Positions 1 through 64,000 of a stretch of DNA of 64,000 bases are shown here, piece after piece; the stretch's first letter is position 1, and each line of letters opens with the position of its first letter. This DNA comes from Luteolibacter sp. LG18 (GTDB lineage Bacteria > Verrucomicrobiota > Verrucomicrobiia > Verrucomicrobiales > Akkermansiaceae): the NCBI RefSeq assembly GCF_036322585.1, contig NZ_AP024600.1:1798001-1862000 (forward strand), given 5' to 3'. Made by a program: the position numbers and the translations under genes. The notes below the pieces were generated by a model. That model saw nothing but the letters and a program-made list of their open reading frames with translations. It was not told the DNA's origin and ran no database searches.

Positions 1-83
1 GCGTGGATGCGGAGATCGTCACCGTGACCATTCCGAAGAACGGCCGCACGAAACTGTTCGCCCGTCTTGCGGTCACCCAGTGA
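1..83 (+). CDS. C-terminal end of an unknown protein (partial)
   Basis: Only the last 26 codons are inside the window. The open frame runs from base 3 to a TGA at 81-83 and ends in ...KLFARLAVTQ. The gene's start and domains lie to the left. Nothing in the tail identifies a family. It points toward the 3' end of the minus-strand regulator that follows, 9 bases away, so the two are convergent. Confidence 0.5.
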   Translation, partial: VDAEIVTVTIPKNGRTKLFARLAVTQ

Positions 84-92
84 CCCGGCGGC

Positions 93-1286
93 TCAGGTGC
101 TCCGCCAGGTGCCGGGAGTCACGCCTTTGACGCGCTTGAAGAAACGGCAGAACTCATCGCTGCCGTTGAAGCCGCAGTCGGAGGCGATCTTCTGAAGCGT
201 GGCGTTGGTGCGCTTGAGCAGCTCGCAGGCGTGCTCGGCGCGGATGCGGTCGATCTCTTCCTTCGGCGTGCGACCGAGGGCCTCGCGGAAACGCACGCGC
301 AGGGCCTCGCGGGAGGCTCCCACGCGGCGGCCCAGTTCCTCCGCGGTCAGCGGTTCCTTCGGGTCGGATTTTCGGATCAGGTTGAGGGCCGCGCTGACGA
401 TCGGGTCGGGCAGTTCGACATGGCCGGTGGACTCCCGCACCACCACGCCGAGCGAGGGAATCTTGATCCGCGTGTCGGAAGGAAACGATTCGCCGCACAT
501 CATGCGGTGCAGCAGCTCGGAGGCGGCTTGCCCGATCGCGCGGCCGGGGAAGCGCAGGCTGCTGATCGGCGGGCGGGTGGCGTGGCAGTAGACGATGTCA
601 TCGGACACGCCGAGCACCGGGATGTCCTGTGGCACGCGCAGGCCGCACTGGCGGGCGGCGCGGATCGCGCAGACCGCGGTGATGTCATCCTTGGCGAAGA
701 GCCCGCAAGGTGGTTGCAGGCGGCCGATCTGGCGCTTGCCCATTTCCTCGATCTGGCGCGCGCGCAGGTTCTTGGGAAACGTGCTGGAGGGGATCGAGAG
801 GATCTCCACCTCGTGACCTTCCTCCGCGAGCCGCTGGCGGAAGCCCTCGAGGCGTTCATCGGAGTAGACACGGTTGGGATCGTGCCAGAACGCGAAGCGT
901 TTCAGGCCCAGCGTGAGCAGGTGGTCCGCGGCCATCCGTCCGCAGCGCTGGTTGTCCATCGTCACCCGCGGAAAGACGGGGCCTTTCGACGGCTCCTCCG
1001 AGCTCAGGTTCACCACGCGGATGCCGCGCGCGCTCCAGGCCTCCGCCTCCTCCTGGGTGTAGCGGAAAACGAGCAGCCCATCGCCATCCCAGTGCTTGTC
1101 GAGCTTCACCGGCTCGATGTCGCCGCCGCTCGGTTGCTCGAACTCCAGCTCGAACTGCACGCCCGAGCGGATGAAGTCGAGGATGCCGCCGTAGATGCGG
1201 TTGCCGAATCCCTGCGCCCAATCGGTCAGGCGCACGCCGACCCGGAAGGACGTTTTCGCAACGGATTCCTTGGGCTTTGCGGGCAT
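93..1286 (-). CDS. XylR-type AraC family transcriptional regulator
   Basis: DNA-binding regulator of 397 residues. Residues about 15-275 look like a LacI/ribose-binding-protein sensor fold, with the typical phrases TMDNQRCGRMAADHLL and VPVLGVSDD. Residues about 290-397 are a two-helix AraC DNA-binding domain ending in IASDCGFNGSDEFCRFFKR. This arrangement is that of XylR-like sugar regulators, which are very numerous in Verrucomicrobia. The ATG at 1286 is chosen because AGGAAGAGAG lies 6-15 bases upstream; a TTG two codons earlier is the alternative. It is divergent from the phosphonate operon with about 190 bases between them, so it probably controls that operon, with a phosphonate or intermediate as ligand. 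That target is inferred from position only. Confidence 0.88.
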   Translation of the reverse strand: MPAKPKESVAKTSFRVGVRLTDWAQGFGNRIYGGILDFIRSGVQFELEFEQPSGGDIEPVKLDKHWDGDGLLVFRYTQEEAEAWSARGIRVVNLSSEEPSKGPVFPRVTMDNQRCGRMAADHLLTLGLKRFAFWHDPNRVYSDERLEGFRQRLAEEGHEVEILSIPSSTFPKNLRARQIEEMGKRQIGRLQPPCGLFAKDDITAVCAIRAARQCGLRVPQDIPVLGVSDDIVYCHATRPPISSLRFPGRAIGQAASELLHRMMCGESFPSDTRIKIPSLGVVVRESTGHVELPDPIVSAALNLIRKSDPKEPLTAEELGRRVGASREALRVRFREALGRTPKEEIDRIRAEHACELLKRTNATLQKIASDCGFNGSDEFCRFFKRVKGVTPGTWRST

Positions 1287-1476
1287 ATCCAAGCTCTCTT
1301 CCTGGCCTGCATTAATGTCAATGAAATTGGCGGATGGGCTGAGCGCGGCGGCGTGTCGGCTTCGTCAAAGTCGACAGTCAATTTGCCAATCATGTTGGGG
1401 TTTCTGTCGTGGACAGGAATTACCGCCGCGCCGACTATGACAAGCGTCCGTTTATCCACGTCATTTGCATTCGATC
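1287..1476. promoter_or_regulatory. Divergent control region between regulator and phn operon
   Basis: The 190 bases between the divergent regulator and phnA are the likely site of both promoters. A short inverted repeat CAAT-GAA-ATTG sits at 1319-1329 in an AT-richer patch, and a related GTCAATTTGCCAAT stretch follows about 55 bases later. I see no convincing paired -35/-10 boxes. The operator is a guess from position. Confidence 0.35.
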
Positions 1477-2709
1477 ATGTCCTTTGTTGCCAACAACCGG
1501 TCTTACAATCCGCCGTCCCGTCCCATCGCTGTTCTCTGCATCGACGGCTGCGCCGATGAATACATCTCCGTCTCCATCGCGGCGGGCAAGATGCCCCGCA
1601 CCGAAGCGATGGTGAAGCGAGGTTACCGCGGCATGGTTCGCGGCGCGCTGCCGTCCTTCACCAACGTCAACAACTCGGCGATCGTCACCGGCATGCCACC
1701 CGCCGTGACCGGTATCTGCGGCAACTTCTTCCTCAATCCCGAGACCGGCGAGGAAGTCATGATGAACGGACCGGAGTTCCGCCGCTGTGGCACGCTTCTC
1801 ACCGCCGCCGCCGATGCGGGTCGTAAGGTCGCCTTCATCACCGCGAAGGAGAAACTCCGCACCGTGCTGGGCGATGGCATCGTCGAGCGCGGCGGGATCG
1901 TGTTCTCCTCGGAGAAGGTCAATGAGGCGAAGATGGAAACCCACGGCGTGGACAACGCCGAGTCGATCATCGGCAAGCCGCGCCCGGAGATCTATTCCGG
2001 CGATGCCTCGGTCTACGTGCTGGAGGCCGGTGCCGCGCTCGTCGAGCAGGGCAAGGCGGACTTCCTCTACCTGTCGCTGACCGACTACATGCAGCACAAG
2101 TACGCGCCGGAGGCTCCGGAGAGCCTGGAGTTCCACCGCCGCCTCGATGAGCAGATCGGCCGCCTGCTGGACGCCGGATGCATCGTCGCCGCCACTGCCG
2201 ACCACGGAATGAACGCGAAGAACAAGGCCGATGGTTCGCCGAACGTGATCTACGTCGAAACGCTGTTGAAGGAGCATTTCGGCAACGGCCTGCGGGTGAT
2301 CTGTCCGATCACCGATCCGTACGTGGTGCACCATGGCGCGCTCGGCTCGCTGGTGATGGTCCACCTGGATGATGTCTCGAAGGCCGATGAGATCGCTGAT
2401 TTCCTGATCCGCCAGACCGGCATCACCGAGGTATACAACCGGGAGATGTCCGCGCTGAAGCTGGAGCTCGCGCCGGACCGCATCGGTGACCTCACCGTGC
2501 TCTGCGGCCGCGACTACGTGGTCGGCAAGACCCCCGGGCACCACGACCTCGGCGTGCTGAACGGCGGGCTGCGCTCCCACGGCGGCCGTTACGAGGAGAT
2601 GGTCCCGCTGCTCCTCTCCGAACCGCTCAACGCGGAATACACCCGCAAGGCGCAGGGCGACCCGCGCAATTTCGACGTCTTCGATTTCGCCTGCAACGCG
2701 AGCAACTGA
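1477..2709 (+). CDS. phnA: Phosphonoacetate hydrolase PhnA
   Basis: Zinc-dependent hydrolase that splits the C-P bond of phosphonoacetate to acetate and phosphate; 410 residues, alkaline phosphatase superfamily. With the ATG at 1477, the residues that match the known two-zinc site and nucleophile of Sinorhizobium PhnA are Asp23, Thr62 (in PSFTNVNN), Asp203 and His207 (LTDYMQH), Asp242 and His243 (ATADHGMN) and His368 (RSHGG). The spacing from Asp23 to Thr62 is the same as in that enzyme. A TTG four codons upstream is also in frame; neither start has a clear ribosome site. First gene of the operon, with phnY starting 6 bases after its stop. It performs the last step of the PhnW-PhnY-PhnA pathway. 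Confidence 0.95.
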   Translation: MSFVANNRSYNPPSRPIAVLCIDGCADEYISVSIAAGKMPRTEAMVKRGYRGMVRGALPSFTNVNNSAIVTGMPPAVTGICGNFFLNPETGEEVMMNGPEFRRCGTLLTAAADAGRKVAFITAKEKLRTVLGDGIVERGGIVFSSEKVNEAKMETHGVDNAESIIGKPRPEIYSGDASVYVLEAGAALVEQGKADFLYLSLTDYMQHKYAPEAPESLEFHRRLDEQIGRLLDAGCIVAATADHGMNAKNKADGSPNVIYVETLLKEHFGNGLRVICPITDPYVVHHGALGSLVMVHLDDVSKADEIADFLIRQTGITEVYNREMSALKLELAPDRIGDLTVLCGRDYVVGKTPGHHDLGVLNGGLRSHGGRYEEMVPLLLSEPLNAEYTRKAQGDPRNFDVFDFACNASN

Positions 2710-2715
2710 TTTGTC

Positions 2716-4191
2716 ATGAGCACCACCACTCTTGAAAAGGCTCCCGCCGTGAACGGCGCCGCCGCTTTCGCCCCGGTCCACATGCCCGCCTACATCGCCG
2801 GCCGCGCGGTGGAAACGGGACGCACGCTGGAGGTTCGCTATCCCTACGATGGCACGCTGACCGGCACCGCCACCTTGATCGGACGCGAGCACCTCGACGA
2901 GGCGATCCAGGCCGCGCTGGAGGGCGGCAAGAAGCCGCTGTCCCGCTTCGAGTGTTCGACCATCCTCCGCAAGGCCGCCGCGCTGCTGGCCGAGCGCCGC
3001 GAGGAATTCGCCCGCCTCATCACCCGCGAGACCGGCCTGTGCATGAAGGAGTCCCGCTACGAGACCGGTCGTAGCTCGGACGTTCTGGAATTCGCCGCCA
3101 TGGAGGCCCTCCGCGATGACGGCCAGGTGTTCTCCTGCGACATCAGCCCGATGGGCAAGCCGCGGAAGATCTTCACCACCCGCTATCCGGTGAACGTGAT
3201 CGCCGCGATCACGCCCTTCAACCACCCGCTCAACCAGGTGGCGCACAAGCTTGCCCCGGCCATCGCCGCGGGTGCTCCCACCATTCTCAAACCCTCCGAG
3301 CGCACGCCGCTCACCGCGCTGAAGTTCGCCGCCCTGCTCTATGAAGCCGGTCTCCCGGGCTGGATGCTCTCGATGTTCCTCGGCACCCTCGATGAAGTCA
3401 TCAATCCGATGATCGAGGACGAGCGCACCGAGGTGGTGACCTTCACCGGCTCCGTGGAAATCGGCAAGGCGATCTCCAGGCGCGCCGGTTACAAGAAGCT
3501 CTGCCTCGAACTCGGCGGCAATTCGCCGCTGATCGTGCTGGAGGATGCCGACCTCGACCTCGCCGCGAAGCTCGCTTGCGAGGGATCGTTCCGGAATTCC
3601 GGCCAGCGCTGCACCGCGGTGAAGCGCATCCTCGTTCAGGAAAGCATTCTCGAAGCCTTCACGGAGAAGTTCGTGGCGCTCGCGAAGACCTACAAGTCCG
3701 GCGATCCGGAGGCCGAGGATACCGTCGTGGGCACCGTGATCACCGAGGACTCCGCGAAGTTGCTGGAGCGCCGCGTGCACGACGCCGTGAAGATGGGCGC
3801 GAAGGTGCTGCTCGGTGGCAACCGCCAGGGGGCGCTGCTGGAGCCGACCGTGATCGCCAACGTCCCCCGCGATGCCGAGATGGTGTTCGAGGAAAGCTTC
3901 GGTCCGCTCGGCCCGATCGTCGCCATCAAGGACCTCGACGACGCGATCACCTACTACAACTCCGGCCGCTTCGGCCTGAGCAGCGCGATCGTCACCAACA
4001 ACCTGGAGGCCGCCATGCGCGCCTCGAAGGAGCTCAAGACCGGCACCACCAATGTCAATGAGGTGCCGGGATACCGTCTCGAACACACCCCCTTCGGCGG
4101 CGTCCGCGATTCCGGCCTCGGAATCAAGGAAGGCGTCGTGGAGGCCATGAAGTTCTTCACCCACGTGAAGACCTTCAGCCTGCCGTGGTGA
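2716..4191 (+). CDS. phnY: Phosphonoacetaldehyde dehydrogenase PhnY
   Basis: NAD(P)-dependent aldehyde dehydrogenase of 491 residues that oxidises phosphonoacetaldehyde to phosphonoacetate. The fold signatures are present: [14 protein letters not shown] near residue 165, the general-base Glu265 in LELGGNSP, and the nucleophilic Cys299 in [11 protein letters not shown]. On sequence alone it could be another aldehyde dehydrogenase. The specific call rests on its position between phnA and phnW, which supplies both its substrate maker and its product user. It lies 6 bases after phnA and is presumably co-transcribed. Confidence 0.92.
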
Positions 4192-4198
4192 GTGTTCA

Positions 4199-4227
4199 TT
4201 TCAAATTTCAGATCTCAAATTTCAAAT
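4199..4227. repeat. AT-rich 10-base direct repeats between phnY and phnW
   Basis: TCAAATTTCA occurs perfectly at 4201-4210 and again at 4215-4224, separated by GATC, so the period is 14 bases. The patch is strikingly AT-rich for this genome. It fills the only sizeable gap (46 bases) in the first three genes of the operon. It may be a small repeat remnant or a regulator site; no function can be read from it. Confidence 0.6.
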
Positions 4228-4237
4228 CGCCCTCCTC

Positions 4238-5371
4238 ATGAACCTCGATCTCGAAAATCCGTACATCCTCCTCACCCCGGGCCCGCTCTCGACCTCGCCC
4301 ACCGTCCGTGCCGCCATGCTGCGCGACTGGTGCACGTGGGATGACGACTACAACCTCGGCGTGGTCACCCCGATCCGCGAGGGCCTCGTGAAGCTGGCCA
4401 CCGCGACCAAGCCGGAGGACTACACCGTCGTCCTGATGCAGGGCAGCGGCACCTTCTCGGTCGAGGCCATGATCGGCTCCGCCGTTCCGGCCGATGGCCG
4501 CCTGCTGGTGCTGGCGAACGGAGAATACGGCAACCGCCTCGGCCGCATCGCGAAGGTGCTCGGCATCGACACCGTCGTCCACGATTCCGGCGAACTCGCG
4601 CCGCCGGACATCGACAAACTCGACGCCGCGCTCGCCGCGGACCAGGCCATCACCCACGTGGTTTGCGTTCACAACGAAACGACCACCGGCATGCTCAATC
4701 CGTTGGAGGACATCGCGGGCATCGTGAAGAGCCACGGCCGCGTGTTCCTCGTCGATTCGATGAGCGCCTTCGGCGGCATCCCGCTCGATGTCGCGGAACT
4801 CGGCATCGACTTCCTCGTGTCGTCCGCGAACAAGTGCATCCAGGGCGTGCCCGGGTTCGGCTTCGTGATCGCGAAAAAGACCGAGCTCGAAAAGTGCAAG
4901 GGCAACGCCCGCTCGGTGTCGCTCGATCTCTACGATCAGTGGCAGGGCATGGAGAAGGGCCATGGCAAGTGGCGCTACACCAGCCCGACGCACGTCGTCC
5001 GCGCGTTCCACCAGGCGATGCAGGAGCTGGTGGAGGAAGGCGGCGTCGCTGCCCGCTTCGCCCGCTACTCGGAGAACCAGCGTCGGCTCGTCACGGGCAT
5101 GGAGCAGCTCGGCTTCAAGTGCGTGCTGCCGCATGAACTCCACAGCCCGATCATCACCGGCTTCTACAATCCGGAGGAACCGGAGTACGAGTTCATGAAG
5201 TTCTACGAGCTTCTCAAGGAGAAGGGATTCGTCATCTACCCGGGCAAGGTCACCGGCATCAACTCGTTCCGCATCGGCACCATCGGCCATGTCTTCCCGG
5301 ACGACATCACCCGCCTCATCACCGCCATCGAGGCATCGATGTACTGGGTGAAGGAAGCGGCGGCGGTTTGA
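4238..5371 (+). CDS. phnW: 2-aminoethylphosphonate--pyruvate transaminase PhnW
   Basis: PLP-dependent class V aminotransferase of 377 residues. It moves the amino group of 2-aminoethylphosphonate to pyruvate, giving phosphonoacetaldehyde and alanine. Recognisable parts are the N-terminal [11 protein letters not shown], the cofactor-binding MQGSGTF, the aspartate in [11 protein letters not shown], and the PLP lysine Lys199 in [12 protein letters not shown]. Length and motifs are normal for the family. It supplies PhnY and starts the pathway in the cell, although it is the third gene of the operon. Confidence 0.95.
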
Positions 5372-5399
5372 CACTATTTCGCCTTTGTTTTCTCCGCCG

Positions 5400-7892
5400 A
5401 TGCCCGTCCAAACCCTCCACGGCAACACCCCGGTCCGCGCGACTTTCGAAGTCCCCCATAACGATCTCCCGAAATCCGCGCGCGTGGTGATCGTGGGGGG
5501 CGGCATCGCCGGCACCGCCGCGGCCTACCATTTCGCCCGCGCGGGATGGCAGGACGTCCATCTGCTCGAACAATCGAAACTCGCCTCCGGCACCACTTGG
5601 CATTCGGCCGGGCAGGTCGGTCAACTCCGCGCCAGCTCCGCACAGACGAAGGTGAACAAGGCCTCGGCCGAGTTGTTCGCGCGGCTGAAGGAAGAAACCG
5701 GCCACGATCCCGGCTGGCTCCAGTGCGGCGGTCTCCAGCTCGCATCGTGTCAGGAACGGTTGCTCCAGCTTCAGCGGAATGCCGCCATGGCCGAGGTCTT
5801 CGGCGTCGAAGCACGGGTGATCTCCGCGGAGGAATGCCGCTCGTTCTACCCGATGCTCCACACCGCCGACCTCACTGGCGGCGTCTATCTCCCCGGCGAT
5901 GGCCGCGTGCTGCCCGGTGAATGCACCGTGGCGCTCGCCACCGGTGCGATGCAGGGCGGCGTGAAGATTCACGAGGGCGTTCGCATCACCGGGCTGATTC
6001 ATTCCACCGACCGCCGCGGCATCAAGCGCATCAGCGGCGTCACCACCGACCAAGGCGATATCACCGCCGAGTGGGTGGTGCTGGCGGGGAACATGTGGAT
6101 GCGCCAGATCGGTCTCGCCGCGGGCATCGACATCCTTGTCTATCCCTGCGAGCACCACTACGTCATCACCCGTCCGATCGAGGGCGTGACGCGGAATTCA
6201 CCGTGTACCCGCGATCCGAATGCTGGCCTCTACTTCCGCGCGCTCGACGATGGCGGGATGAAGCTCGGTGCCTTCAAGAAGCGTTCGAAACCGTGGCAGA
6301 TCGGCGACGCCGTGCCGTATCCCTTCGCCTTCGATCTGCTGGAGCCGGATTGGGAAGACTTCGAGGAACCGCTCGCCGCGCACTTCCACCGCCTGCGCGG
6401 AATCACCCGCGACGACATCGTGAAATTCGTCAACGGCCCCGAGGCATTCACGCCGGACAACAACTTCATCATGGGCCAGCCCCACGCCACCGAGGGTCTG
6501 TTCGTGCTCGGCGGCTGGAACTCGGCGGGCATCGCTTGCTCCGGCGGTGCGGCGAAGTATGCGGTCGAGTGGATCGAAAACGGCGGCATGACGCTCGACC
6601 TCGCCTCGGTGGACATCCGGCGGTTCCTGCCGTTCCAGAACGGCCGCAAGTATCTCCAGGAACGCGTCAGCGAGGTGCTCGGCCTGCACTACCAGATGGC
6701 GTGGCCGAACCGGCAGATGGAAACCTCGCGTGGCATCCGCGCCTCCGGACTCTACGACAAGCACGTCACCGCCAATGCCTTGTTCGGCGAAACCGCCGGT
6801 TGGGAGCGCCCCCTGGCGTACGCGCCGCAGGGTGTGAAGCCGGAGATGGGTTACTCCTTCCTGCGCCAGAACTGGCAGCCATGGGCCGCGGAGGAGGTGA
6901 CAGCTTGCCGCACCGGCGTCGCGCTGTTGGATCAATCGACCTTCGCGAAATTCGAAGTCACCGGACCCGGGGCGCGGCCATTGCTTCAGTACCTGTGTGG
7001 CGGCAATGTCGACGTCGCCATCGGCAAGACCGTCTACACCGGACTCTTCAACGGGAAGGGGACTTTCGAAAGCGATCTCACCGTTATTCGCACTGGAGAC
7101 GAATCCTTCTACCTCGTCACCGCCACCGCGCAGCAGAGCCGCGATGCGGATTGGCTGCTGCGCCATTTTCCGGGGGATGGCTCGGTTGCGTTACGGGACA
7201 TCACCGAGGAGGTGAACGTGGTTTCCGTGATGGGCCCGAAGGCGTTCGAGGTGCTCGGTGCTCTCACCGACCTGTCATTCGCCGAGGCCGATTTCCCGTT
7301 CGGCACTTCCCGCGAAATGGAGCTGAATGGCATCCCGCTACGCGCGGTGCGGATCAGTTACGTCGGTGAGCCCGGCTTGGAACTCCATGTCGCGAAGGAA
7401 TCCGCGGGCGCGCTGTGGGACCTGCTCCTCGACGCCGGAAAGCCGCACCGCATCCGACCGGCAGGAACCCAGGCGATCAACACGATGCGGATCGAAAAGG
7501 CGTTTCGCGCCTATGGTCACGAACTCTCGCCCGCCGAAACCCCGCTGGAAGCCGGACTTGGTTTCGCGATTGATTGGTCGAAGGCCTTCCTCGGCAAGGA
7601 AGCGTTGTCGAAACAGAAGACGGAGGGAGTTCGCCAGCGCCTCGTCTGCCTGGTCCTTGACGAGTCCGAACCGAACCTCTGGGGCGGTGAACCGATCTTC
7701 TGGGACGGCGAGCCCGCGGGCTACACCACCAGCGCCGCGTGGAGCCCGACCATCGGCCGCAGCATCGCGCTCGGCTATGTGAAACGCCCGGACAAGCGCG
7801 TGCTATCTCCCTCGGCCATCAAGGAAGGCACGTTCGAGATCGGCCTCTTCGACAAGCGCCACCCCGCCCGCGTCGTGACCCGGGCGGTGTGA
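5400..7892 (+). CDS. FAD-dependent oxidoreductase with folate-binding GcvT domain (dimethylglycine/sarcosine dehydrogenase family)
   Basis: Protein of 830 residues. The N-terminal DAO-type FAD domain has GGGIAG at about 33-38. TTWHSAG contains His68, which matches the histidine that carries covalent FAD in dimethylglycine and sarcosine dehydrogenases. A middle FAO-type region follows, and about residues 460-830 form the GcvT and GcvT-C folate domains. Such enzymes oxidise N-methyl groups and pass the one-carbon unit to tetrahydrofolate. The ATG at 5400 is preferred over a TTG at 5385. It follows phnW by 28 bases and closes the phn operon. The natural inference is demethylation of N-methyl-2-aminoethylphosphonate to feed PhnW; sarcosine or dimethylglycine is the alternative substrate. 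Confidence 0.85.
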   Translation: MPVQTLHGNTPVRATFEVPHNDLPKSARVVIVGGGIAGTAAAYHFARAGWQDVHLLEQSKLASGTTWHSAGQVGQLRASSAQTKVNKASAELFARLKEETGHDPGWLQCGGLQLASCQERLLQLQRNAAMAEVFGVEARVISAEECRSFYPMLHTADLTGGVYLPGDGRVLPGECTVALATGAMQGGVKIHEGVRITGLIHSTDRRGIKRISGVTTDQGDITAEWVVLAGNMWMRQIGLAAGIDILVYPCEHHYVITRPIEGVTRNSPCTRDPNAGLYFRALDDGGMKLGAFKKRSKPWQIGDAVPYPFAFDLLEPDWEDFEEPLAAHFHRLRGITRDDIVKFVNGPEAFTPDNNFIMGQPHATEGLFVLGGWNSAGIACSGGAAKYAVEWIENGGMTLDLASVDIRRFLPFQNGRKYLQERVSEVLGLHYQMAWPNRQMETSRGIRASGLYDKHVTANALFGETAGWERPLAYAPQGVKPEMGYSFLRQNWQPWAAEEVTACRTGVALLDQSTFAKFEVTGPGARPLLQYLCGGNVDVAIGKTVYTGLFNGKGTFESDLTVIRTGDESFYLVTATAQQSRDADWLLRHFPGDGSVALRDITEEVNVVSVMGPKAFEVLGALTDLSFAEADFPFGTSREMELNGIPLRAVRISYVGEPGLELHVAKESAGALWDLLLDAGKPHRIRPAGTQAINTMRIEKAFRAYGHELSPAETPLEAGLGFAIDWSKAFLGKEALSKQKTEGVRQRLVCLVLDESEPNLWGGEPIFWDGEPAGYTTSAAWSPTIGRSIALGYVKRPDKRVLSPSAIKEGTFEIGLFDKRHPARVVTRAV

Positions 7893-7895
7893 AAA

Positions 7896-8003
7896 GTAGC
7901 GCCAAGCTTGGCTTGGCGTGCTTCTGGCGGCTGTTTTCCCAATCGGGGTGGCTGCATCTCAAACGCTGCCTTCCTCCACACGCGAAGCTCAGCTTCGCGC
8001 TAC
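7896..8003. repeat. Head-to-head REP-like hairpin pair (BIME-like)
   Basis: The element begins with GTAG followed by the hairpin CGCCAAG-CTTGG-CTTGGCG (7900-7918). It ends with the hairpin CGCGAAGCT-C-AGCTTCGCG (7981-7999) followed by CTAC, which reads as GTAG plus hairpin on the minus strand. The outer ends GTAGCGC and GCGCTAC are exact inverted repeats. A GTAG tetranucleotide next to a palindrome is the hallmark of REP sequences, and two in opposite orientation make a BIME. It lies 3' of two convergent genes and may also end their transcripts. Confidence 0.7.
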
Positions 8004-8005
8004 CT

Positions 8006-9412
8006 TCAAATCGACCCCGTGTCCTCCGTCGCTTTCGGCTGTCCCGGCGCGTCATCCGGCAGCCACACGGGCAGGTGCAGCTTCTTCACCGCCTCTTCCC
8101 CCGCGGGTGAAAACTCCGCGCCCCAGGCCTTGAAGAACTGCGTGAGATCCTTCCGGCTGTGCTTCGAAAGCGTCAACATCAGGCGGTCCCAGATCGGCTC
8201 GGCTCCCTTCGGGGCTTCCGGCGCGTCCTTCGCGTGATACTCGTGGATCGTCTTCTTCACCGGCTCCCAGCCGATGCCGTTGATGAGCTGGATCCAGAAC
8301 GCGATCGAGATCGCGTGGTTGCCATTGAGGTTGCTCCCGATCGCGCCGCGCTCCAGCGGCTTCGCCAGCACGGTGCGGTCGAACTTCCACGGATGCTTCG
8401 GCTTCTTGCCCTGCACCTGGCTCATCACGTAGAGCGGGAAGAGATTGCAGGTGGTCTCGCCCTGGCCTGGAGGGCTCCAGCCACCCCATTGCTGGTTGTG
8501 GCCGATCTCGTGGAAAAATCCCCACAGACCGTTCTCCAGCGCGGTTAGGTCGCTTGCCTCCTTCCGCTTCGAGCCCGCCATCACCGGATAGCCGGAGTGC
8601 ATGGAGCCAGCGGAAATGCTCACGTCATACACGATCCGCTCCACCACTGGCACCGGTGGCCCGGACAGGTCCTGCACGCAGGCCATGCCCTTCTTGTAGA
8701 AAGTCATCAGCGCGGTCGGGTCGTCCAGCTTGCGCACGTCCGCGGACGGCACGGAAAGGGTGAGAGGGCCACAGCTCATCTCGGCAAAGGGTCCCGGGTA
8801 GTTCCGGACTTTCTCCCGCCACTCGGTCGGGCTGGTCTTTCCGAGCACGAACCACGGCTGCTGCACCACCCCGCTGAACCGCACCGGAATGGTCTTGCCG
8901 GTGACCTCCTTCGGCACTTCCAGATACACCGTGCCGCCGAACGGCGAGGCCACCTTCGTCACCGCGGCATTGAGCGGCCACGCCTTCGAAATCGAATAGG
9001 GAAACCGCTTTGCCACCGACTTCTTGTTCGCGTTGTCGCTGTGGCAGCCGATGCGCACCTGCACGCCCAGCTTCGCGAAACTCTCGGGAACCTCCACCGT
9101 CACCACCTCACCCGCTGGAGCGTAATAACCGGTGGTCACGCGGTCGGTCTTGCCACGCCAGCGCGGGAAATCGGTGTTGAGGTCGAAGCGCTGGTCCTTC
9201 AGCCGCGCTGCCTCCGCGGGCACGGCTCCCGGCCAATCGACGGCGCTGGAGTCGGCGTGGATCTGGTCCGGCGGCAGGGCATTCCAATCCGCCACCACCT
9301 TCTTCGCGGCCTCCAGCTTCTGCTGGTATTCGGGCGAATCCACTCCGGCGCCGGAAAGAAGGCCGGGAGTGGCGAGCAGCAGCGCGACGAGGGAAAGACG
9401 GAGGCGGTTCAT
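8006..9412 (-). CDS. Secreted M60 family (enhancin-like) zinc metallopeptidase
   Basis: Protein of 468 residues with an N-terminal signal peptide (cleavage probably near residue 20). The catalytic motif HEIGH is at 301-305 and a likely third zinc ligand, Glu319, lies in GQGETT; the preceding HSGYPVM is also typical of M60. M60 enzymes commonly cleave O-glycosylated, mucin-like proteins, so it probably acts outside the cytoplasm. The ATG at 9412 is preceded by AAGGTGG; upstream in-frame codons lack a signal-like start. It is convergent with the phn operon and separated from it by the REP-like element. Confidence 0.85.
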   Translation of the reverse strand: MNRLRLSLVALLLATPGLLSGAGVDSPEYQQKLEAAKKVVADWNALPPDQIHADSSAVDWPGAVPAEAARLKDQRFDLNTDFPRWRGKTDRVTTGYYAPAGEVVTVEVPESFAKLGVQVRIGCHSDNANKKSVAKRFPYSISKAWPLNAAVTKVASPFGGTVYLEVPKEVTGKTIPVRFSGVVQQPWFVLGKTSPTEWREKVRNYPGPFAEMSCGPLTLSVPSADVRKLDDPTALMTFYKKGMACVQDLSGPPVPVVERIVYDVSISAGSMHSGYPVMAGSKRKEASDLTALENGLWGFFHEIGHNQQWGGWSPPGQGETTCNLFPLYVMSQVQGKKPKHPWKFDRTVLAKPLERGAIGSNLNGNHAISIAFWIQLINGIGWEPVKKTIHEYHAKDAPEAPKGAEPIWDRLMLTLSKHSRKDLTQFFKAWGAEFSPAGEEAVKKLHLPVWLPDDAPGQPKATEDTGSI

Positions 9413-9426
9413 GGGAGCCACCTTTC

Positions 9427-9447
9427 GTAGCTTCCCGCAGGCAAGCT
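9427..9447. repeat. Possible degenerate REP-like hairpin in M60 leader
   Basis: GTAG overlaps the start of an imperfect hairpin, GCTTCCC-GCA-GGCAAGC with one mismatch, just upstream of the M60 gene. It resembles the clearer GTAG-hairpin units at 7896-8003 in layout but not in stem sequence. Family membership is uncertain. Confidence 0.3.
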
Positions 9448-9496
9448 GCCAAAACTCCGGCCACCTCCAAAACTGACGAAACCCGTTCGGCAGGTA

Positions 9497-9538
9497 CAAA
9501 AAAAACGCCGGTCACCCCACCACGGGCGACCGGCGTTT
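9497..9538 (-). terminator. Rho-independent terminator after the DUF6209-like gene
   Basis: An 11-base-pair stem, AAACGCCGGTC (9503-9513) with GACCGGCGTTT (9528-9538), is followed on the minus strand by a run of U from the A-tract at 9498-9505. It lies 11 bases past the stop of the minus-strand gene and ends the three-gene operon. Confidence 0.88.
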
Positions 9539-9549
9539 CGGTTCAATTC

Positions 9550-10272
9550 TCAGTCCGCCAGATACCAGCGGCCCTGGTTGTCATCCGTGAACTTGCGGTC
9601 TCCGATGGTGTAGACGAGGTCGAAGGCCACCGCCGCGCCCACCGGCACCGGAATGCCTTCCGGCGGTGCCACCCAGCGCTTGCCGTCCGGGCCATCGGCG
9701 GAGACGAGAGGCGTTTCCACCCGCGGCCGTTCCTGGAAGGCCGGCAGCCGGTGTCGCGCCGTCACCGAGGTGACCTGGGGAATGGTGGTCACGTCGAAGT
9801 CCACCTTCGACTGCGCCGGGTTCTGCTGGTCTGGAGCCTTCACCACGGCTTTCACCTCGGTCACGTCGTGCAGCGAGAACCGCAGCCAGTGGTTCTGGTT
9901 GTTCTCGCTGTCCCAGTGGGTGTAGCCGTCGTCGTGGGTGCAGGAGAACCAGGCTTCGAGCTCGTCGGTGCCGGCGGGCAGCTCGAATTTGGTCTCCAGC
10001 ATGTAGCCCTGGCCGGCGGGATCCGCCAGCTCGGCGAGCGGCGCATCCTCGGGAACGGTCAGCGTGCCCTCCCAGGTCTGGCCGGAAGGATGGAAGCGGA
10101 TGTGGGCGTGGATCTCGTGGGCACCGTGCTCCGTGTCCTCGTCGGTGAGGAGGCGCAGCGGATCGTAGCGCAGCACGCAGGGTCCGGGGATGAGGTCGCC
10201 CTGAACCAACTCGTGTTCATCCTGGGTGAACGTGATCTGGGGCCGGCGGCCCTTGCTTTGGCGTGGTTTCAT
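9550..10272 (-). CDS. DUF6209-like conserved protein
   Basis: Protein of 240 residues without signal peptide or membrane segment. It has two halves: an N-terminal beta-rich part starting ITFTQDEHELVQGDL and containing the charged patch CTHDDGYTHWDSENNQNHW, and a C-terminal part ending YTIGDRKFTDDNQGRWYLAD. I recall this pattern from proteins labelled DUF6209; no activity is known to me. It starts 8 bases after the stop of the GH31 gene, so both are very probably on one transcript and the protein may act with that enzyme. Confidence 0.7.
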   Translation of the reverse strand: MKPRQSKGRRPQITFTQDEHELVQGDLIPGPCVLRYDPLRLLTDEDTEHGAHEIHAHIRFHPSGQTWEGTLTVPEDAPLAELADPAGQGYMLETKFELPAGTDELEAWFSCTHDDGYTHWDSENNQNHWLRFSLHDVTEVKAVVKAPDQQNPAQSKVDFDVTTIPQVTSVTARHRLPAFQERPRVETPLVSADGPDGKRWVAPPEGIPVPVGAAVAFDLVYTIGDRKFTDDNQGRWYLAD

Positions 10273-10280
10273 GGCGGGAT

Positions 10281-13121
10281 TCAGTAAGAGGCGACGACGG
10301 TGGTGTCGGACTTGTTGTCGAAGATCTTCACGAAGACGATGTCGATGGATTCATTCCAATACCATGCATCGGCGGCGGCGTTTTCCAGCGATTGCGCGTC
10401 GCCCACGTTGGTGAGCACGGTGCCGTCGCGGGTGACTTGGCTGGCGCTGGTGATGCTGCCGAGGATGGCCAGATAGATGAACTTCGCGCCCGGCGTGTAG
10501 GGGCCCTCGACCCGGGCGACGCGCACCTGGCGCTGCACCGAGCCGTTCACGTTCACCGTCTGCTGGTAGACGCGGGACAGGCGGTAGTCGCCGGCCTGGG
10601 CCTGCGTCGTGATGCCATCGTCCTGGTAGAGTTCGTACGCCGCCTCGTCCGTCCAGCGGTCCGGGCCGGGGTAGAAGTTGATCGTCAGCGGGTTCTCCGG
10701 GAGCTGGCCGACCCACTGCTCCAGGTTGGAGAAGGGGAGGATCGCACCGGCGCGGATGTAGATCGGCACCAGGGTCAGGTCCGCGTAGTAGTTGCTGATG
10801 TAAGTGCCGCCCGGCACCGCCGCCACGAGCGGGGCGGTGTTGTCCATGAAGGCATACCAGTCGCTGCCCGCGGGTAGGTAGACGCCGCGCACCGGCGAGG
10901 TCGGCGGGTTCGCCGTCTCGTGCTGGGTGAGGATCGGAGCCACGAGGAAGTCGCCGCCCACGAAGAACTGGTCGTTCAGGTGGCCGTAGACCCCGGCGTC
11001 CTGCGGGTCGTTCAGGAACAGCGGGCGCGCCACCGGCAGGCCGGACTTCGTCCACTGGTACATCGCGTCATACTGCACCTGCATCATGCGGTAGCGCAGC
11101 TCCACGTACTTGCGGCAATTCGTCGGTACAGGCTCGCCGTAGGCGAAGGGCTCCTGGAACTGCTTGTTGTAGCCGTCGTAGTGGTTGCGGTACCACGGCA
11201 GGAACGCGCCGAGCTGCATCCAGCGGGTGAGCAGCTCGTAGTTCGTGATGCCGCCGACGATCGAGCCGCCGACCACGCTCGACTGCGTGGTGGTGCCCGC
11301 CCCGGTGGCGAAACCGCCGATGTCGCAGCCGCTGATCGGCACACCGGACATGCCCAGGTTCAGCACCTCCGGCAGGTTGATGCTGAGGAAATCCCAGCTC
11401 GAGGCCGAGTCACCCGTCCACAGGCCGGCGTAGCGCTGCATGCCGGCGTAGCCGCCGCGGGCGATGATGAAGTTGCGGGTGTCCGGGCGCAGCGTGTTGA
11501 TGCCGTTCCAGGTGCCGTTGAGCAGGTTGTTGACGTAGGAGTTGTGGAGCTGCGCGTTCGGCAGGTAGTTCACCGTCACCGTGCCGTCCGCGGCCGTCGC
11601 TTCCTGCGCCATCATCAGGTTCTGCGGAAACGTCTTGTAGTACTGGTTCTCCGGCGGAAGGTTCGGGTCGATCGCCGGGCAGGTCATGTCCTGCCAGATC
11701 ATGTCGAGCCCGAGGTCGTCGATCAGGTGGCTGTACTGCTCGCCCCACGATTTCCGCACGGAAGCGAGGCCGAAGTCCGGGTAGTTTCCCGGCGCGGCCA
11801 GCGGCATCAGGCCGTTGCGGTTGAACTGGAGCGGCGGCGAGGGATACGGGTTGTTGCCACGGTTGTTGCCGTAGTTCACGCCACCGTCGTAGTAGTCCTG
11901 GGACTCGCCGTCCTGGTAGCGGGTGTCGTAGATGAGCGCGTTCGCGGCGATCAGGTTGTCGCGCTGGTCGTAGGGGGCTTTCACACCCTCCTGGTTCAGC
12001 GGGTTGTCCGTGATGATCGGCGTGATGTTCGTGCTCATCTTGAAGCCGATCCCGTGCAGGTCGCTGAACAGCTCCTGCGCGTTCGGGAACTTCATCTCGC
12101 TGTGGGTGAACGTCCGGTAGTTGTCCTGGAAGTCCACGTCGATGTGCAGGCCGTCGCAGGGAATGCGCGCTGCGCGGTACGAGTTCGCCGCGGCCGAGAG
12201 CTTGTAGCGGTCATAGTAACCGTACGCGCCCTGGTGCAGGCCGAAGACATAGCGCGGCGGCATCGGGCTGCGGCCGGTGAGCGTGGTGTACTGCTGGAGG
12301 ATGTCCGGCACCGCGGCACCCGCGAAGAAGTAGTAGTCGAGCTCGTTGTAGAGCGCGCCCATGTAATACTTCCCGGTCATGTCCGAGTAGTCGTTCGAGG
12401 CGATGTTCGCGTAGGTCTGCGCCGGGTTGTCCAGGAACACGCCGGTGGCGAAGCCCGCGCCGCTGAAGGCACCGGACGGGAACGGGTTGAACTCCACCAG
12501 TACCGGGATCGAGCAATACAGCGGCTCGGTCGGGTTCAGCGGGCCCGGATCGCCGAGCGAGGGGCCGTTGTAGGTGAAGTTGTCGAAGTTGAAGAACGTG
12601 TAGGTGAAGTTGTTCTTCGTGATCTGGCTGCCCGCCTTCTCACCGAGGCCGTAGTAGCCCGCGCCCGGAGGCGTGGTCTTCATCACGGCGATCACCTGCT
12701 GGTTCGGAATGTAGAGCACGCCCTGGCCGGGCGCGTCCTGGTGGATCAACTGGCCGTTGCGGAACACCTGCACCGCGAACGGCGCGAGGGCGATCTGGAT
12801 GCTCAGCGAGCCGGTCTCGATCACCAGCAGCCCGGGGTTCGCCAGGCTGTGGGTGACGTTGAGGCCGGTCAGGCCGAGATCGCGGCTGACCACCGCGGTC
12901 GAGGTCTCGGTGGCGTAGGTCGCGCCGGTGGCCGGGTTGAACCGGAGCCGGTAGGCCGTGGGCCCGAGGATCTGGATCACCAGCGAGCGCGAGCCGAAGA
13001 CGAACGTGAAGTTCTGTCCGCTCGCGTCTGCGGACCAGCTGTCGATGTTGCCGACGCTGCTCCAGCCGGAGTTGTTCGGCGTGAACCCGTTGACGGGGAC
13101 GAATGGAAAACTACTGCTCAT
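10281..13121 (-). CDS. GH31 family enzyme, probable alpha-1,4-glucan lyase
   Basis: Protein of 946 residues with no signal peptide, so probably cytoplasmic. It is a GH31 (alpha/beta)8 enzyme. The nucleophile is Asp478 in GLDMIWQDMTCPAI and the acid/base region is Asp571 in GLWTGDSASSWDF. Ordinary alpha-glucosidases have DMNE after the nucleophile; QDMT followed by PAI is what I remember of red-algal alpha-1,4-glucan lyases. Many other stretches agree with those lyases: FFNFDNFTY, HQGAYGYY, DGLHIDVDFQD, MSTNITPIIT, RNFIIARGGYAG and QFQEPFAYG. Such an enzyme would release 1,5-anhydro-D-fructose from glycogen or starch by elimination. Sequence alone does not rule out a hydrolase or transglycosylase. 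It lies 19 bases after the CxxCH gene in the same operon. Confidence 0.82.
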   Translation of the reverse strand: MSSSFPFVPVNGFTPNNSGWSSVGNIDSWSADASGQNFTFVFGSRSLVIQILGPTAYRLRFNPATGATYATETSTAVVSRDLGLTGLNVTHSLANPGLLVIETGSLSIQIALAPFAVQVFRNGQLIHQDAPGQGVLYIPNQQVIAVMKTTPPGAGYYGLGEKAGSQITKNNFTYTFFNFDNFTYNGPSLGDPGPLNPTEPLYCSIPVLVEFNPFPSGAFSGAGFATGVFLDNPAQTYANIASNDYSDMTGKYYMGALYNELDYYFFAGAAVPDILQQYTTLTGRSPMPPRYVFGLHQGAYGYYDRYKLSAAANSYRAARIPCDGLHIDVDFQDNYRTFTHSEMKFPNAQELFSDLHGIGFKMSTNITPIITDNPLNQEGVKAPYDQRDNLIAANALIYDTRYQDGESQDYYDGGVNYGNNRGNNPYPSPPLQFNRNGLMPLAAPGNYPDFGLASVRKSWGEQYSHLIDDLGLDMIWQDMTCPAIDPNLPPENQYYKTFPQNLMMAQEATAADGTVTVNYLPNAQLHNSYVNNLLNGTWNGINTLRPDTRNFIIARGGYAGMQRYAGLWTGDSASSWDFLSINLPEVLNLGMSGVPISGCDIGGFATGAGTTTQSSVVGGSIVGGITNYELLTRWMQLGAFLPWYRNHYDGYNKQFQEPFAYGEPVPTNCRKYVELRYRMMQVQYDAMYQWTKSGLPVARPLFLNDPQDAGVYGHLNDQFFVGGDFLVAPILTQHETANPPTSPVRGVYLPAGSDWYAFMDNTAPLVAAVPGGTYISNYYADLTLVPIYIRAGAILPFSNLEQWVGQLPENPLTINFYPGPDRWTDEAAYELYQDDGITTQAQAGDYRLSRVYQQTVNVNGSVQRQVRVARVEGPYTPGAKFIYLAILGSITSASQVTRDGTVLTNVGDAQSLENAAADAWYWNESIDIVFVKIFDNKSDTTVVASY

Positions 13122-13140
13122 GGATAAGGGGGATTCGGGA

Positions 13141-14916
13141 TCAGTTGGCGGGGCACACCTTCTGGGAATTGGGAATGATGTAGTCGCTGAGCTGGGTCAC
13201 ATCCGTGCCCTCGTAGGGAGCGGACTGGGCGCGCAGCTGCAGCAGCCAGCTGTAGTCGGCGTTGCCGGTCACACCGCGGCTCGCGTTCTTGCCGAACATC
13301 GGCACGCGGTAGTTCTTCCCGTCGATGGTCTGGACGAGGTACTTGCCATTGTTGTCCTTCTTGAAGCCGATGCAGGCACCAGCGGAGAAGTGGCAGCCTG
13401 CGCAGCTCTCGGTGGCGAACACGGTGGCCGGGTCGGCCAGCAGGCCCGGGGGCAGGCGGTCATCCTCGGCCAGCGGTCCAGCCGGCTGGTTCCCGTTCTG
13501 GAAGAAGGTCTCCATCGTGGTGTTCACCAGATGGACCGGCGTCACCTTGCCCGGGATCTTGAAGAGGATGGACTCCGGCGAGGACGGCAGCAGGCGGCCG
13601 TCCGGCTGGGCGGCCACGCCGTTCGGGAAGGCCGGGAACGGCGGATCCACCGGCCACTGGGTGCCGATGAGCTCATAGTACTGGAACACCGAGCCCATGC
13701 TCTTCAGCAGGCCGCGCACCTGGTCGTTCAGGTTGTTGGTGGCCTTCGGGATCTGGAGCACCATCAGCGTCTGGGTCGGATCGGTGGTCTTCGATTCATC
13801 CCAGGTGGTGTAGAGCGTCTTGCCATCGTCCTGGCCGGTGGCCGGATTATACTGCTTCACCGGGCCGGCGTTCTTCGGCGCGAGGACGTTCACCGGTTTG
13901 ACGAAGTTCTCGACGTTGAAGAAGTTCGGGCGCAGCGGCTTGCCTCTGCTGTTCCGCTCCAGGTCGTTGACGGTGGTGTTGTCCACCTGCTCGAAGGTCG
14001 CCCACGTCCACGTCGGCGAGGATTCGGTGCGCACCGAGATGTGCATGCCCACCAGGCCGAAGTCGGCCTCGAACGGCTTGCCGCTGAGCGGAATCACCCG
14101 CGCGTGGCGGATGAAGAAGCGCGAGCGGTCGTCCTTGTCGCTCATCTGCTTCCACGCCATCTTGATCTCCGTCGCGCCGCGCTTGGTCGTGCCCTGGTTG
14201 GACGGGAACTCGATCTTGTTCTTGGCGGTGAAGGCCGCCTGGCCCTCGAGGTTGTAGAGCTTGTTCTGGACGAGGTAGTCGAACTCGACCTGGTTCAGCG
14301 CCACCTGGTAGCGCACCCACTTGCCTTCCTGGTCGATCATCGGGCCGGTGAAGGCCTGGAGGCTCTCATCGAGCAGCGGCTGGTGGAGGCCGCCGGGCTT
14401 GTTCGGCTCGTCCGGGGGCATGCCCACTCCCATGCCGCTCATCCAGAAGGCACGGTTCTTCCAGCTCGCCTCCACGGCGTCCTTCCAGGTTTTCGGCGCG
14501 GCGCCGTCCTCGCGGAAAACCTCGCTGATTTCCACGAAGCGCTCCCACACGCGGGGCGCGGCGTTGTCGGCGGGGGTCTTCGCCTTGTCCGGAGCACCGT
14601 CCGGCAGCGCCGGCCAGTTCAGGGCGATGAAGGACTGCCAGGCGAAGATGTCGAACAGGCGCTGCGCCGTCGGCACGTTGTCGTCCGGGATCGTGAACGG
14701 CGGGTTCGGCTTGGCCGGGGTGTCGGAAAGCGCGCGCAGCTTCGGAATGTCCACGTCGTACGGCAGCTCCGGGCTCAGCGGCGTCGGATAGGCGGCCACC
14801 GCCGGGGTGTTTCCGGCGGCCGGGGCGTGGTATTCTTCCGGAGACGCCGCGTGAACGGCGGACAGCAACGGAGCCAGCGCGAGCAACCACGCGCGGCGTG
14901 GAATCTGGAATGTCAT
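13141..14916 (-). CDS. Secreted protein with a single CxxCH haem-type motif
   Basis: Protein of 591 residues with a signal peptide (WLLALAPLLSAVHAAS; cleavage near residue 23). A CAGCH motif at about 505-509 near the C-terminus could bind one c-type haem, with extra cysteines just after it (GACIGF) and at the end (KVCPAN). The middle 400 residues match no family I recognise; phrases such as FDIFAWQSFIALNW suggest a conserved exported protein. The ATG at 14916 gives a clean signal peptide. It is the first gene of the operon with the glucan-lyase-like GH31. How an exported redox protein would serve a cytoplasmic lyase is unclear. Confidence 0.7.
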   Translation of the reverse strand: MTFQIPRRAWLLALAPLLSAVHAASPEEYHAPAAGNTPAVAAYPTPLSPELPYDVDIPKLRALSDTPAKPNPPFTIPDDNVPTAQRLFDIFAWQSFIALNWPALPDGAPDKAKTPADNAAPRVWERFVEISEVFREDGAAPKTWKDAVEASWKNRAFWMSGMGVGMPPDEPNKPGGLHQPLLDESLQAFTGPMIDQEGKWVRYQVALNQVEFDYLVQNKLYNLEGQAAFTAKNKIEFPSNQGTTKRGATEIKMAWKQMSDKDDRSRFFIRHARVIPLSGKPFEADFGLVGMHISVRTESSPTWTWATFEQVDNTTVNDLERNSRGKPLRPNFFNVENFVKPVNVLAPKNAGPVKQYNPATGQDDGKTLYTTWDESKTTDPTQTLMVLQIPKATNNLNDQVRGLLKSMGSVFQYYELIGTQWPVDPPFPAFPNGVAAQPDGRLLPSSPESILFKIPGKVTPVHLVNTTMETFFQNGNQPAGPLAEDDRLPPGLLADPATVFATESCAGCHFSAGACIGFKKDNNGKYLVQTIDGKNYRVPMFGKNASRGVTGNADYSWLLQLRAQSAPYEGTDVTQLSDYIIPNSQKVCPAN

Positions 14917-15260
14917 GATAAGGGGTAGGGTGTGTTTTCCTAGGGAGGTCGTTGGATAAAGCGGGCGGCATGCCACGGCGAGAAAATCGGCATATCTTTT
15001 GCTTATGTTGGATGGCCGATTTTGAGGCTTTGTGATGTCCCCACGCGTTTATCCATTGAGCCGCATCCTGTTGGAAAATCGTGGCTCCGCGAGGGCGGAC
15101 GTGAAACACTAACGACACATGAGCGGCATTGTTAGATAAGTCGTTTTATCCGCCGGAGGTTTCATGCTCCTCTTCACCACGATGGCGCATTGCATGTCAT
15201 TTCCGCCACGCGGGCAGGAACCCCCGTTCCTCCCCGATCACACCCGCGCGCGCCGCCGTC
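14917..15260. other. Intergenic region of 344 bases, upstream of the GH31 operon
   Basis: No convincing gene. The inverted arms AAAATCGG (14983-14990) and CCGATTTT (15016-15023) lie 25 bases apart, about 70-110 bases upstream of the minus-strand operon's first start. They could be an operator or part of the promoter region. The rest, next to the 3' end of the propeller gene, shows nothing I can name. Confidence 0.4.
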
Positions 15261-16127
15261 TCACGGCTCCACCAGCCAGCGGCCCTTGTAGAGCTTCTCG
15301 CTCTCCATCCGGATCTTCCGGTCGGGACGCAGCAGCTCGAAGGAGTCGTTCCACCAGTTGCCTCCGGCGGCCTGGTTCAGGAAAACCCGACCGCTCTTCG
15401 GATGCACGTCGATGCATTTCACCTGCGCCCGGTCCTTCCACTCGGGATGCGGGCGGATTGCGCCTTGGTCCCGGTCGAAGAGCCAGACATGGCCGTGAGT
15501 GGTCACCACCAGATCCGCGCTCCCCGGCACCGGCCGCAGGTCGTGCCCGTCCTCGTCCGGCAGGGGAGTGCTCTTCTCCTGCACCAGCGACGGGGTCTCC
15601 GTCTCCCAGTCCTTCAGTGAGTAGGTCCGCAGCTCGGTGAACCCGAGCGCATACAGCTTCTTCCGACCCTCGTCCCACGCCAAGCCGTGGGCGGAAGGCA
15701 GCGACGTTTCCCACAGCACCTTGTCACCGCGCTTCAGGTCGAACAGCACCAGCCTGTCGCCGCCCACCGACGACGCCACCACGATGCGTCCACCCGGCAG
15801 CCCCTCGATCGAATGGGCGTTCTTGACCCGGGCCGACCACAGCGGCTTCCCGGACGGCAGCTCCAGCAGCGCGCAACCGCCCGCCGAGGACGAAACGAGC
15901 AGCCGCCTGCCGCCGTCCTGCGGCTTGCAGTCGTCGGTCGACCCGAAGGCCTTCACCAGCTCCGCCGGGATCTCCGGGTGATCCTTTGCTTTCCACGACC
16001 ACGTCTTGGCGGGCTTCTCCGCCGCAGGATCAATCATGAACACCTCGTCCCACCCGCAGAGCACGAGCTTGTCCGCGGCGAGCGCGGTCCACGGCAGGGT
16101 CAGCAGGGTGAGAAGCAGGCGTTTCAT
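15261..16127 (-). CDS. Secreted DUF6528-like beta-propeller protein
   Basis: Protein of 288 residues with a signal peptide (MKRLLLTLLTLPWTALAADK). The mature part reads as a small beta-propeller: LVLCGWDEVFMIDP, STDDCKPQDGGRRLLVSSS, KNAHSIEGLPGGRIVVAS, SAHGLAWDEGRKKLYALG. I associate this order of phrases with DUF6528, a family of unknown function. The ATG at 16127 gives the signal peptide; a longer frame upstream does not. It is divergent from dps. Confidence 0.7.
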   Translation of the reverse strand: MKRLLLTLLTLPWTALAADKLVLCGWDEVFMIDPAAEKPAKTWSWKAKDHPEIPAELVKAFGSTDDCKPQDGGRRLLVSSSAGGCALLELPSGKPLWSARVKNAHSIEGLPGGRIVVASSVGGDRLVLFDLKRGDKVLWETSLPSAHGLAWDEGRKKLYALGFTELRTYSLKDWETETPSLVQEKSTPLPDEDGHDLRPVPGSADLVVTTHGHVWLFDRDQGAIRPHPEWKDRAQVKCIDVHPKSGRVFLNQAAGGNWWNDSFELLRPDRKIRMESEKLYKGRWLVEP

Positions 16128-16183
16128 CAGGAACCGCACGGATACGCACCGGTCTTCGCCATTCGTGCAGAACGAAACGACGG

Positions 16184-16198
16184 CGTGCAGCCTGCACG
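16184..16198. promoter_or_regulatory. Inverted repeat between the propeller gene and dps
   Basis: CGTGCA (16184-16189) and TGCACG (16193-16198) form a perfect inverted repeat with a GCC spacer, within the divergent control region. A regulator site is possible, but no family can be assigned. Confidence 0.3.
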
Positions 16199-16303
16199 GA
16201 TGTCGGCTTTTGCCTTCGGGGCATTCCCTTGGAATCAAAGGCTTTTGGGCCTTCTTGCCGTTGGAATGTCCGGTGCTGGGGAATCCCCCAACCGTCCAGC
16301 ACC

Positions 16304-16795
16304 ATGAGTACCATCCTGAAGGAAACCGTGAAGATCGGCCTCTCCAAGGACGCCCGCCAGAAGGCCGCCGACGTCCTCGCCGCGATCCTCGCCAACCAGC
16401 ACGTGCTCTATCTCAAGACGCGCAATTTCCACTGGAACCTCACCGGCTTCCGCTTCCGCACCCTTCACGCCTTCTTCGAGGAGCAATACGAAGCCCTCGC
16501 CAAGGCCATCGACGAAACCGCCGAGCGCCTCCGCAGCCTGGGTGCCGTGTCGCCTGGCTCGATGGCCGAGATGCTCAAGGCCGCCACCCTCACCGAGCGC
16601 CCGGGAGCCTTGGTCGATGGCGAGGAGGCCCTCAAGGCCCTCCACACCGACCACGAAACCGTGATCCGCGACCTCCGGGAGGCCATCGATGTCCTTCAGG
16701 ACCAGTGCAACGACGTGGGCACCGCCGATTTCGTCACCGACCTCCTCCGCGCCCACGAGAAACTGGCGTGGATGCTACGAAGTTTCATGGAGTGA
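16304..16795 (+). CDS. dps: Dps family ferritin-like DNA-protecting protein
   Basis: Protein of 163 residues, the usual Dps length. Dps dodecamers oxidise and store iron with peroxide and protect DNA under oxidative or starvation stress. The ferroxidase pattern is present: His43 in NFHWNLTG, His55 in TLHAFFEE, Glu59 where many Dps proteins have Asp, Asp70 and Glu74 in AIDETAER. Spacing fits the E. coli Dps site. The ATG at 16304 follows a short CCAGCACC leader; longer frames lack family residues. Confidence 0.9.
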   Translation: MSTILKETVKIGLSKDARQKAADVLAAILANQHVLYLKTRNFHWNLTGFRFRTLHAFFEEQYEALAKAIDETAERLRSLGAVSPGSMAEMLKAATLTERPGALVDGEEALKALHTDHETVIRDLREAIDVLQDQCNDVGTADFVTDLLRAHEKLAWMLRSFME

Positions 16796-16822
16796 ATTCT
16801 TGGGGGAATGAACTCCGCGCCG

Positions 16823-16865
16823 CCGGCTTCAATATGGGTGCAAATTGCATCAATATTGAAGCCGG
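16823..16865. repeat. Perfect 13-base inverted repeat between dps and the response regulator
   Basis: CCGGCTTCAATAT (16823-16835) pairs exactly with ATATTGAAGCCGG (16853-16865). The 17-base spacer contains a smaller palindrome, TGCAA-A-TTGCA. TTTGCATTTT follows. It may be the dps terminator, since the stem is strong and the tail is T-rich though broken, or an operator for the downstream regulator about 100 bases away. The sequence does not decide. Confidence 0.7.
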
Positions 16866-16961
16866 TTTGCATTTTGCACTAGATGAATGGCCGTTTATGT
16901 TCTCCCGTCTTGAATCAACCCGTTGATTCCTAAGCACTCCTTAGGAAAAGGGGGCGCTGGC

Positions 16962-18365
16962 ATGGAGGCTGATAAAGCAACAGCAATGGACATTCTTATC
17001 GTAGATGACGAACGCTCCGTGCGCCAGGCGATCACCTTCGCCTTGGAGGCCGACGATCACTACGTCGAAACGGCGGAGGATGGAGCCGCGGCGTTGAAGC
17101 GGGTGAAGGAGGCTTCCTTCCACCTGGTGTTCCTCGATCTCCGGCTCGGAGCCGAGGACGGCATGGACGTCCTGAAGAAGATCCTGGAGATCAAGCCGGA
17201 CCAGTTGGTCGTGATGTTCACCGCCCACGCCTCCATCCAGACCGCGGTGAAGGCCACCCAGCTCGGGGCTTTCGACTTCCTCGAGAAGCCCTTCCTGCCC
17301 GAGCAGGTTCGCGCCATCCTCGTGAAGGCGGACAAGGCCCTCCGCACCCAGGGCGAGGTCCGGGAGCTGAAGCAGACCGTCGTCGCCCTGAAGAGCGAGG
17401 TGAAATCCGACCGCGTGCCGCTCACCTTCGATTCCGAGGACGAGGTCACCCGTGATGCCATCGACATCCTGTTCCGCGCCGCCGGCACGCCCGCCTCGGT
17501 GTTGATCCTCGGAGAAAGCGGCACTGGCAAGAGCGTGATCGCCCGCGAGGTCCACGAGCGCAGCCTGCTGCGTGACAAGCCGCTGGTCACGATCAGTTGC
17601 CCCAGCCTTTCGAAGGAGCTGCTGGAAAGCGAGCTCTTCGGCCACGTTCGCGGCGCCTTCACCGGCGCGGTGAAGGACAAGACCGGCAAGGTCGCCACCG
17701 CTGATGGCGGCACCCTCTTCCTCGATGAGATCGGCGAGCTACCGATGGAGATCCAGTCGAAGCTGCTGCGCCTCCTCCAGGAGCGCGAGTACGAGCGGGT
17801 GGGGGACAACAAGACCTACAAGGCCAACGTCCGCGTCATCGCCGCCACCAACCGCGACCTCAAGCAGTGCGTCGCCGACGGCACCTTCCGCGAGGATCTC
17901 TACTACCGCCTCAACGTCATCGCGGTGACCATCCCGCCGCTGCGCGAGCGCAAGCGCGACCTCAAGCAGTTCACGAAACGCTACCTCGATCACTTCGCCA
18001 GCCAGATCGGCCGCGCCTTCGATGGCATCGATGGCTCCGGCTGGGACGCGATCCTGCGCCACGGTTGGCCGGGCAACCTCCGCGAACTCCGCAATGCCAT
18101 CGAGCGCGCCGTCATCCTGGCGCGCGGCAAGACCATCACCGCCGCCGACCTGCCGGCTCCGACCCTCGTCACCGGGGCCAACGGCTCCGCCAATGGGGCG
18201 GGCGAGGGCGTGAAGGTCGGCGACCAGGTGAAGCTCGACGAGCTCGAGGCCGCCCACATCCGCAGCGTGCTGACTTGGGCCCCCAGCCTCCAGGAAGCGG
18301 CCGAGATCCTCGGCATTGACAAGGCCACCCTCTACCGCAAACGCAAGCGGCTGGATCTCGATTGA
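16962..18365 (+). CDS. Sigma-54-dependent NtrC-type response regulator (AlgB-like)
   Basis: Response regulator of 467 residues. The receiver domain has the phosphorylation site Asp59 in LVFLDLRLG. The AAA+ domain has Walker A GESGTGKS at about 184-191 and the sigma-54 contact loop GAFTGA at about 231-236, so it should activate sigma-54 promoters. A Fis-type helix-turn-helix (AAEILGIDKATLYRKRKR) ends the protein. The ATG at 16962 follows GGAAAAGGGGG; a later ATG at 16986 is the alternative. The partner kinase gene starts 12 bases downstream, as in the algB-kinB pair of Pseudomonas. Confidence 0.9.
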   Translation: MEADKATAMDILIVDDERSVRQAITFALEADDHYVETAEDGAAALKRVKEASFHLVFLDLRLGAEDGMDVLKKILEIKPDQLVVMFTAHASIQTAVKATQLGAFDFLEKPFLPEQVRAILVKADKALRTQGEVRELKQTVVALKSEVKSDRVPLTFDSEDEVTRDAIDILFRAAGTPASVLILGESGTGKSVIAREVHERSLLRDKPLVTISCPSLSKELLESELFGHVRGAFTGAVKDKTGKVATADGGTLFLDEIGELPMEIQSKLLRLLQEREYERVGDNKTYKANVRVIAATNRDLKQCVADGTFREDLYYRLNVIAVTIPPLRERKRDLKQFTKRYLDHFASQIGRAFDGIDGSGWDAILRHGWPGNLRELRNAIERAVILARGKTITAADLPAPTLVTGANGSANGAGEGVKVGDQVKLDELEAAHIRSVLTWAPSLQEAAEILGIDKATLYRKRKRLDLD

Positions 18366-18377
18366 TTTCCGCTCCTG

Positions 18378-20219
18378 ATGTTACGCAAACGTCTGCTCCT
18401 CGCTCTCAGTGCCCTGGTCATCCTGCTCCTCGGAGTGGGAACGGCCGGGCTGCTGTTGTTGCGGTCGGCCTCCACCGAGTTCGACTCGAAGCTCAAGCAG
18501 TCCACCATGCTGCTCAATGCCGAGAAGCGCCTGCGCGTGGTCACGTCCAACGTCAACACCCGCTACGTCGCCCCGCTCGGTTTTCCGTTTCCGGAGGGCG
18601 GCCGTGTGCCGGACCGCAGGCCCTTTGACGACCAGGCGAAGGACATGCGCGAGGCCGTCCAGATGCTGAGCCGGTCGAGCTCCGGGCCGCGCGCGGAGGA
18701 GACGGTCGAACACCTGTCCGCCGCCTGCGAGGACTACATCTCGCTCTACGACGACTTCTTCTCCCACTACCCGAAGGAGCAGCCCGAGCGCGCGGCGATG
18801 ATCCAGAACGTCTCCCGCCTCACCGGCAAGATCACCGATTACTCGGAAACCGCCGGCTTGTTGTATGAGGAACAGCTCGCCGGAACCACCAGCAACCTGA
18901 AGGCCCGCTCGCTGGACAGCACCCTGTTCGTGTTCTCGCTGATGGTGCTCGGGGTGGTCATCGCGGTGCTGATCTACTTCCACCTTGCCCGCGCCATCGT
19001 CGATCCGGTCGTCAGCCTCGCCCACTCCATCCAGGAGGTGAAACGCGGGAACTTCGAGCTCAGTCTGCCCGAGCCGGTGGTGCACAACGAGCTCTCCTCC
19101 CTCATCCCCGCGTTCAATGAAATGGCGCTCGAGCTGCGCCAGCGCCGCCGCGAGATGGACGAGCGGCTGATGCACACCAATCTCCAGAACCGGGCCGTGC
19201 TCACCGCCATCCCCGCGCCCGTGTTCGTGTTGAACGAGGATGCCTCCATCGACCAACTCAACCCCGCGGCCGAGGTCTTCCAGGCCCGCCTCGGTGTGTC
19301 CGGCCGCCTGCCGGCCACCCTCATGCCCGTCCTGGAGGACTGCATCCGCCACAAGCGGAACTTCCTGCCCGATGACATCCGGGAGGCCGCCCTGTTCCGC
19401 ATCGATGAGGAGGAGCACTACTACCTGCCCCGCATCTTCCGCTTCTCCGCCGAAAAGGGCGAGGGGGTGTGGTGGGCCGTCCTCCTCATGGACGTCACCC
19501 GCTTCCGCTGGCTGGACGAGATGAAGACCAATCTCCTCGCCACCGTCAGCCACGAGATCAAGACCCCGCTCACCGGCATCCGCATGGTACTGCACCTCCT
19601 GTTGGAGGGGCGCACCGGCGGTCTCACGCCGATCCAGCAGAACATGGTCGGCTCCGCCCGCGACGATTGCGAACGGCTGCTCGTCACCTTGAAGCGCCTG
19701 CTCGACCTCGTCCGCGTGGAGAGCGGTGCCAGCCAGCTCCAGCTCCGCCCGGTCGATCTCACGGAATCCGCCGAGCGCGCCCGCCAACTCTTCGCCACCG
19801 TCGCGGAACAACGCGGTTGCGAGATCAAAATCGAGTCCGAGGAACGCCTGCCCCCTGTGAGCGGAGACTCCGTCCGCCTCGATGAAGTGATCCAGAACCT
19901 GCTTTCGAACGCGCTCAAGCACGGCCCCGCCGACCAGCCCGTGGTCATCCGCCTCGTCGCCCGTCCGGACGGCCGCTTCGTGCGCCTGTCCGTCATCGAT
20001 CGCGGATCCGGTGTGCCAGAGGAACTGCGCGGCCGCATTTTCGACAAGTTCTTCCGCGGTCCCGATCCCAAGACGGATGGCGTCGGGCTCGGGCTCTCGA
20101 TTTCACGTGAAATCGTGCTCGCGCATGAAGGCCGCATTGGGTTGCTGGACAACCAGGACGGCCTGACCGAATTTCACGTCGATCTCCCGATCGCACGAAA
20201 TCTCGAAACGTATGAGTGA
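18378..20219 (+). CDS. Membrane sensor histidine kinase (KinB-like)
   Basis: Protein of 613 residues. Two membrane segments (about 6-29 and 182-203) enclose a periplasmic sensor of about 150 residues, followed by HAMP, a PAS-like region (about 275-375), a dimerisation domain with phospho-acceptor His392 in ATVSHEIKTPLTG, and an ATPase domain with NLLSNALKHG and GVGLGLSISREI. It should sense an envelope signal and phosphorylate the flanking regulators. Its gene overlaps the following REC gene by 8 bases. Confidence 0.9.
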   Translation: MLRKRLLLALSALVILLLGVGTAGLLLLRSASTEFDSKLKQSTMLLNAEKRLRVVTSNVNTRYVAPLGFPFPEGGRVPDRRPFDDQAKDMREAVQMLSRSSSGPRAEETVEHLSAACEDYISLYDDFFSHYPKEQPERAAMIQNVSRLTGKITDYSETAGLLYEEQLAGTTSNLKARSLDSTLFVFSLMVLGVVIAVLIYFHLARAIVDPVVSLAHSIQEVKRGNFELSLPEPVVHNELSSLIPAFNEMALELRQRRREMDERLMHTNLQNRAVLTAIPAPVFVLNEDASIDQLNPAAEVFQARLGVSGRLPATLMPVLEDCIRHKRNFLPDDIREAALFRIDEEEHYYLPRIFRFSAEKGEGVWWAVLLMDVTRFRWLDEMKTNLLATVSHEIKTPLTGIRMVLHLLLEGRTGGLTPIQQNMVGSARDDCERLLVTLKRLLDLVRVESGASQLQLRPVDLTESAERARQLFATVAEQRGCEIKIESEERLPPVSGDSVRLDEVIQNLLSNALKHGPADQPVVIRLVARPDGRFVRLSVIDRGSGVPEELRGRIFDKFFRGPDPKTDGVGLGLSISREIVLAHEGRIGLLDNQDGLTEFHVDLPIARNLETYE

Positions 20220-20811
20220 ACCGGGTCAGCGCGTTTCCATCCTGGTCGTCGATGATGAGCCGACCTTGCGCATGGCATTCGCGTTTGCCTTGAAGGAAGA
20301 GGGGGTTGAGGTCGAGGAAGCTCCCAATGGAGCGGAAGCCTTGGCGAAACACGCCGAGCGCCCCTTCGATCTCATCCTGATGGACCTGCGCATGCCCGCG
20401 CTCAATGGCTTGGAAACCCTCGCCCGCCTCCGCGAGCAGGGCGATCGATGTCCGGTCGTGCTCTGCAGCGCCCATCTCACGGCGGAGGACGTGCTGCTGG
20501 CCCTCCGCCACGGCGTCGTCGATTTCCTCTCGAAGCCCGTCGATCTCGAACGCCTGCGCCAAGCCAAGGCAGACGTGCTGGAGCAGCCCGCCACCCCGTG
20601 GGCCAGCGCCCTTTCCCACGCCCGCCGGATGGAGTTCCAGCAGGCGGTGGAGGACCTTCCGGAGGAAACGGAGGAGGGAGAGGACCGCCAGATCTGGAAG
20701 GACACCTTCCGCACGCTGGCTTCTCCAGACCTCCAGCCCGCCGGCTTCTTCGACCCCGAGTCCGGTCGCCTCCACCTTGAGCGGCTGGTGCTGGAAAGCG
20801 ACGTGATGTGA
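20212..20811 (+). CDS. Stand-alone receiver protein with an unfamiliar C-terminal extension
   Basis: Protein of 199 residues. Residues 1-125 form a CheY-like receiver with phospho-acceptor Asp58 in LILMDLRMP and Lys107 in FLSKPVD. The remaining 70 residues are acidic (PEETEEGEDRQ) and have no helix-turn-helix or enzyme motif; the end, GFFDPESGRLHLERL, is unknown to me. It overlaps the kinase gene, so it is probably a second target or a phosphate sink of that kinase. Confidence 0.85.
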   Translation: MSEPGQRVSILVVDDEPTLRMAFAFALKEEGVEVEEAPNGAEALAKHAERPFDLILMDLRMPALNGLETLARLREQGDRCPVVLCSAHLTAEDVLLALRHGVVDFLSKPVDLERLRQAKADVLEQPATPWASALSHARRMEFQQAVEDLPEETEEGEDRQIWKDTFRTLASPDLQPAGFFDPESGRLHLERLVLESDVM

Positions 20812-21194
20812 GCGGATACGCTCTTCTGGTCGTTTGGAGGATTATCGAAACCTTATGGAAGGGCTCCTTCATCCCAACGGGATGACCCATACCAGCCCGG
20901 GGTCCACGACCCCGGGTAAGTGCCAGTAACGGGATGCACCCTGAATGGGTGCCCCATGTGGAGCACGGCCTCGCAATCGGGGGCCTGCTTTTCCTTCGCC
21001 ATGCAGCGTGCAACCGGTGGTGGACAGGCGTTGCAGCCTGCTTGGCCATGATCGCCGACGGAGCGTGCGGATTTTTTCGCAACTATCTCACCATTAGTGG
21101 AATGAGGTGCTGTTCGCCCGCTGGCATCCCCCCTGCGATAGGGAATCATGACGGGTCCACCGCTTCCGGCACCCGCGCACCCAACCGACTACCC
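20812..21194. other. Intergenic region of 383 bases holding a multi-hairpin repeat
   Basis: No gene is supported here. The first 140 bases hold the structured repeat described separately. The remaining about 240 bases have no clear motif; the promoter of the following lipoprotein is presumably in the last 100 bases. Confidence 0.5.
20870..20952. repeat. Structured repeat with three consecutive perfect hairpins
   Basis: Three stems follow each other: CATCCC-AAC-GGGATG (20870-20884), CCCGGGGTC-CAC-GACCCCGGG (20896-20916) and GCACCC-TGAAT-GGGTGC (20936-20952). The word AACGGGATG occurs twice (20876 and 20928). I recall similar chains of CCCAACGGGAT, CCCGGG-type and GCACCC hairpins as dispersed repeats in Verrucomicrobia and Planctomycetes; that recollection is not checked. 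It could also help end the upstream operon's transcript. Confidence 0.65.
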
Positions 21195-21389
21195 ATGAGA
21201 ATCAAACTCCTGCTGGCCTTCTGTATCTTCCCTTTTTTCGTGCCCCTCGTCTCCTGTGAGAAAAAAGGCCCCGCCGAGAGAAGCGGCGAGCAAATCGACA
21301 AGGCCGTCGAGAGCGTCAAGGACGCCGTCGATCCGAAGGGCCCCGCCGAAAAGACCGGCGAGAAGATCGACAAGGCCCTCGGCAAGTAA
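21195..21389 (+). CDS. Small lipoprotein with an internal duplication
   Basis: Protein of 64 residues. The signal peptide ends in a lipobox (PLVSC), so Cys21 is probably lipidated. The mature part is two copies of a charged unit, KGPAERSGEQIDKAVESVKD and KGPAEKTGEKIDKALGK, likely amphipathic helices. The pattern resembles small entericidin-like or stress-type lipoproteins, but no function is known to me. The csbD gene starts 38 bases downstream. Confidence 0.75.
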   Translation: MRIKLLLAFCIFPFFVPLVSCEKKGPAERSGEQIDKAVESVKDAVDPKGPAEKTGEKIDKALGK

Positions 21390-21427
21390 CCCTCTCCCTC
21401 CTCTTCAAACACCAACCCTGAAACGCC

Positions 21428-21622
21428 ATGAACAAGCAGCAGCTCAAAGGAAACTGGAACGTGATCAAGGGCCGCCTGAAAAAGGCCTACGCCGATCTCA
21501 CCGATGACGATCTCAAGCACGCCGAGGGCAACCTCGATGAACTCGTCGGCATCATCCAGAAGCGCGTCGGCCGCCAGCAGGACGAGATCCGGCGCGAGGT
21601 GGAGGACATGCTTCGCCACTAA
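21428..21622 (+). CDS. CsbD family stress protein
   Basis: Protein of 64 residues with the CsbD pattern: MNKQQLKGNWNVIKGRLKKA, then TDDDLKHAEGNLDELVGIIQ. CsbD proteins are small, helical and often induced by general stress, but their molecular role is not known. The gene lies between a small lipoprotein gene and a strong terminator. Confidence 0.9.
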   Translation: MNKQQLKGNWNVIKGRLKKAYADLTDDDLKHAEGNLDELVGIIQKRVGRQQDEIRREVEDMLRH

Positions 21623-21629
21623 CCGCTAA

Positions 21630-21645
21630 CCATTCCGCGGAATGG
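21630..21645. repeat. 16-base perfect palindrome after csbD
   Basis: CCATTCCGCGGAATGG reads the same on both strands. It lies between the csbD stop and the terminator hairpin and may be an operator-like site or part of the 3' end. Confidence 0.4.
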
Positions 21646-21649
21646 AATC

Positions 21650-21682
21650 ACGGCACGGGCCCCGCGCCCGCGCCGTTTTTTT
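21650..21682 (+). terminator. Terminator after csbD
   Basis: Stem ACGGC-A-CGGGC with GCCCG-C-GCCGT around a short loop, followed immediately by seven T. A strong rho-independent terminator for the lipoprotein-csbD transcript. Confidence 0.9.
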
Positions 21683-21716
21683 GCGGGATTCCCGCCGTTT
21701 CCGGAAAACTGGGGAC

Positions 21717-21745
21717 TTGTGAATGCCGCCCGGCGCGGCTAGAGT
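21717..21745 (+). promoter_or_regulatory. Possible sigma-70-type promoter for the YqjD-like gene
   Basis: TTGTGA (21717-21722) and TAGAGT (21740-21745) are 17 bases apart and lie about 60 bases before the start codon. This is a fair but unproven match to -35 and -10 boxes. Confidence 0.4.
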
Positions 21746-21804
21746 GGCACGCTTGGTCTCCAGGCGATGTTTTGGGGGCCTTTCCATTTCAACCCACCAT
21801 CGAC

Positions 21805-22161
21805 ATGAGATTCCCGATCAACCAACGCACCGGCTCCCTCGCCCAGCGGGTCAGGGATGACGTCCGGCTCCTCTCCTCGGACACGAAGAGCCTCCTGCGC
21901 CAAGCGCTCAATGACGAGCTGCCCGCCGCCAAACAGCGCTTCGTGAAGACCGCCACCGATGGCATCGACCGCAGCCGTGCCTGGCTCATCACGGGCTCCC
22001 GCACCCTCCGCCGTGACCAACGCACGCCCTACGTGCTCGGTGCCGTCGGGGTCGCCGCTCTGGCCGGAGTCGCCTGGCTCGCGTGGCAGAAGTTCAGCGG
22101 CGGTTTTGGAGCCAATGGCTCGCGGACCGTCTTCGGTGACATTCCCGTGGAGGAAGATTGA
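21805..22161 (+). CDS. Small YqjD/ElaB-like (DUF883-type) membrane protein
   Basis: Protein of 118 residues. An N-terminal helical, charged region of about 75 residues is followed by one hydrophobic segment (VLGAVGVAALAGVAWLAW) and a short tail. That layout resembles the C-tail-anchored YqjD/ElaB group, made in stationary phase in E. coli and linked to ribosomes there. Sequence similarity is weak, so the name is tentative. Its neighbourhood of Dps, CsbD and a lipoprotein supports a stress role. Confidence 0.55.
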   Translation: MRFPINQRTGSLAQRVRDDVRLLSSDTKSLLRQALNDELPAAKQRFVKTATDGIDRSRAWLITGSRTLRRDQRTPYVLGAVGVAALAGVAWLAWQKFSGGFGANGSRTVFGDIPVEED

Positions 22162-22170
22162 ACGCCCGCT

Positions 22171-23046
22171 CTAGCGGAGCGGCTCCATCGGGCCGTTCCG
22201 CTCGTCGTGCAGCACGGCGGTGTCCAAACCGTCCAGGACGAGCACGCCCTGAAGCGAGGAAATGCGCGTCGCGTCGCTCCACTGCCACACGATCCGGCCC
22301 GCGGCATCGAACTCCAGCAGTTGGATCCCGGACTCGCCGAAGCCCTCGCCATGGCCCTGCCAGTTCGCGAGCACGATATGGTCGTTGGCCAGCAGTTGGA
22401 AGGTGGCGTAGAAGAACGGATTCACCGCCTCCGGCACCTCGTCCTTGCCGCCGAATTGCCGGATCACCGTGCCATCCGCCGCCAGTTCCACCAGGAACGC
22501 GCCGTAGCCCGCGGAGACGAGCAGATGCCCGTCCGGCCGCTGCACCGACTTCCACGCGTGGTAGAAGCCCTCCACCGGATAGTCCCGCAGGTAGGTGCCA
22601 TCCGGCGAGCCCTCGCGGATCCGGTCGTTGCAGGACATCAGGTAGGTGCCGCGCGCCGTCTGGCGGATCAGGCGCACGTAGTCGCCTTCGAACGTGGTCT
22701 TGCGCACGATCTCGTGGGAGGCGTCCAGTTCCAGCACCACCACGCCGGTGGTGCCATCCAGATCCACTCCCGCCAGCAGCGTGTGGCCGTCCGGCTGGCG
22801 TCGCGCTGCCGTCACCCCTTCCAGTTCCGAAAACTCCGCGAGCACCGCACCGGTGGCGATATCGAACTCGCTGAACCCGTGGTGGTGCCCCACCAGCAGC
22901 CGGTTGCTCCCGATCAATTGCAAATCCCGCGCCTGCGGATGCCCGATCGGCACCGTCCAATCGCGCTCCGGATGCACCTCATCCACATGCAGCAGGGCAG
23001 CGTGGCCTTCGTCGATCGCCAGGAAACGGTGTTGGATGCGGCTCAT
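22171..23046 (-). CDS. Beta-propeller protein of unknown function
   Basis: Protein of 291 residues without signal peptide in the chosen start. Repeated blades of the type RQPDGHTLLAGVDLDG, ARGTYLMSCNDRIREG and RPDGHLLVSAGYGAFLVEL indicate a propeller of the NHL or arylsulfotransferase-like sort; no catalytic residue can be named. The ATG at 23046 is preferred because the longer frame from 23109 adds an unconvincing N-terminus. It is convergent with the YqjD-like gene, 9 bases apart. Confidence 0.6.
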   Translation of the reverse strand: MSRIQHRFLAIDEGHAALLHVDEVHPERDWTVPIGHPQARDLQLIGSNRLLVGHHHGFSEFDIATGAVLAEFSELEGVTAARRQPDGHTLLAGVDLDGTTGVVVLELDASHEIVRKTTFEGDYVRLIRQTARGTYLMSCNDRIREGSPDGTYLRDYPVEGFYHAWKSVQRPDGHLLVSAGYGAFLVELAADGTVIRQFGGKDEVPEAVNPFFYATFQLLANDHIVLANWQGHGEGFGESGIQLLEFDAAGRIVWQWSDATRISSLQGVLVLDGLDTAVLHDERNGPMEPLR

Positions 23047-23130
23047 TCGGTGTATCCGGCCATCCACCCGGCCTGCGGCCGTTCTGGCAAGGATCGGGTT
23101 GCTAACCATGGTAAGCCGCGCGCTGCCGAA

Positions 23131-23164
23131 AAAAAAGCCCGCTTCCTTCCGGAAGCGGGCTTTT
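23131..23164 (-). terminator. Strong hairpin terminator after tsf, upstream of the propeller gene
   Basis: AAAAGCCCGCTTCC (23133-23146) and GGAAGCGGGCTTTT (23151-23164) pair perfectly around TTCC, with an A-tract that gives U residues on the minus strand. It lies about 30 bases past the tsf stop and ends the rpsB-tsf transcript. Confidence 0.9.
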
Positions 23165-23195
23165 CAAATTCAGCGGATCGATCCGCGGCCGTGGC

Positions 23196-24062
23196 TTATT
23201 CGCCGAGGCCGAAGCGGACGAAGCGGCGCACGGTGAGCGTGTCGCCGAGCTCCTTGCCCTTGGCTTCGAGCAGCTTGTTGATGCTGGTGTCCGGGTCCTT
23301 CACGAAACCCTGCTCCAGGAAGCAGCTCTCGGCGAAGAACTTGCCGATCTTGCCGGTGATGATGTTCTCGATGATGTTGGCCGGCTTGCCGGAGTCGGCG
23401 AGCTGGGCGCGGAAGATTTCCTTCTCGGCTTCCACCACGTCGGCCGGGATGTCCTCGCGGGACAGACCGCGCGGGGCGGCGGCGGCGATGTGGAGGGTCA
23501 GGTCCTTCACCAGCTCGCGGAAGCCAGCGGTGGAGGCGGTTTCGGCATTGCCGGCACCGACCTCGATGAGCACGCCGACCTTGCCACCCATGTGGATGTA
23601 GGAGGACACCGCGCCTTCGCCGGTGGCGTCGAAGCGGACGTACTTGCGGAACTGGAGGTTCTCGCCGACTTCGGCGATCTTCGCCTTCACGGTCTCCTCG
23701 ACCGGGGAGCCCTGGAAAGAAACCTGCTGGGCGGCCTCGAGGTCGGCGGCCGAGCTGGCGATGAGGGTGTCGGCGAGGCCGTTGACGAAGCCCTGGAAGT
23801 TGTCGTTGCGGGACACGAAGTCGGTCTCGCAGTTCACTTCGAGCAGGATGCCGGACTTGCCGTTCTCGGAGAGGCGGGCGGTGATGATGCCTTCGTTGGC
23901 GGCGCGGTCGGCCTTCGAGGAGGCCTTCACGATGCCCTTCTCGCGCAGCAGCTTCGCGGCGGCTTCAAGGTCACCCTGGGTCTCTTCGAGGGCGCGCTTG
24001 CAGTCCATCATGCCGGCGTTGGTCTTCTTGCGGAGGTCGTTGACGAGGGAAGCGGTGATCAT
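23196..24062 (-). CDS. tsf: Translation elongation factor Ts
   Basis: Protein of 288 residues, a normal EF-Ts length. EF-Ts exchanges GDP for GTP on EF-Tu. The N-terminal UBA-like domain (VNDLRKKTNAGMMDCKRAL) and the core motifs NCETDFVSRND and HIAAAAPRGLSREDIP are present. It lies 83 bases downstream of rpsB in the usual order, with a hairpin in the gap. Confidence 0.97.
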   Translation of the reverse strand: MITASLVNDLRKKTNAGMMDCKRALEETQGDLEAAAKLLREKGIVKASSKADRAANEGIITARLSENGKSGILLEVNCETDFVSRNDNFQGFVNGLADTLIASSAADLEAAQQVSFQGSPVEETVKAKIAEVGENLQFRKYVRFDATGEGAVSSYIHMGGKVGVLIEVGAGNAETASTAGFRELVKDLTLHIAAAAPRGLSREDIPADVVEAEKEIFRAQLADSGKPANIIENIITGKIGKFFAESCFLEQGFVKDPDTSINKLLEAKGKELGDTLTVRRFVRFGLGE

Positions 24063-24087
24063 AGCGGTTCGTTGGAAAGCGTTTGGT

Positions 24088-24132
24088 GGGAAAACAAAAC
24101 GGGCGGCCTATGGTGGTTGCCAAGGCCGCCCG
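24088..24132 (-). terminator. Attenuator-like hairpin between rpsB and tsf
   Basis: CGGGCGGCCT (24100-24109) and AGGCCGCCCG (24123-24132) form a 10-base-pair stem with a 13-base loop. On the minus strand it is followed by GTTTTGTTTT. It begins 14 bases after the rpsB stop. A partial terminator at this place would make more S2 than EF-Ts; E. coli also has a regulatory site between these genes. Confidence 0.75.
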
Positions 24133-24145
24133 CGTGACAAAGCGG

Positions 24146-24829
24146 TCAGGCCTTGGCGGAGACGACGATGGCGTCCACCAGGTTCTGGAGCACGATGCGG
24201 ATCGAGCGGATCGCGTCGTCGTTGGCCGGGATCGGGTACTGCACCACGGACGGGTCGGCGTTGGTGTCCACGATCGCGACGATCGGGATTTCCAGACGGC
24301 GGGCCTCGGCCACGGCGATGGACTCACGGGCGGAGTCCACGATCACCACGGCGTCCGGCTTCTGCTCCATGCCACGCACGCCCTTGAGGTTGCGCAGGAG
24401 CTTCTCGCGCTCACGGCCGAGGGCGGCGAGCTCCTTCTTGGACATGGACTTGAATTCCGGCTGCTTCTCGAGGTTCTCGAGGTAGTTGAGGCGCTCCACC
24501 GACTTGCGCACGGTGGCGCTGTTGGTGAGCATGCCACCGAGCCAGCGGTGGTTCACGTAGAACTGGCCGGTCGCCTCGGCGGCTTCACGGACGGCGTCCT
24601 GAGCCTGGCGCTTGCAGCCCACGAAAAGGATCTTCTTGCCCTTGCCGGCAAGCTCCGAGAGGAAGTCCGAAGCCTTGTCGAGCTGCTGGACGGTCTTCTC
24701 GAGGTTGATGATGTAGATGCCACCCTTGTCCTTCATGAGGAAGGGCTTCATCTTCGGGTTCCACTTCTTGGTCTGGTGACCGTAGTGGACGCCGGCGTCC
24801 ACCATCTCGGAGATAAGTTCGTTGATCAT
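24146..24829 (-). CDS. rpsB: 30S ribosomal protein S2
   Basis: Protein of 227 residues, slightly shorter than in E. coli because the C-terminal tail is brief. Motifs: [39 protein letters not shown] and [11 protein letters not shown]. The ATG at 24829 starts at [10 protein letters not shown], where S2 proteins begin; the open frame upstream is not S2-like. First gene of rpsB-tsf. Confidence 0.97.
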
Positions 24830-25079
24830 TGGTATTTCAGGTGTCCCGCCTTGATTCAGGCCGGGCGATTCTCGGAAAATCCGCCGCTTTGAGGTCCCTC
24901 CGATCTTCCATTGGTGAATTGGCGGCGCGAGGAGGGACGCGCGGGGTACGGGATAGGGGACCCCTTGGCAAGGCAAAACCGCGCAAAACGAACAGGTTGC
25001 CTGTCCGGCCGATGGCTTTCACACCCCTCCTTCGGGCTGGCAAGCGGCGGGGCGACTCGCCATTCTGCCCGCCGAATTG

Positions 25080-26192
25080 ATGGTTTCCCCGGTCCGCCTT
25101 CTGGTCTTCCTCTCCCTCGCGGCAACCGCCGCCGCGGCCCCGCCGATGGAGCTGTGGTTCCAAGCTCCCGCCCGGGAGGCGAAGGACGCCCTGCCGGTGG
25201 GAAATGGCAAAACCGCGGTCCTCGTGTCCGGGGACCCGAAGGTGGAGCGCCTCGTGTCTTCCGCCGGGGACTTTACGCTGCGGATCGATTGGTTGGATGG
25301 CGACCGGCCCACCACCGACTACCGGCGTTCGCTCGACCTCCGCGACGGTCTGGCGGTCACGACCTGGAAACGCGGCGGCAGTTTGATCACCACCACCGTC
25401 CTCGCCAGCCGCGCCGATGACGTGGTCCTCGTCCACCTGCTGGCGGGCATGCCGGGAGCCCTCGGGTTCCGCGCCACACTGGAAGGAAAAGGGATCGCTT
25501 CCATCGGCGACCGCGCCGAGCTGCTCTTGAAAGACCCTTCCACTCCCTCCGCCCCCGTGACCCGGGCCTGGGTGCTGCCGTTCGAATCCGAGGTGGAGCC
25601 GGACGGCAACTCGATGGTGATCCGTGGGGAAGGGGAGGCCATGATCGTGCTGGCCCGTGCTCCGGAGCCCGCTGCTGGGGAGGCTTGGAAGCGGTTGGCC
25701 ACCCGTTACGGCGGCCCGGACGAGCATCCGGACCTCTCGAAGGTCTGGGCCGGAGCCCTCGCCGCCCATCAGGTGAAGCACCGCTCCCTGATGGACCGCT
25801 GCACGCTCGATCTCGGAGGCCACGAAGCTGCCGCCAAACCTACCGACGAGCGCGTGAAGGCCGCCGCGGGTACCCGTTCCGATCAGGATCTCGCTGCCCT
25901 TTTGTTCCACGACTATCTCTACCGGGCCCAAACGTTGCAGGGTGATCCTCCCGCCCGGCCCGACACCGCGGACCTGCTGGTTTCCTCCCGGAATGACGTG
26001 ATTCACCTGCTCCCGGCCCTCCCGGCGGCCTGGAAGACCGGCACCGCCAAGGGTCTTCCGGTCGCCGGAGGCCTGACCGTCGATCTGGAATGGCAGGATG
26101 GAACGCTCGTCCGCCGGGCGGTTCACGCCCCCGCCCCGCTCAAAGTGCGGGTGAATGAAGGCGGGCGGGAAAGCGAGATCCTCGCCGAGTAG
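25080..26192 (+). CDS. Secreted GH95-like protein lacking the catalytic core
   Basis: Protein of 370 residues with a signal peptide (VRLLVFLSLAATAAAAPP). Residues about 25-200 resemble the N-terminal beta-sandwich of GH95. The linker helices HQVKHRSLMDRCTLDLGG and LLFHDYLYRA match the intact GH95 encoded at 53251. The sequence then passes directly to the C-terminal domain (VIHLLPALPAAWKTGTAKGL). The roughly 330-residue barrel that carries the catalytic Asn, Glu and Asp in GH95 is absent, and the frame stays open. It is probably a binding protein or a decaying enzyme. The gene is convergent with the next gene, one base apart. Confidence 0.75.
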   Translation: MVSPVRLLVFLSLAATAAAAPPMELWFQAPAREAKDALPVGNGKTAVLVSGDPKVERLVSSAGDFTLRIDWLDGDRPTTDYRRSLDLRDGLAVTTWKRGGSLITTTVLASRADDVVLVHLLAGMPGALGFRATLEGKGIASIGDRAELLLKDPSTPSAPVTRAWVLPFESEVEPDGNSMVIRGEGEAMIVLARAPEPAAGEAWKRLATRYGGPDEHPDLSKVWAGALAAHQVKHRSLMDRCTLDLGGHEAAAKPTDERVKAAAGTRSDQDLAALLFHDYLYRAQTLQGDPPARPDTADLLVSSRNDVIHLLPALPAAWKTGTAKGLPVAGGLTVDLEWQDGTLVRRAVHAPAPLKVRVNEGGRESEILAE

Positions 26193-26193
26193 C

Positions 26194-27189
26194 TTACTTT
26201 TTCGCTGCCGCGGCCACGTCCCGGAGCGAGCATCCGAGCAAGTTGCGGACGATGGCGTCGAGATCCGCTGCCGAACCTTGCAGGTGGATCGTGGTGCGGT
26301 TGCGCAGGGGGCCTGCTTCCTGCGGCACGGGCACCACCGGATCCTGCGGCGACGGATCGGCTCCGGCGCGCGGGCCGTTCATCACGAGTGTCAGGGTGTT
26401 CCGCTCCGGATCGTGGACACACAGCAGGTCGTCCGCCGATTTTCCGGGCCATATCGGCTCGTTCAGGTGGCCATCGAATCCCCGGACCAAGGCCTTGCCA
26501 CAGGGTTGCCAGCGGTTGCCTGGGGGAAATCCAGAGTTGGCCGGTGCCGGAATGACCAGAAGGGCACGCGGACTGCAATGCAGGGAGCCCTGGTGGCGCA
26601 CTTTCATTTCACTCTCCGGCCATCCCTGGCCGTCCGGGCTCCGGATCACATGGGTGCTGCGATAGCCCACGGCCTTGAGCGTGCTGGCCATGGGAATGCC
26701 CAGCAGGCGGGCCATCTCGCCCTTGTTCAGGATCTGGATCACGCGCTCGAACCGGAAGGGACGCGGCTCCTTGCCCGGGGTGGCCAGGGAGCCATCCGCC
26801 TCGCACTGGATCAGCAGGTCCGTGGCGGCGGTGACCCGGAACGGCCCGGTCTCAAAGCTGGCCACGCCCGCATCCCCGCCCGCCACCAGCAGCGGGACCT
26901 CCTCGCCGCCGAAATCACGGGTGGAATCCCCTTCGAGCCGCGCCACCACCCCAGTACCATGCTCCGCTCCTTCCCATGTGGCCGTCATCACCCGCGCCTG
27001 CCAAACCGGGGCCACCGCCACCTTGCTGCCGGATTCGGGGTCCTTCAGCACATGGATCTCGGTGCGGTCTTCCAGCGTTCGGAGATCATCCGCGAAAGGC
27101 ACGGCCTGTTTCTCTTCAGGTTTCGGACGATGACAAGACAGTGTCATCATGCCCGCGAATACCGCGAGGAAGAGACATGCCCGGTTCAT
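26194..27189 (-). CDS. DUF6786-like lipoprotein
   Basis: Protein of 331 residues with a lipobox signal peptide (FAGMMTLSC), so it is probably anchored through Cys19. The stretch HVLKDPESGSKVAVAPVWQARVMTATWEG and the later RFERVIQILNKGEMARLLG fit a family I recall as DUF6786, which has a sugar-mutarotase-like beta-rich look. No activity is known to me. It neighbours glycosidase-like genes. The ATG at 27189 gives the lipoprotein signal. Confidence 0.65.
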   Translation of the reverse strand: MNRACLFLAVFAGMMTLSCHRPKPEEKQAVPFADDLRTLEDRTEIHVLKDPESGSKVAVAPVWQARVMTATWEGAEHGTGVVARLEGDSTRDFGGEEVPLLVAGGDAGVASFETGPFRVTAATDLLIQCEADGSLATPGKEPRPFRFERVIQILNKGEMARLLGIPMASTLKAVGYRSTHVIRSPDGQGWPESEMKVRHQGSLHCSPRALLVIPAPANSGFPPGNRWQPCGKALVRGFDGHLNEPIWPGKSADDLLCVHDPERNTLTLVMNGPRAGADPSPQDPVVPVPQEAGPLRNRTTIHLQGSAADLDAIVRNLLGCSLRDVAAAAKK

Positions 27190-27318
27190 CGTGCGAAGGT
27201 CTGCAACCGCTGTGACCCCACGACAAGGCAAATAAGATAGACTAGCAGTAAATTATCATTTGCTTAAACATATTCAGTTACTAAACGATTATCGCAGCGG
27301 AGATGCGCCATAGCGCTC

Positions 27319-27903
27319 ATGCCAAAAACCCTCACCAATACCCCGAACGCTTCCCAGCAGGCCCCGGCCCGCCCGGCAGGGTCGTGGAGTATGAAGGCGG
27401 GCGCGTGGGTGTGGGGGATTGCCTGCCTGATCGTACTCGTGACTTCCGGCTGCGGCTGGTTGATCCGGGTTCCGGCGGTCCTGCTGTTCGTTCCGGCAGG
27501 TCTGTTTGCCCTCGGCGCGGGTTCTTTTTGCATCGGTCGTCCCGGCATGGCCACGCCCGGCCGCGCCATGGCCTGCGCGTTCGCCGCGCTGATGGCCCTC
27601 CTTTCCGCCGGCCACCTGCCGTTGCGGGCGGTGTTCGCCGGTTCCCGGAATGCGATGGACCTCGCCGCATCGGAGGCCGCGGGCGGACGCCTGGAGCGGG
27701 GCACTTGGATCGGGCTCTACCGGATCGAATCCTCCCAGGTGGATGCGGACGGGAACGTGTTCCTGTGGACCTGCGACGGCGGAAACGGGCGCTGCGGCTT
27801 CGTGAAGGCGAAGTCCCCGAAGATCCCGGGCACGATCAACGAGGTCGATCTCGGCGATGGCTGGCGCTGCCTGTATTTCCGCGACGACGAGCAAGCCTCC
27901 TGA
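27319..27903 (+). CDS. Membrane protein of unknown function
   Basis: Protein of 194 residues. Three hydrophobic segments (about 28-48, 51-72 and 83-105) are followed by a soluble C-terminal region of about 85 residues with two nearby cysteines (WTCDGGNGRCGFVK). No family is recognised. It precedes the metallopeptidase gene by 65 bases on the same strand, and could share its transcript. Confidence 0.6.
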   Translation: MPKTLTNTPNASQQAPARPAGSWSMKAGAWVWGIACLIVLVTSGCGWLIRVPAVLLFVPAGLFALGAGSFCIGRPGMATPGRAMACAFAALMALLSAGHLPLRAVFAGSRNAMDLAASEAAGGRLERGTWIGLYRIESSQVDADGNVFLWTCDGGNGRCGFVKAKSPKIPGTINEVDLGDGWRCLYFRDDEQAS

Positions 27904-27968
27904 ACCGTACTCCCGGGTGCTGCGGCAATTGGGAGACAAAAGCCCCGTCCGGTGGCGTATTTGGCGTG

Positions 27969-29771
27969 ATGATTCGCATTTTACCCATCGTGCTGCTTGC
28001 TCTTCCAGCCTCTGCGCTCACGCCGAAAGAGGAAATTGCAGCCCAGGTTGCCGCCGCCCGCCCGATTCTGGATGGCTGGCAGAACCAGAATCCCGAACGG
28101 GCCCAGCGGAAGCTCCACATCGTGTATTGGTCCCCATCCGACCGCGAGCCCGCCCCGCGCTACCGTGAGCGCCTCTCCACCATCATGGAGGACATCCGGA
28201 AATTCTACGCCGAGGAGATGGAGAAGATGGGCTTCGGCCCCCGCACCTTCGCCCTCGACCATGCCGCGGACGGCCTGATCAACATCCACGTCATCAAGGG
28301 ACGGCAGCCCTACGCCCACTACGATGTCCCGAGCGGCGATGAGATCCGCAATGAGTGCAAGGACCAGCTCGCGAAGGAAGGCGTCGATCTGGAGAACGAG
28401 ACCATCGTGCTCTTCTGCAACATGTCGAACTGGGACCCGGAAAAGCGCACCATTTCCCAGAACAGCCCGTACTACGCCTCCGGCACGAACCGCCGGGGCT
28501 GCGCCTGGCAGGTGGATTCACCGATCCTCGAACTCTCCCAACTCGCGAACAAGGGCGACAAGGTCCAGGACGGCCAATACGGCAATATCTCGCTCGGCCG
28601 CTACAATTCCATCTTCATCGGCGGCATCGCCCACGAGCTCGGCCACGCGCTCAGTCTACCCCACAACCAAGAGCGCCACGACCAGCACGAAAACTGCGGC
28701 ATCGCCCTGATGGGCTCCGGCAACCGCGAATACCGCGCCGCCCAGCGCGGCGAGGGTCTTGGCAGCTTCATCACCCTGGCCCACGGCCTGCGCCTGGCCT
28801 CGCACCCGCTGTTCTGCGGCTCGGTGAAGGGCATGAAGGATCAGCCCACCGCCGCGCCCTCCGATCTTTCGATCAAGGCGGACGGGAAGGCCCTCGTCGT
28901 TTCCGGCAAGGTCACCTCGAAGGTGCCGGTCTACGGCGTCGTCGCCTACTTCGATCCCGCCGGTGGCGGCGATTACGATGCCCCCACCGCCACCGCCGTG
29001 CCGGACAAGGATGGCCGCTTCACCCTCACCGGCAACGACCTGGTCGCCGGGAAGTCCGGTGAACTGCGCCTGTTTTTCCTGGAGGCGAATGGCATTCCCA
29101 GCGGCTTCCTTAGCCAGACTCCCTACGCTTGGTCCTACCTCGTGAAGCCGGACGGCACCGCCGATGTCAGTGCCATCGAGGCCGCCATGACCCTCAAGCC
29201 GCTCTTCGATGTCGCCTCCCAGGGCGGGGCCGCCGCCACCGCGGCCTTCGGGAAAATCGATTTCTCGAAGAGCGACCCGGTGGTGAAACAGGCAGCGACC
29301 TCGCTCGTCCGCGCTGCTTCGAAAACCGCGCCGCTCCCGGTCCCCGCCGATGAGAAAGGGGCGTTCTGCGCCCTCACCACCGCCCGCTGGACCTCCGCGA
29401 AGACCGGCTACGGTGCAGCCAGCTCCGGCATGCTGCCGGAGGCCCCATGGGTGTTTGCCGCCGGTGGCCGCCTGTTCCCGGACGGCCTCTACGCTCATGC
29501 GCCCGCCACCTACACCTGGCAGCTTGGAGGCACGTGGAAAACCCTCTCGGGAAGCTGCGGCCTCATCGACGGCCGCGACGGCTCGGTCGGCTTCCGCATC
29601 ACCGGCGATGGCAAGGAGCTCTTCAAGGCCGCCAAGGTGAAGGACGGCAAGGTCCACGACTTCAAAATCGACGTCACCGGCGTGAAGGAGCTCCAGCTCC
29701 TCACCGATGACGGCGGCGACGACGTCCGCAGCGACTGGGGTGCCTGGCTCGCCCCCGTGCTGACCCGCTAA
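27969..29771 (+). CDS. Secreted zinc metallopeptidase with C-terminal NPCBM domain
   Basis: Protein of 600 residues with a short signal peptide (MIRILPIVLLALPASALT). Zinc site HELGHALSLPH at 222-232 gives ligands His222, His226 and His232 with Glu223 as base, and LMGSGNRE may be the Met-turn; this is metzincin-like, with Ser where Gly is usual. Residues about 480-600 form an NPCBM-type carbohydrate-binding domain (GLYAHAPATYTWQLGGTWKTL, VKELQLLTDDGGDDVRSDWG). Such a pairing suggests a protease that is held on glycosylated targets outside the cytoplasm. Confidence 0.82.
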   Translation: MIRILPIVLLALPASALTPKEEIAAQVAAARPILDGWQNQNPERAQRKLHIVYWSPSDREPAPRYRERLSTIMEDIRKFYAEEMEKMGFGPRTFALDHAADGLINIHVIKGRQPYAHYDVPSGDEIRNECKDQLAKEGVDLENETIVLFCNMSNWDPEKRTISQNSPYYASGTNRRGCAWQVDSPILELSQLANKGDKVQDGQYGNISLGRYNSIFIGGIAHELGHALSLPHNQERHDQHENCGIALMGSGNREYRAAQRGEGLGSFITLAHGLRLASHPLFCGSVKGMKDQPTAAPSDLSIKADGKALVVSGKVTSKVPVYGVVAYFDPAGGGDYDAPTATAVPDKDGRFTLTGNDLVAGKSGELRLFFLEANGIPSGFLSQTPYAWSYLVKPDGTADVSAIEAAMTLKPLFDVASQGGAAATAAFGKIDFSKSDPVVKQAATSLVRAASKTAPLPVPADEKGAFCALTTARWTSAKTGYGAASSGMLPEAPWVFAAGGRLFPDGLYAHAPATYTWQLGGTWKTLSGSCGLIDGRDGSVGFRITGDGKELFKAAKVKDGKVHDFKIDVTGVKELQLLTDDGGDDVRSDWGAWLAPVLTR

Positions 29772-29952
29772 CTGGGAGTAGGGACATTCTTGTCCCGTTC
29801 TTTTCTGAAACGCAACAGGCGGTCCCATGGAAATAGGACCGCCTGTTGTCGTTGGGATCAGAAGATCAAGAACGGGACAAGAATGTTTGCCAGCGGATGG
29901 ATAGGCCAAGGGCTGGCCATGTCCGCTTCGCTCCCATTCTACTCCCAGTTAG
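29768..29952. repeat. Nested-palindrome element between two convergent genes
   Basis: Three perfect inverted pairs are nested: CTAACTGGGAGTAG (29768-29781) with CTACTCCCAGTTAG (29939-29952), ACATTCTTGTCCCGTTCTT (29784-29802) with its exact complement at 29868-29886, and CAACAGGCGGTCC (29813-29825) with GGACCGCCTGTTG (29836-29848). The outer arms include the stop codons of both flanking genes. The inner hairpin could end transcription both ways. The long arms suggest a MITE-like or folded mobile element. Confidence 0.85.
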
Positions 29953-32900
29953 AACGGATGCTGCTTCAGCAGTTCCTCCACGGTGTAGAACCCCGTCTTC
30001 GACTTCGCCTCCTCGCGCACCCGCTTCACCGTCTCCGGCTTCACCGCCGGGGCGGAGTTGCCGAAGCTGTTGCGGACGTAGGTCAGCACCCCGGCCAGTT
30101 CATCGTCCTTCAGCAGGAACTCGAAGGGCGTCATCGGCGGCACGCCGTTCTTCGGATCGAAGGTCTTGCCGTTCACCGTGATCGGACCCCAGATGCCCTT
30201 GAGCGCCACCTTGATCAGGCGCGTCTCGTCGCCGTTCACCCACGGGCTGTTCGCCAGCGGCGGGTAGGTCGCGTCACCCAGGCCGGTCGGCTGGTGGCAG
30301 GTCGCGCAGTGGACGTCGCGCTGGTAGACCTCGCGGCCCAGGCGGTAGAGCGCCAGTTCGGCGGGCGGCAGCTTCGGTTCCGGCTGCGGTGCGTCCTCGG
30401 ATTTGCCTGCTTCCAGCTTCAGTTTCCCGGCCAGGAAGTCGCGGGTTTTCGGTTTCTGGGAGACGTCGAACTTGCCGCCCTTCGCGAGCGAGTCGAAGGC
30501 GTCCTTCAGCGTCACCAGCGCGGCCGTGTAGGCCTTCGGCATCCACGAATCCAGCGGGCGCTCCAGCGCTTCCGAAGCGATGCGGGCCCCGTCCTCGTTG
30601 TCCATCCAGGAGGCGGCCATCATTGCCGCCAGGCGCACCCGGGCATGCTCGTCGGCCGCGGCCTTCAGCAGCAGCGCCGTGTGGTCCGGGATGTCCCGCC
30701 AGGCGAAACGGATCACGTCCACCGCCGCGGCGCGGGCCTGGTGGGACTTCGCTCCCAGGCATTGCACCAGCAGATCGTGGTCGATCTTTTCAAAGCCCGC
30801 GGTCGTCCACAGCGCCTCGCACAGCAGGTGGTCGTAGTCCGGCGAGTTCTTGTCGGCGGCCGCCACCCATTGTTTCACGGCGGCCAGCACCTCGTCCGCC
30901 TTGCGGCCGCGCAGTTCGCGGCGCGCCCGGTAGCGCGTGCGGTACTCCGGTTCCTCCAGCGCCTTCAGCAACTGCGGGATCGTCGCGCCGGCGATCGGCA
31001 CCGGCTTCACCAGCGGGCGGGACGGATAGGTCACGCGGTAGATGCGACCGTGGTCGCGGTCGCGCTTCGGATCGCGCGCCGAGTGCTGCATGTGGCCGAT
31101 CAGCGCGTTGTGCCAGTCGAGGATGTAGAGCGAGCCATCCGGCGCGAACTCCATGTCGCACGGGCGGAAGTTCGGATCGGTCGAGGAGATCAGGTCCATC
31201 CGCTGCTTTCCGGCGAAGCCCGAGCCATCCTCCTTGATGTCCCACACGCTGGTGCCCAGGAAACCGATCACGTTGTTCACCATGTAGCAGCCTTGCAGGT
31301 CATCCGGGAAATGGCGGGACGAGATGAACTCCGCGCCGGACGTCGGCCGCGACCGCTTCGGGGCGAACTCCGCCGTTTTCCCGGTCTCATACTCGTAGGG
31401 GACCTTCGGCGAAAGCGGCAGCCCCCACCAGTTCTGGCCCGGCGAGGCATCGGCGATGTAGCACTGGTCCCACTTGTCGAACGCGATGCCCCACGGGTTC
31501 GCGAAGTTCGACTGGCTGTAGCGGTCCAGCCGTTTGGTGCGCGGGTTGAACCGCCACACCCCGGCCTGCAGGCCGCGCTCCGGACCGTAGGACGTTTCCA
31601 CGTTGGTGTGCAGGAAGGTGCCCTCCGGCATGTAGATCGAGCCCGTCGCATCGGCGCTGAAGGCATTGATCGAATGGTGGGAGTCGTGGGAATCGAAGCC
31701 CTCCAGCACGATTTCGCGCTTGTCCGCCTTGCCGTCGCCATCGGTGTCCCGCAGCAGCATGAAATTCGGCTCCTGGGCCACGTAGACGCCCTCGGGCGCG
31801 AACTCGAACCCGATCGGCAGGTGCAGGTGATCGGCGAAGACCGTCTCCTTGTCCGCCTTGCCGTCGCCGTCCGTGTCCTCGTAGACGAGCAGCTTGTCGT
31901 CCGGCAGCGCGTCGCCCGGGCGGTAGCCGGGATAGGACGGCATCGTCGCGATCCACAGGCGGCCCTTGTTGTCGAAGCTCATCTGCATCGGCTTGCTGAG
32001 GTTCGGGAACCGTTCCTCGGAGGCGAAGAGCTCGATCTTGAATCCCGGAGCCACCTTGAAGTCCGCCAGCGCGTCGTTGCCCGTTTTGTAGACGACCTTG
32101 CCGGGGAAGTTCGAGGTCACCGGGTCCAGCGGGCGGGTGCCGGCGTCCGCGGTCTTCAGGTCGTACTTCTTGCCCTGCGCCGCCGCCCACACCGCCTGGT
32201 CGCGGTTCGCGGTCATCTGGCGGATCTTTTCGATCTCCTGCGGGTAGTTGAAGGTGCCGTAGGGCGCGCGGCGGCGGCCGTAGATGTGCACGCCGTTGAC
32301 GATGCGGTTGTCGTTCCTCCAGAACCATGCCTTGTCGATCACCGCCTGGCGCAGCTCCTCGGCCTTGGCTTTTGAAGCCACCGGCGCGGGGCCGTAGAGA
32401 CCGTCCGCCAGCAGCGGAGCCAGGAACCGGTCGCCGTCATCGGTCGGCAGGAAACCGTTGGTCGTCAGCGTGGTGCCTGCTGCGAGCTTCGGGCTGCGGG
32501 TCGGCGTGAAGAGATCGATGAAGCCGGTCTTGTTCTTGTCCGCCACCTTGCGCATCGCTTCCACGTAGAGCGCCAGGTTGGTATTCTCCACCTTGCCGTC
32601 CGGCAGCAGCGTGGTCCCCGAGAGGTTCTCGTAGGCGATCGGGGACACCAGCACGATCGCCGGGGCTTCCTTGCCATTGTACTTCTGCGTCCGGGTGTAG
32701 GCGATGAAGGCCTCCAGCTCGGCGGCGAAATTGTCCACTCCGGCCGGGCCTTCGAACGATTCGTTGTAGCCGAAGAACGCCACGATCGTGTCCGCCTTGC
32801 ACAGCGTCAGCCAGTCGTCCGGACTCGGCTCGATGCCCTCGCCCTTGTGCGCCTTGTTCGCGGGGTGGAACTTCTCCGCTCCCGGGAATGCCCACTGGGT

Positions 32901-33146
32901 CTTGCGTCCGGCGCGCGGCCGGAAGCCCGCGGTGTCTCCCGGCACGCAGATGTTGCGCACCGTCAGTTCCTTGTCGGGGTAGCGCAGGTGCAGCAGCGTT
33001 TCGAAGTAGCTGTCGTACTGGGTGCGTTCCCCCAGCCCGTTGCCGAGCAGGACGATGTGGGACCCCTTCGCCGGAGCGGGCAGGGCGGCGGCGTGCGCGG
33101 GAGCGACCAGCGCGGCGCAGGCAAGGATGGGAATGGCGGATTTCAT
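29949..33146 (-). CDS. PVC-type dehydrogenase with degenerate SGNH, HEAT-like and cytochrome c domains
   Basis: Protein of 1065 residues with a signal peptide (MKSAIPILACAALVAPAHAA). An SGNH-hydrolase-like domain (about 25-300) starts HIVLLGNGLGERT, with Gly where the GDSL-type nucleophile Ser would be, so it is probably inactive as an esterase. A PVC-type beta-propeller dehydrogenase domain follows (about 370-760; LWIATMPSYPGYRPG, EDTDGDGKADKETVF), then HEAT-like helices, and a C-terminal cytochrome c with CATCH at about 947-951. The family is very common in Planctomycetes and Verrucomicrobia; substrates are mostly unknown. It lies 100 bases after the ThuA-like gene. Confidence 0.85.
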   Translation of the reverse strand: MKSAIPILACAALVAPAHAAALPAPAKGSHIVLLGNGLGERTQYDSYFETLLHLRYPDKELTVRNICVPGDTAGFRPRAGRKTQWAFPGAEKFHPANKAHKGEGIEPSPDDWLTLCKADTIVAFFGYNESFEGPAGVDNFAAELEAFIAYTRTQKYNGKEAPAIVLVSPIAYENLSGTTLLPDGKVENTNLALYVEAMRKVADKNKTGFIDLFTPTRSPKLAAGTTLTTNGFLPTDDGDRFLAPLLADGLYGPAPVASKAKAEELRQAVIDKAWFWRNDNRIVNGVHIYGRRRAPYGTFNYPQEIEKIRQMTANRDQAVWAAAQGKKYDLKTADAGTRPLDPVTSNFPGKVVYKTGNDALADFKVAPGFKIELFASEERFPNLSKPMQMSFDNKGRLWIATMPSYPGYRPGDALPDDKLLVYEDTDGDGKADKETVFADHLHLPIGFEFAPEGVYVAQEPNFMLLRDTDGDGKADKREIVLEGFDSHDSHHSINAFSADATGSIYMPEGTFLHTNVETSYGPERGLQAGVWRFNPRTKRLDRYSQSNFANPWGIAFDKWDQCYIADASPGQNWWGLPLSPKVPYEYETGKTAEFAPKRSRPTSGAEFISSRHFPDDLQGCYMVNNVIGFLGTSVWDIKEDGSGFAGKQRMDLISSTDPNFRPCDMEFAPDGSLYILDWHNALIGHMQHSARDPKRDRDHGRIYRVTYPSRPLVKPVPIAGATIPQLLKALEEPEYRTRYRARRELRGRKADEVLAAVKQWVAAADKNSPDYDHLLCEALWTTAGFEKIDHDLLVQCLGAKSHQARAAAVDVIRFAWRDIPDHTALLLKAAADEHARVRLAAMMAASWMDNEDGARIASEALERPLDSWMPKAYTAALVTLKDAFDSLAKGGKFDVSQKPKTRDFLAGKLKLEAGKSEDAPQPEPKLPPAELALYRLGREVYQRDVHCATCHQPTGLGDATYPPLANSPWVNGDETRLIKVALKGIWGPITVNGKTFDPKNGVPPMTPFEFLLKDDELAGVLTYVRNSFGNSAPAVKPETVKRVREEAKSKTGFYTVEELLKQHPF

Positions 33147-33246
33147 GCGAGCAATGGGCGGTGGACAAACAAACGGAAAGACACAGGGAGCCGGTCGGCG
33201 GGGCAGGGGAGCACCGCCGTGAGGTCCGGAAACAGGGAAAGCTGGA

Positions 33247-34257
33247 TCAGTGGGAGGCTGGCAGCGCGTGGGTGGCGGGAGCCACGCCCTTGCGGAATCC
33301 ATTGAAACCGTAGGCCAGCGGTTCGTAGGCGCCCACCGGGGTGACGTCCGCCTTGGCGGGCACCGGCAGGTTCAGGCCCCAGAACACGCCGTTCACCACC
33401 AGGCGGCGCAGGCCCTCGCTGCGGAGGTCGGTGCCGGCACCCATCGTGGTGCACAGGATGCGGTTGGTCTTGCCGGCGTCGTTCTTGACCTCGCGGGTCC
33501 ACGCCACGGGCATCATCGGCTCGTTGACCTTCTGCTCGCCACCATCGGCGCGCTTCTTGGAATAGTCGGCCGGGGCGTCGGTCGGGTTCATGCCTTTCAG
33601 CACCTGGCCGCGCAGCAGGATCGTGGCGTCGGCGGGCGGTGCGGCCTCGTAGACGTCGCTGTCACCGAAAACATCGGTCACGCCGCTGAGCACAGGGTTC
33701 TTGGCGTTGGCGGCTTCGATCACGCCGCGGGTGGCCTCGGACTTGTGCTTGCCCCAGTGGGACACCCACTTCTCGCCCAGCACGTTCTTGCCGAAGTTGT
33801 TGTAGGCCTCGTAGGTGCTGCCCTTCGGAAATTGGAAGGAATGCGTGGAGGTGCGCAGGCCGATCACCGGCACGCCGCGCTTCACCGCGGAGTCGAAGTG
33901 CTTCATCGCCTCGTCCGGCCATTTCCGGAAGCGGATCAGCATCACGATCGCGTCCGCGGAATCCAGCGCTTCCGGATTGCCCAGGCTCGCGCCCGCGTTC
34001 GGCTCGATCATGCCATCGGCCCCGGTGGAAAACAGCACGGTGCACTGGAAGCCATGGCGCTCGGACAGGATCTTCGCGAACATCGGCATCGAATCCTCCG
34101 AGCGGTATTCCTCATCCCCCGCGATCAGCACCACCTTCTTGCCCGCTCCCGGGCCCTTGCCTCCCGGGTAGCTCACCGAGCCGGTGTCGGCCGCGGTGGC
34201 GGGAACGATGGTGGCCAGCGCCAGGACGGGAGCAGCAAACAGCGAAAGCGTTTTCAT
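33247..34257 (-). CDS. Secreted ThuA-like domain protein
   Basis: Protein of 336 residues with a signal peptide (MKTLSLFAAPVLALATIVPATAA). The class I amidotransferase-like ThuA fold is visible in KKVVLIAGDEEYRSEDSMPMFAKIL, DAIVMLIRFRKWPDEAMKHF and VPVIGLRTSTHSF. ThuA-like proteins often accompany PVC dehydrogenases and are thought to act in sugar metabolism outside the cytoplasm. It is the first gene of a likely operon with the dehydrogenase. Confidence 0.85.
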   Translation of the reverse strand: MKTLSLFAAPVLALATIVPATAADTGSVSYPGGKGPGAGKKVVLIAGDEEYRSEDSMPMFAKILSERHGFQCTVLFSTGADGMIEPNAGASLGNPEALDSADAIVMLIRFRKWPDEAMKHFDSAVKRGVPVIGLRTSTHSFQFPKGSTYEAYNNFGKNVLGEKWVSHWGKHKSEATRGVIEAANAKNPVLSGVTDVFGDSDVYEAAPPADATILLRGQVLKGMNPTDAPADYSKKRADGGEQKVNEPMMPVAWTREVKNDAGKTNRILCTTMGAGTDLRSEGLRRLVVNGVFWGLNLPVPAKADVTPVGAYEPLAYGFNGFRKGVAPATHALPASH

Positions 34258-34353
34258 TGTGGGTTTGTGAGGGTTCTTGTGGAAAAGTGTGTTTTTCTTG
34301 GAATGATCGCCACTACCTCGTCGAGCCTGAAGTTCTTTCACGACAAACTTGGA

Positions 34354-34380
34354 CCGCTTTGGGGAAAATGCGAAAAGCGG
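34354..34380. promoter_or_regulatory. Inverted repeat upstream of the ThuA operon
   Basis: CCGCTTT (34354-34360) and AAAGCGG (34374-34380) are exact inverted repeats with 13 bases between them, about 100 bases before the ThuA start. The surrounding gap (34258-34538) holds no convincing gene. The site may bind a regulator. Confidence 0.3.
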
Positions 34381-34538
34381 CTGCTTTCAGAGGGTGGTTG
34401 AGGTCAAATAACGTCATGCTCGATGATGTTGTTTCATGAAAATTGCGAGTTCATTGTGTTTTTGGAGGTCAATTTTGTGTGGGATGTGCTGGTTCTTGCG
34501 TGGACCAGAGTGGTGCCGGTTTCCCTGCCCGGAAATTT

Positions 34539-35132
34539 TCAAGGGGCCTTCAGCGGTAGTTTTGCGGCACATGCCGGGCAGGGCTTTCCGGCTTCGCCGT
34601 CCACCGTCGCGATTTTCCCGCCCGCATCCTGCATGAAGCAGCCCGCCACCGGGCAGTGGTCGAGCCCGAAGGTGTGGCCCAGCTCATGCACCACCACCTT
34701 CGAGAGCCGGCTTTCAAACAGTGGCTCCGAGGCCCTCCCGGCATGCAAGCGGTAGGTGGACACCACGCACGCGCGTCCGCCGAGCTGGCCGAGTCCGAAG
34801 ATGCCCCAGTCCGGGATCTCGTCCTTGCGGGTGGAGATGTCGCGGGCGGTCAGGCCCACCACCTTGGTGAAGTCCGCGGGCGTCTCTGCCGCCAGGATGT
34901 CGAGCAGCTTGTCCGCCTTGTAGCGGTCCCGCGGTGGATAATAGGCGGCCTGCGGCAGCGGCTTGGCGGGCAGCACCTCGACCCGCACCCCGTAGAGCGC
35001 GCGGATCCCGGCCTTCACTTTTTCCACCTGCGCCGCGGGCACCTTCCCCAGCGGCTGGATCGCCACCGCAGGTTCCGCGGCGGACACCCGCACGGCCAGC
35101 GTGAGCACGAGGCACGAAAGGATTTTCACCAT
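34539..35132 (-). CDS. Secreted archaemetzincin (M54 metallopeptidase)
   Basis: Protein of 197 residues with a signal peptide ([20 protein letters not shown]). It carries the full M54 signature: [15 protein letters not shown] four residues on, and a CPAC pair about 20 residues later, so one zinc sits in the HExxHxxGxxH site and a second in the four-cysteine site. Archaemetzincins in archaea and vertebrates are usually cytoplasmic; here the signal peptide implies export. It is divergent from purE, about 90 bases apart. Confidence 0.9.
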
Positions 35133-35222
35133 GCCACCATGGACCCACGCCGCCCCCTCACCGTCAAGTGCCCGCTGCCTCCGCCATTGACGATCCGGCG
35201 GTTTCCTCCCCACGCTGCCCGC

Positions 35223-35729
35223 ATGAGCGACACCCCGCAGGTCGGAATCATCATGGGAAGCACGTCGGACTGGCCGACGATGGAGAATGCCGCGCGCACG
35301 CTGGAGGAATTCGGCGTGAAGTGGGAAGCGGAGGTCGTCAGCGCCCACCGCACTCCCGGGAAGCTCTATTCCTATGCCGAATCCGCCCGTGGCCGCGGCA
35401 TCAAGACCATCATCGCCGGTGCCGGCGGTGCCGCCCACCTGCCGGGCATGACCGCCGCCATCACCGACCTGCCGGTGCTCGGCGTGCCGGTGGAATCGAA
35501 GACGCTCAAGGGCGTCGACTCGCTGCTTTCCATCGTCCAGATGCCCGCGGGCATCCCCACCGCCACCTTCGCCATCGGCAAGGCCGGGGCCGTGAACGCC
35601 GCCCTCTTCGCCGTGGCCATGCTCGCCAACGAGTCCGAGGAGCTGGCCGCCAAGCTCGCCGAATTCCGCGCCCGCCAGACCTCCCAGGTCCAGGCCGCGA
35701 AACTCCCGCCCCTCGCCCTCGACGCATGA
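35223..35729 (+). CDS. purE: N5-carboxyaminoimidazole ribonucleotide mutase PurE
   Basis: Protein of 168 residues, class I PurE. It converts N5-CAIR to CAIR in purine synthesis. Motifs: [12 protein letters not shown], the catalytic histidine in SAHRTPGKL, and [11 protein letters not shown]. The ATG at 35223 begins at the family start. Its last codons overlap purK (ATGA). Confidence 0.96.
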
Positions 35730-36892
35730 GCGCCGCCCTTCCGTCCCCCACCAGCCCGGAGTTCACCCTTGGCATCCTCGGCGCGGGCCAGCTCGGCCGG
35801 ATGCTCGCCATCGCCGCGCGACGGATGAACGTCCGCACCGTGGTCTGGACCGGTGGCCTCGAGGCCCCCGCGGTGGAGCTGGCGAACCACGTCATCGACC
35901 TGCCCTTCGATTCGCTGGAGGGTCGCGAGCAGTTCTGCGCGCTCGCCACGCTGGCGACCGTCGAGTTCGAGAATATCCCGCGCGGCACCCTCGATGCCGT
36001 CGCCGGCTGCATGCCGCTGTTCCCGTCGCCGGACGCGATCGCGATCTGCCAGAACCGCGAGCGCGAGAAGGGTTTCCTGCGTGAAAGCGGCATCCCCTGC
36101 ACCTGGTTCGCCGTCGTCTCCTCGGTGGAGGAACTCGCCGCCGCGATGAAGGAGCTCAACGGTCCCGGCGTGCTCAAGACCGCCGCCTTCGGCTACGATG
36201 GCAAGGGCCAGCTCAAGCTCAATGGCACCGAGGACGCCGCCGCCGTGTGGGCGGATTTCGGTTCCGACCGCGCCATCCTGGAGGCCTGGGTGCCCTTCGA
36301 ACTGGAACTTTCCGTGATGGTCGCCCGCGGCGCCGATGGCTCGATGGTGACCTACGATCCGGCGGAGAACCGCCACCGCCACCACATCCTCGATGTCTCC
36401 ATCGTCCCGGCCCGCATTTCCGCGGAGATCGCCGCCCGCGCCCAGGAGATCGCCCGCAACGTGGCGGATGCCCTCGATTACCGCGGCATCCTCGGCGTGG
36501 AGTTCTTTCTCCTGCCCGATGGTTCGCTGCTGGTGAACGAGATGGCCCCGCGCCCGCACAACTCCGGCCACCACACGATCGACGCCTGCGCCACCAGCCA
36601 GTTCGAGCAGCAGCTCCGCGCCGTCTGCGGTCTTGCGCTCGGTTCCACCCGCCTGCTTTCGCCGGTGGTGATGCTGAACCTGCTCGGCGACTTCTGGCCG
36701 GACGAAACCGTCCAGCCGGATTGGTCCCCGCTCTTCGAGGATGGCGAGGCCTTCCTGCACCTCTACGGCAAGCGCCGCGCCATCGGCCGCCGCAAGATGG
36801 GTCATGCGAATCTCCTCGGTGCCACCGCGGAAGACGCCCTCGCCCGCGCCGAAGCGCTCAAGGCGAAGTGGTTGCTGGTGTCGGGGAAGTGA
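35726..36892 (+). CDS. purK: N5-carboxyaminoimidazole ribonucleotide synthase PurK
   Basis: Protein of 388 residues, an ATP-grasp enzyme that makes N5-CAIR from AIR, bicarbonate and ATP. Motifs: the N-terminal [27 protein letters not shown] in the ATP-grasp lobe, and [17 protein letters not shown]. It starts within the purE stop (ATGA overlap), so translation is probably coupled. Confidence 0.96.
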
Positions 36893-36909
36893 GCACGAAG
36901 TGCGGGCGG

Positions 36910-37368
36910 CTATTGCGCGAATGTCTTCGGTGATAACGCGATTCTCGCGAGGATCGCGGAAACCGTCGTCATTTCCACCACATCGCCCCGTTGGTCGGCC
37001 CAGATAATGGGGTCCTTCTGTTTGCCAACCTCAGTGACCAGATCATCCAGCTCCTTGGGCACGGTGTGATCCAGCTTTTGAAGCATCACGCACTGCGCGG
37101 CCATGATCCTCACGGCCGCGTTCTTGTCTTTCAGCATGAGCTTGAGGTCGGCGTTCCCGGCCGAGAGTTGGAACTGGGGGAGGAGGCGGCGATATGTGCC
37201 AGGCCGACCGTCTTCTCCGATCGCCTTGCCGCTTGCCAGCCACGCTACGCCGTTCATCTCGACGGACGTTAGTTGCTTCACCAGCGGCTTCGCGCTGCCG
37301 GAGTATTCCACCGCACGAGACATGCAGGATGCCGCGAGAAAGGCGACGAATACGGGGATTCTCATCAT
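36910..37368 (-). CDS. Small secreted protein of unknown function
   Basis: Protein of 152 residues with a signal peptide (MRIPVFVAFLAASCMSRAVE). The stretch DKNAAVRIMAAQCVMLQKL looks like one HEAT-type helix pair, but nothing else is recognised. Two adjacent ATGs (37368 and 37365) are possible starts. It is convergent with purK. Confidence 0.6.
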   Translation of the reverse strand: MMRIPVFVAFLAASCMSRAVEYSGSAKPLVKQLTSVEMNGVAWLASGKAIGEDGRPGTYRRLLPQFQLSAGNADLKLMLKDKNAAVRIMAAQCVMLQKLDHTVPKELDDLVTEVGKQKDPIIWADQRGDVVEMTTVSAILARIALSPKTFAQ

Positions 37369-37471
37369 GGGGAATATGAACCGTGATTCATTCGCCGCGA
37401 GCCGAAACCGCGCTCCATCTCCGGGACCCCTGCGGGGTCCGATGTGCCGGATGACGGCAGTGGGGGCGGAC

Positions 37472-38269
37472 TCACACCCCGAAGAAATGCCCCAGCGCCT
37501 CCACGGCCCCGTCTCCATGGCTGGTCTTGCACACGTAGCCGCCGAGCGCGCGGACGTGGCCGCGGAGTTCTTCCACCGAGTTCGACGGACAGGCGATCAT
37601 GCCGGTGTTCGCCGGATCGAGCATCTCGAAGTCGTTGTGGCTGTCGCCGATGGCGAAGCGCCCCTCGACGGGCACGCCGTAGCGCGACGCCACCTCGGCC
37701 AAGCTACTGCCTTTCTGGTAGTTCTTGTGGCCGAAGCGCAGGTAGATCGAGTTCCGCTGCCAGCCGAGGTCCGGAACGTCTCCCGCCAGCTCGATCACGC
37801 GCGGCATGATCCACTCCATGTCCTCCTCGCGGCGGGCAATCAGGCCGGCGGGCTCGCCCTCCATCTCCAGCCACTCCGCGCCGGTGTGGGCCAGCACTTC
37901 CTCGCGGATGCGGGCCAGCAGCTTGCGGTGCTTCTTGAACAGCGTGTGGATGTCCTTCGCACAGCGCTTGTTCCAGGCTTCATCCGGCACCCAGCGGCCG
38001 AACTGGTTCGGGAAATAGATCTCACGCTCGCGGGCCACCAGGTAGTCCGGCGCCACCGGACAGCGGGCATCCACCAGTCCTTCCAGCGCGTAGGGCATCG
38101 AGCGACCGGTATTCAAGCCCCACACCGCGCCGTGGCTTTCGCGCAGGCGCTGGACCGTTTCGAAAAACCGCACCGGCACCGTCGGCACCGCTGAGGGGTC
38201 GTGCAGCGTGCCATCGAAATCGAACGACAGCACGACGGAGACCTTCGCGAGCGGAGCGGGCAACTGCAT
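37472..38269 (-). CDS. HAD-superfamily (Cof/SPP-type) phosphatase
   Basis: Protein of 265 residues. Motif I SFDFDGTLHD holds the catalytic Asp pair, motif II GLNTGRS the Thr, motif III KGSSL the Lys, and motif IV IGDSHNDFEML the Mg-binding Asp residues. The cap between motifs II and III is of type IIB, as in sugar or sugar-phosphate phosphatases such as sucrose-phosphate phosphatase. Substrate unknown. The ATG at 38269 is preferred to an upstream TTG. Confidence 0.85.
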   Translation of the reverse strand: MQLPAPLAKVSVVLSFDFDGTLHDPSAVPTVPVRFFETVQRLRESHGAVWGLNTGRSMPYALEGLVDARCPVAPDYLVAREREIYFPNQFGRWVPDEAWNKRCAKDIHTLFKKHRKLLARIREEVLAHTGAEWLEMEGEPAGLIARREEDMEWIMPRVIELAGDVPDLGWQRNSIYLRFGHKNYQKGSSLAEVASRYGVPVEGRFAIGDSHNDFEMLDPANTGMIACPSNSVEELRGHVRALGGYVCKTSHGDGAVEALGHFFGV

Positions 38270-38317
38270 GCCCGTCCCTAACCGCCCCAAGGCACGGCCG
38301 CAACCCCCGGCAGGTGG

Positions 38318-39643
38318 CTATTCCTCCACCGGCTCGGCCCGCGGCACGGTAGCGCGCGGCGGCGGGGTTTCCTCGACGGGCTGGGCCCGCAGCGGTTTGT
38401 CCGGCACCGGCTGCGCGCGGGGCGGCGGCGGGGGTTGGAGTTCCTCCACCGGCAGCGCCCGGGCGGGTTTCACGAGAATGGCTTTCGGCGGGGTAGCTTC
38501 GGGTCTCGGCGGTGCCGGTGGCATTTCCACCGGCGCGTGGCTCACCTGCGGCGCATCCGGCGGCAGGGTTTTGCGCATCTTGATCTCCACGCGGCGGTTC
38601 GGGGCCTGCTCCTCCTTGGTGCCGCCCGTCACGCGCGGCATCTGCTTGCCGAAGCCACGGGTGAGGATGCGCTTCGGATCGAGCCGCAGCGATTTCACCA
38701 GATACTCCTTCACCGCCTCGGCGCGGCGCTGGGACAGCGAATAGTTGAACTCATCGCCGCCGATCAGGTCGGTGTAACCCTCGATCCAGCAGTAGAGGCC
38801 GGGGTTCATGTCGATCAGGGTGCCCAGCTTCAGCAGGCCCACGCGCGCGCTCTGGCGGAGTTCGGAGCTGTTGTATTCGAACAGCAGGTCGCCCGGCAGC
38901 ACGGTGGTTTTGCCCACCAGCACGTTGGCGGGCAGGCCGAGCGCCTCTTCCAGCGAACCTTCCAGGGTGCCCTGCGGGGTCTTGCCGCCCGCGCCCTTTT
39001 TCAAAAGGTCGTCCACCACGCTGGTGTCGAGTTCGTCGCCCTTCAGGCTGCCGCGGTCGATGGTGACCTGGCCCGGCGCGGGGGCCGGCATCAGGTCGGA
39101 GCGGCCGATTTCCGGCAGGTCGAGCTTCAGGTCCGGGGCCTTGATCGGTTCGGTCGTGCTGCCGGAGGGATCCCCGGAGGCGGCGGGGGTGCCGCCGGTC
39201 TTGAGGTTCACGGCCAGCTCCTTCACATCCGCCCGCATCTCCATCTCGAGATTCCTCGGCAGCTTGTCGAGGACCTCGATGTCATCGAGGAGCTTGGCGG
39301 TATCCTTCGGCGGGGTGACCACGGTTTCCGCCGGGGTCATGTCGGGCATGTCCAGCGGGGTGGTTTCCACCGGGTTGAGCTTCACCCGCTCGGTGCGCAT
39401 TTCCATCGGCGGATCGAGCGCCAGATTGAACTTCAGGTGATTCAGCGTGAGGAACGCGATCAGGTGCAGGACCAGCGAAAGCGCGATCCCCGCCGTGGCC
39501 CAGCGGCCAAGCCGGTCCTTGCCCGGCAACCGCCAGGTCGCCGGCTCGGGGGTGTTCTGCCATGTCGGTCCAGCGGGCACGGCGGGACTATACGTCACGG
39601 ATTTGTCATGACAATCACCGCTCGCGGGGTTTGCGATTGGCAT
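38318..39643 (-). CDS. TonB-like membrane-anchored OmpA domain protein with proline-rich tail
   Basis: Protein of about 441 residues. One membrane segment (about 48-68) contains the Ser-x3-His pair (SLVLH) seen in TonB and TolA helices. An extended Pro/Thr region follows, then an OmpA-type peptidoglycan-binding domain (IEGYTDLIGGDEFNYSLSQRRAEAV), and finally a proline-rich tail of about 70 residues (ELQPPPPPRAQPVP). A role between inner membrane and cell wall is likely; energy coupling is inferred only from the helix. The start may be the ATG at 39643 or a GTG at 39598. Confidence 0.8.
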   Translation of the reverse strand: MPIANPASGDCHDKSVTYSPAVPAGPTWQNTPEPATWRLPGKDRLGRWATAGIALSLVLHLIAFLTLNHLKFNLALDPPMEMRTERVKLNPVETTPLDMPDMTPAETVVTPPKDTAKLLDDIEVLDKLPRNLEMEMRADVKELAVNLKTGGTPAASGDPSGSTTEPIKAPDLKLDLPEIGRSDLMPAPAPGQVTIDRGSLKGDELDTSVVDDLLKKGAGGKTPQGTLEGSLEEALGLPANVLVGKTTVLPGDLLFEYNSSELRQSARVGLLKLGTLIDMNPGLYCWIEGYTDLIGGDEFNYSLSQRRAEAVKEYLVKSLRLDPKRILTRGFGKQMPRVTGGTKEEQAPNRRVEIKMRKTLPPDAPQVSHAPVEMPPAPPRPEATPPKAILVKPARALPVEELQPPPPPRAQPVPDKPLRAQPVEETPPPRATVPRAEPVEE

Positions 39644-39687
39644 TTTTCGTGCTATCACCGCATACGTAATTCCCGAGTCCCTTACCC

Positions 39688-39966
39688 ATGCCCGCCAAGA
39701 AAGCTACAAAGAAGGTCGCCAAAACCGCGGCGACGAAAACCGCGAAGAAAGCGGCCAAAAAGGCCGCCGAAGCTCCCGAGGTTGCGCCGAAACCCGCGAA
39801 GAAGGCAGCCAAAAAGGTCACCCGCGCGAAGGTTGGTCCGAGCACCGATGAGATCGCGGAAGCCGCTTATCTCAACTACCGCCGCCGTGTGGAGCAGGGC
39901 CTCGAGGGCAACCACGAGGAGGATTGGCTGAAGGCCGAGACCGCCCTCGCGAAGGCGAAGAAGTAA
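39688..39966 (+). CDS. Lysine-rich histone H1-like protein with DUF2934 domain
   Basis: Protein of 92 residues. The first 50 are Lys/Ala/Pro-rich like histone H1 tails (PAKKATKKVAKTAATKTAKK). The last 42 form a DUF2934 unit (DEIAEAAYLNYRRRVEQGLEG, EEDWLKAE). DNA binding through the basic tail is likely; the DUF2934 role is unknown. It is divergent from the OmpA-fusion gene and 56 bases before hom. Confidence 0.85.
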   Translation: MPAKKATKKVAKTAATKTAKKAAKKAAEAPEVAPKPAKKAAKKVTRAKVGPSTDEIAEAAYLNYRRRVEQGLEGNHEEDWLKAETALAKAKK

Positions 39967-40022
39967 CGCTTCTCCGGTTCTCCAGCCTTGGCGGATGGCG
40001 GGATGTATCCCAAAGTCCGCCC

Positions 40023-41342
40023 GTGACTTGCTCCACACTCGGCATTGGCCTCGCGGGTTTCGGAACCGTTGGTTCCGGCGTTTGGAACACCCTTCAGCGG
40101 AATGGCGTCCTGATTACCGACCGCACCGGCGGCTCGGTGGAACTCGCCGTGACCGGCATCCTGGTCCGTGACCCGGCCAAGGCCCGCGCCACCGCCGGGG
40201 ACGTGCCGCAGGAGCTTTTCACCACCGATTGGCGCGCGCTGGTCGCGAATCCCGCCGTCGACATCGTCGTCGAGCTGATCGGCGGCACCACCGATGCCTT
40301 CGAGCTGGTCGCCGCCGCGCTGCGGGCGAAAAAGCCGGTCGTCACCGGCAACAAGGCCCTGCTCGCCGAGCGCGGCACCGAGTTGTTCGCGCTGTCCCGC
40401 GAGATGGCCACCCCGATCCACTTCGAGGCCGCCGTCGCCGGTGGCATCCCGATCATCCGCTCGGTGCAGGACTCCTTCGTCGGCAACCGCTTGCACTCGC
40501 TGGTCGGTATCATCAACGGCACCTCGAACTACATCCTCCAGCGCATGACCGAGGCCGGGCTCGATTACCCGCCCGCCCTCGGCGAAGCGCAGGCCCTCGG
40601 CTACGCCGAGGCCGATCCGGCGCTCGACGTCAACGGCTGGGACGCCGCCCACAAGGCGATCCTGCTCGCCACCCTGGCCTACGGCTTCTCCATCGACCCG
40701 GAAAAGGTCCACGTCGCCGGCATCGAGCAGGTCCGTCCGATCGACATCGCCTTCGCCAAGCAGCTCGGCTACGTCGTGAAACTCCTCGCCGTGATCCGCG
40801 AGCACGAGGACGGCGCGATCGAGCTGCGCGTGCAGCCCTCCTTCATCGCCAAGAACCACATCCTGGCCTCCGTGAACGGCGTTTTCAACGCCATCTCGGT
40901 GGTCGGCGATGCCGTCGGCGAGGCCCTGTTCTACGGTCGCGGTGCCGGCCAGGACCCCACCGCCTCCTCGGTGGTGGCGGACCTCGTCGAGGCCGCCCGC
41001 GCGCTGCGCCACACCGCCGGTCACCGCGGATTCCTGCCATACCGGGATTCCGGCACCCTGCTGCCGGTGGAGGAGACCGAAACCGCCTATTATGTCCGCT
41101 TCGACGTGACCGACCGCCCCGGCGTGATCGCCGAGGTCGCGAAGCTGCTCGCGGATGCCGGGATCGGCATTTCCGGCACCCATTCCCCGGTCAATCCGGA
41201 GGCGCCGGACGCCGAGTTCGTGGACATGGTGTTCCTGCTCCACACCTGCAAGTTCGGGAAACTCCAGGCCGCGCTGGCCCAGGTGGAGGCCCTCGATTGC
41301 ATCAACAGCGCGCCGGTCGTCTTCCGCATCGAGAAGCTCTGA
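40023..41342 (+). CDS. hom: Homoserine dehydrogenase
   Basis: Protein of 439 residues that reduces aspartate semialdehyde to homoserine for threonine and methionine synthesis. It has the NAD(P) site GFGTVGSGV, the substrate region GYAEADPALDVNGWDAAHKA with the catalytic Lys, and a C-terminal ACT domain (about 355-439; DVTDRPGVIAEVAKLLAD) for feedback control. The GTG at 40023 is the best start; no in-frame ATG gives a complete N-terminus. Confidence 0.95.
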   Translation: MTCSTLGIGLAGFGTVGSGVWNTLQRNGVLITDRTGGSVELAVTGILVRDPAKARATAGDVPQELFTTDWRALVANPAVDIVVELIGGTTDAFELVAAALRAKKPVVTGNKALLAERGTELFALSREMATPIHFEAAVAGGIPIIRSVQDSFVGNRLHSLVGIINGTSNYILQRMTEAGLDYPPALGEAQALGYAEADPALDVNGWDAAHKAILLATLAYGFSIDPEKVHVAGIEQVRPIDIAFAKQLGYVVKLLAVIREHEDGAIELRVQPSFIAKNHILASVNGVFNAISVVGDAVGEALFYGRGAGQDPTASSVVADLVEAARALRHTAGHRGFLPYRDSGTLLPVEETETAYYVRFDVTDRPGVIAEVAKLLADAGIGISGTHSPVNPEAPDAEFVDMVFLLHTCKFGKLQAALAQVEALDCINSAPVVFRIEKL

Positions 41343-41357
41343 TCCGGCCCTCGGAAG

Positions 41358-41407
41358 GGGAGAAAGCGGCCCGTAAGCTGCTTTCTCCCAACCGTTAGCA
41401 TTTTTTT
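41358..41407 (+). terminator. Terminator-like hairpin after hom
   Basis: GGGAGAAAGC (41358-41367) pairs with GCTTTCTCCC (41380-41389). A seven-base T-run follows at 41401-41407, about 11 bases after the stem, which is farther than usual. Confidence 0.65.
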
Positions 41408-41479
41408 AGAGATTCCGGCGGCCCGATAACGCTAGTTTCCGCGTTGGCCCACGGGCCGAAATCCTACATTTACGGAACC

Positions 41480-43732
41480 ATGAGCCTCCTTCGCTTCCGC
41501 CTCGCGGCCCTCGCCGCCACGGCCTGTGTTCTCTCCGGCAGCGCCAGCGCCGCCCAAGCGGATTTCAACGAGGTCGGCCGCCAGGTCGCCATCATGCTTC
41601 AGAACTCGCACTACGCGAGCCTGCCGTTCAATGCCGAGACCGGCCAGCGGTTCCTGGACGACTATCTGAAGCAGCTCGATCCGGCGAAGGTCTACTTCAC
41701 CGCCGCGGACGTGGAGCGCTTCAAGGCCACCTATGGCGACGAGCTGTTCAAGATGCTCGTCCAGAGCAAGGGGCTCGACGCCGCCAACGACATCTACGGC
41801 ACCTTCCGCAAGCGCGTGGAAGCCCGCGGCGAGATGGCCAAGAAGTTCCTCAAGGACGATCCGCTCGATTTCACCGGCCACGACACCATTGCCCGCACCC
41901 GCAAGGATGCCGCCTGGCCGAAGGACGACGCCGAGGCGGACGGCTTGCTGCGCCAGCAGCTCAAGGAGGCCGTGCTTTCGGAAACGGTGGTGCGTGAACT
42001 TCAGGCGAAGATGGCGAAGGACCAGGGCAAGCCCGATCCCACCCAGTCCGAGGTTTCGCCGCGCGAGAAAGTCGCGCTGCGTTACGAGCGCTATCTCCAC
42101 ACCATCAAGGACGCCGCCACCGATGACATCGCGGATGGCCTGCTCGGTGCCGTGGCCCGCTCCTACGACCCGCACACCGATTACATGATCGACCGCGAGG
42201 CGAGCCGTTTCAACGACTCGATGCGCAACGAACTGGTCGGCATCGGTGCCGAGCTGAAGCCCGAGGACGACGGCACCACCCGCATCATGGGCATCATGAT
42301 CAACGGCCCGGCGGACCGCGAGGGCTCGCTCCAGCTCCGCGACCGGATCCTGGCCGTGGACACCGACAACTCCGGCACTTTCACCGACATCAAGTTCATG
42401 GAGCAGAACAAGGTGGTCGACCTGATCCGCGGCAAGGCGGGCACGTCCGTCCGCCTCCAGGTCCAGCCCGCCACCGCCGCTGCCGGTGAAACCAAGATCG
42501 TCACCGTCGCCCGTGGCAAGGTGGAGATCAAGGGAGCCCAGGCCAGCGCCGGCATCATCGACACCAAGTCTCCGGAGGGGACCCCGCGCCGTCTCGGCTG
42601 GATCACCCTTCCGTCCTTTTACTCCGATTTCTCCGCGGGCAAGACCCGCTGCTCGGTGGACGTCGAGCAGTTCGTCCAGCGCCTCACCGCGGAAAAGATC
42701 GACGGCCTCATCTTCGACCTCCGTAACAACGGTGGCGGCTCGCTCGAGGAGGTCCGCCGCATGACCGGCTTCTTCACCGGCAGTGGTCCGGTGGTGCAGG
42801 AAAAGAACACCCGCGGCCTGGTGAAGGCCTCGGACACCGATGACCGCAAGGCGATCTACGACGGCCCGATGGTGGTGCTGATCAACAAGGCCAGCGCCTC
42901 CGCCAGCGAGATTCTCGCCGGAGCCCTCCAGGACTACGGCCGTGCCGTGATCGTGGGGGATTCCTCCACCTTCGGGAAAGGCACCGTGCAGGAGCCGCTG
43001 GATGTTTCGAAGATGCTGCCGTTCTTCTCGAACCGGGATGGCGCGGGCATGCTGAAGCTCACCATCCGCAAGTTTTACCGCCCGTCCGGCTCGTCCACCC
43101 AGCTCGATGGCGTGGCCTCGGACGTGATCCTGCCCGGCCCCGCGGATTCGATGGAGATCGGCGAGAAGTTCCTCGACCACGCGTTCCCGCACGACCGCAT
43201 CAAGCCAGCACCGGGGTTCAACCCGCCTGCCAAGGACAGCTTGTTCCTGTCCCGCCTCCAGGAGGCCAGCGCCAAGCGCGTGAAGGCGGACAAGGATTTC
43301 GGCTATTACCTCGACGATGCGAAGCGCAGCGTGGAACTGCGTGACAAGAACTCGGTGTCGCTCAACCTGGAGGATCGCCGGAAGGAGCTCTTCGACCTCG
43401 ATGCCCGCCAGGAGCAGCGCAATGCCGAGCGCCGCGAGCGCTTCAAGACGCTTGAGCAGGAGGACGCGAAGAGCCTGAAACTCACCAAGCTCACGCTCGA
43501 TGATCTGGCGAAGGGGGCGGCCTTCCACCCCTACGATCCTGCCAAGGAAAACGAGGAGTACATCCGCCGTGCCAAGGATCCTGTGGCCGAGCTCAATGAC
43601 GCGCCGGACTGGCCCAGCGGCCTCGATCCGATCAAGCGCGAGGGCATCAAGGTGCTCGGCGACCTCATCGAGGCCACCGAGAACGCGAAGATCGCGGAAG
43701 TGACGCCCAAGAAGGAGGCGGAGATCCGCTGA
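41480..43732 (+). CDS. Tail-specific (C-terminal processing) protease
   Basis: Protein of 750 residues with a signal peptide (MSLLRFRLAALAATACVLSGSASAAQ). A PDZ domain (about 250-345; GIGAELKPEDDGT) precedes the S41 catalytic domain. The Ser-Lys dyad is Ser474 in NKASASASEI and Lys500 in TFGKGTVQ, which match Ser452 and Lys477 of E. coli Tsp, and Asp485 also aligns. A helical, charged C-terminal region of about 150 residues completes the Tsp/Prc form. It should degrade or trim periplasmic proteins. Confidence 0.93.
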   Translation: MSLLRFRLAALAATACVLSGSASAAQADFNEVGRQVAIMLQNSHYASLPFNAETGQRFLDDYLKQLDPAKVYFTAADVERFKATYGDELFKMLVQSKGLDAANDIYGTFRKRVEARGEMAKKFLKDDPLDFTGHDTIARTRKDAAWPKDDAEADGLLRQQLKEAVLSETVVRELQAKMAKDQGKPDPTQSEVSPREKVALRYERYLHTIKDAATDDIADGLLGAVARSYDPHTDYMIDREASRFNDSMRNELVGIGAELKPEDDGTTRIMGIMINGPADREGSLQLRDRILAVDTDNSGTFTDIKFMEQNKVVDLIRGKAGTSVRLQVQPATAAAGETKIVTVARGKVEIKGAQASAGIIDTKSPEGTPRRLGWITLPSFYSDFSAGKTRCSVDVEQFVQRLTAEKIDGLIFDLRNNGGGSLEEVRRMTGFFTGSGPVVQEKNTRGLVKASDTDDRKAIYDGPMVVLINKASASASEILAGALQDYGRAVIVGDSSTFGKGTVQEPLDVSKMLPFFSNRDGAGMLKLTIRKFYRPSGSSTQLDGVASDVILPGPADSMEIGEKFLDHAFPHDRIKPAPGFNPPAKDSLFLSRLQEASAKRVKADKDFGYYLDDAKRSVELRDKNSVSLNLEDRRKELFDLDARQEQRNAERRERFKTLEQEDAKSLKLTKLTLDDLAKGAAFHPYDPAKENEEYIRRAKDPVAELNDAPDWPSGLDPIKREGIKVLGDLIEATENAKIAEVTPKKEAEIR

Positions 43733-43753
43733 GAGGGTCCCGATTCGGGTTTC

Positions 43754-43786
43754 AAAAGGCGGCTGCCGGAGGGTGGCCGCCTTTTT
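43754..43786 (+). terminator. Terminator after the Tsp-like protease
   Basis: AAAAGGCGGC (43754-43763) pairs with GCCGCCTTTT (43776-43785), ending in a T-run. A regular rho-independent terminator 22 bases past the stop. Confidence 0.88.
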
Positions 43787-43929
43787 CGTGTCCTACGCGA
43801 ACGCGTGAGGGGTTTCGGGGGCTTGCCTCCGTGATGGCGTAATGGTGCGAAACGCACGATTTGTTAGGGTTTGTGAACAATGATGTGAGTCAAAGCATCC
43901 TTGTTCCTCCCTTCTCCCACCCCCTTGCC

Positions 43930-44691
43930 ATGACCACCCAGGAACGAATCAACGAGTTGACGCGTGCCGCCCTCCGAGCCGCACCGCCCGAGCCGTCTCT
44001 TCCCAAACCGGCGGTTTTCACTCCCTCCTACGAACGGGACCTCCACGCGAGTGTCGCACAGCCTGCTCCCGTTGCTGCTCCTCCCACCCAAGCGGCTCCC
44101 GCCTTGGTGGCTCCCATGCCTGCCGCCGCTCCGGCGGTGGCGGAAACTCCCGCCGCGGAGCCCGCCTTCCAGGACCAGCCGAACGCGGAGTTCCAGGCAA
44201 TGATCGACGCCCGCGATTCCAAGATGCGGAAGAAGCGCTCCCGCCAGAGCCTCTTCATCACCGCGATGGTGCTGGCCTGTCTCGGCAGCGCCGGCGGCTG
44301 GCTCACGCTGACCGATGCGGGCAAGCAGAAGATTGCCGCGCTGAAGACTTCCATGCAGGAAAGCGGCCGCGACCTGAAGACCATCGGCACGATCACCAAG
44401 CAGTACGACAAGCAGCTCGAGAAGATCGCCGTCCACGGTGACCAGATCACCGACGCCACCAAGGCGATGGGCATCGATCCCTCCAAGGTGGACAACACCA
44501 AGGACCCGGGCATGGAAGAGGAAATGCGCCAGCTCTCCGGCGAGGGCGCTCGCAGCACCGGCGACCGCAATCGCGATCTCCAGTCCAAGTTCGGCATGGT
44601 CCAGAAGCTGGCTCAGAAGAACGGCGTCGGACCGTCCCCCAACCTCGGAGACAAGAAGGCCGATGGCGAGGCGAAGCCCGCTGCCCAGTGA
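43930..44691 (+). CDS. Single-pass membrane protein of unknown function
   Basis: Protein of 253 residues. An N-terminal cytoplasmic region rich in Ala and Pro (AAPPTQAAPALVAPMPAAA) precedes a basic patch (KMRKKRSRQ), one membrane helix (SLFITAMVLACLGSAGGWLTL, about residues 105-125) and a helical C-terminal region with possible coiled coil (DKQLEKIAVHGDQITDATK). No family is recognised. The ATG at 43930 is the start that begins a plausible protein; the frame upstream is not convincing. Confidence 0.65.
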   Translation: MTTQERINELTRAALRAAPPEPSLPKPAVFTPSYERDLHASVAQPAPVAAPPTQAAPALVAPMPAAAPAVAETPAAEPAFQDQPNAEFQAMIDARDSKMRKKRSRQSLFITAMVLACLGSAGGWLTLTDAGKQKIAALKTSMQESGRDLKTIGTITKQYDKQLEKIAVHGDQITDATKAMGIDPSKVDNTKDPGMEEEMRQLSGEGARSTGDRNRDLQSKFGMVQKLAQKNGVGPSPNLGDKKADGEAKPAAQ

Positions 44692-44730
44692 TCGGAGTGA
44701 TCTCCGATCCAGACTCCGCTTTCTTCCAGT

Positions 44731-44758
44731 GCCCGTGGGAAACCGCGGGCGCTTTTTT
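44731..44758 (+). terminator. Terminator with GAAA tetraloop
   Basis: GCCCGTGG (44731-44738), GAAA, CCGCGGGC (44743-44750), then GC and six T. It ends the preceding gene; its T-run overlaps the last codon of the convergent minus-strand gene. Confidence 0.9.
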
Positions 44759-44966
44759 ATTCCGCGCTCCGGCCTTTCGGCGGCAGCAGCACCGCGCCTT
44801 TCAGGAGACGGCAGAATTCCTTCTTCGTCAGCACGTGGCGTTCGCCTTGCTTGGTTTCCAGGTCGGCCATGTCCTTGTACTCCACCGCCAGCCGCTCCAG
44901 CGTGGTGATCTGGAGAAAGCGACCGTCCTTTTGCCAAATCTGATCCTGTTGTAGCCGGAGACCCAT
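44757..44966 (-). CDS. Small conserved protein of unknown function
   Basis: Protein of 69 residues, beginning MGLRLQQDQIWQKDGRFLQI and ending in a lysine-rich KKEFCRLLKGAVLLPP. The pattern 'IWQ...GRFL.I..LERL.VEYK' is one I recall from short uncharacterised Verrucomicrobial proteins. It is divergent from the GNAT gene. A real gene is likely, but the function is unknown. Confidence 0.6.
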   Translation of the reverse strand: MGLRLQQDQIWQKDGRFLQITTLERLAVEYKDMADLETKQGERHVLTKKEFCRLLKGAVLLPPKGRSAE

Positions 44967-45055
44967 GCCGGAGAATGGCGGTGATTGCCTGCGATGGCCA
45001 GCCCGCATCCGATTGGGATTGTCGGCGGCAGGCGCGGACGGCGACCATCGCCGTG

Positions 45056-45562
45056 ATGAACCCCGTCTTGGAAACCGAGCGCACGATCCTGCGGCCGTTC
45101 CGCGCCTCCGATGCCGTGGCCTCGTTCGCGTGGTTCAGCGATCCGGAGGTGATGCGCTTCATCCCGAACGGCCGCGATGAAACCGTGGAGCAAACGGCCG
45201 CGCGGGTCGCCCGCTACAGGGCCCATCAGGAGCGCCACGGCTTCAGCAAGTGGATCGTGCTCGACCGCGCCACCGGTGAGCCGATCGGCGACGCGGGCTT
45301 CGTGATGCTGCCGGATGGCGTGCGCCCGGAACTCGGCTACCGCTTTGCCCGCCCGTGGTGGGGCAGGGGGCTTGCCACCGAGGTTGCCCGGGCCTGGATC
45401 GGGGTGGCGGCTCCGTGGTTCGGCTTCACCCGCATCCATGCCTTCGCGTTGCCGGAGAACCAGGCGTCCCGCCAGGTGATCGAAAAGGTCGGCTTCACCC
45501 TCACCGCGGAAGAGGAGCTCTATGGCGTGAAGGTGCCGCTCTACACCCTCGATCTGGCATGA
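45056..45562 (+). CDS. GNAT family N-acetyltransferase (RimJ/RimL-like)
   Basis: Protein of 168 residues. It begins LETERTILRPFRASDA and has the acetyl-CoA loop in RPWWGRGLATEVARAW and the C-terminal NQASRQVIEKVGF, typical of acetyltransferase_3 enzymes that acetylate protein N-termini or small amines. Target unknown. Its stop overlaps the next start (ATGA), so the two genes are translationally coupled. Confidence 0.9.
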   Translation: MNPVLETERTILRPFRASDAVASFAWFSDPEVMRFIPNGRDETVEQTAARVARYRAHQERHGFSKWIVLDRATGEPIGDAGFVMLPDGVRPELGYRFARPWWGRGLATEVARAWIGVAAPWFGFTRIHAFALPENQASRQVIEKVGFTLTAEEELYGVKVPLYTLDLA

Positions 45563-46632
45563 AGGCGGTGGAGTTGCGGAGGTTGCGGTTGAGCGCGCAG
45601 GGGATCGGCTTTCCGCGGCAGAGTGCCGGGGCCGTGGTTCGGCGGCTCGGCGCGATGCAGGCACAAGATTACCTCGGCGCGCTGTTGGCGATCGGCCTGC
45701 GGGTGTCCGGTGCCACCGAGGCCTTCATCGAGCAGGCGGTCCGGGATCGCGAGATTGTCCGCACTTGGCCGATGCGCGGCACGCTGCATTTCGTGGCTCC
45801 GGAGGATGTGCGCTGGATGCTGGCCCTGCTTTCACCCCGGATCGTGGCGGGTGCGGCCACCCGCCACCGGCAGCTTGAACTGGATGACGCCGTGTTCCGC
45901 CGCAGCCGCACGCTGTTGGAAAAGGCGTTGCAGGGAGGCAAGGAGCTCACCCGCGATGCCGCCTACGGACTGCTCGAAGACGCGGGCATTTCCTGCAATG
46001 GCCAGCGCGGCTATCACATCCTGTGGAAGCTCTCGCAGGACGCGGTGCTGTGCGGCGGCCCCCGTGAGGGCAAGCAGCCGACCTTCGTCTTGCTCGATGA
46101 GTGGGTGCCGGAGTCGCGAACGCTGGAGCCCGATGAAGCGCTGGCCGAAATCGCCCGCCGCTATTTCACCAGCCACGGCCCGGCGACGCTCGCCGACTTC
46201 GTCTGGTGGACCGGCCTGAAGGTGACGGACGCGAAGCGCGGGCTCGGGCTTGTTTCGCCCGAGCTGGAGAAAACCGTGGCGGATGGCGAAACCTACTGGA
46301 TGTCCCGTAGCTTGGCCGCGGACGCGCCGCGGAAACAGGGCGTCCACCTGCTCCCGGGCTTCGATGAATTCCTCCTCGGCTACAAGGACCGCAGCGCCAT
46401 GCTGGCGGCCGAGCACGCCGGGCGCATCGTTCCGGGGAACAATGGCATGTTCCTGCCGATGCTGGTCGTGGACGGCGAGGTGAAGGGCACCTGGAAACGG
46501 ACGCTGCGAAAGAAATCGGTGGCGGTGGATTTCGAGGCATTCGGTGAGCTTCCCGGCCGCGTGGCCACGGACGCCCGCAAGGCGGCGGAACGTTACGCGG
46601 AGTTCCTGGGGTTGACGTTGGAGTTGTCGTGA
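45559..46632 (+). CDS. HTH_42 family winged-helix protein, AlkZ-like DNA glycosylase candidate
   Basis: Protein of 357 residues of the winged-helix family that includes AlkZ and YcaQ, glycosylases that remove bulky or cross-linked alkylated bases. AlkZ-type enzymes carry a Gln-x-Gln catalytic motif; here RLGAMQAQDYLGALLA has QAQ. TWPMRGTLHFVAPED and LLPGFDEFLLGYKDR are also typical. Function as a glycosylase is inferred. It overlaps the GNAT gene. Confidence 0.82.
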   Translation: MKAVELRRLRLSAQGIGFPRQSAGAVVRRLGAMQAQDYLGALLAIGLRVSGATEAFIEQAVRDREIVRTWPMRGTLHFVAPEDVRWMLALLSPRIVAGAATRHRQLELDDAVFRRSRTLLEKALQGGKELTRDAAYGLLEDAGISCNGQRGYHILWKLSQDAVLCGGPREGKQPTFVLLDEWVPESRTLEPDEALAEIARRYFTSHGPATLADFVWWTGLKVTDAKRGLGLVSPELEKTVADGETYWMSRSLAADAPRKQGVHLLPGFDEFLLGYKDRSAMLAAEHAGRIVPGNNGMFLPMLVVDGEVKGTWKRTLRKKSVAVDFEAFGELPGRVATDARKAAERYAEFLGLTLELS

Positions 46633-46754
46633 GACGATGGCTCAAGCGGATCATGCAAAGCGCACGTTCGCAATTTCACGCAGAGAGGGCTCCATTTTGG
46701 GCAAGACGGGGCGGATGAATCGCGCTACATCGGGGATGGCTTGAAAAACCCGCC

Positions 46755-49700
46755 ATGCCCTTGCTGTCCCATTCCTTGCGAGCGTTGCCGTTCGTCGTGA
46801 CCACCTTGCCTTTGCTGGCATTGGATCTCGATGGAAACGGCTTGGATGATGTCTGGGAGGCGCGTTATGCCGCCTCCGGATTGGTGCCGTCCGCGGATGC
46901 GGATGGCGATGGCCAGAGCAATCTGGCCGAATCCCAGGCGGGCACCGATCCCTTCGATGCTGCGTCCCGTTTCAACGCCGATGTCCAGGTGTCGCCGGGA
47001 CAGGTGAAGGTGACCCTGCCCGCGCAGCCGGGGAAACAATACCAGCTCACCACCTCGGCCACGCTTGCCGGGTCATGGACCCCGGTGGGGTCGCCGGTGC
47101 TGGCGACGACCGCCACCGTCGAGTTCACGGTGAGCGCCGCCAGCAAGGGGTTTTTTCAGGCCACCGCCGTCGATGTGGACAGCGATGGCGACGGCCTCAA
47201 CGACTGGTCGGAGCTCCAGCTCTCCGGCTTCGACCGCCTGAGCGGCCAGAGTTTCAGCGGGACCGGCAATGATCTCGCGGTGGCCACCGAGATGATCCAG
47301 ATGCTCCGCAACGGGGACATCGCGCTCACCACCACCGCCGCCGCGGCCTACGAGAAAGAAAACACCCCGGCGGTGCTCACCTTCGATCGCCCGCTGGCGA
47401 AGAGCTACCCTTTCACGCTGTTCCTGAAGACGAGCGGCTCCACCGATCCGACGAAATCGAGTGCGTCCGCCACCGATTACACGCTCGCGGACGGGACGAA
47501 CGCTGCGGTTGCCGCCCGCTTGGTGATCCCCGCCAGACAAACCACCGCTATTCTCAACATCAAGCCGGTGGTCGATACCAAGGCGGAGGTGCCGGAGCGC
47601 CTGCATGTCGCCCTCGGCGGATCGAGCCGGGCCGGGGACGTGACCGTCTGCGATGCCGCGAACACCGCCGCGAACCAGAAGCTCCTCATCGCCTACCTGC
47701 GCGCCGTGCCGGGTGTCACCTCGCTGGGCACCGGTCTCGCCACCGTCCGCCTGCAGGGGGACAACGACCTCGGCACCGTCGCGGTTTCGTTCTCGAACCT
47801 CAATTCGGCGGTGAATTCCACCCAGGTGTTGAACGCCGGCAACGCGATCCTCCAATCGGTCCCGCCCGCGAACTACGGCGGCCAGACGTGGATGATCCGC
47901 GCCAGCCAGAGTTTCACCACCGATCAGGCCGTGCTCGATGCCTTGCTCGCGGGCGGCGTGAAACTCGGCGTCTTCACCCAGGCGAATGTCACCGGCGAAA
48001 TCGAGGGCCAGTTCCAGCCGACCAACGCCTCCAGCGAATTCCAGCCGCCACCGAATCCGGACCCGATCGCCACGCTCACCGGGACCGCGCTGGATCGCGA
48101 CATCAGCCGGTTCCTGCTCCAGGCCACCTTCGGCCCCACGCCCGAGGCCATCGCCGACATGCAGGCCCGCGTGGCGGCGAAGAGCGGAGACCGCATCGCC
48201 GCCTACGGCGAGTGGATCGATGAACAGCTCCGCCTGCCCCCGGTATCTCCGGCCACCACGCCGGTGGGCACGCCCTCGCCATCGCTGGAACTCTACACCA
48301 TCGCCGCGAACCAGCAGGATATCCAGATCCGCGCGGCCCTGCCGACGGACGATCCGAACTACAATGCCGCCTACGACCCGAACAACAACAACCGCCGCCG
48401 CGGCTGGTGGTTGTTCGCCCTCAGCGGCAAGGACCAACTCCGCCAGCGGATGGGTTTCGCGCTCGGAGAAATCTTCGTCATTTCGGACACGGACAGCCTG
48501 ATCCAGGACCGCAGCTACGGCTCCGCGAACTACCACGACATGCTGTGTTCGCGCGGGACCACCACTTACCGGAACCTGCTGGAGGGGGTGGCCACCCATC
48601 CCATGATGGGCTGGTACCTCTCGCACCTGCGGAACCAGAAGGCCGTGGTCACCAATGGCGTGGTGGTCGTGTCGCCGGACGAGAACTTCGCCCGCGAGAT
48701 CATGCAGCTCTTCTCGATCGGGTTGGTGAAACTGCATCCCGACGGCTCGTTGAAGCTGGGTTCGGATGGCCTGCCGATTCCCACCTACGGCCAGACGGAC
48801 ATCACGGAGATGGCCCGCGTGTTCACCGGCTGGTCGTTCAGCCGCTACAACAATCCATCGACTTCGGACACCGTCGTCACCAACACCAGCTTCAACCGCG
48901 GCAACGGCAGCGAGCGCTACGAATCGCAGTGGACGGCACCGATGGCGATGTTCTCCGCCTACCATGACGTCGCCGCGAAATCGATGATCGGCCTGTCGCT
49001 GCCCGCGAACCAGACCGGTGAGAAGGACCTCGCGGAGGTGCTCGATTACCTCGCCGCCAACACCAACACGCCGCCGTTCATCTGCCGCCGCCTCATCCAG
49101 CGTTTCACCACCGCGAATCCCTCGTCCGGCTACCTCTACCGCGTGTCGGAAAAATTCCGCACCACCGGCGGCGACCTGAAGGAGACGGTGAAGGCGATCC
49201 TGCTCGATCCCGAAGTCCGTTCCCCGGACCAGCCGCTCGCCCTCGCCAGTGCGGGCAAGATCCGCGAGCCGCTGCTGCGCGCCACCGCGTTGCTGCGCGC
49301 CTTCGGGGGCAAGTCGGCTGTGCCGATCGCCGACCTGATCAACTACACCTACCCCCAGACGGAGATCGACAAGTTCCCGGCCGGCACCATGCAGGCGCGG
49401 ATCAGCTCGACCACCGGCGCGCTGCTGCAGAACCCGATGTCCGCGCCGACCGTGTTCAACTTCTTCCTCCCGGACTACACGCCCGCCGGGACGCTCGCCG
49501 CCAACGGCCTCGTTTCGCCCGAGATGCAGATCGCGAACGAGAACACCGTCATCCAGGCGCACAATTACCTCTACAGCCCGATCTACGGCTCACTGAGTGC
49601 CTCGAACCTGCCGAACCAGACCACCGCGAACCTGAACATCGACGTCACCCCGCTCAACGCGCTCTACATGGCCGTGGTCGACAAGAACGGCGACGGCCAG

Positions 49701-49988
49701 TTCACCAACCTGGACACCGGGGCCTTCAACAACGCCGCCACCATCAAGCTGGCCTGCGCCTCCGTGCTGGACCGGGTGGATTATCTCCTCTGCGCGGGCG
49801 CGTTGAAAGCCAGCTACGGCGACACCCCGGGCAAGACCCGCATGCTCATCCTGGATGGCGCCGCGTCGATCCAGTCCCAGAACAACAATTCGAACAGCGC
49901 GAGCAACCAGGCCACCTACATGCGCGACCGCATCCGCGCGATCCTGTGGCTGGTGTCCACCTCGCCGGAATGCGTGACCCTCAAATGA
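46755..49988 (+). CDS. DUF1800 protein with calcium-binding-type repeats and CHRD-like domain
   Basis: Protein of 1077 residues, exported (MPLLSHSLRALPFVVTTLPLLALD). Short Asp-rich loops (DLDGNGLDD, DADGDGQS, DVDSDGDGLND) look like thrombospondin-3 or dockerin-type calcium sites. A CHRD-like region lies at about 310-430. The large C-terminal part (about 450-1077) is DUF1800: DISRFLLQATFGPT, LRQRMGFALGEIFVIS, PDENFAREIMQLFSIGL, TDITEMARVFTGWS. DUF1800 and DUF1501 genes are regularly paired in this phylum and are thought to act together at the cell surface; their activity is unknown. Confidence 0.9.
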   Translation: MPLLSHSLRALPFVVTTLPLLALDLDGNGLDDVWEARYAASGLVPSADADGDGQSNLAESQAGTDPFDAASRFNADVQVSPGQVKVTLPAQPGKQYQLTTSATLAGSWTPVGSPVLATTATVEFTVSAASKGFFQATAVDVDSDGDGLNDWSELQLSGFDRLSGQSFSGTGNDLAVATEMIQMLRNGDIALTTTAAAAYEKENTPAVLTFDRPLAKSYPFTLFLKTSGSTDPTKSSASATDYTLADGTNAAVAARLVIPARQTTAILNIKPVVDTKAEVPERLHVALGGSSRAGDVTVCDAANTAANQKLLIAYLRAVPGVTSLGTGLATVRLQGDNDLGTVAVSFSNLNSAVNSTQVLNAGNAILQSVPPANYGGQTWMIRASQSFTTDQAVLDALLAGGVKLGVFTQANVTGEIEGQFQPTNASSEFQPPPNPDPIATLTGTALDRDISRFLLQATFGPTPEAIADMQARVAAKSGDRIAAYGEWIDEQLRLPPVSPATTPVGTPSPSLELYTIAANQQDIQIRAALPTDDPNYNAAYDPNNNNRRRGWWLFALSGKDQLRQRMGFALGEIFVISDTDSLIQDRSYGSANYHDMLCSRGTTTYRNLLEGVATHPMMGWYLSHLRNQKAVVTNGVVVVSPDENFAREIMQLFSIGLVKLHPDGSLKLGSDGLPIPTYGQTDITEMARVFTGWSFSRYNNPSTSDTVVTNTSFNRGNGSERYESQWTAPMAMFSAYHDVAAKSMIGLSLPANQTGEKDLAEVLDYLAANTNTPPFICRRLIQRFTTANPSSGYLYRVSEKFRTTGGDLKETVKAILLDPEVRSPDQPLALASAGKIREPLLRATALLRAFGGKSAVPIADLINYTYPQTEIDKFPAGTMQARISSTTGALLQNPMSAPTVFNFFLPDYTPAGTLAANGLVSPEMQIANENTVIQAHNYLYSPIYGSLSASNLPNQTTANLNIDVTPLNALYMAVVDKNGDGQFTNLDTGAFNNAATIKLACASVLDRVDYLLCAGALKASYGDTPGKTRMLILDGAASIQSQNNNSNSASNQATYMRDRIRAILWLVSTSPECVTLK

Positions 49989-50004
49989 ACCGCCCTCCCT
50001 CGCC

Positions 50005-51573
50005 ATGAAACAGCACAAGAAGGACGAGCTCCGCACGCGTCGTGATTTCATCCGCCAGTCCGCCTGCGCCTCGCTGGGCGTCACCGGCCTCGTCAACGCG
50101 CTCGCCCAGATGCGCCTCATGACCGCCGCCATGGCCCAGGGCACCGGCGGCACCGGCTACAAGGCGCTGGTCTGCCTGTTCCTCAACGGCGGCCACGATT
50201 CGAACAACCTGCTTGTGCCCGCGGGTGATCCGGCCAGCGACAGCGTCCGCAGCGATTACGAGACCGGCCGCGGCGTGCTCGCCCTGCCGCGCGCCACCCT
50301 CCAGCCGCTCAGCGTGCCCGCCACCACCAAGGCGTTCACGAAATACTACGGCTCCGCGCTTCCACCGATGGGTCTGCATCCGAACCTCGCGGACCTGGCC
50401 ACCTTGTTCAACGACGACAAGCTCGCCGTGCTCTGCAACGTCGGCACGCTCGCCTATCCCGTCGCCAGCCGCACGGCCTACTCCAGCGGCCAGGTGCCGC
50501 TGCCGACCCAGCTTTACTCCCACTCGGACCAGCAGACGCAGTGGCAGTCCTCCGTTTCGGATAAACCTTTCACCTCCGGGTGGGGTGGCCGTGCCGCGGA
50601 TCTACTGAATGCCTCGTACAATGCGACGAACTCGAAGGTCTCGATGTCGGTCTCGCTGGCGGGCATCAACTCGTTCCAGGTCGGCACCTCCGGGCAGGTC
50701 ACGCAGTATGTCGTCCAGTCCACCGGCACCGTGCCGTTGTCCGGTTTCAGCAGTGTCAGCGACACCACCGACAACGATCCCTACGATGGCGCGATCAATG
50801 CCAGCGGCTACCGCCTCGATCGTGACCAAGGCCGGCGCTTGAAAGCCTTCGAGGACATCATGCGCCTCACCCACGCCAATCTGCACGAAGAGGAATACAA
50901 CCGCGTCGTCGCCCGCGCTCGCGCCACCGAGGGCACCATCGGCGCGGCCCTCACCGCGGCGGCCGCCAGCGGGGTGAACTTCGACACGATGTTCACCAAC
51001 GCCACCACCTCGCTCGGACAGCAGCTCAAGATGATCGCGAAGCTCATCGCCGGCCGCACCGCGCTGGGGAACGACCGTCAGATCTTCTTCTGCCAGGTCG
51101 GCGGCTACGACACCCACCAGACGCTGCTCGCGTCCCACGGCAACCTGATGTCCGAGCTGAACAACTCGCTGAAAGCCTTCCACGACACGCTGGTGGCGCT
51201 CGGGGTCTGGGACAATGTCGTCACCTTCACCGCGTCCGACTTCAACCGCACCTTCACGGCCAACAACACCGACTCGACCAAGGCCGGGTCCGACCACGCC
51301 TGGGGCGGCCACGCGCTGGTAATGGGCGGGGCCGTCCATGGCGGCGATCTCTACGGCCACTTCCCGTCGTTGAAGACCGGCACGGCCACCGGTTCGATCG
51401 ATGCCGGGTCCACCCGCGGGCGCTGGATTCCCAGCACCTCGGTGGACCAGTATTCGTCCGTGCTGGCGTCCTGGATGGGCGCGGGGTCCAGCGAACTCGC
51501 GGCGATTTTCCCGAACCTCGGACGTTTCGACGATCCCTTCGCCGTGTCCTCGGCGAACCTCGCGTTCCTGTGA
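50005..51573 (+). CDS. DUF1501 protein with Tat signal
   Basis: Protein of 522 residues. The twin-arginine signal RTRRDFIRQSACASLG indicates folded export by the Tat system. The body is DUF1501, a sulfatase-like alkaline-phosphatase-type fold with unknown chemistry (ALVCLFLNGGHDSNNLLVP, HSDQQTQWQS, FTASDFNRTF, GSDHAWGGHALVMG). It follows the DUF1800 gene by 16 bases and overlaps the next gene by four. Confidence 0.92.
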   Translation: MKQHKKDELRTRRDFIRQSACASLGVTGLVNALAQMRLMTAAMAQGTGGTGYKALVCLFLNGGHDSNNLLVPAGDPASDSVRSDYETGRGVLALPRATLQPLSVPATTKAFTKYYGSALPPMGLHPNLADLATLFNDDKLAVLCNVGTLAYPVASRTAYSSGQVPLPTQLYSHSDQQTQWQSSVSDKPFTSGWGGRAADLLNASYNATNSKVSMSVSLAGINSFQVGTSGQVTQYVVQSTGTVPLSGFSSVSDTTDNDPYDGAINASGYRLDRDQGRRLKAFEDIMRLTHANLHEEEYNRVVARARATEGTIGAALTAAAASGVNFDTMFTNATTSLGQQLKMIAKLIAGRTALGNDRQIFFCQVGGYDTHQTLLASHGNLMSELNNSLKAFHDTLVALGVWDNVVTFTASDFNRTFTANNTDSTKAGSDHAWGGHALVMGGAVHGGDLYGHFPSLKTGTATGSIDAGSTRGRWIPSTSVDQYSSVLASWMGAGSSELAAIFPNLGRFDDPFAVSSANLAFL

Positions 51574-52079
51574 GCAAGACGAAGGTCATCGTCGGCCTCG
51601 CCGCCGCGATTCTGTTAGGGCTGGTTGTCTGGCAATGGCCGCGCGGGCACCAGCCGGAAACGCCGCCGCTTTCCACCGCCGCGCCGCGGGCATCCATGAT
51701 GCCAGCGGCCGTGGTGCCGCCCCCGGTCATCACCGTGCTGCCCATCGCCGCGGACATGGCGCGGCTGAATGCCCCGGATGCCCTGCCGCAGGACGACCTC
51801 TCCATGCTCTCGATGCTGCTTACCACCTACGGCAGGAACCAGGGCGGTCATCCCACCGGCGAGAACGAAGAGATCACCGCCGCGCTGCTGGGCAGGAATC
51901 CGAAACACCTCGCCTACCTGCCCGCAAACGCCCCATTCGTAAATGTCGCTGGCCAGCTCATCGATCGCTGGGGCACCCCCTACTTCTTCCACTCGATGAC
52001 GGCGGACCGCACCGACATCCGCTCGGCCGGCCCCGACCGCGAGTTGTGGACCGCCGATGACATCGAGTCGTCGCATTGA
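51570..52079 (+). CDS. Anchored protein with pseudopilin-like C-terminal end
   Basis: Protein of 169 residues starting at a GTG that overlaps the DUF1501 stop (GTGA). One N-terminal membrane helix (KVIVGLAAAILLGLVVW) is followed by a Pro-rich linker. The C-terminal end, LIDRWGTPYFFHSMTADRTD and AGPDRELWTADDI, resembles the C-terminal part of GspG-type major pseudopilins, but the type IV pilin N-terminus is missing. It belongs to the DUF1800-DUF1501 operon. Confidence 0.75.
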   Translation: MSKTKVIVGLAAAILLGLVVWQWPRGHQPETPPLSTAAPRASMMPAAVVPPPVITVLPIAADMARLNAPDALPQDDLSMLSMLLTTYGRNQGGHPTGENEEITAALLGRNPKHLAYLPANAPFVNVAGQLIDRWGTPYFFHSMTADRTDIRSAGPDRELWTADDIESSH

Positions 52080-52308
52080 GGAGTTGAGGCTTTAGCCGAG
52101 GAGGGTCTTTGGAGGGAGGCGGAGGCTCTGGAGAAGTTTGCTAGTTGGCAGTGTTCAGTTTTCAGGAAGAGAAGACGAGGCTTCCGCGAACTCATTCCGC
52201 AGTCTCCGTTCTCTTCCCTTGTGCGATTTTTGCGCCTCTTTGCGGCTAACAATCTCTTGAGGCCTCCGCCTCCCTCTAAAGACCTTCCTCGGCTGAAGCC
52301 TCAACTCC
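52080..52308. mobile_element. MITE-like element with 47-base terminal inverted repeats
   Basis: Left arm 52080-52126 (GGAGTTGAGGCTTTAGCCGA...) and right arm 52262-52308 (...TCGGCTGAAGCCTCAACTCC) are inverted repeats over 47 bases with three mismatches. The 135 bases between them carry no gene. It begins directly after the TGA of the upstream gene. No exact target duplication is visible. A non-coding mobile element is the likeliest reading; a transcript would also fold into a very long hairpin. Confidence 0.75.
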
Positions 52309-52344
52309 ATTTGACAACCCAACAGCCCGGTGCCTTCGTGCCGG

Positions 52345-53124
52345 ATGACCCGCCACCTCCTCTCCGTCCTCGCCGCGACCGCGTCGCTTGTTTCCGCCGA
52401 ACTCGTTGAGAAACCCGTCATGTATGAGCAGGGCGGCGTGAAGCTGGAAGGCTTCCACGTCTACGACGATGCCATTACCGGCCCGCGCCCGGGCATCCTC
52501 GTCATCCACCAGTGGACCGGCCTCAGCGACCATGAGAAGGAGCAGAGCCGGAAACTCGCCAAGCTCGGCTACAACGTGCTCGCCGCTGACGTCTACGGCC
52601 AGGGCATCCGCCCGAAACCGCCGGAGGCGGGCAAGGAAGCGGGCAAGTACAAGGCCGATCGCCAGCTCCTGCGCGAGCGCCTCTACGCGGGTCTCGAAAC
52701 CCTGAAGAAGGACGAGCGCACCGATTCCTCCCGTTTGGGAGCCATCGGCTACTGCTTCGGCGGTCTCGGCGTATTGGAACTCGCCCGGGCCGAGGTCGAC
52801 CTGAAGGGCGTGGTGTCGTTCCACGGTTCGCTGGACGCCGCCGAGGGCCTGGCCGCCAAGAAAGGCACCGTGAAGGCGAAGGTCCTCGTGCTCCACGGTG
52901 CGGATGATCCGCACGCCCCGGCCGCGCAGGTGGAGGCTCTGAAAAAGGAAATGGCGGACGCCGGGGCCGATTGCCGGGTGGTCCTCTATCCGGGGGCGGT
53001 CCATTCCTTTACCCAGAAAAGTGCAGGCAACGATCCGTCGAAAGGATCCGCCTACAACGAGGCCGCCGACACTGGTTCGTGGAAGGAAATGACCGAATTC
53101 TTCGCCGGGCTCTTCAAGAAGTAG
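52345..53124 (+). CDS. Secreted dienelactone hydrolase family protein
   Basis: Protein of 259 residues with a signal peptide (MTRHLLSVLAATASLVSAE). Alpha/beta hydrolase of the DLH type: nucleophile Cys in GYCFGGLG, acid Asp in LHGADDPH, and His in AVHSFTQ. GILVIHQWTGLSDHEKEQSRKL fits the oxyanion region. Natural substrates of exported DLH proteins are mostly unknown. The start lies 36 bases after the MITE-like element, so that element may sit in its promoter. Confidence 0.9.
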   Translation: MTRHLLSVLAATASLVSAELVEKPVMYEQGGVKLEGFHVYDDAITGPRPGILVIHQWTGLSDHEKEQSRKLAKLGYNVLAADVYGQGIRPKPPEAGKEAGKYKADRQLLRERLYAGLETLKKDERTDSSRLGAIGYCFGGLGVLELARAEVDLKGVVSFHGSLDAAEGLAAKKGTVKAKVLVLHGADDPHAPAAQVEALKKEMADAGADCRVVLYPGAVHSFTQKSAGNDPSKGSAYNEAADTGSWKEMTEFFAGLFKK

Positions 53125-53250
53125 GCTCCGGCGCGAAAGATCCCGGCGGGGGGAGCGGTAGAGGAGCGATCTTTGGAAAAGTGGTATTCCCTTCGTTTGG
53201 TGGGAATCCGCTTCCAAGGCTTCGTTCATTCCTGTTCTATTGCTCACGTC

Positions 53251-55974
53251 ATGCGTTCTTTGCTTCTTGCCACCGCGTTGGTCCTCCCGGCCTTGGCCGG
53301 GCAGCCGCTCGAAATCCGTTTCAACAAGCCACCCGCCGCGAAAGGGGGAGGCGGCTCCGGTCCCGCCGGTTCCTTCGGCAGTGCGGACAAGTATCCGTCG
53401 TCGAACTGGGAGAGCCAGGCCCAGCCGGTCGGCAACGGCCGCATCGGCGCGATGGTCTTCGGCAATCCGCTGAAGGAGCGTATCCAGTTCAATGACATCA
53501 GCCTCTGGACCGGCACCGACAATCCGTCCGGCGGCTACGATCTGGTGAAATTCGGTGCCTACCAGGCTTTCGGAGACCTATTCCTGGAATCCGCTGGCTC
53601 GAGCGGGGACTCGGGGCCGTCCGACCCGGTCAGCCCCAGCGGCCAGGCCGCGTCCGGGGATCAGACCATCGACAAGGCGGGCGACGGCAAGGCCGACACC
53701 AAGTGGTGCCTGGAGCACCAGGACAAGGACATCGTCTGGCAGGTCGACCTCGGCACGCCGCAGTCCGTCCCCGGCTATTCGTTCACTTCGGCCGGCGATG
53801 TGCCCGCCCGCGACCCACGGACGTGGAAGCTGGAAGGCTCCGCCGATGGCAAGGCCTGGCGCACGCTCGATGAGCACAAGGACGAGGCCCCATACGCCCA
53901 GCGCGGCGAAACCAAGCACTACGGAGTGTCCTCGGACAAGAGCTTCAAGTTCCGCCACTACCGCTTCGTCTTCGCCCCGGCGAAGGACAACAACCATTTC
54001 CAGGTCGCCGAAATCGCGCTCGATGGCCAGCAGGCGAAGACCGCGGGCGGTCCGGCGATCACCGATTTCTCCCGCACCCTCGATCTGGCCACCGCCATCC
54101 ACACCACCACGTGGAAAATGGACGGCACGACGTTCACCCGCGAGGTGTTCGCCAGCCATGTCGACAACGTGATCGTGGTCCGCATCACCGCGGACAAGCC
54201 CGGCAAGGTCGCGGGCAGCCTCAGCCTGTCCGATTCCCACGGCGCGAAGCCCGCCGCCGCGGGTGCGGACGACGCTTTCGCGGGCAAGCTCTCGAACGAC
54301 CTGCGCTACGCCGCGCGCGTGAAGGTGCTCTGCGACGGCGGCAAGGTCACCTCCACTGCCGACAAGGTCTCGTGGTCCGGCAATGCCGCCACCCTGATCC
54401 TTGGGGCCGCCACCGATTACGCCCTCGATCCGAACAAGAACTTCCGCAACGGCCTGGATCCGGACGCTGTGATCCAGAAGCAGATCGCCGCCGCCGCCGC
54501 CAAACCCTACGCCGCCCTGCGCTCCGCCCACATCGCGGATTTCCAGAAGCTGATGGGCCGCGTGGACCTCGACCTCGGCGCGCCCCCGGCGGGCAAATCC
54601 ATCGACGAGCGCCTGGAGGACTACAAGAAGGGCGGGGCTGACCCGCACCTCGAGGCCCTGATGTTCCACTACGGCCGCTACCTCCTCATCTCCAGCTCGC
54701 GCGGTTTCCTGCCCGCGAACCTGCAGGGCCTCTGGAACGATAGCAACAAGCCCGCCTGGAACTCGGATTACCACATCAACATCAACATCCAGATGAACTA
54801 CTGGCTCGCGGAACCCGCGAACCTGTCCGACTGCGCGATGCCGTTGTTCGATTGGACCACCGCCATGATCCCGGGCAGCGTGGAGGCCACCAAGAAGGCC
54901 TTCGGCGCGGACACCCCCGGCTGGACGATGCGCACCTCGGTGAACATCTTCGGCGGCAATGGCTGGGACTGGAACACCCCCGGCTCCGCCTGGCTGGCCC
55001 AGCATTTCTGGGACCACTACGCTTTCACCGGCGACAAGGCGTTCTTGGAGAAGACGGCGTGGCCGGTGCTTCACGATGTCTCCGAATACTGGCTCGCCCA
55101 CCTCGTCGAGAAGGATGGCAAGCTCGTCGCGCCGAAGGGCTGGTCGCCCGAGCACGGCCCGCGCGAGGACGGCGTGGCGCACGACCAGCAGATCGTTTGG
55201 GACCTTTTCACCAACACCCTCGCCGCGTCGAAGGCGCTTGGGAAAAAGGACGCCTTCACCGACAAGGTGGCGGCCGCCCGCGACAAGCTGCTGGGGCCGA
55301 AGATCGGCTCCTGGGGCCAGCTCATGGAGTGGACCACCGAGCGCCCGAACGAGGAGAAGAGCGGCCACCGCCACACCTCGCACCTCTTCGCCGTCTACCC
55401 CGGCAAGCAGATCAGCACCAGCGGCACCCCGGACTTCGCGAAAGCCGCCGCCGTCTCGCTGGAAGCCCGCGGCACCTCCGGCGACTCCCGCCGTTCCTGG
55501 ACCTGGCCGTGGCGCACCGCGCTGTGGGCCCGCCTCGGCCGCCCGGACAAGGCCGGTGAAATGATCCGCGGCCTGTTGACCTACAACACGATGCCGAACC
55601 TGTTCACGACCCACCCGCCGTTCCAGATCGACGGCAACTTCGGCATCACCGCGGGTATTTGCGAGACGCTGCTGCAATCGCACGCCGATGAGCTTTCGAT
55701 CCTGCCCGCGCTTCCGCCGGGTTGGAAGGACGGCTCGGTGAAGGGCTTGCGCGGCCGCGGCGGCTTTGAAGTCGATGTCGCGTGGAAGGACGGCAAGCTC
55801 ACCGGCACCAAGATCCGCTCGGGGCTCGGCCAACCGGCCGTGGTGCGTTTGCCGGGGAATCCCTCCACCGTCACGGTGAAGGAAACCGGCGGCCGCAGCG
55901 CCCAGCTCACCGCGAAGAACGGAGTCTTCACCTTCCCGACCAAGGCGGGCACCGAATACAGCATCGGGCTCTGA
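53251..55974 (+). CDS. GH95 glycoside hydrolase with inserted F5/8C-like domain
   Basis: Secreted protein of 907 residues (signal [19 protein letters not shown]). GH95 enzymes are 1,2-alpha-L-fucosidases or alpha-L-galactosidases. Catalytic features are present: the Asn pair in [11 protein letters not shown], the Glu in [10 protein letters not shown] and the Asp near residue 794 in [12 protein letters not shown]. The N-terminal beta-sandwich ([16 protein letters not shown]) is interrupted at about 110-265 by a galactose-binding-like F5/8C unit ([41 protein letters not shown]). The other GH95-like protein in the window lacks the catalytic barrel that is intact here. Confidence 0.93.
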
Positions 55975-55982
55975 TCCGTGGC

Positions 55983-55999
55983 GGCGCTTTCCAAGCGCC
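55983..55999 (+). repeat. Small hairpin after the GH95 gene
   Basis: GGCGCTT-TCC-AAGCGCC is a perfect 7-base-pair hairpin 8 bases past the stop. It may stabilise the mRNA end ahead of the main terminator. Confidence 0.5.
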
Positions 56000-56016
56000 A
56001 ACCCTCTGAAACCAAA

Positions 56017-56048
56017 AAAGGCAGAAGCCCGCGAGGGCTTCTGCCTTT
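56017..56048. terminator. Bidirectional terminator between GH95 and ald
   Basis: AAAGGCAGAAGCCC (56017-56030), GCGA, GGGCTTCTGCCTTT (56035-56048). The 14-base-pair stem with A and T edges serves both convergent genes. Confidence 0.92.
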
Positions 56049-56063
56049 GGTGTTTTCAAAGGG

Positions 56064-57173
56064 TCACAGCACCAGATCCTTGGGGCAGGTGTATTCGATC
56101 TCGTGCGCCAGCGCCACCGGCTCGCAGGCCAGCTTGCCACCGGCGGTGTTGATGCCCTTGAGCAGGTCCGGGCGGATGCGGCAGGCTTCCTTGAGGCCCT
56201 TGTCGGCGATGAGCTGCGTCCACGGGTGGGTCACGTTGTTCAGCGCCTGGGTGGCGGTGCGGGAGTAGGCCCCCGGCATGTTCGCCACGCAGTAGTGGAG
56301 CACGCCTTCCTCCTCGTAGGTCGGATCGTCGTGGGTGGTCGGGCGGGTCGTTTCCGAGCAGCCGCCCTGGTCCACCGCGATGTCCACGAACACGCTGCCC
56401 TTCGGCATCATGCGCAGCATCTCGCGGGTGATCAGCTTCGGGGCCTTCGCGCCGGGGACCAGCACCGCGCCGATCACGAGGTCCACCCGCGGCAGCAGCT
56501 CGGTGAGGTTCGCCTCGTTCGAGTAAACCGTGTGTGCGCCGTCCATGGTGATGTCCAGGAACCGCATGCGCTCGAAATCGACTTCGAGGATCGTCACGTC
56601 CGCGCCGATGCCGGTGGCCACGCGTGCCGCGTTCACGCCCGCGGTGCCGCCGCCGAGCACCACCACGCGGCCCGGAGCCACGCCCGGCACCCCGCCGAGC
56701 AGCGTGCCGCGGCCGCCGCGGTGCTTCGCCAGGTGGTAGGAGCCCACGATCGCGGACATGCGCCCGGCGATCTCGCTCATCGGCTCCAGCAGCGGCAGTC
56801 GACGGTTCACCTCGATGGTTTCGTAGGCGATCGCCGTGCAGCCGGTGGCCAGCAGGCCCTCCGTCAGCGGCTTGCTCGCCGCGAGGTGGAGGTAGGTGAA
56901 AAGGAGGTGGTGCGGCTTGAGCATCGCGATCTCGGAGGCCTGCGGCTCCTTCACCTTCACGATCATCTCCGCCTGCGCGAAGACGTCGGCCGCGGTGTCC
57001 ACCAGCGTGGCGCCCACGGCCTCATACTGGGTGTCGTGGTAGCTGGCGCCTTCGCCCGCTCCGCGTTGCACGATCACCTTGTGACCGCGTTTGACGAGTT
57101 CCGCGACCGATCCGGGGATCATGCTGACGCGGTTTTCCTGCGCTTTGATTTCCTTGGGTACACCGATGACCAT
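56064..57173 (-). CDS. ald: Alanine dehydrogenase
   Basis: Protein of 369 residues that interconverts L-alanine and pyruvate with ammonia and NAD. Lys75 (VKVKEPQ) and His96 (YLHLA) match the known catalytic positions of bacterial Ald; the NAD site is [13 protein letters not shown], and VDIAVDQGG holds the active-site Asp. Length is normal. It stands alone between glycosidase genes and could recycle the alanine made by PhnW, but that link is only metabolic inference. Confidence 0.95.
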
Positions 57174-57324
57174 GGGCGCGAACTATTCGACCAGTTCGGC
57201 GGTGGCCAGAGGATTCGCCCGTCTTGGTAAAAAGTGGGAGTATCTTTCGCAATTTTGACAACAGGCATGAGAATCCATCGCGATTGAAAGAATCGGGGAT
57301 GAATGGGATTAATTGCCTGCGATT

Positions 57325-59919
57325 ATGGTTTTTCGTGCGTTTGTCTGTCTTTTGTTGGTTTCCGGGTTGCGTGCCGCCACTCCGGCGGAAACGGCCGCGA
57401 CGGCGCTGGTGCAGCGGGTGGTACCCGGCCACGCCGCCGCGTTCACCGTTCAGGAGATTCCGGCGGCGGAGGGCAAGGACGTCTTCGAGATCGAGGACAG
57501 CCCCGGCGGCAAGATCGTGCTGCGCGGGAACAACGGCGTTTCGATCGCCTCCGCGCTCGGCCACTACCTGAAGACCCGCGCGCGGTGCCACCTTTCGTTC
57601 TGCGGTGACCAGATGAACCTTCCCGCCACCTTGCCGCAGGTCGGCGCGAAGGAGCGGGTGGTGAATGCCTACCAGCACCGCGTGTTCTTCAACTGGTGCA
57701 CCCTCAGCTACACCGGCGCGTGGTGGGATTGGAATGACTGGCAGCGCGTCCTCGATTTCCTCGCCCTCAATGGCATCAACCGTCCGCTCGATGTCACCGG
57801 GCTGGAGTGCGTGTGGTATGATACGCTGTTGAAACACGGCTTCAGCGACGAGGAGGCGCGCCAGTTCCTCGTCGGCCCGGCGTTCTTCGCGTGGCAGTGG
57901 ATGACGAACATCCAGAGCCACTGCGGCCCGCTGCCGAAGTCGTGGCTCGACCAGCGCCGCGAGCTTTCCCGTCACATCGGCGAGCGCGAGCGCGAGCTCG
58001 GCATGGAGCCGATCTACCAGGGATTCTCCGGCTTCGTCCCGCGGGAGCTGAAGCAGAAGTTCCCGGACGCGGCGGTGGCGAACCAGCCTTCCTGGTGCTC
58101 TTTTCCCGGCAGCGCCCAGCTCGATCCGCTCGATCCCCTGTTCGGGAAGATCGCGGCCACGTGGTACGAGGAGCTTCGTAAGTTCTACGGCCCGCTCCAT
58201 TACATCGCGGCCGATCCCTTCCACGAAAGCTCGCCGCCGAAGCCGGGTGACGACTACCTGGCCAATGTCGGCAAGGCCATCTTCGCGAACATGGAGAAGG
58301 CCGCCGACAAGCCGGTGTGGGTGATGCAGTCCTGGTCGATCCGCAAGCCGATTGCCACCGCCGTGCCCGCGGAGAGCCTGCTCGTGCTCGATCTCAACGG
58401 CTCGCGGGCGAACTCGACGGAGAAATTCTGGGGCCGCCCCTTCGTCACCGGCCTGCTCCACAACTTCGGTGGCCGCATCAACCTGCACGGCGACCTGCGC
58501 TCGCTCGCGGCGAACCCGTTCCACAAGGCCCAGGAAAGCGCGCCGAACGCCACCGGGATGGGCTTGTTCATGGAAGCCATCGTCCAGAATCCGGTGATCT
58601 ACGATCTGGCCTTCGACAGCGTCTGGCGGAACGGGCCGGTGGACGTGGATGTCTGGCTGAAGGACTACGCGCGCCGCCGCTATGGCGCGGAATCCGCCGC
58701 CGCGGCGGAGGCCTGGAGCATCCTGTTGGCCGGACCGTACAAGCCCGGCACCATGGGCACGGAAAACTCGTCGATGCCCGCCGCGCGCCCGGCGCTCGAT
58801 CCGAAAAAGTCGGGCCCCAATGCCGGGTTCTCGATCCCCTACGCGAACACCGACCTGCTCCGCGCCTGGGAGCTGCTGCTCCGGGACGCGCCCGCGCTTT
58901 CGAAGTCCGATGCCTGGCGCTTCGATGTCGCCGATGTCGGCCGTCAGGTCCTCTCGAATCTCTGCCAGCCGTTGCAGCGCGAGATTGCCGAGGCCTTCCG
59001 GAACAAGGACGCCGCCCGTTTTGACGCGCTCACCAAGGAATTCGACGGCGTGCTTGCCGACATCGACCGCCTGCTCGCGACCCGCGGCGAATACTCGCTC
59101 GGCAAGTGGATCGCGGATGCACGGCGCTTTGGAAAGACCGATGAAGAACGCGCCCTCTACGAGCGGAACGCGGTGATGCTGGTCACGTGGTGGGGACCGG
59201 AGAAGGGTGGCAATGATCCATCCATTTTCGACTACGCCTGGCGCGAATGGTCCGGCCTGGTCGGCGGCTACTACCGGATGCGTTGGAACGATTTCCACCA
59301 GCATCTCGCCGGCATCCTGAAATCCGGTGGCGCCTGGAGCGAGGAGGGTCTCAAACAGGCCTACGGCCGCCCGTCGCTCCGGGCCAACGATTACTTCAAC
59401 GCCTTGGCCGACAAGGAGTGGTCATGGATCACCGCCGCTCACCAGCTCCCCGCCAAACCCTCCGGCGATGCCGCAGCCATCGCCGCCGAGCTGCTGGCGA
59501 AATACCGGCCCGTCATCGAACGCCAGAAAGCCGCCGCTGTCGCCCCGACCACCAACGCGCTTCCGCAAGGTGCCGTGCAGGTCGGTTCATGGAAGGCCGA
59601 TCAATACCGGACCGAGTGGCAGAAGATCCGCATCGACATCACCAAGCGCCTCGATGCCGGTGGGCCATGGACCTTCGGCGCGCTCTATCAGGGTGGCGGC
59701 AGCCGCCTCCATGTCCGCAATGTCACCTTGGTGTTCGGCAGCGAATCCGTCGCCAAGGATCTCCACGAAGGCCGCACTGGAAACGAGCATGTCGCCAACA
59801 CCTGGAAGCTCGATGTGCCCGAGATCCCGCTGAACACGCCGATGGTCCTGGAGGCCGAGATCCGCACCGATGGCGGCACCAACTCGAGCGGCCTCTATTA
59901 CCTGAAGCAGGGGAAGTGA
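57325..59919 (+). CDS. GH89 alpha-N-acetylglucosaminidase
   Basis: Secreted protein of 864 residues (signal MVFRAFVCLLLVSGLRAATP). GH89 removes terminal alpha-linked GlcNAc, as in heparan sulfate or gastric-type mucin glycans. Family phrases: NGVSIASALGHYLK, RVFFNWCTLSYTGAWWDWNDWQ, YIAADPFHESSPP near one catalytic Glu, HNFGGRINLHGDL, and WREWSGLVGGYY. The C-terminal 100 residues are an extra beta-sandwich-like region. It is followed by hairpins and a convergent sulfatase. Confidence 0.93.
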   Translation: MVFRAFVCLLLVSGLRAATPAETAATALVQRVVPGHAAAFTVQEIPAAEGKDVFEIEDSPGGKIVLRGNNGVSIASALGHYLKTRARCHLSFCGDQMNLPATLPQVGAKERVVNAYQHRVFFNWCTLSYTGAWWDWNDWQRVLDFLALNGINRPLDVTGLECVWYDTLLKHGFSDEEARQFLVGPAFFAWQWMTNIQSHCGPLPKSWLDQRRELSRHIGERERELGMEPIYQGFSGFVPRELKQKFPDAAVANQPSWCSFPGSAQLDPLDPLFGKIAATWYEELRKFYGPLHYIAADPFHESSPPKPGDDYLANVGKAIFANMEKAADKPVWVMQSWSIRKPIATAVPAESLLVLDLNGSRANSTEKFWGRPFVTGLLHNFGGRINLHGDLRSLAANPFHKAQESAPNATGMGLFMEAIVQNPVIYDLAFDSVWRNGPVDVDVWLKDYARRRYGAESAAAAEAWSILLAGPYKPGTMGTENSSMPAARPALDPKKSGPNAGFSIPYANTDLLRAWELLLRDAPALSKSDAWRFDVADVGRQVLSNLCQPLQREIAEAFRNKDAARFDALTKEFDGVLADIDRLLATRGEYSLGKWIADARRFGKTDEERALYERNAVMLVTWWGPEKGGNDPSIFDYAWREWSGLVGGYYRMRWNDFHQHLAGILKSGGAWSEEGLKQAYGRPSLRANDYFNALADKEWSWITAAHQLPAKPSGDAAAIAAELLAKYRPVIERQKAAAVAPTTNALPQGAVQVGSWKADQYRTEWQKIRIDITKRLDAGGPWTFGALYQGGGSRLHVRNVTLVFGSESVAKDLHEGRTGNEHVANTWKLDVPEIPLNTPMVLEAEIRTDGGTNSSGLYYLKQGK

Positions 59920-59970
59920 CCGCGGGTGGAAACCGGAGCCGGGTTTCCCATGTCGGTCCTTGCCAAGGAG

Positions 59971-60097
59971 TGGCTCCTTTCGAGGAGCCATGTGGGAAGA
60001 GTGATCCAGTCGCTTTGTGATAACCGGAACCTCGCGACGATTCGAGCGACGGCGAACGATGGCCGTCGCTCGAAGCATGGCGGATCGAAATCCGCCA
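59971..60097. repeat. Three consecutive hairpins between convergent GH89 and sulfatase genes
   Basis: TGGCTCCT-TTCG-AGGAGCCA (59971-59990) has a UUCG-type loop on the plus strand. TTCGAGCGACGGC (60041-60053) pairs with GCCGTCGCTCGAA (60062-60074). TGGCGGAT-CGAA-ATCCGCCA (60078-60097) has a UUCG loop on the minus strand. They probably act as transcript ends for both genes, although T-runs are lacking; the sequences also look like dispersed-repeat units. Confidence 0.7.
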
Positions 60098-60108
60098 CTC
60101 CTTGAAGT

Positions 60109-61608
60109 TCACTCGTCGTCGGGTGCCGGAGCCGCCTTGCCGTTGGCCTTGGCCTTCGGGTCGGGCTTTGGCAGCGGGCCCCAGAAGGAACCTTCCTTGT
60201 CCGCGGCGGCCACATAGTCGGCCAGCAGCTTCTTGAGCTCCGCCACTTCCTTCGGCTGTTCGGCGGCGCGGTCGAAGCGCTCGCCGGGATCCTGCTCGAC
60301 GTTGAAGAGCAGCGGCTTCTCCGGCGTGGGCTTGAAGCCGTAATTGTTGTTGGTCTGCGACGAGATCTTCACGTGGAGTTTCCACGGACCCTTGCGGATC
60401 GCGCCGATCGAGTTGTCGCCGAAGCCGGAGAAGGCGAAGGTGAAGCCGGGCACCGTGCCCGGGAACTTGTCGGCGTTGAAATACGGCCGCACGTCGCGGC
60501 CATCGATCGTGCGGCCGGTCGGCAGCGGCTCGCCAGCGAGCGCGAACACCGTCGGCAGCACGTCCATCGCGCTGGCCGGGGCCTGCACCACCGTGCCGGG
60601 GCGGATCGTGCCCGGCCACCAGAAGACGCCCGGCACGCGCTGGCCGCCTTCCCAGGTCGAGCCCTTGCCGTCGCGGAAGGGCAGGGCGGAACCGATCAAG
60701 GTACGGGCCTCGCCGTATTTCGGATCCTTCGCGGTGTCCTGGTACTTGATCCACGGGCCGTTGTCCGAGGCGAAGATCACCAGCGTGTTCTGGGCCACCC
60801 CGGCCTGCTCCAGTGCCGCGCGCAGGCGGCCGAGGTTGCTGTCGATCTCCTCGATGCAGTCGCCGTAGAGGCCGCGCAGCGAGGTGCCTTGGAATTCCTT
60901 CGAGGCGTGCACCGGCAGGTGCGGGTAGTTCGGCGTGAAGTAGATGAAGAACGGCGCGTCCTTCTTCGCCTTGATGAAGTCGATGGCCGCGTCGGTGTAG
61001 CGCTTGGTCAGGCTCTCCAGCACCGGTACCTTGTCGAGCACATCGGTTTCCAGGGTCTCGTAGCCCTGCACCGGCGAGTTCCCCTGCGGGTTGCTGCGGA
61101 TCAGGTTGGTGCCCTTGGCGTAGTCGTGGGAAACGTTGGTGCCCAGCCATTGGTCGAAACCATGCGCCAGCGGCAGCGCGTCCGCGGTCATCTGGTTGGC
61201 CGGGTTCGGCGTGCCGAGGTGCCACTTGCCGAACATGCCGGTGACGTAGCCCTGGTGCTTCAGGCCCTCCGCGATCGTCACCTCGCTGGGGTGCATGTAG
61301 CGCTGGGATTCCGGTCCCAGCACCCACGAGCCGAAGCCGGAGCGCACCGGGTTGCGGCCGGTGAGCATCGAGTAGCGGGACGCCGTGCAGGCCGAGGAGC
61401 CGCAGTAGAACTGAGGGAAATTCAAGCCCTCGCTGACCATCCGCGACAGGTTCGGGGTGTTGATGGTCGGATTCCCGGTGTGGGAGAAATCGCCATACCC
61501 GGCGTCATCCAGCAGGATCACGATGACGTTCGGCTTCTCAAGGGCCGGGCGGGCGGTGGCGATGGCGGGCACCAGCAGGGCCAGCGCGGCGAAGAGGGAT
61601 CGGATCAT
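60109..61608 (-). CDS. S1 family sulfatase (formylglycine motif CTASR)
   Basis: Secreted protein of 499 residues (signal ending about residue 20). The metal site begins VIVILLDDAGYGDF. The formylglycine motif is Cys74 in SACTASRYSMLTGRNP; Ala replaces the more usual Pro. FGKWHLG and FASDNGPW are also typical. It cleaves sulfate esters, most likely from sugars. It lies 3' of the XylR-type regulator gene on the same strand and may be under its control. The C-terminus is Lys/Ala-rich. Confidence 0.92.
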   Translation of the reverse strand: MIRSLFAALALLVPAIATARPALEKPNVIVILLDDAGYGDFSHTGNPTINTPNLSRMVSEGLNFPQFYCGSSACTASRYSMLTGRNPVRSGFGSWVLGPESQRYMHPSEVTIAEGLKHQGYVTGMFGKWHLGTPNPANQMTADALPLAHGFDQWLGTNVSHDYAKGTNLIRSNPQGNSPVQGYETLETDVLDKVPVLESLTKRYTDAAIDFIKAKKDAPFFIYFTPNYPHLPVHASKEFQGTSLRGLYGDCIEEIDSNLGRLRAALEQAGVAQNTLVIFASDNGPWIKYQDTAKDPKYGEARTLIGSALPFRDGKGSTWEGGQRVPGVFWWPGTIRPGTVVQAPASAMDVLPTVFALAGEPLPTGRTIDGRDVRPYFNADKFPGTVPGFTFAFSGFGDNSIGAIRKGPWKLHVKISSQTNNNYGFKPTPEKPLLFNVEQDPGERFDRAAEQPKEVAELKKLLADYVAAADKEGSFWGPLPKPDPKAKANGKAAPAPDDE

Positions 61609-61671
61609 GGCGGGGAGTCGGGCCGTGGTGGCTGCGACGTTACGTTCCCCGCCCGGGTTGTCGAGCAGCAG

Positions 61672-62832
61672 TCAGCGTGCAAAATTTCTGCGGAAATCCG
61701 TTGGGCTGACCCCGGTGTTCCGGCGGAAGAAATTGAAGAAGTTGGAAGGGGAGGGGAACCCGCATTTCCTCCCGATCTCCGCCACCGGCACCTCGGTTTC
61801 CACCAGCAGCCGCTTGGCCTCCTCGCAGCGCCGCCGACGGATCTCCGCCGCGGGATCGATGCCGAAGCGGCTCTCGAACCGCTTCACCAGTGTCTTCGTG
61901 GAAACCCCGGCCGCGGCGGCCAGCTCCTGCACCGTGACGCCTCCCAAGGCCTGACGTTCGAACAAGCGCCACGCCCGGTCGAGCGCCGGATCGGATTCCA
62001 CTGTTCGCGTGCTGCCGCGCACCAGCAGGTCGGTGCAGGGCAGCAGCCACAGGCCTCCCGGCGGCAGGGTTCCGGCCATCCGGCCCGCAATCACCCCGGC
62101 AGCCTGCCGCCCGATTTCCTCGCCCGGCGGCACCACGGTGGTGAGCGCGGGTTGGCCGGTGCGTCCGATCAGGCGGTTGCCCTGTCCTACCACCGCCAGA
62201 TCCGCGGGCACCCGCAGGCCGTTTGCCGCCGCGATTTCCAGGACCCGCACCGCCGCCGGATCATCCTCGCATAGCACCCCGCAGGGTTTCGGGAGGGCGC
62301 GGAGAAGCGCCGCCACCTCGTGCTCATCGGCCGCCGGTGCGGTGCCCGGCCACGCGTGGGCCTGTAGCTCGTGGCCATGGCAGGCGATGCCCGCCTCATG
62401 GGTGATCGCCCGCAGTTCCTTCAACCGGTGATGGCGGGCGGAACCTTTGGCAATCCGGCGCTCGAGGTAGGCGATGTGGTTCAACCCGAGCTCGCGGAAA
62501 TGAGCCACTACCAGCCGCGCCAGCGACGGCCAGTCCGTGGCCACCCGCGAGATGCCCGGGGAGGGCGGCGGATCGTCCATGCAGTTCACCACCGGCAGCC
62601 CGCGCTCGTCCAAATCCTTCAGCCAACTGGTATGCCCGGCGGTCCAGGTGATCACGGCGTCCACGCCGGTGAGCACTTCCGGCCGGGTGGCCGCCTGATC
62701 GAGATCGCACTCCACCAGCCGCCAGCCGCCATGCCGGTCCACATGCGCCATCACGCCCTCCCGGATACGCCGCGCCTGCCCGTAGAACAACGGCAGCGCG
62801 AGCATCACGGTGGGAATCCTGGCGGCAGCCAT
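61672..62832 (-). CDS. XylR-type AraC family transcriptional regulator
   Basis: Protein of 386 residues. A LacI-like sensor domain (about 5-270; VDAVITWTAGHTSWL, VVNCMDDPPPSPG, PADLAVVGQGN) is joined to a C-terminal AraC domain (about 285-386; VQELAAAAGVSTKTLVKRF, VAEIGRKCGFPSPSNFFNFFRR). It is divergent from one sulfatase gene and upstream of another, so it probably responds to a sugar released from a sulfated glycan. Confidence 0.9.
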   Translation of the reverse strand: MAAARIPTVMLALPLFYGQARRIREGVMAHVDRHGGWRLVECDLDQAATRPEVLTGVDAVITWTAGHTSWLKDLDERGLPVVNCMDDPPPSPGISRVATDWPSLARLVVAHFRELGLNHIAYLERRIAKGSARHHRLKELRAITHEAGIACHGHELQAHAWPGTAPAADEHEVAALLRALPKPCGVLCEDDPAAVRVLEIAAANGLRVPADLAVVGQGNRLIGRTGQPALTTVVPPGEEIGRQAAGVIAGRMAGTLPPGGLWLLPCTDLLVRGSTRTVESDPALDRAWRLFERQALGGVTVQELAAAAGVSTKTLVKRFESRFGIDPAAEIRRRRCEEAKRLLVETEVPVAEIGRKCGFPSPSNFFNFFRRNTGVSPTDFRRNFAR

Positions 62833-62875
62833 GCCGGTGCACTTTCCCGGAAGTTCCCAAAAAGTGAAGTCGTTT

Positions 62876-62892
62876 CCATGAAATGATCATGG
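62876..62892. promoter_or_regulatory. Inverted repeat in the regulator/sulfatase control region
   Basis: CCATG (62876-62880) and CATGG (62888-62892) are inverted with AAATGAT between them, inside the 109-base gap between the divergent XylR-type regulator and sulfatase. A candidate operator. Confidence 0.35.
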
Positions 62893-62941
62893 CCCGTTCC
62901 CTCCGCGGGGTGTTGGATCGTGGCTCATCATCCTTTTGTTC

Positions 62942-64000
62942 ATGAAGTTGTTACCCCTGTTCACCGCGCTCGGTTTGCTCCAGTCCGCCTCCGCCGCTCC
63001 CTCGAAACCCAACGTCGTTTTCATCTACGCCGATGACCTCGGCTACGGCGACATCGGCTGCAACGGGGCGAAAAACGTCCCCACCCCGAACGTCGACAAG
63101 CTCTCGTCCGAAGGCATCAACTTCAGCGACGGCCACGCCGCCTCGTCCACCTGCACGCCCTCGCGCTTCGCCATTCTCACCGGCCAGTATCCCCACCGCC
63201 AGAAGGGCACCGGTATCCTGCCCGGCGACGCCGAAATGATCATCAAACCGGGCACCACCACCCTGCCCGCCATCTTCAAGAAGGCCGGCTATGCCACCGG
63301 CGCGGTCGGCAAGTGGCACCTCGGTCTCGGCTCCGGCGAGGTCGATTGGAACGGCGAGATCAAGCCCAGCCCGAACGACATCGGCTTCGACGAATCCTTC
63401 ATCATGGCCGCCACCGGCGACCGCGTCCCCACCGTCTACATCCGCAACCACCGGGTGGAGAACCTCGATCCCGCCGACCCCATCGAGGTGAACTACAAGA
63501 AACCCTTCCCCGGCCTGCCCGATGGCAAGAAGGACCGCGCCACCCTCAAGATGGACTGGAGCGCCGGCCACAACATGGCCGTTATCAACGGCGTCGGCCG
63601 CATCGGCTACATGAAGGGCGGCACCAAGGCGATCTGGAAGGACGACCAGATGTCCCAGGACTTCACCCGCGAGGCCCTCGGCTTCATCGAGCGCCACAAG
63701 GACCAGCCCTTCTTCCTCTACTTCGCCACCCACAACATCCACGTCCCGCGCGTGCCGAACGCCATGTTCCTCGACAAGGGCAGCATGGGCCTGCGCGGTG
63801 CCTCCATCGCCGAGTTCGATTGGCAGGTCGGCCAGGTCATGCAGACGCTCGACAAGCTCGGCCTCGCCGAAAACACGATGGTCATCGTCAGCAGCGACAA
63901 CGGCCCGGTGGTCGACGATGGCTACAAGGACGGGGCCCAGGAAAAGCTCGGCGACCACAAGCCCGCCGGCCCCTACAACGGCGGCAAATACAGCCTCTTC
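62942..64000 (+). CDS. S1 family sulfatase (partial, runs off the window)
   Basis: The first 353 residues of a secreted sulfatase (signal MKLLPLFTALGLLQSASAAP). VVFIYADDLGYGDIGC begins the metal site. The formylglycine motif is the standard Cys71-Thr-Pro-Ser-Arg, followed by LTGQYPH. AVGKWHLG, FFLYFATHNIHVPR and VIVSSDNGP complete the visible core. Differences from the first sulfatase suggest another substrate. The C-terminal part lies outside the window. Confidence 0.93.
   Translation, partial: MKLLPLFTALGLLQSASAAPSKPNVVFIYADDLGYGDIGCNGAKNVPTPNVDKLSSEGINFSDGHAASSTCTPSRFAILTGQYPHRQKGTGILPGDAEMIIKPGTTTLPAIFKKAGYATGAVGKWHLGLGSGEVDWNGEIKPSPNDIGFDESFIMAATGDRVPTVYIRNHRVENLDPADPIEVNYKKPFPGLPDGKKDRATLKMDWSAGHNMAVINGVGRIGYMKGGTKAIWKDDQMSQDFTREALGFIERHKDQPFFLYFATHNIHVPRVPNAMFLDKGSMGLRGASIAEFDWQVGQVMQTLDKLGLAENTMVIVSSDNGPVVDDGYKDGAQEKLGDHKPAGPYNGGKYSLF

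Follow-up and report, generated by a model that had tools for sequence, protein, structure and literature searches.

The window, that is, the whole stretch of 64,000 nucleotides analysed here, carries a three-gene operon whose middle gene encodes a GH31 protein. The gene for a CxxCH protein lies upstream and ends 19 bases before the start of the GH31 gene, while a DUF6209 gene follows downstream, starting 8 bases past the GH31 stop codon, and the operon has a terminator-like end. The genes and associated sites are:

13141..14916, minus strand: exported c-type protein with one haem, 591 aa when counted from the ATG at 14916 (a GTG at 14976 opens the ORF), tentatively of cytochrome P460 / c'-beta-like fold
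13390..13404, minus strand: haem-binding motif CAGCH, residues 505-509 of that protein; CxxCH is present in 30/30 cassette members
10281..13121, minus strand: GH31 alpha-1,4-glucan-lyase-type enzyme, intact ORF of 946 aa with an ATG start
9550..10272, minus strand: DUF6209 protein of 240 aa, made up of two beta-sandwich domains that end in CBM21-like motifs
9502..9539, minus strand: intrinsic-terminator-like hairpin of 16 pairs with a T run behind it, downstream of the last gene, from a terminator scan of the region

Three terminator-like sites were observed in the region against 4.2 expected by shuffling, so only the strength of its hairpin speaks for the terminator at 9502..9539; the other two sites have 8 and 5 pairs. 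No promoter-like sites were found in the region, with 0.8 expected. The M60 peptidase gene at 8006-9499 was considered as a fourth member of the unit and rejected, given that the terminator-like hairpin intervenes and that no such family clustered in at least three loci.

The initial annotation had described ORF 10281-13121 as containing IWQDMTCPAI with Asp478 and as resembling red-algal alpha-1,4-glucan lyases. The ORF and its motif are present as described, and the resemblance held. Pfam searches detected in the 946-aa protein the three domains by which GH31 members are recognised, all above the cut-off: the N domain (PF13802, E 2.9e-16), the TIM barrel (PF01055, E 2.4e-77) and the C domain (PF21365, E 6.7e-16). 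No signal peptide was evident by eye or with a hydropathy window. The lyase of the red alga Gracilariopsis lemaneiformis (GH31, EC 4.2.2.13, PDB 2x2h) aligned with it as a single segment spanning residues 6-846 (E 1.4e-58), the only one of 2x2h, 9kz6 and 6jr6 to do so. The raw pairwise scores of 9kz6, a maltase-glucoamylase with two GH31 units, and 6jr6 (219.7 and 216.2 bits) were slightly higher than that of 2x2h (202.1 bits). The raw pairwise score thus fails to single out the lyase, and phylogeny and residue tests decide. Identity was 31.4% to 2x2h (773 columns) against 27.6-29.8% to six hydrolase-type rows, namely the four solved proteins 5f0e, 5djw, 9kz6 and 6jr6 and the two uncharacterised paralogues L001 and L019. 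Moreover, 28 positions are common to the algal lyase and 90% or more of the bacterial family, and absent from the six hydrolase-type rows, compared with 2-5 such exclusive positions for any other single reference. In the opposite direction, agreement with five or more of the six hydrolase-type rows but not with the lyase was seen at 17 positions, a pattern compatible with a long algal branch.

We searched 84,980 species genomes for relatives, using six peptide patterns of the protein. The scan retrieved 39 loci with proteins 38-77% identical, a lower bound because it requires conserved words. They belong to seven phyla, namely Verrucomicrobiota, Acidobacteriota, Pseudomonadota, Myxococcota, Bacteroidota, Cyanobacteriota and Planctomycetota, and the closest relatives are verrucomicrobial. 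The family analysed below comprises 41 rows from 40 loci, with two copies in locus L028. Its distribution is patchy: at E 1e-100, 2 of the 387 genomes in a sample of the phylum gave a match, the window's own included, and 36 other genomes of the window's genus yielded partial matches only (identity of 41% or less, E no better than 5e-47), as expected of other GH31 proteins. Carriage of the lyase gene on plasmids was rejected: 181 plasmid records matched, all below 60% identity, and among the matches listed (40 of the 181) the values were 24.8-29.1%, like those of other GH31 proteins. A viral origin was likewise discarded, since a scan of viral contigs matched seven stretches, none encoding a relative.

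The genomic neighbourhood is conserved together with the enzyme. The haem protein is encoded in 30 of the 40 loci: its gene is the immediate upstream neighbour in 28, lies 2.5 kb upstream in L045 and is downstream in L057. Of the ten loci without it, three have less than 500 bases of flank (L027, L058 and L063), and the other seven have at least 3 kb (L035, L039, L041, L042, L044, L061 and L064), so that it is missing from 7 of the 37 loci with an upstream flank. DUF6209 lies directly downstream of the lyase gene in 22 of the 40 loci. Four of the remaining 18 have less than 150 bases of flank (L034, L036, L044 and L064), leaving 14 of 36 downstream-flanked loci without it, ten of them in Bacteroidota. 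At least one of the two partners is present in 36 of the 40 loci, and only L061 has full flanks and neither. Considering the gene as a lone glycogen-breakdown gene was, given this conserved operon, judged incomplete.

Protein distances within the lyase family correlated with those of the haem protein (r 0.82, 29 loci) and of DUF6209 (r 0.91, 21 loci), both with 0 of 9,999 permutations reaching the observed value; the fragmentary L052, L058, L063 and L064 were dropped, and the shared descent of the organisms contributes to r. The lyase clades mix phyla, for example by placing Methylacidimicrobium with alphaproteobacteria and Dyadobacter with proteobacteria, and therefore transfer of the three-gene unit between lineages is likely.

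The upstream protein carries an export signal and a CxxCH, as c-type haem proteins do, and is single-copy in the genome of the window. A hydropathy window revealed a hydrophobic N-terminal stretch in all 29 whole members (the 30th, L052, is a fragment), and some of the N-termini are, by eye, of lipoprotein type. Its profile had no matches in the PDB up to E 1, its Pfam matches up to E 0.1 were scattered and unconvincing, and its structural model (pLDDT 73, pTM 0.80) returned no Foldseek matches at E 0.001. In a structural second look, the best 16 rows were all cytochromes P460 or c'-beta, at Z 4.9-5.7, where values below 8 count as weak; the next row had Z 3.0, and the pyridoxine oxidases and other rows at or below that value were rejected as weak. 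The upstream protein resembles these cytochromes in being exported and in having a single CxxCH near the C-terminus, and differs in size (about 500-600 aa, against 135-161 residues for the targets). Based on the predicted model, a cytochrome P460 / c'-beta-like fold is tentatively proposed, the Z values being below the level that proves kinship.

A multicopper oxidase whose N-terminus is signal-like adjoins the cassette in two of the seven flanked loci without the haem protein, those of Nostoc (L041) and Azospirillum (L039). A tblastn search with the Nostoc protein detected no further multicopper oxidase across the 40 loci. In these two lineages, one exported redox protein has probably been swapped for another.

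It could be that the enzyme is a lyase, as argued below, and that its neighbours play no part in its chemistry, the cassette being merely a stable unit that is transferred together. We consider this unlikely, although it is the strongest of the alternatives. What speaks for it is that the wider family of the haem protein is also found without a lyase. Relatives 25-31% identical were detected on 22 plasmid records, and the ten examined each retain one CxxCH near the C-terminus. Five of the ten have an oxidoreductase gene adjacent or one gene away: a GMC oxidoreductase in Azospirillum and Bradyrhizobium, a tyrosinase in Paracoccus, a molybdopterin enzyme in Methylobacterium and a LodA/GoxA protein in Xanthomonas. 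A TOMM-type protein and an amidohydrolase are encoded near the Gloeothece citriformis relative, while no annotated oxidoreductase was found near those of Vibrio and Gloeothece verrucosa. Two of the ten are on records without annotation. A literature search for cytochrome P460 together with LodA found no paper. Against unrelated neighbours stand the constant order and strand and the mostly short gaps of the cassette across many phyla, the correlated distances and the multicopper oxidase beside the cassette in two of the seven flanked loci without the haem protein. We therefore favour a functional module, of which the lyase would be the catalytic part.

The downstream partner, DUF6209, has no signal peptide that could be seen by eye or with a hydropathy window, and its model (pLDDT 89) consists of two beta-sandwiches. 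In several members the first domain closes with a GQTxWDSxxGKN-type motif, and a similar motif closes the second, a likeness to CBM21. With a limit of E 0.1, 5 of the 22 members matched Pfam CBM_21 (best 1.7e-4). Of ten members scanned singly, L042 had its match at the end of the first half and L035 at the end of the second, both below the curated cut-off. Against the PDB, the best matches of the DUF6209 profile were glycogen-targeting subunits of PP1, at E 0.016-0.071, all above 0.01. The profile scores linking DUF6209 to CBM21 are thus only weak.

With the DUF6209 model, Foldseek gave no matches at E 0.001 and a list made up mostly of antibodies. In a structural second look, the second domain matched Apg, a GH13 acarbose hydrolase, through its N-domain at Z 8.7, a Big_2-CBM56 chain at Z 8.1 and SpuA at Z 7.5. 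Ig, FnIII and other beta-sandwiches tied with these starch-enzyme domains, so the fold search gives generic beta-sandwiches and does not discriminate between them. CBM21 chains were absent from the fold lists, which is uninformative either way. We claim no internal duplication, as the halves barely match (hhalign probability 1.6%, E 0.031). No DUF6209 match was found in the plasmid search, and no paper on DUF6209 in the literature search. Taken together, the motifs and profile matches suggest that DUF6209 is a glycogen- or starch-binding partner.

The case for a lyase was examined at the catalytic residues, which map to the following codons:

11688..11690, minus strand: nucleophile Asp478 (D553 of the algal lyase); Asp in 41/41 family rows
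11409..11411, minus strand: acid Asp571 (D665); Asp in 41/41 family rows
12027..12029, minus strand: Asn365 (N459, the lyase Asn); Asn in 40/41 rows, Asp in L044
11679..11681, minus strand: Cys481, at the position of the Glu of the hydrolases' DMNE motif (Val556 in the algal lyase); 29 Cys, 11 Asp, 1 Thr and 0 Glu in 41 rows

The Glu of the hydrolase DMNE motif is lost in lyases, where the alga has Val. A Glu-to-Val switch in a Sulfolobus enzyme was reportedly described by Rozeboom in 2013. The 946-aa protein agrees with the lyase at all four places, having the nucleophile/base Asp, the acid Asp and the Asn, and lacking the DMNE Glu. The six hydrolase-type rows retain the Glu, and their residue corresponding to Asn459 is Ile, Met or Ser. 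More distant GH31 rows (e.g. L004, L011 and L012) are also without Glu in the DMNE column, with Asp there, so its absence alone is not diagnostic of a lyase; because these same rows have His at the place of the Asn, the latter is the more telling sign. According to a 2025 review (PMC12441222), the lyase nucleophile D553 is assisted by N459, where glycosidases have Ile, and water-activating residues are absent from lyases.

The phylogenetic position of the family was assessed at two scales. In a large tree built with a quick method from 58 rows (the 41 family rows, the algal lyase and GH31 controls, omitting seven duplicate or poorly aligned control rows, L013-L018 and L023), the family and the algal lyase formed one clade with an SH-aLRT value of 100. 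A more careful tree of 23 rows, including 15 of the 41 family rows, recovered these 15 and the algal lyase in a clade supported at 100/100. Constrained trees, in which the family or the lyase was held with the alpha-glucosidases, were 74.8 log units worse and were rejected (AU p about 6e-10). The initial annotation had named placement inside an alpha-glucosidase clade as an outcome that would speak against it; the family lies apart from that clade. The trees contain a single characterised lyase sequence (2x2h), whose branch is long (3.8 in the 23-row tree) and without a settled position inside the bacterial clade.

The enzyme thus shares with the G. lemaneiformis lyase the clade, the equivalents of D553, D665 and N459 and the absence of the hydrolase Glu, and differs in being bacterial, in having Cys rather than Val at position 556 and in belonging to an operon that also encodes a haem protein and DUF6209. 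With the alpha-glucosidases (neutral glucosidase AB, 5f0e; alpha-glucosidase II, 5djw; maltase-glucoamylase, 9kz6) it has in common the GH31 domains and the nucleophile and acid Asp, whereas these carry the Glu of DMNE/DVNE, show Ile/Met where the lyase has Asn459, and form a separate clade.

A less probable alternative is an alpha-glucosidase or transglucosylase that is merely lyase-like, in which Cys481, or the Asp of 11 relatives, would still allow hydrolysis or transfer. The Cys/Asp/Thr site underwent at least seven state changes on the tree, and with Asp in 11 of the 41 rows, the Glu position is therefore not frozen; hydrolases also score as high as the lyase in the raw pairwise search. 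The near-invariant Asn459 equivalent, the 28 exclusive lyase positions and the rejection of the alternative tree argue against it. An inactive GH31 relative serving as a glycogen-binding or regulatory subunit is highly improbable, with both catalytic Asp invariant in the family and D328, W476, M479, R555, W568, D600 and H647, which we take to be the GH31 glucose (-1) subsite, invariant in the 18 members aligned.

In our preferred reading, the gene product is probably a GH31 bacterial alpha-1,4-glucan lyase, the catalytic part of a laterally shared module with a DUF6209 tether and a redox protein. Lyase activity, which would cleave starch or glycogen without the use of water and yield 1,5-anhydro-D-fructose, is likely because of the common clade with the algal lyase, the lyase Asn365 and the lack of the hydrolase Glu. 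Beyond the computed family placement, active-site make-up and conserved operon, we infer a working scheme of lyase chemistry, glycogen binding and a redox role, of which the lyase part alone builds on strong homology. Asp571 would protonate the leaving glucosyl oxygen, and Asp478 would form a covalent glucosyl-enzyme intermediate. Asp478, aided by Asn365, would then remove the C2 proton, so that 1,5-anhydro-D-fructose rather than glucose is released. DUF6209 would probably tether the lyase to glycogen or starch, and the exported one-haem protein (or multicopper oxidase) would carry out a redox step whose substrate is most likely anhydrofructose or something made from it. Since the lyase and DUF6209 show no signal peptide and the haem protein does, the operon's proteins seem split over two compartments. 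More speculatively, and with little confidence on our part, the module may feed 1,5-anhydrofructose to the exported P460-like haem protein or multicopper oxidase, there to be oxidised, itself or as a derivative, to a reactive pyranone resembling microthecin or ascopyrone, or to serve as an electron source.

As examples of organisms that possess glucan lyases, the review (PMC12441222) names fungi and red algae, and it mentions soil bacteria consuming anhydrofructose as well as microthecin and ascopyrone. No characterised bacterial lyase was recognised from the titles and abstract openings covered by our literature search, whose scope did not include the main GH31 papers (Rozeboom 2013, Okuyama 2016 and the 2023 GH31 subfamily paper), in which a bacterial lyase subfamily may already be in print. 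GH31 glucan lyases are known, and what would be new is the bacterial clade with its conserved cassette of redox and binding partners. A bacterial lyase family of such breadth would supply a bacterial source of anhydrofructose. It would also offer candidate enzymes that can be expressed, and nature's own variants (Cys, Asp, Thr and Val) at the residue presumed to decide between hydrolysis and elimination. From the conserved haem or copper partner, a next step can be surmised of which we found no description in the literature searched; a redox-coupled anhydrofructose module, if true, would be a chemical weapon or a private carbon route from starch or glycogen.

Genes around the cassette bear on its substrate. 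None of the flanking ORFs covered by general scans was named as an anhydrofructose-use gene. In the neighbourhoods of L045 and L041, where 20 flanking ORFs, part of the total, were scanned, an isoamylase with a signal-like N-terminus lies inside the cassette of L045 (Gemmataceae) and an alpha-amylase adjoins that of Nostoc (L041), and the same alpha-glucan substrate is therefore indicated.

Two genes on the same strand as the three-gene operon that holds the predicted alpha-1,4-glucan-lyase-type gene flank it in the window:
8006-9499, minus strand, M60-type peptidase, just beyond the operon's terminator-like hairpin
15261-16238, minus strand, DUF6528 protein, upstream of the operon

Elsewhere in this genome, glycogen phosphorylase was represented only by a weak match (46.6 bits, G000:C1:1558043-1559374), whereas two matches of glycogen-synthase type were retrieved.

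Relatives of the lyase occur in variant arrangements. One bacterial locus (L028:6889-12862) carries a tandem pair of lyase-type genes, with Cys in one and Asp in the other at the position of the Glu in the DMNE motif of the hydrolases. The relative in Calothrix, which has the lowest identity of all and Thr at that position, is adjoined by a protein-arginine deiminase gene (L061:13228-15225). Directly 3' of the lyase gene in Reichenbachiella (L053:13189-16382) lie genes for the CTQ oxidase LodA and for a flavoprotein of the type that accompanies LodA.

Relatives of the large CxxCH protein, the predicted exported one-haem c-type protein encoded upstream of the lyase, were found near unrelated oxidoreductases in half of the ten plasmid regions inspected (L068, L069, L071, L072 and L077). 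These neighbours comprise GMC, tyrosinase, molybdopterin and LodA/GoxA enzymes, the last adjoining the haem-protein relative in Xanthomonas sacchari (L077). Such varied company in these five regions would suit an exported redox partner of general use.
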